Below, piece after piece: positions 1 through 8,650 of a stretch of 8,650 nucleotides of DNA (positions within the stretch are counted from its first letter, which is position 1; each line of letters begins with the position of its first letter). A program made the translations under genes and the position numbers. The notes beneath the pieces are model-generated. The model saw only the letters and a list, made by a program, of their open reading frames with translations. It ran no database searches and was not told where the DNA came from. The DNA is from an uncultured Synergistia bacterium (GTDB lineage Bacteria > Eremiobacterota > SpSt-956 > JAKJGF01), in contig CALARM010000718.1 of assembly GCA_937888925.1 (NCBI GenBank), positions 1-8,650 on the forward strand. The letters are read 5' to 3'.

Positions 1-198
1 AAAGCAAATTTCGATGCTCCCTTTATCATGAAAAAAGGAAGTACTGTTCTTGACTTTGCCGAAAGGGTTCATAAAGATCTGAAAGCCGGCCTCCAGTATG
101 CAAGGATATGGGGCTCATCAGAAAAATACACAGGTCAGAGAGTAAACAGGGATTATGAAGTCTGCGACGAAGATATTATAGAATTGAAAGTTTTTTAG
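1..198 (+). CDS. C-terminal TGS domain of a DRG/Obg-like GTPase (5'-truncated by the window)
   Basis: Frame 1 is open from the first base to a TAG at 196-198, giving 65 residues of a protein that starts upstream of the window. The end matches the TGS domain of developmentally regulated GTP-binding (DRG) and related Obg-type GTPases. Seen here are a segment like FIMKKGSTVLDFAERVHKDL, then YARIWGSS, and a close in which DEDIIEL precedes the last residues (the usual end of DRG TGS domains). In that family the TGS fold follows the G domain and is thought to contact RNA or the ribosome. The G1-G5 motifs are not in the window, so the GTPase assignment rests on the TGS tail alone; other TGS proteins (YchF, SpoT/RelA) fit the sequence less well. 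A heptad repeat array begins on the last base of the stop codon, and trxB follows 121 bp later on the same strand. Confidence 0.8.
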   Translation, partial: KANFDAPFIMKKGSTVLDFAERVHKDLKAGLQYARIWGSSEKYTGQRVNRDYEVCDEDIIELKVF

Positions 199-294
199 TG
201 AATCGTGAGTCGTGAGTCGTGAGACGTGAATAGTGAAATCAAGATGGCCTACGGTCACCGGTCACTGGTCACTGCTCACTGCTCACTGCTCACT
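198..294. repeat. Heptad inverted element 1
   Basis: Six 7-bp units of the form GTGANNN occupy 198-239 (GTGAATC, GTGAGTC, GTGAGTC, GTGAGAC, GTGAATA, GTGAAAT). After a 13-bp spacer, six more units occupy 253-294 (GGTCACC, GGTCACT twice, GCTCACT three times). The second array read in reverse complement (AGTGAGC) resembles the first, so the RNA could fold into a long imperfect hairpin whose register can slip by 7. The first unit shares its G with the TAG stop of the GTPase gene. The element fills nearly the whole gap before trxB and ends 8 bp before the trxB Shine-Dalgarno site. Confidence 0.85.
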
Positions 295-319
295 GAAACA
301 TGAAAGGAGTATATAACAA

Positions 320-1255
320 ATGGAAGAAAAACAACCATATAAAGTACTTATCATAGGCTCGGGGCCGGCAGGTATGACTGCTGCCCTCTATACGGCGAGA
401 GCCGATCTGTGTCCTGTAGTATTCGAAGGTAACCAGCCGGGAGGACAATTAACTATTACTACTGAAGTAGAAAATTTCCCCGGTTTTCCAGGAGGGATAA
501 TGGGCCCCGATCTTATGAATGAAATGAGAAAACAGGCGGAAAAATTCGGCGCCTTATTTATACAGAAAAATGTTGATTCTGTGGATTTTTCTGCAAAACC
601 TTTTAAAATAATGGCAGGCAAAGAAGCCTATCTTGCTAAAACAGTCATAATTGCTACAGGTGCTACGGCAAGATTACTGGGACTGGAGTCAGAGAAAAAA
701 CTTATGGGATATGGTGTTTCCGCATGTGCCACATGTGACGGTTTCTTTTTCCGCGATCAGGTTGTAATTGTAGTCGGAGGAGGAGATTCTGCCCTGGAAG
801 AAGCAAATTTCCTTACAAAATTTGCAAGTAAAGTTTACCTTGTCCACAGAAGAGATAAATTAAGAGGGTCAAAAATAATGCAGGCAAAAGCCGAGAAAAA
901 CCCTAAAATAGAATTTATCTGGAACAGTGTAGTAGAAGATATTCTTGGAGTGGAAGAAAAAGCAGTAAAAGGGGTAAAATTAAAAAATGTCATAACAGGG
1001 GAAATAACAGAGATGAAATGTGACGGAGTATTTGCAGCCATAGGTCACAGCCCCAATACGGAAATATTTAAAGGACAGGTAGATATAGACGAAAAGGGAT
1101 ATTTAGTCGTTAAAAATGGATCTCATACAAATATTCCGGGAGTATTTGCCGCAGGAGACGTTCATGATTTTACCTATCGCCAGGCAATTACCGCAGCAGG
1201 ATCAGGTTGCAGGGCAGCACTGGATGCAGAAAGATATCTGGAGAGTTTAGAATAA
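320..1255 (+). CDS. trxB: Thioredoxin reductase (NADPH, FAD flavoprotein)
   Basis: This is a 311-residue protein, the usual length for low-molecular-weight bacterial TrxB, which reduces thioredoxin with NADPH through FAD and a redox-active disulfide in the cytoplasm. The FAD-binding GSGPAG lies at residues 13-18 and the active-site pair is C136-A-T-C139. The NADPH-binding GGGDSA follows at 153-158. HRRDKLR at 176-182 is the HRRxxxR pattern that binds the NADPH 2'-phosphate, so NADPH rather than ferredoxin or F420 is the expected donor. The C-terminal FAD motif with G279-D280 is followed by the RQA segment. The ATG at 320 has AAAGGAG at 303-309, spaced 10 bp. No separate promoter was found in the heptad-filled gap upstream, so it may be transcribed with the GTPase gene. 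No thioredoxin gene lies in the window. Nothing looks truncated or unusual. Confidence 0.97.
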
Positions 1256-1290
1256 CTTAGGAATGAGTTCAAAATAACTGTCGCAAATGA

Positions 1291-1374
1291 GGGTGTTGGG
1301 TTATGGGTGTTGGGGGTTGGGTTAAGAAGCTTAAAACTTAAAACCTAAAACCCAAAACCCAAAACCTAAAACCT
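1291..1374. repeat. Heptad inverted element 2
   Basis: Five G-rich heptads at 1291-1325 (GGGTGTT, GGGTTAT, GGGTGTT, GGGGGTT, GGGTTAA) are followed after 7 bp by six heptads at 1333-1374 (AAAACTT, AAAACCT, AAAACCC twice, AAAACCT twice). The reverse complement of AAAACCC is GGGTTTT, so the two arrays pair as an imperfect hairpin closed by TTAAG/CTTAA around AAG. It lies between the convergent trxB and oxidoreductase genes, where it could slow or end transcription from either side, but there is no T-tract of a classical intrinsic terminator. The rest of the 227-bp gap (1256-1482) holds only heptad unit group 3 and about 80 bp with nothing I recognise. Confidence 0.85.
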
Positions 1375-1456
1375 GAGACAATTAATTAATTTTCATTCCT
1401 AACGGCCATAACCTGAGTGAACACAACGAAGTTTGAAAATTTGTGCCTCCCATCAC

Positions 1457-1484
1457 GCGTTACGCTTTATCCGTTACGCTTCTC
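1457..1484. repeat. Heptad array 3, single arm
   Basis: Four 7-bp units, GCGTTAC, GCTTTAT, CCGTTAC and GCTTCTC, run into the end of the minus-strand oxidoreductase gene; the last unit overlaps two bases of its TGA stop (1483-1485). No clear complementary array was found nearby, so this is either one arm only or a decayed element. The unit sequence differs from the other elements but the period is the same. Confidence 0.6.
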
Positions 1485-3006
1485 ATATAAAATTTTCTTT
1501 TAGAACCAGGCCGGCACACATCTGTGCCGAAACACATACTGTAACAATACCTGCACCGGGGAATACATACTGGCCTGTCTGATAGAGATTTTTTACAGGA
1601 CTTTTCAGGCTTCCTCTTTCTTTACCACTCTGTTCCACCGTGTGAGCAGGGCCCTGGAGGCCGCCTTTTGTGGCTCGTGTATATCTGTACATTGTAAGAG
1701 GAGTGGCGGTATTTTTAAGGAGAATTCTCTTTTCCAGATCAGGAATATAAAAAGACATATGTTTGATAATTTTTCCTGCAATTTCTTCTTTAAATTTATT
1801 ATATTCCGTTTTGTCGCCGTTTTTAATATACCAGTTCTGAGGGTGTTCGTAAGGAAAGAGGCAGGAAATATTAATACTTCTTTTACCGGGAGGGGCATTT
1901 TCTTTTCCTTCCACTGTAATTACGGAAGCTCTTGTGATGACATCAATATCCCATGCAAGAACTCTCTTATGATAGTCAGATCTGCATTCATCCATAGCAA
2001 AGGTGGTAACATGGTCAAGACCTTCCCCTTCTTCAATACCCAGGAATAACTGGAAGAGACTTCCTGATTGAACCTGTTTCTTTATCTTCTCAACAAAAGA
2101 TGTCTTTAAATATTCAGGTTCGAGAAGTTTTAAATAGGTTTCTTCATTGGAGGCATTGGAAATAATTACTTTTCCTTTAATAATATCGCCATTTTTAAGT
2201 ATAACACCGGAGGCTTTTTTATCTTCCACAAGAATCTTCGTCACGTCTTTAGAAACAACGACCTGTCCGTTGTGAGTGTCAATATACTCAACAAGTGCAT
2301 CTACAATGGTCTTTGTACCACCTTCTATTAAGCTCATACCTTCTCCGCCGTGATGGGCAGACCAGCAACCGGCAAAAGCGAGAAAACTCTGCTGTTCCAG
2401 AGGTAAAGTCGTATAATTGCCTACAGCAGAGGCAAAAATGATTAATTCTTCATCTCTAAAATAATGGTTCATAAAATCTATAGTCGTTTTATTCATACAT
2501 CGTAGCAGGAGATTATATTTTGTTAGAAGTTTTACCGGTATTTTTGCGCCCGAGGAAATATAAGCAAGTCCCTCACATATAAGCTTCATGTCCTTTAAAA
2601 ATTTTATAATATTTTTCTTTTCAGACGGAAAAAGAGACAGAAGATTGGCACTGTATTCGTCAATGTTAAGAGAAGCCTGAAGTGTTTTCGTTTTACTCTT
2701 TACCACATAGGAAGGCTCTAAAGAAACAGTCTTGATGTCTTTACCTGTCTTTTTGATTAATTCATAAATAGCTCCTCCGGGAGTTCTTACCTGAGTAACG
2801 CGATGTCCTCCTCCTTCAAAGAAAAAATCTCCTCTTTTAAACATAGTGGTGGCACCACCGGGAATAAAATGCTGTTCCAGCACAAGAACAGAAAGGCCTT
2901 TCTCTGTAAGATGAACGCCACAGGCAAGTCCCGCCATGCCGGAACCGATAATAATAACATCATAAGAATCTTTTTTTACTGTTTTCTCGTAAATAATTTT
3001 GTTCAT
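1483..3006 (-). CDS. CrtI/retinol-saturase-type FAD-dependent oxidoreductase
   Basis: The product (507 residues from the chosen start) belongs to the phytoene desaturase/carotene isomerase/all-trans-retinol 13,14-reductase family of FAD amine-oxidase-like enzymes. The N-terminal dinucleotide site GSGMAG is at residues 21-26, followed by the acidic ribose-binding E44 in VLVLEQH and then PGG. The family segment YRYTRATKGGLQGPAHT is at 440-456 and the C-terminal FAD site GQYVFPGAG at 478-486. I chose ATG 3006 over the TTG at 3012 because the GGAGG at 3014-3018 sits 7 nt from the ATG but only 1 nt from the TTG. A consensus promoter lies upstream at 3090-3117 and the leader contains heptad element 4. 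No phytoene synthase, GGPP synthase or other carotenoid gene is adjacent, so the substrate is unknown; the family also includes enzymes acting on other polyunsaturated or quinone-like lipids. Family assignment is firm, the reaction is not. Confidence 0.9.
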   Translation of the reverse strand: MNKIIYEKTVKKDSYDVIIIGSGMAGLACGVHLTEKGLSVLVLEQHFIPGGATTMFKRGDFFFEGGGHRVTQVRTPGGAIYELIKKTGKDIKTVSLEPSYVVKSKTKTLQASLNIDEYSANLLSLFPSEKKNIIKFLKDMKLICEGLAYISSGAKIPVKLLTKYNLLLRCMNKTTIDFMNHYFRDEELIIFASAVGNYTTLPLEQQSFLAFAGCWSAHHGGEGMSLIEGGTKTIVDALVEYIDTHNGQVVVSKDVTKILVEDKKASGVILKNGDIIKGKVIISNASNEETYLKLLEPEYLKTSFVEKIKKQVQSGSLFQLFLGIEEGEGLDHVTTFAMDECRSDYHKRVLAWDIDVITRASVITVEGKENAPPGKRSINISCLFPYEHPQNWYIKNGDKTEYNKFKEEIAGKIIKHMSFYIPDLEKRILLKNTATPLTMYRYTRATKGGLQGPAHTVEQSGKERGSLKSPVKNLYQTGQYVFPGAGIVTVCVSAQMCAGLVLKENFI

Positions 3007-3013
3007 AAACAAA

Positions 3014-3020
3014 CCTCCTT
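3014..3020 (-). promoter_or_regulatory. Shine-Dalgarno site that fixes the oxidoreductase start
   Basis: On the minus strand this reads AAGGAGG. It stands 7 nt before ATG 3006 and 1 nt before the in-frame TTG at 3012, so the ATG is the start. Confidence 0.9.
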
Positions 3021-3023
3021 TTT

Positions 3024-3083
3024 TCAGTTATCAGTTATCAGTTAAATGTATAAATACTGGTCACTGGTCATCACCCTTCACCC
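3024..3083. repeat. Heptad inverted element 4 in the oxidoreductase leader
   Basis: Three copies of TCAGTTA at 3024-3044 are followed after 11 bp by ACTGGTC, ACTGGTC, ATCACCC and TTCACCC at 3056-3083. ACTGGTC resembles the reverse complement of the first array (ACTGATA per unit), differing at a few positions, so a weak stem with 7-nt slippage is possible. The element lies between the predicted transcription start near 3083 and the Shine-Dalgarno site at 3014-3020, and so makes up most of the mRNA leader. Confidence 0.75.
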
Positions 3084-3089
3084 TTATAT

Positions 3090-3117
3090 ATTATATAAAT
3101 ATAAATAGTCGTGTCAA
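3090..3117 (-). promoter_or_regulatory. Consensus housekeeping-sigma promoter for the oxidoreductase gene
   Basis: On the minus strand TTGACA (plus positions 3112-3117) and TATAAT (3090-3095) are separated by 16 bp. Both hexamers match the sigma-70/sigma-A consensus exactly. Initiation would be near 3083, giving a leader of about 77 nt. Confidence 0.8.
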
Positions 3118-3121
3118 ATAA

Positions 3122-3150
3122 TTGCTATAAAAAAATATATATGTTATTAT
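3122..3150 (+). promoter_or_regulatory. Promoter for the methyltransferase-DUF4416 pair, giving a possibly leaderless mRNA
   Basis: TTGCTA at 3122-3127 and TATTAT at 3145-3150 are separated by 17 bp. Initiation 7-8 bp after the -10 box falls on or next to the ATG at 3158. The -35 box lies 4 bp from the -35 box of the divergent minus-strand promoter. A second, weaker choice is TGTCAA 3112-3117 with TATATA 3136-3141 (18 bp), which would leave only about a 10-nt leader. Confidence 0.55.
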
Positions 3151-3157
3151 ATGGCTT

Positions 3158-4297
3158 ATGAAAACTATAAATCTGATAGCTACTGCTACCTTTGGACTTG
3201 AAGCCATAGTGGCAGGCGAATTAAAAAATCTCGGTTATAATGCGGATAAGGTAGAAAACGGAAGGGTTACTTTTACAGGTGCAGAAACAGATATATGCCG
3301 CACAAATCTTCATCTTCGCACTTCTGACAGGGTTCTTATTAAAATGGGAGAGTTTCCTGCCACGACTTTTGAAGAATTGTTTGAAAAAACAAAGGCCCTT
3401 CCATGGGATGAATGGCTCCCGGAAGATGCATGTTTTCCTGTGGAAGGGAAATCTATAAGGTCAAAACTATTCAGTGTTCCCGACTGTCAGGCTATAGTAA
3501 AAAAAGCCATAGTGGAAAAACTCAAAAAGACTTACAAAAGAAGCTGGTTCAATGAAACAGGGGCAAAATATACAATAGAAGTGGGACTTCTTAAAGACAT
3601 AGCCACTCTCACTATAGACACAACAGGCCCCGGTCTTCACAGAAGAGGCTATAGAAAACTTGCAGGGCCGGCAACCCTTAAAGAAACCCTTGCAGCAGGA
3701 CTTATTTTAATAAGCAAATGGACTCATGACAGGGTATTAATAGATCCTTTCTGCGGCACCGGCACAATCCCTGTGGAAGCTGCCATGATAGGTCTTAATA
3801 TGCCACCCGGTCTCGGAAGAAATTTTGTCTCTGAAGAATGGCATAGAATACCTTCGTCTCTATGGGTTAAAGCAAGAGAAGAAGCAAAATCTTTTATTGT
3901 TCCTGATAGAGAATTACGTATACAGGGACTGGATATTAATGAAAAAATACTTGGTTCTGCCAGATATCATGCAAAGCAGGCAGGTGTAGATAAATTCATA
4001 CATTTTCAGTGCAGACCTGTAAGTGAATTGAGTTCCCGTTTTAAATACGGATTCATTATTACCAATCCTCCTTACGGAGAAAGAATGGGCGAGATTAAAG
4101 AGATTGAGAAACTTTACAGGGAGACAGGCAAAATCTTCGAAAGTCTTGACGGATGGTCTTATTATATAATAACATCCCATCCTGATTTCGAAAAACTCTT
4201 CAAAAGAAAAGCAGATAAAAAAAGAAAACTTTATAATGGTAAGATTCAGTGTTATTTACACCAATATTTCGGACCTGAGCCGAAGAAAGGCCCATAA
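3158..4297 (+). CDS. THUMP-domain class I SAM-dependent RNA methyltransferase (RlmL/YpsC/TrmN group)
   Basis: The 379-residue product has the size and order of the YpsC/RlmL N-half type: an N-terminal ferredoxin-like and THUMP region (about residues 1-155, opening with ATATFGLEAIVAGEL) and a Rossmann methyltransferase domain. SAM motif I is DPFCGTGT at 196-203 and the catalytic NPPYGER begins at N303; N/D-P-P-Y/F of this kind serves exocyclic amino methylation. The family makes N2-methylguanosine in 23S rRNA (RlmL, G2445) or in tRNA (TrmN/Trm14, G6), and the exact target cannot be read here. There is no Shine-Dalgarno sequence before ATG 3158, unlike every other gene in the window, and the promoter position suggests a leaderless transcript. 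DUF4416 follows after 2 bp, and AAAGG within the last codons supplies its ribosome site. Confidence 0.92.
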   Translation: MKTINLIATATFGLEAIVAGELKNLGYNADKVENGRVTFTGAETDICRTNLHLRTSDRVLIKMGEFPATTFEELFEKTKALPWDEWLPEDACFPVEGKSIRSKLFSVPDCQAIVKKAIVEKLKKTYKRSWFNETGAKYTIEVGLLKDIATLTIDTTGPGLHRRGYRKLAGPATLKETLAAGLILISKWTHDRVLIDPFCGTGTIPVEAAMIGLNMPPGLGRNFVSEEWHRIPSSLWVKAREEAKSFIVPDRELRIQGLDINEKILGSARYHAKQAGVDKFIHFQCRPVSELSSRFKYGFIITNPPYGERMGEIKEIEKLYRETGKIFESLDGWSYYIITSHPDFEKLFKRKADKKRKLYNGKIQCYLHQYFGPEPKKGP

Positions 4298-4299
4298 AC

Positions 4300-4854
4300 A
4301 TGGGGAAAATAAGACCTCCTAAAAAAGTAAAACTTTTCTGCGGCATGATCTCTTCCGATGAAGCACTGTTTAACAGCGTAATAGAAGATCTTACGTTAAA
4401 ATTTGGCTCTCTGGACAGTAAAAGTTCTGTTATGACTTTCAATCAGACTGATTACTACAAAGAAGAAATGGGAGAGAACCTTAAAAAATTCTTTGTAAGT
4501 TTTACACAACTTGTTGATTCTATCTTTCTTGTAGATGTAAAGATTTTCACACAGGAAATTGAAGAGAAATACTCCTTAAACGGGAAGAGAAGAATCAATC
4601 TCGACCCCGGTTATCTGTCAGAAGCGAAAATGGTTCTTGCCACAACAAAGGATCACCAGCACAGAATCTATATGGGTAAAGGTATATACGGTGAAGTAAC
4701 ACTGAAATTTAAGAATAAAACCTATGAGCCATGGGAATGGACCTATAATGATTATAAAAAAGAGGAATATATAACTTATTTTATAGAGTTAAGAAATATG
4801 CTTCGTCATCAGCTCGGAAGAAAACACAGTGATACCGGCGTGTCTGTTCCTTAA
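4300..4854 (+). CDS. DUF4416 family protein
   Basis: This 184-residue soluble protein matches DUF4416, a family of unknown function found in delta-proteobacteria-like and several deeply branching bacteria. Conserved-looking blocks are KPVKLF-like VKLFCG near residue 10, TDYY at 50-53 followed by EMGE, the core KRRINLDPGY (96-105), then KMVLATTKDHQHRIYMGKG (110-128) with GIYGEVTL, and a late aromatic block PWEWTYNDY (144-152). No signal peptide or membrane segment is visible. The start codon ATG at 4300 is 2 bp after the methyltransferase stop, with AAAGG at 4286-4290 spaced 9 bp, so the two genes are translationally close and co-transcribed. This association suggests, but does not show, a role in RNA or ribosome metabolism. 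The gene ends 13 bp from the convergent kinase gene, leaving no room for a separate terminator. Confidence 0.9.
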   Translation: MGKIRPPKKVKLFCGMISSDEALFNSVIEDLTLKFGSLDSKSSVMTFNQTDYYKEEMGENLKKFFVSFTQLVDSIFLVDVKIFTQEIEEKYSLNGKRRINLDPGYLSEAKMVLATTKDHQHRIYMGKGIYGEVTLKFKNKTYEPWEWTYNDYKKEEYITYFIELRNMLRHQLGRKHSDTGVSVP

Positions 4855-4867
4855 ATTATTTATCCTG

Positions 4868-6208
4868 TCAAAAGAATCCTGAAAATATAAGGGCAATAAC
4901 TACAAGAACCACAACTATTGTAGGCAGAAGATTTATGGCAGTCCCCATTATAGATATTACAAGCATTCCATAGCTCTGACTCTTCAGATCTTTGATTATA
5001 CCTTTTACTCCCAGTATGGTACCTGCGATAAAGGAAAGACCTACTATAAAGGGAGAGAGAAAAGACAGAGGGTATATACCTATGGAAAAGATGGTAAGAA
5101 AAGATGTAAGAACGGGAAGAACAAAACTCAGAAGGCCCGGATGAATATCTCCGAAGGTTTTTACTCTTCCCGGCTCCAAAGGCTCTCTTACAGCAGGAGA
5201 CATAAAACCATACTCTTTAAGGGCATATTCAATATCTGATTTCATTTCCATTGCACTCTGATATCTCTCGTCTCTTTCCAGTTTTATTGCTTTATTGATG
5301 ACTTTTTTAGTTATTTGACTTATAGAAGGATTAAAATTTTCCAATGGCGGAAAAAACAGAGGATTTTCCCTTTCTCTCGGATCACTTCCTGACATGAGAT
5401 AATGCATGGTTGCCCCCAGACTGTAAATGTCAGCCCTGTGATCTGTCTGTTTTTTTCCGTACTGTTCGGGAGCGGCAAAGCCCGGAGTTCCTATAGCCAT
5501 AGTATCTCTAGTCTTATGTTCTTTAAAGCTTCTTGCAATTCCAAAATCTATTAATTTTACCCGTCCGAATACATCTACAATGAGATTTTCCGGTTTTATA
5601 TCACGATAGATCAGGGGTTCGGGAAGATTATGAAGATAATTCAGGGTTTCACATACCTGTAAGGACCAGCTTAAAACGTCTTTTTCATCTATAAAGACAC
5701 CCATTTTTTTTGCATAAACATCCAGATTTTTCCCCTGAACATATTCCAGTACAAGATAATAGGTGCCAAGAAATTGAAACAGATCTATTGCTTTTACTAT
5801 CCCCGGATGAGAAAGCCTTGCAAGGGTGTCCCTTTCCTGCAAAAGAGCCATAGTCATTATTTCTTTTTCATTTATATCCGGAGAATAGGCTTCTTTTATT
5901 ATATATTTCAAATCTGTCATTATATCAATGGCCTGATATATACTTGCCATCCCCCCGACAGTAAAAAACTTAAGTCTGTATTTCTCTTTTAAAAGAAAAC
6001 CATCGGGAAGAACAAGAGCAGTTTTCTGAGGAGTAGTTACAGATATTCTGTTCTCTGCTATAGCTTCAGCACTATACCTGTTCCCATCAATTTTATTATA
6101 TTGCGGAATAGACGGGATTAATGATTCCGTCAAAACAAACCCGCACTCATGACAGAAACTCTCATTTTTATTTGTATATGTACCACAGGCAGGACATATT
6201 ATTTCCAT
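4868..6208 (-). CDS. Membrane-anchored Ser/Thr protein kinase with N-terminal zinc ribbon
   Basis: The product (446 residues from ATG 6208) begins with a Cys4 zinc ribbon, C5-x2-C8 and C19-x2-C22. After a linker comes a PknB-type kinase domain (about residues 77-330). Its nucleotide loop is TVGGMASIY, lacking the first glycine of the usual GxGGM pattern. It has K105 in IIKEAY, an RD-type catalytic loop IYRDIKPEN with D203 and N208, DFG at 221-223, and an APEQY motif with E248. All residues needed for phosphotransfer are present. About residues 358-443 are strongly hydrophobic with three or four predicted membrane spans and a very short tail, so the kinase and ribbon would face the cytoplasm with no extracellular sensor domain. 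The GTG at 6217 overlaps the GAGG site, so ATG 6208 (8 nt away) is the start. Substrates and signal are unknown; no phosphatase or FHA-domain gene is adjacent. Confidence 0.93.
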   Translation of the reverse strand: MEIICPACGTYTNKNESFCHECGFVLTESLIPSIPQYNKIDGNRYSAEAIAENRISVTTPQKTALVLPDGFLLKEKYRLKFFTVGGMASIYQAIDIMTDLKYIIKEAYSPDINEKEIMTMALLQERDTLARLSHPGIVKAIDLFQFLGTYYLVLEYVQGKNLDVYAKKMGVFIDEKDVLSWSLQVCETLNYLHNLPEPLIYRDIKPENLIVDVFGRVKLIDFGIARSFKEHKTRDTMAIGTPGFAAPEQYGKKQTDHRADIYSLGATMHYLMSGSDPRERENPLFFPPLENFNPSISQITKKVINKAIKLERDERYQSAMEMKSDIEYALKEYGFMSPAVREPLEPGRVKTFGDIHPGLLSFVLPVLTSFLTIFSIGIYPLSFLSPFIVGLSFIAGTILGVKGIIKDLKSQSYGMLVISIMGTAINLLPTIVVVLVVIALIFSGFF

Positions 6209-6214
6209 GAGGAA

Positions 6215-6220
6215 CACCTC
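6215..6220 (-). promoter_or_regulatory. Shine-Dalgarno site that fixes the kinase start
   Basis: The minus strand reads GAGGTG. GAGG (6217-6220) is 8 nt from ATG 6208 and physically overlaps the alternative GTG at 6217-6215, which rules the GTG out. Confidence 0.8.
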
Positions 6221-6227
6221 AGGGTTA

Positions 6228-6238
6228 ATTATAACATA
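6228..6238 (-). promoter_or_regulatory. Extended -10 promoter for the kinase gene
   Basis: The minus strand reads TATGTTATAAT, an extended -10 box (TG-N-TATAAT) with an exact TATAAT at plus positions 6228-6233. No good -35 box is seen, as is usual for extended -10 promoters. Initiation near 6221 would leave a leader of about 13 nt that still contains the GAGG site. The kinase can therefore be transcribed apart from the ureohydrolase gene 52 bp upstream. Confidence 0.6.
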
Positions 6239-6260
6239 AAATTTTCCTCTTTTACAGATT

Positions 6261-7190
6261 TCATTTATCCATTATAGCACCGAGAAAATCTATAATAAGT
6301 CTTGCTGCTACCTGGGCGGTAATTTCCCCATGATCAAACAGGGGATTTACCTCTACTATATCAAAACCGACAATATTACCTTTTTTGGGAAGACCTGTCA
6401 AAATTTCCTTTAACTGAAGATAACTTAAACCTCCCGGCTCCGGAGTACCTGTTCCCGGAGCTACGGAAGGGTCCAGAACATCAATATCTATTGTTACGTA
6501 AATGTCTTTACCATCCGGTATCTGTTCTAATGTCCAGTCTATGCCATTCCCTATTACTTTATTTGCCGTAATTATCTTTGAGCCATAATCTTTTGCTTCT
6601 TTGAAAATCATTAAAGGATTTAACAATCCCCTTATACCTATCTGAGTAATTTTATTTACATGGTCAAGTTCTGAACTTCTCTTCATTGGGTTTGCATGAG
6701 ACATACAGCCAAATCCTTCTACATCATCCATAAAATCCAGATGGGTATCGAAATGAATTATATCAATAGACTTGTCACTGAATGCTCTGATAAGAGGAAA
6801 GGTAATGGAATGATCTCCTCCTATAGTTACAGGAAACACTCCCTGTTTCAAAATTTCCGATATTTTCCCTGTTATCATGTCAAAATTCTTTTCAGGTGAA
6901 ACGGGCCCTACGGATATATCACCGTAATCAATGATTTTTTTCCCTTCCAATATAAATTTTTCCAGATCTACATCATATATTCCATTCCCCGGTTCAAATG
7001 TAACTCCGTAAAGCTGAGATGCAGATCTTATAGCTCTCGGCCCGAAACTTGTTCCAGAACGATTGGTAACGCCCGTATCAAGGGGGACTCCAATAATTGC
7101 TCCATCTACTCCCTCAAGGTTTCTGGTATGGCAAAATTTACAGAATGTAGAAATACCTGCAAATCCCATTTCTCTATCTTCAATATTCAT
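6261..7190 (-). CDS. speB: Agmatinase/arginase-family ureohydrolase
   Basis: This 309-residue protein has the complete dimanganese site of the ureohydrolase family: H127 in GGDHS, D148-T-H150-L-D152, and D235-I-D237 followed by VLDPSVAPGTGTPEPGG. E280 in the late VEVNP block matches the conserved guanidinium-contacting glutamate. Agmatinase (agmatine to putrescine and urea) is the usual annotation, but the family also covers guanidinobutyrase, guanidinopropionase, guanidine hydrolase and others. Here the metal motif reads DTHLDF instead of the common DAHTD and is followed by GCMSHANPMKR, a pattern I associate with a subgroup of unproven substrate. The symbol is therefore a family label only. 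ATG 7190 has AAAGGAG spaced 9 nt. No arginine decarboxylase or spermidine synthase gene is nearby to support a polyamine role. Confidence 0.85.
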   Translation of the reverse strand: MNIEDREMGFAGISTFCKFCHTRNLEGVDGAIIGVPLDTGVTNRSGTSFGPRAIRSASQLYGVTFEPGNGIYDVDLEKFILEGKKIIDYGDISVGPVSPEKNFDMITGKISEILKQGVFPVTIGGDHSITFPLIRAFSDKSIDIIHFDTHLDFMDDVEGFGCMSHANPMKRSSELDHVNKITQIGIRGLLNPLMIFKEAKDYGSKIITANKVIGNGIDWTLEQIPDGKDIYVTIDIDVLDPSVAPGTGTPEPGGLSYLQLKEILTGLPKKGNIVGFDIVEVNPLFDHGEITAQVAARLIIDFLGAIMDK

Positions 7191-7224
7191 TAAATATCTC
7201 TCCTTTGATAAATTGTAGCTTTAG

Positions 7225-7253
7225 AATATAGTTACTTTCATTACAATTCTTAA
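7225..7253 (-). promoter_or_regulatory. speB: Candidate promoter for the ureohydrolase gene
   Basis: On the minus strand TTAAGA (plus 7248-7253) and TATATT (7225-7230) are 17 bp apart, matching 4/6 and 5/6 of the consensus. Initiation near 7218 leaves a leader of under 30 nt that includes AAAGGAG. In DNA this AT-rich such a match could arise by chance. Confidence 0.4.
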
Positions 7254-7260
7254 TTAATGA

Positions 7261-7327
7261 GTGAAAAGTGAATAGTGAGTATTGAATAGAATAAGACATT
7301 AACTACTGTTCACTTTTCACTGTTCAC
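7261..7327. repeat. Heptad inverted element 5
   Basis: Four units, GTGAAAA, GTGAATA, GTGAGTA and TTGAATA (7261-7288), are followed after 18 bp by TGTTCAC, TTTTCAC and TGTTCAC (7307-7327). The second array in reverse complement is GTGAACA, GTGAAAA, GTGAACA, so the arms pair in the same heptad register. The unit GTGAATA also occurs in element 1, 7 kb away. It lies just upstream of the candidate ureohydrolase promoter, not inside a gene. Confidence 0.85.
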
Positions 7328-7609
7328 TATAATCAAATTCTAATAAGTTATGAAATACACTATAAGAATAAAATAAAAAATAAAATTATACTAAATTTCA
7401 CAGGTGATTAAAATTATTCTTATCTGGCCGGTTATGAGGTGTAAAATTCTTTAAAGAGGATCAAGGAGAGGATAATCAATAATAGAAAGATTGAATAACC
7501 TGGAATCTGTCAGGTCAGTAACTATGGACTGATTAAACAGGAAAAACAAGGAAAATTCTTTTATAGAAATCGGAATAAATCTTATGTTAATACCAAGCAC
7601 CTTCCTTTT

Positions 7610-8650
7610 TTAATCCTTTCCCTTTGTAAATGGATTAATCTTTTTTATATTATCTCCTACAAAGGAGGTGGCATCTTTAATTTTACCATAGACCCAGATC
7701 TTTGTTTTAGAAGGTTGAAAACTCTTATTACAATGAGGACATTTATCCCACTGTGGCTTTAAATCCCGGAAACATTCGGGACATATGGGAGGTGTTTTGA
7801 ATATACTATGGCCGCAGAGTTTACACGCATTATCTTCTACGGATATAACAGCGCTGCACACAGGACATTCCATTTGTTCTTTCTCTTCTACATTTCCTTC
7901 TTCTCTTTCAACAAAATTATAATCGCCGTCAAGCAGTCTTTCATAATCTTTTGATTTTGCCCATTCCTGCAAAAGTTTAACCCTTGTAGTTGTGAAAGGA
8001 TGAGTAAGAGTAGCACTCTGTATCATTACTTTAAATATAGTACTTTTATCTTCATCTTCTTCCAGTTCTTCACCCCGGCGAATATATTCATTTATGCTGA
8101 TTTGAGAGAAGAGTTTTTTTGAACCGAGAGCAAGTTTTATAAGAGCTTTTGTTGCCACATCCACATCCTGGCAGGCAATAAGACCTGCCCTGTCTGCAGT
8201 AAGCTCCGATTTCTTTATCCAGTTTATTATGGCAGTCATAAGCCCCATACCTACTATTTCACCTATACCGAAGGTAAAATTTCCTGCAACAGTGGCAATA
8301 TGTTTTATCCAGTTGGCAAGATCATGATAGAGGACATGATTGCTTTTTATATGTCCCATTTCATGACCTATTATAAAATAAAGCTCATCTCTGGTCATCA
8401 GGTCTATAAGGGCAGAGCTTACTACAAGAAAAGTATCGTCTGCACCGGTTGTAAAGGCATGAGCCTTTGGATCGTGACTGACATAAAATTTCGGTAATTT
8501 TTTCAGGTCCAGTATATCTCCGCATTCTTTAAATATTTCATAAATCTGAGGAAAATGATTTTCAGTAATTTTAACGCTGCTGGCAGTAAGTGATACTTCA
8601 TAATTTATATTATGCCAGTATTTAAAGAATTGTTTCATTACCTCTCCCAT
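7610..8650 (-). CDS. M48-family zinc metalloprotease with C-terminal double zinc ribbon (5' end probably beyond the window)
   Basis: The visible 346 residues carry the gluzincin HEMGH at 96-100 (zinc ligands H96 and H100, catalytic E97) and the third ligand in E149-L-T-A-D153, the M48 ExxxD pattern. A hydrophobic stretch at about 117-145 lies between them, as is usual in the family. After a charged linker come two Cys4 ribbons: C262/C265 with C276/C279, and C290/C293 with C304/C307. The tail (about 310-346) is basic. The first possible ATG coincides with the window edge, and ATG 8638 has a GGAG-type site 5 nt before it. Related proteins usually have a further short N-terminal segment, and residues 1-30 here already align to family sequence just after it, so I expect the true start to lie outside. 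The substrate is unknown; the ribbons suggest docking to a partner protein or nucleic acid. Numbering follows the visible part. Confidence 0.88.
   Translation of the reverse strand: MGEVMKQFFKYWHNINYEVSLTASSVKITENHFPQIYEIFKECGDILDLKKLPKFYVSHDPKAHAFTTGADDTFLVVSSALIDLMTRDELYFIIGHEMGHIKSNHVLYHDLANWIKHIATVAGNFTFGIGEIVGMGLMTAIINWIKKSELTADRAGLIACQDVDVATKALIKLALGSKKLFSQISINEYIRRGEELEEDEDKSTIFKVMIQSATLTHPFTTTRVKLLQEWAKSKDYERLLDGDYNFVEREEGNVEEKEQMECPVCSAVISVEDNACKLCGHSIFKTPPICPECFRDLKPQWDKCPHCNKSFQPSKTKIWVYGKIKDATSFVGDNIKKINPFTKGKD

Follow-up and report, generated by a model that had tools for sequence, protein, structure and literature searches.

The window, which is the whole 8,650-nucleotide stretch of contig CALARM010000718.1 that was analysed, carries among its genes a trxB-like gene, a kinase gene, an RlmL gene and a gene for a DUF4416 protein, the last having 90% identity to a protein labelled Eremiobacterota. 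The relatives found for RlmL were mostly from Bacillota, and no synteny of use with the window's genes was found among 80 RlmL-bearing loci. Four gaps exceed 60 bp (199-319, 1256-1482, 3013-3157 and 7191-7609), and across them lie eight period-7 arrays and three facing pairs with the G-rich array first (Table 1). The first-pass annotation had placed such arrays in nearly every gap above 60 bp and in no gene; the repeat scans confirmed the places that it named, all four gaps hold period-7 arrays, and the absence from genes stands for the window but not in general. In 2000 dinucleotide-preserving shuffles of the gaps, the mean was 0.018 arrays, the maximum one, and no pairs appeared, so that the shuffle test proposed in that annotation came out in its favour. 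An ungapped scan over periods 2-25 gave segments scoring at least 10 solely at periods 7, 14 and 21, none of them in the window's coding regions. Tandem Repeats Finder, run on the window at a low threshold (30), additionally listed a period-13 repeat within the kinase gene (5085-5112), a period-6 repeat (3093-3107), a period-10 repeat (7535-7555) and an AAAATAA repeat (7370-7385), and no Rfam family reached its gathering score on the window.

Table 1. Heptad arrays and related repeats in the gaps of the window.
Feature	Position	Strand	Basis
Element 1, G-rich arm, GTGANNN units	198..237	+	Repeat scans, sequence
Element 1, C-rich arm, NNNTCAC units	252..295	+	Repeat scans; fold z -4.83
Element 2, G-rich arm, GGGTGTT-like units	1291..1321	+	Tandem Repeats Finder
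Element 2, C-rich arm, AAAACCC/TAAAACC units	1330..1374	+	Repeat scans; fold z -4.77
Weak single C-rich repeat, period 14 (CGTTACGCTT)	1457..1484		Score 10; fold z -3.21
Site 4, TCAGTTA x3 (copies 3024-3044)	3021..3044		Tandem Repeats Finder
Site 4, short ACTGGTC and TCACCCT arrays	3056..3085		Tandem Repeats Finder; fold z -1.77
Element 5, G-rich arm, GTGAAAA/GTGAATA units	7260..7288	+	Tandem Repeats Finder
Element 5, C-rich arm, TGTTCAC/TTTTCAC units	7305..7328	+	Repeat scan; fold z -4.15

Regarding the four paired sites originally claimed, three are clear inverted pairs (198-295, 1291-1374 and 7260-7328) that also fold well as RNA, whereas the fourth (3024-3083) is a weak compound site, where the ACTGGTC/TCACCCT arrays pair weakly with the TCAGTTA array and 9 of 200 shuffles fold equally well. 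The site at 1457-1484, described as a 7-bp tandem array, is instead a short, imperfect repeat with a 14-bp period and no clear partner array. Element 1 begins at 198, which is also the final base of the TAG stop codon (196-198) lying upstream, and is followed on its 3' side by AAAGGAG (303-309) and the trxB-like start at 320. Elements 1, 2 and 5 are mutually unlike, though they belong to one genome. A similarity search with element 1 gave matches in one phage record and 15 plasmid records, which led to DNA of Euhalothece, Sulfurovum, Annamia and Halomonas.

The main regularity, overlooked in the first-pass annotation, is polarity: the G-rich array comes first and the C-rich array second. Paired scans of IMG/VR, which are the fair comparisons for this trait, gave G-first against C-first orders of 85:5 for GTGANNN, 19:0 for AGTGGNN and 34:0 for GGGANNN, while ordinary inverted repeats occurred equally in both orders (296:296). 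Arrays off these patterns gave 29:0, a less fair comparison restricted to pairs whose G and C clearly differ. Identical element sequences were counted once. The G strand has 44% G and 8% C, a value drawn from loci mostly fetched by G-first patterns, which bias all pooled locus totals. Polarity as an absolute law is ruled out by reversed pairs, three in contig L289 and one in contig L113 in a listing that takes in pairs of near-equal G and C, and by genome G296, with CACT first at three places and AGTG first at none; the known exceptions have weakly skewed units. Among 299 genomes drawn, the G-first GTGANNN pattern was present in three and the reversed control (CACT first) in one, G296 again, numbers too small to test polarity. 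Nor can stop codons alone have produced the polarity, as the AGTGG and GGGA cores are polarised as well. This G-rich-first design recurs, nearly always in that order, in unrelated bacteria and phages.

Period and paired architecture stay constant across unrelated sequences while the unit changes, in agreement with the original proposal that period and hairpin form are conserved rather than sequence; the hairpin form as such, however, was not upheld by comparison of the arms. In four unit classes, arm-to-arm unit likeness was.527-.601 within an element versus.323-.367 with other contigs, and the order of units was unmirrored from either end in all four (z -1.84 to 1.96), with no mirrored order in GTGANNN arms at any of the shifts tried. 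Exact hairpin pairing is therefore not the kept trait; what persists is the polarity, together with a set of units that the two arms share. The same absence of mirrored order rules out that one arm was copied onto its partner by snap-back. Period 7 is not unique either, as a control scan found 27 stretches of period 8, and an 8-bp version of the same paired architecture exists, with a polarity of 25:0 in loci that a G-first pattern had retrieved.

Slippage during replication of the heptad arrays, together with template switching inside the hairpin, could lengthen arrays in steps of 7 and keep the arms alike by exchange between them, and is a possible, if somewhat unlikely, origin. Heptad slippage was proposed by Mrazek 2007 (as related in PMC4679880 and PMC4692102), and it is consistent with period-7 arrays being commoner than other periods, with the different array lengths in the related contigs L087 and L139, and with within-arm likeness above between-arm likeness in three of the four classes (.580 v.527,.696 v.599 and.749 v.601;.538 v.548 in the fourth). 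Slippage alone, however, does not predict polarity, exchange within a hairpin should leave some of the mirrored order that is missing, and adjacent units in an arm are barely more alike than any two.

Whole elements are inserted at gene junctions. At orthologous phage-head loci (84 ids prepared, 77 with all three genes, 76 in the tree), the same junction is either empty or filled by an element whose type varies between loci, with the classes H, K, P, e and o assigned by a rough rule, and the comparison shows whole-element gain, loss or replacement at one junction in this surrogate lineage; in the sister contigs L109 and L127, the unit changes at one junction and the architecture is kept. Such insertions would suit a mobile REP- or MITE-like family with arrays of short binding sites at its ends and a transposase supplied from elsewhere, as would phage contig L328, whose five octad elements are related, have similar spacers and resemble copies, and the AAAGNCTTT-like spacers common to the elements of one contig family. 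Mobility is nevertheless quite unlikely, considering that elements of one genome are often unlike, as in the window, and that the unit class differs between sister contigs at one junction. In addition, the outer ends of GTGANNN elements carry no conserved sequence and no conserved insertion target was seen at them (n=185), and the TGA/ATGA on both ends of inserts may be a duplication or retained stop and start codons, which must stay, so that no target duplication can be distinguished.

Median distances from the element edges are 12 nt to the stop codon beside them (n=143) and 50 nt to the start (n=119), at loci mostly fetched by G-first patterns. These distances would suit a selected cis element acting as a bidirectional terminator or mRNA-end hairpin, as a two-way stop signal, or as an operator recognised by a heptad-array-binding protein, a reading that also draws on the good RNA folding at three window sites, on the TGA that GTGANNN provides in all three frames of both strands, and on the T-rich arm ends (at least six T in the 12 nt beyond the arm at 41 of 334 ends vs 9 of 334 farther out). 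Omega-type repressors, moreover, bind heptads with a TCAC core. Selection of this kind remains unlikely, as the unit order of the arms is unmirrored, cores without a stop codon have the same polarity, none of the ten terminator-like sites of the window falls on an element, some elements elsewhere sit within an open reading frame, and convergent gaps are barely favoured (36 of 131 placed elements vs 468 of 2088 gaps, a slight excess at loci mostly fetched G-first). The T-richness of the arm ends may partly correspond to ribosome binding sites on the opposite strand.

Over slippage, regulation and mobility, we tentatively favour an origin in which units are added to the two ends of a break and the ends are then joined, which is plausible but short of probable. 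Each element, a small insertion of two facing arrays of 7-nt units (8-nt in some lineages), would have been written on the spot and not copied in. Where a DNA end is broken or stalled, both 3' ends would be extended by short G-rich units, one at a time, and then joined, much as if two telomere-like ends fused head to head, leaving the G-rich, C-poor strand pointing inward from either side. Thus, G-first, C-second order would be read from either strand, and the units of one event, coming from one source, would make the arms alike but not mirror copies of each other. Elements would survive where they separate a stop codon from the ribosome binding site that follows, or where they leave the frame open, and the hairpin would be a by-product, perhaps sometimes used, for example as a terminator.

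This origin by addition and joining is favoured by the polarity of the three scanned classes and of the off-pattern arrays, compared with the evenly divided generic repeats, by arms alike in units without mirrored order and with neighbours hardly more alike, by the G-rich and C-poor composition of the G strand, by the unlikeness of elements 1, 2 and 5 in one genome, by the swaps of junction type among close relatives and by the unconserved outer ends. Against it stand the reversed pairs in L289, L113 and G296, the related octad elements of L328 that look like copies, and the higher likeness within than between arms in three classes, an indication that each arm is homogenised on its own, for example by slippage. 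A more specific version, which we consider improbable, is that a putative telomerase-like activity in many bacterial and phage lineages extends both 3' break ends with G-rich 7- or 8-nt units before joining, so that the polarised junction arrays would be scars whose step size and unit dialect are lineage-specific.

Heptad repeats have hitherto been described unit by unit, with no agreed origin, and strong polarity across unit sequences, together with common units without common order, suggests one process. That process is narrowed, as slippage leaves the polarity unexplained and selection for exact pairing leaves the missing mirror order unexplained. The regularity also provides a sequence-independent search rule, namely two facing 7- or 8-bp arrays with the G-rich one first, and makes the question testable through the genes that accompany array-rich genomes and through whether new elements arise in one step or grow by single units.

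Among known systems, the STRR of heterocystous cyanobacteria are likewise built of heptanucleotide tandem units; the DUF4416 protein of the window points to Eremiobacterota. REP elements with GTAG and CGTC tags are small palindromic gap repeats, often downstream of genes (PMC3733652), and resemble the present elements in gap location, head-to-head dimers and occasional position within genes. They differ, as portrayed in that source, in conserved 5-13 bp stems, dispersed copies, a terminal tag and the lack of 7-bp arrays; no conserved tag of this type was found in the 185 GTGANNN element ends. TAACTGA repeats of Beggiatoaceae, cyanobacteria and Bacteroidetes (MacGregor 2015, PMC4679880) are also heptamer arrays in gaps, and TCAGTTA at 3021-3044 is their reverse complement, but such direct repeats occur in the window only as the three copies of that gap, other sites having other units. 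The TAACTGA arrays are, in the sections of that report drawn on here, mostly single, direct and aimed at start codons, with one inverted repeat reported in the genome and related heptamers rare. In Geobacter metallireducens (PMC2700814), tandem heptads (GGGACCG x4, MTYCTGA x5) and octads (GTTGCTYN x4) occur in many copies, similar to those here, and are described as putative regulatory sites.

As to polarised facing heptad pairs, the literature search yielded the GGGAATC pairs of Xanthomonas and no statement of a wider class. Rehm et al. (2015, PMC4692102) described GGGAATC and GGGGA(C/T)T heptamer repeats in Xanthomonas and Nostoc; convergent pairs, with the G-rich array first, number 70 in Xcc and 75 in Xac, and few pairs were found in Nostoc. 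The account given there concerns one unit type per organism, whereas the comparison of polarity with the reverse order and with other units, and the pool common to the arms, belong to the present analysis. Convergent pairs in their sense are formed by three window elements and by GGGANNN in IMG/VR; their GGGANTN G-tract, capable of forming G-quadruplexes, is not seen in elements 1 and 5, which have GTGANNN units, and the G arm of element 2 has GGG runs. The two sets share 7-bp tandem units, intergenic and close to stop codons, and, as here, array length and sequence differ between two Xanthomonas species at the same genes (PMC4692102).

The larger gaps between the genes of the window carry heptad arrays, as the first-pass annotation had claimed: all four gaps longer than 60 bp contain period-7 arrays, with eight arrays and three pairs in total, against a mean of 0.018 arrays and no pair in 2000 shuffles of the gaps. 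An ungapped scan of the window (8650 bp, GC 0.376) at periods 2 to 25 returned segments only at periods 7, 14 and 21, none of them in coding regions, and Tandem Repeats Finder, run at a low threshold, added a handful of short repeats with other periods, including one within the kinase gene. The paired architecture proposed for four of five sites was clear at elements 1, 2 and 5, whose C-rich units resemble the reverse complement of their own G-rich units, weak at site 4 and not evident at the weak site. Element 1 begins at the final base of the preceding stop codon, and only a few bases separate its end from the AAAGGAG of the next gene. The genes comprise the end of a TGS-domain protein, a thioredoxin-reductase-like enzyme, an amine-oxidase-family FAD enzyme, an RlmL-like methyltransferase, a DUF4416 protein, a protein kinase with a weak zinc-ribbon match, an arginase-family enzyme and an M48 peptidase with zinc-ribbon matches. 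The predicted promoter (12 of 12 consensus bases; TTGACA, 16 nt, TATAAT) points at the FAD-enzyme gene, which starts at 3012, and the site-4 arrays lie between the two, so they would be part of the transcribed leader. The nearest named relatives of the RlmL-like gene come from Clostridia and other Bacillota, with identities of about 65-69%, beside a DUF4416 protein with 90% identity to one labelled Candidatus Eremiobacterota, making horizontal transfer of the former possible.

Repeat sites and associated features of the window
Feature	Position	Description	RNA fold z
Element 1	198-295	G-rich array, short spacer, C-rich array	-4.83
Element 2	1291-1374	G-rich array, short spacer, C-rich array	-4.77
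Weak site	1457-1484	short imperfect repeat	-3.21
Site 4	3021-3085	compound: TCAGTTA, ACTGGTC, TCACCCT arrays	-1.77 (weak)
Predicted promoter	3117-3090, minus strand	sigma-70-like	
RlmL-like gene	3158-4297	methyltransferase	
Element 5	7260-7328	G-rich array, short spacer, C-rich array	-4.15

In pairs of skewed units, the G-rich arm nearly always comes first (G-first). Since either order of a facing pair reads the same on both strands, equal numbers are expected by chance. In the IMG/VR paired scans, G-first and C-first stretches numbered 85 and 5 for GTGANNN, 19 and 0 for AGTGGNN and 34 and 0 for GGGANNN, counts which do not equal independent events, as the contigs include host DNA and near-identical strains and only identical element sequences were collapsed. 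Four of the five C-first GTGANNN stretches (fetched loci L095, L122, L142 and L162) are a single homologous locus by flank alignment, and three also have G-first matches. Outside the GTGA pattern, arrays of many unit types in the fetched loci formed 29 G-first pairs, no C-first pair, five with two G-rich arms and four with two C-rich arms, while generic inverted repeats from the same sequences (perfect arms of at least 9 bp) divided 296 to 296, with 646 near even. Requiring inverted arms (172 of 222 adjacent pairs) left 160 G-first, six C-first and six even, or 145 against 2 at a skew difference of at least 0.3. The six exceptions, from L289 (three), genome G296 via L337 (two) and L113 (one), all have weakly skewed or balanced units. 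Over the paired arms as a whole, the G strand has a G content of 44% and a C content of 8%. G296, from the group of genome G004, carries several GC-balanced GCACTNN arrays (L335-L338), paired with CACT first at three places and AGTG first at none. In one group of 299 genomes, three had the G-first GTGANNN pattern and one the reversed control, numbers too small for a polarity test there.

Period 7 prevails among pairs, with 161 G-first and 3 C-first in a comparison of periods 4-12 over 310 sequences, a set enriched for period 7 by the fetching method; period 8 gave 6 and 0, period 9 three G-first and two with both arms C-rich, and every remaining period at most four pairs in total. The period-8 control scan was itself positive (27 stretches), and the new loci, all fetched with a G-first octad pattern, had 25 G-first and no C-first period-8 pairs. 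Octads occur without heptads in some contigs (e.g., L313, L328 and L330) and together with them in others. The phage contigs L328 (719-10741) and L313 carry five and four 8-bp-period paired elements, respectively, which resemble related copies in their GTGACAAG/GTGAGGGG arms and in their GC spacers flanked by A/T; in some of them a variant unit occupies the second position from the centre on both sides. A mobile element family would account for such copies in some phages and leaves unlike elements within one genome unexplained; it is judged improbable.

The two arms of an element draw on a common, unordered pool of units. When variable positions were scored for GTGANNN (92 elements), GTGANNNN (28), GGGANNN (27) and AGTGGNN (20), similarity between the arms of an element was.527,.548,.599 and.601, respectively, compared to.324,.327,.367 and.323 between contigs; different elements on the same contig scored.430 in GTGANNN, the class for which this value was obtained (46 comparisons). 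Mirrored unit order was not found in the four classes, as permuting the order of one arm gave z of -1.84 to 1.96, with short arms limiting the test, and adjacent units are about as similar as any two of the same arm. The first-pass proposal that hairpin form as such is conserved is not supported. Within-arm similarity was.580,.538,.696 and.749, so that arms are also individually homogenised in three of the four classes. This homogenisation would be yielded by slippage in tandem heptads. Copying a single array by slippage does not produce a facing pair, and exchange between arms inside a hairpin would be expected to retain traces of mirrored order; an origin by the two combined is judged rather unlikely.

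Elements make use of gene junctions and are replaced between close relatives. Among 167 distinct pairs in the fetched loci, by rough ORF calls, 24 are located within ORFs and 12 at the edges of contigs, and element edges are a median 12 nt from the neighbouring stop and 50 nt from the start. Of the elements, 71 lie in co-directional, 36 in convergent and 24 in divergent gaps; the full set of gaps of at least 40 bp numbers 1225, 468 and 395, respectively. At least six T within 12 nt past the arm followed 41 of 334 ends, a count that falls to 9 of 334 at 40-52 nt; part of this T-richness may be ribosome binding sites read from the opposite strand. Selection as a cis element, for termination or protein binding, would leave the element-specific unit pool unexplained and appears improbable.

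Replacement was followed in 80 IMG/VR phage-head loci (portal, small gene, S78 prohead protease and capsid by Pfam), a surrogate lineage unrelated to the window, with 76 rows assigned rough class labels. The small-gene/protease junction (site A) was empty or short in 23 rows, and held GTGANNN in 10, AGTGGCG-type heptads in 12, a CTCCCC palindromic element in 24 and other sequence in 7; the portal/small-gene junction (site B) was empty or short in 49, many with abutting or overlapping genes, and held 10, 8, 5 and 4, respectively, the palindromic element being unrelated. These states are intermixed on the tree, even within a 24-row clade (protease identity to L151 of about 90-100%). The sisters L109 and L127 (0.0084 and 0.013 changes per site) bear unlike unit types at site A, and of L184 and L194 (0.016 and 0.02) one has an element and one does not. 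Alleles may have moved by recombination between strains. The protease frame is open through the entire site-A insert in nine of 10 GTGANNN and five of 12 AGTGGCG-type rows. The looser criterion of a frame open to within 15 nt holds for 10 of 10 and 11 of 12, respectively, and likewise for 24 of 24 rows with the palindromic element, so that open frames alone are weak evidence in this GC-rich DNA. Nine of the 10 GTGANNN rows have GGGA, GGGG or GCGA as the third unit, at a place where GTGA would close the frame with a stop; the nine are probably a single event by descent. Any target duplication is indistinguishable from the obligatory retained stop and start codons. The palindromic CTCCCC...GGGGAG element at the protease start (L180-L258) forms inserts of about 90-200 bp, and in L188 and L190 it apparently lies within heptad-array remnants.

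Similar arrays are found in IMG/VR contigs, some with phage genes (a T7 gp14-like protein in L149; terminase, portal and capsid in L328), and, among plasmid records, in those of Euhalothece and Annamia (both cyanobacteria), Sulfurovum and Halomonas. Facing pairs occur in Annamia (three) and in three of 299 genomes sampled around a Peptococcaceae genome; Euhalothece, Sulfurovum and Halomonas showed arrays, not pairs. Loci fetched with the RlmL query, mostly Bacillota by title, had eight arrays in seven of 80. The Sulfurovum record NZ_CP087125.1 (L174-L177) encodes pheST, ribosomal proteins S1, S9 and L13 and TCA-cycle genes, and may be a chromosomal contig rather than a plasmid. JAJGRE010000001.1 (L062, genome G007), titled Calditrichales, has a phylum-level genome sample identical to that of a Peptococcaceae genome (G009-G068), and its title may disagree with its placement.

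The tentatively favoured origin, still a doubtful one, is the addition of units to two 3' ends at a break. Both ends would receive units from one source, and the joining of the two unit-bearing ends would then yield a facing pair. This end addition does not require the individual homogenisation of arms.

Concerning known systems, a limited literature search covering few subscription papers found no published statement of a polarity rule across units or of an unordered common pool. The G2L4 reverse transcriptase is reportedly the subject of a study on break repair. Repeats in print include the GGGAATC heptads of Xanthomonas, for which 70 and 75 convergent pairs are given and possible stem-loops noted (Rehm et al. 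2015, PMC4692102), arrays of TAACTGA along with mixed heptamers in Microcystis (MacGregor 2015, PMC4679880), heptads and octads in Geobacter (PMC2700814), and Borg tandem repeats, whose composition bias is tied to their formation (PMC9879509).
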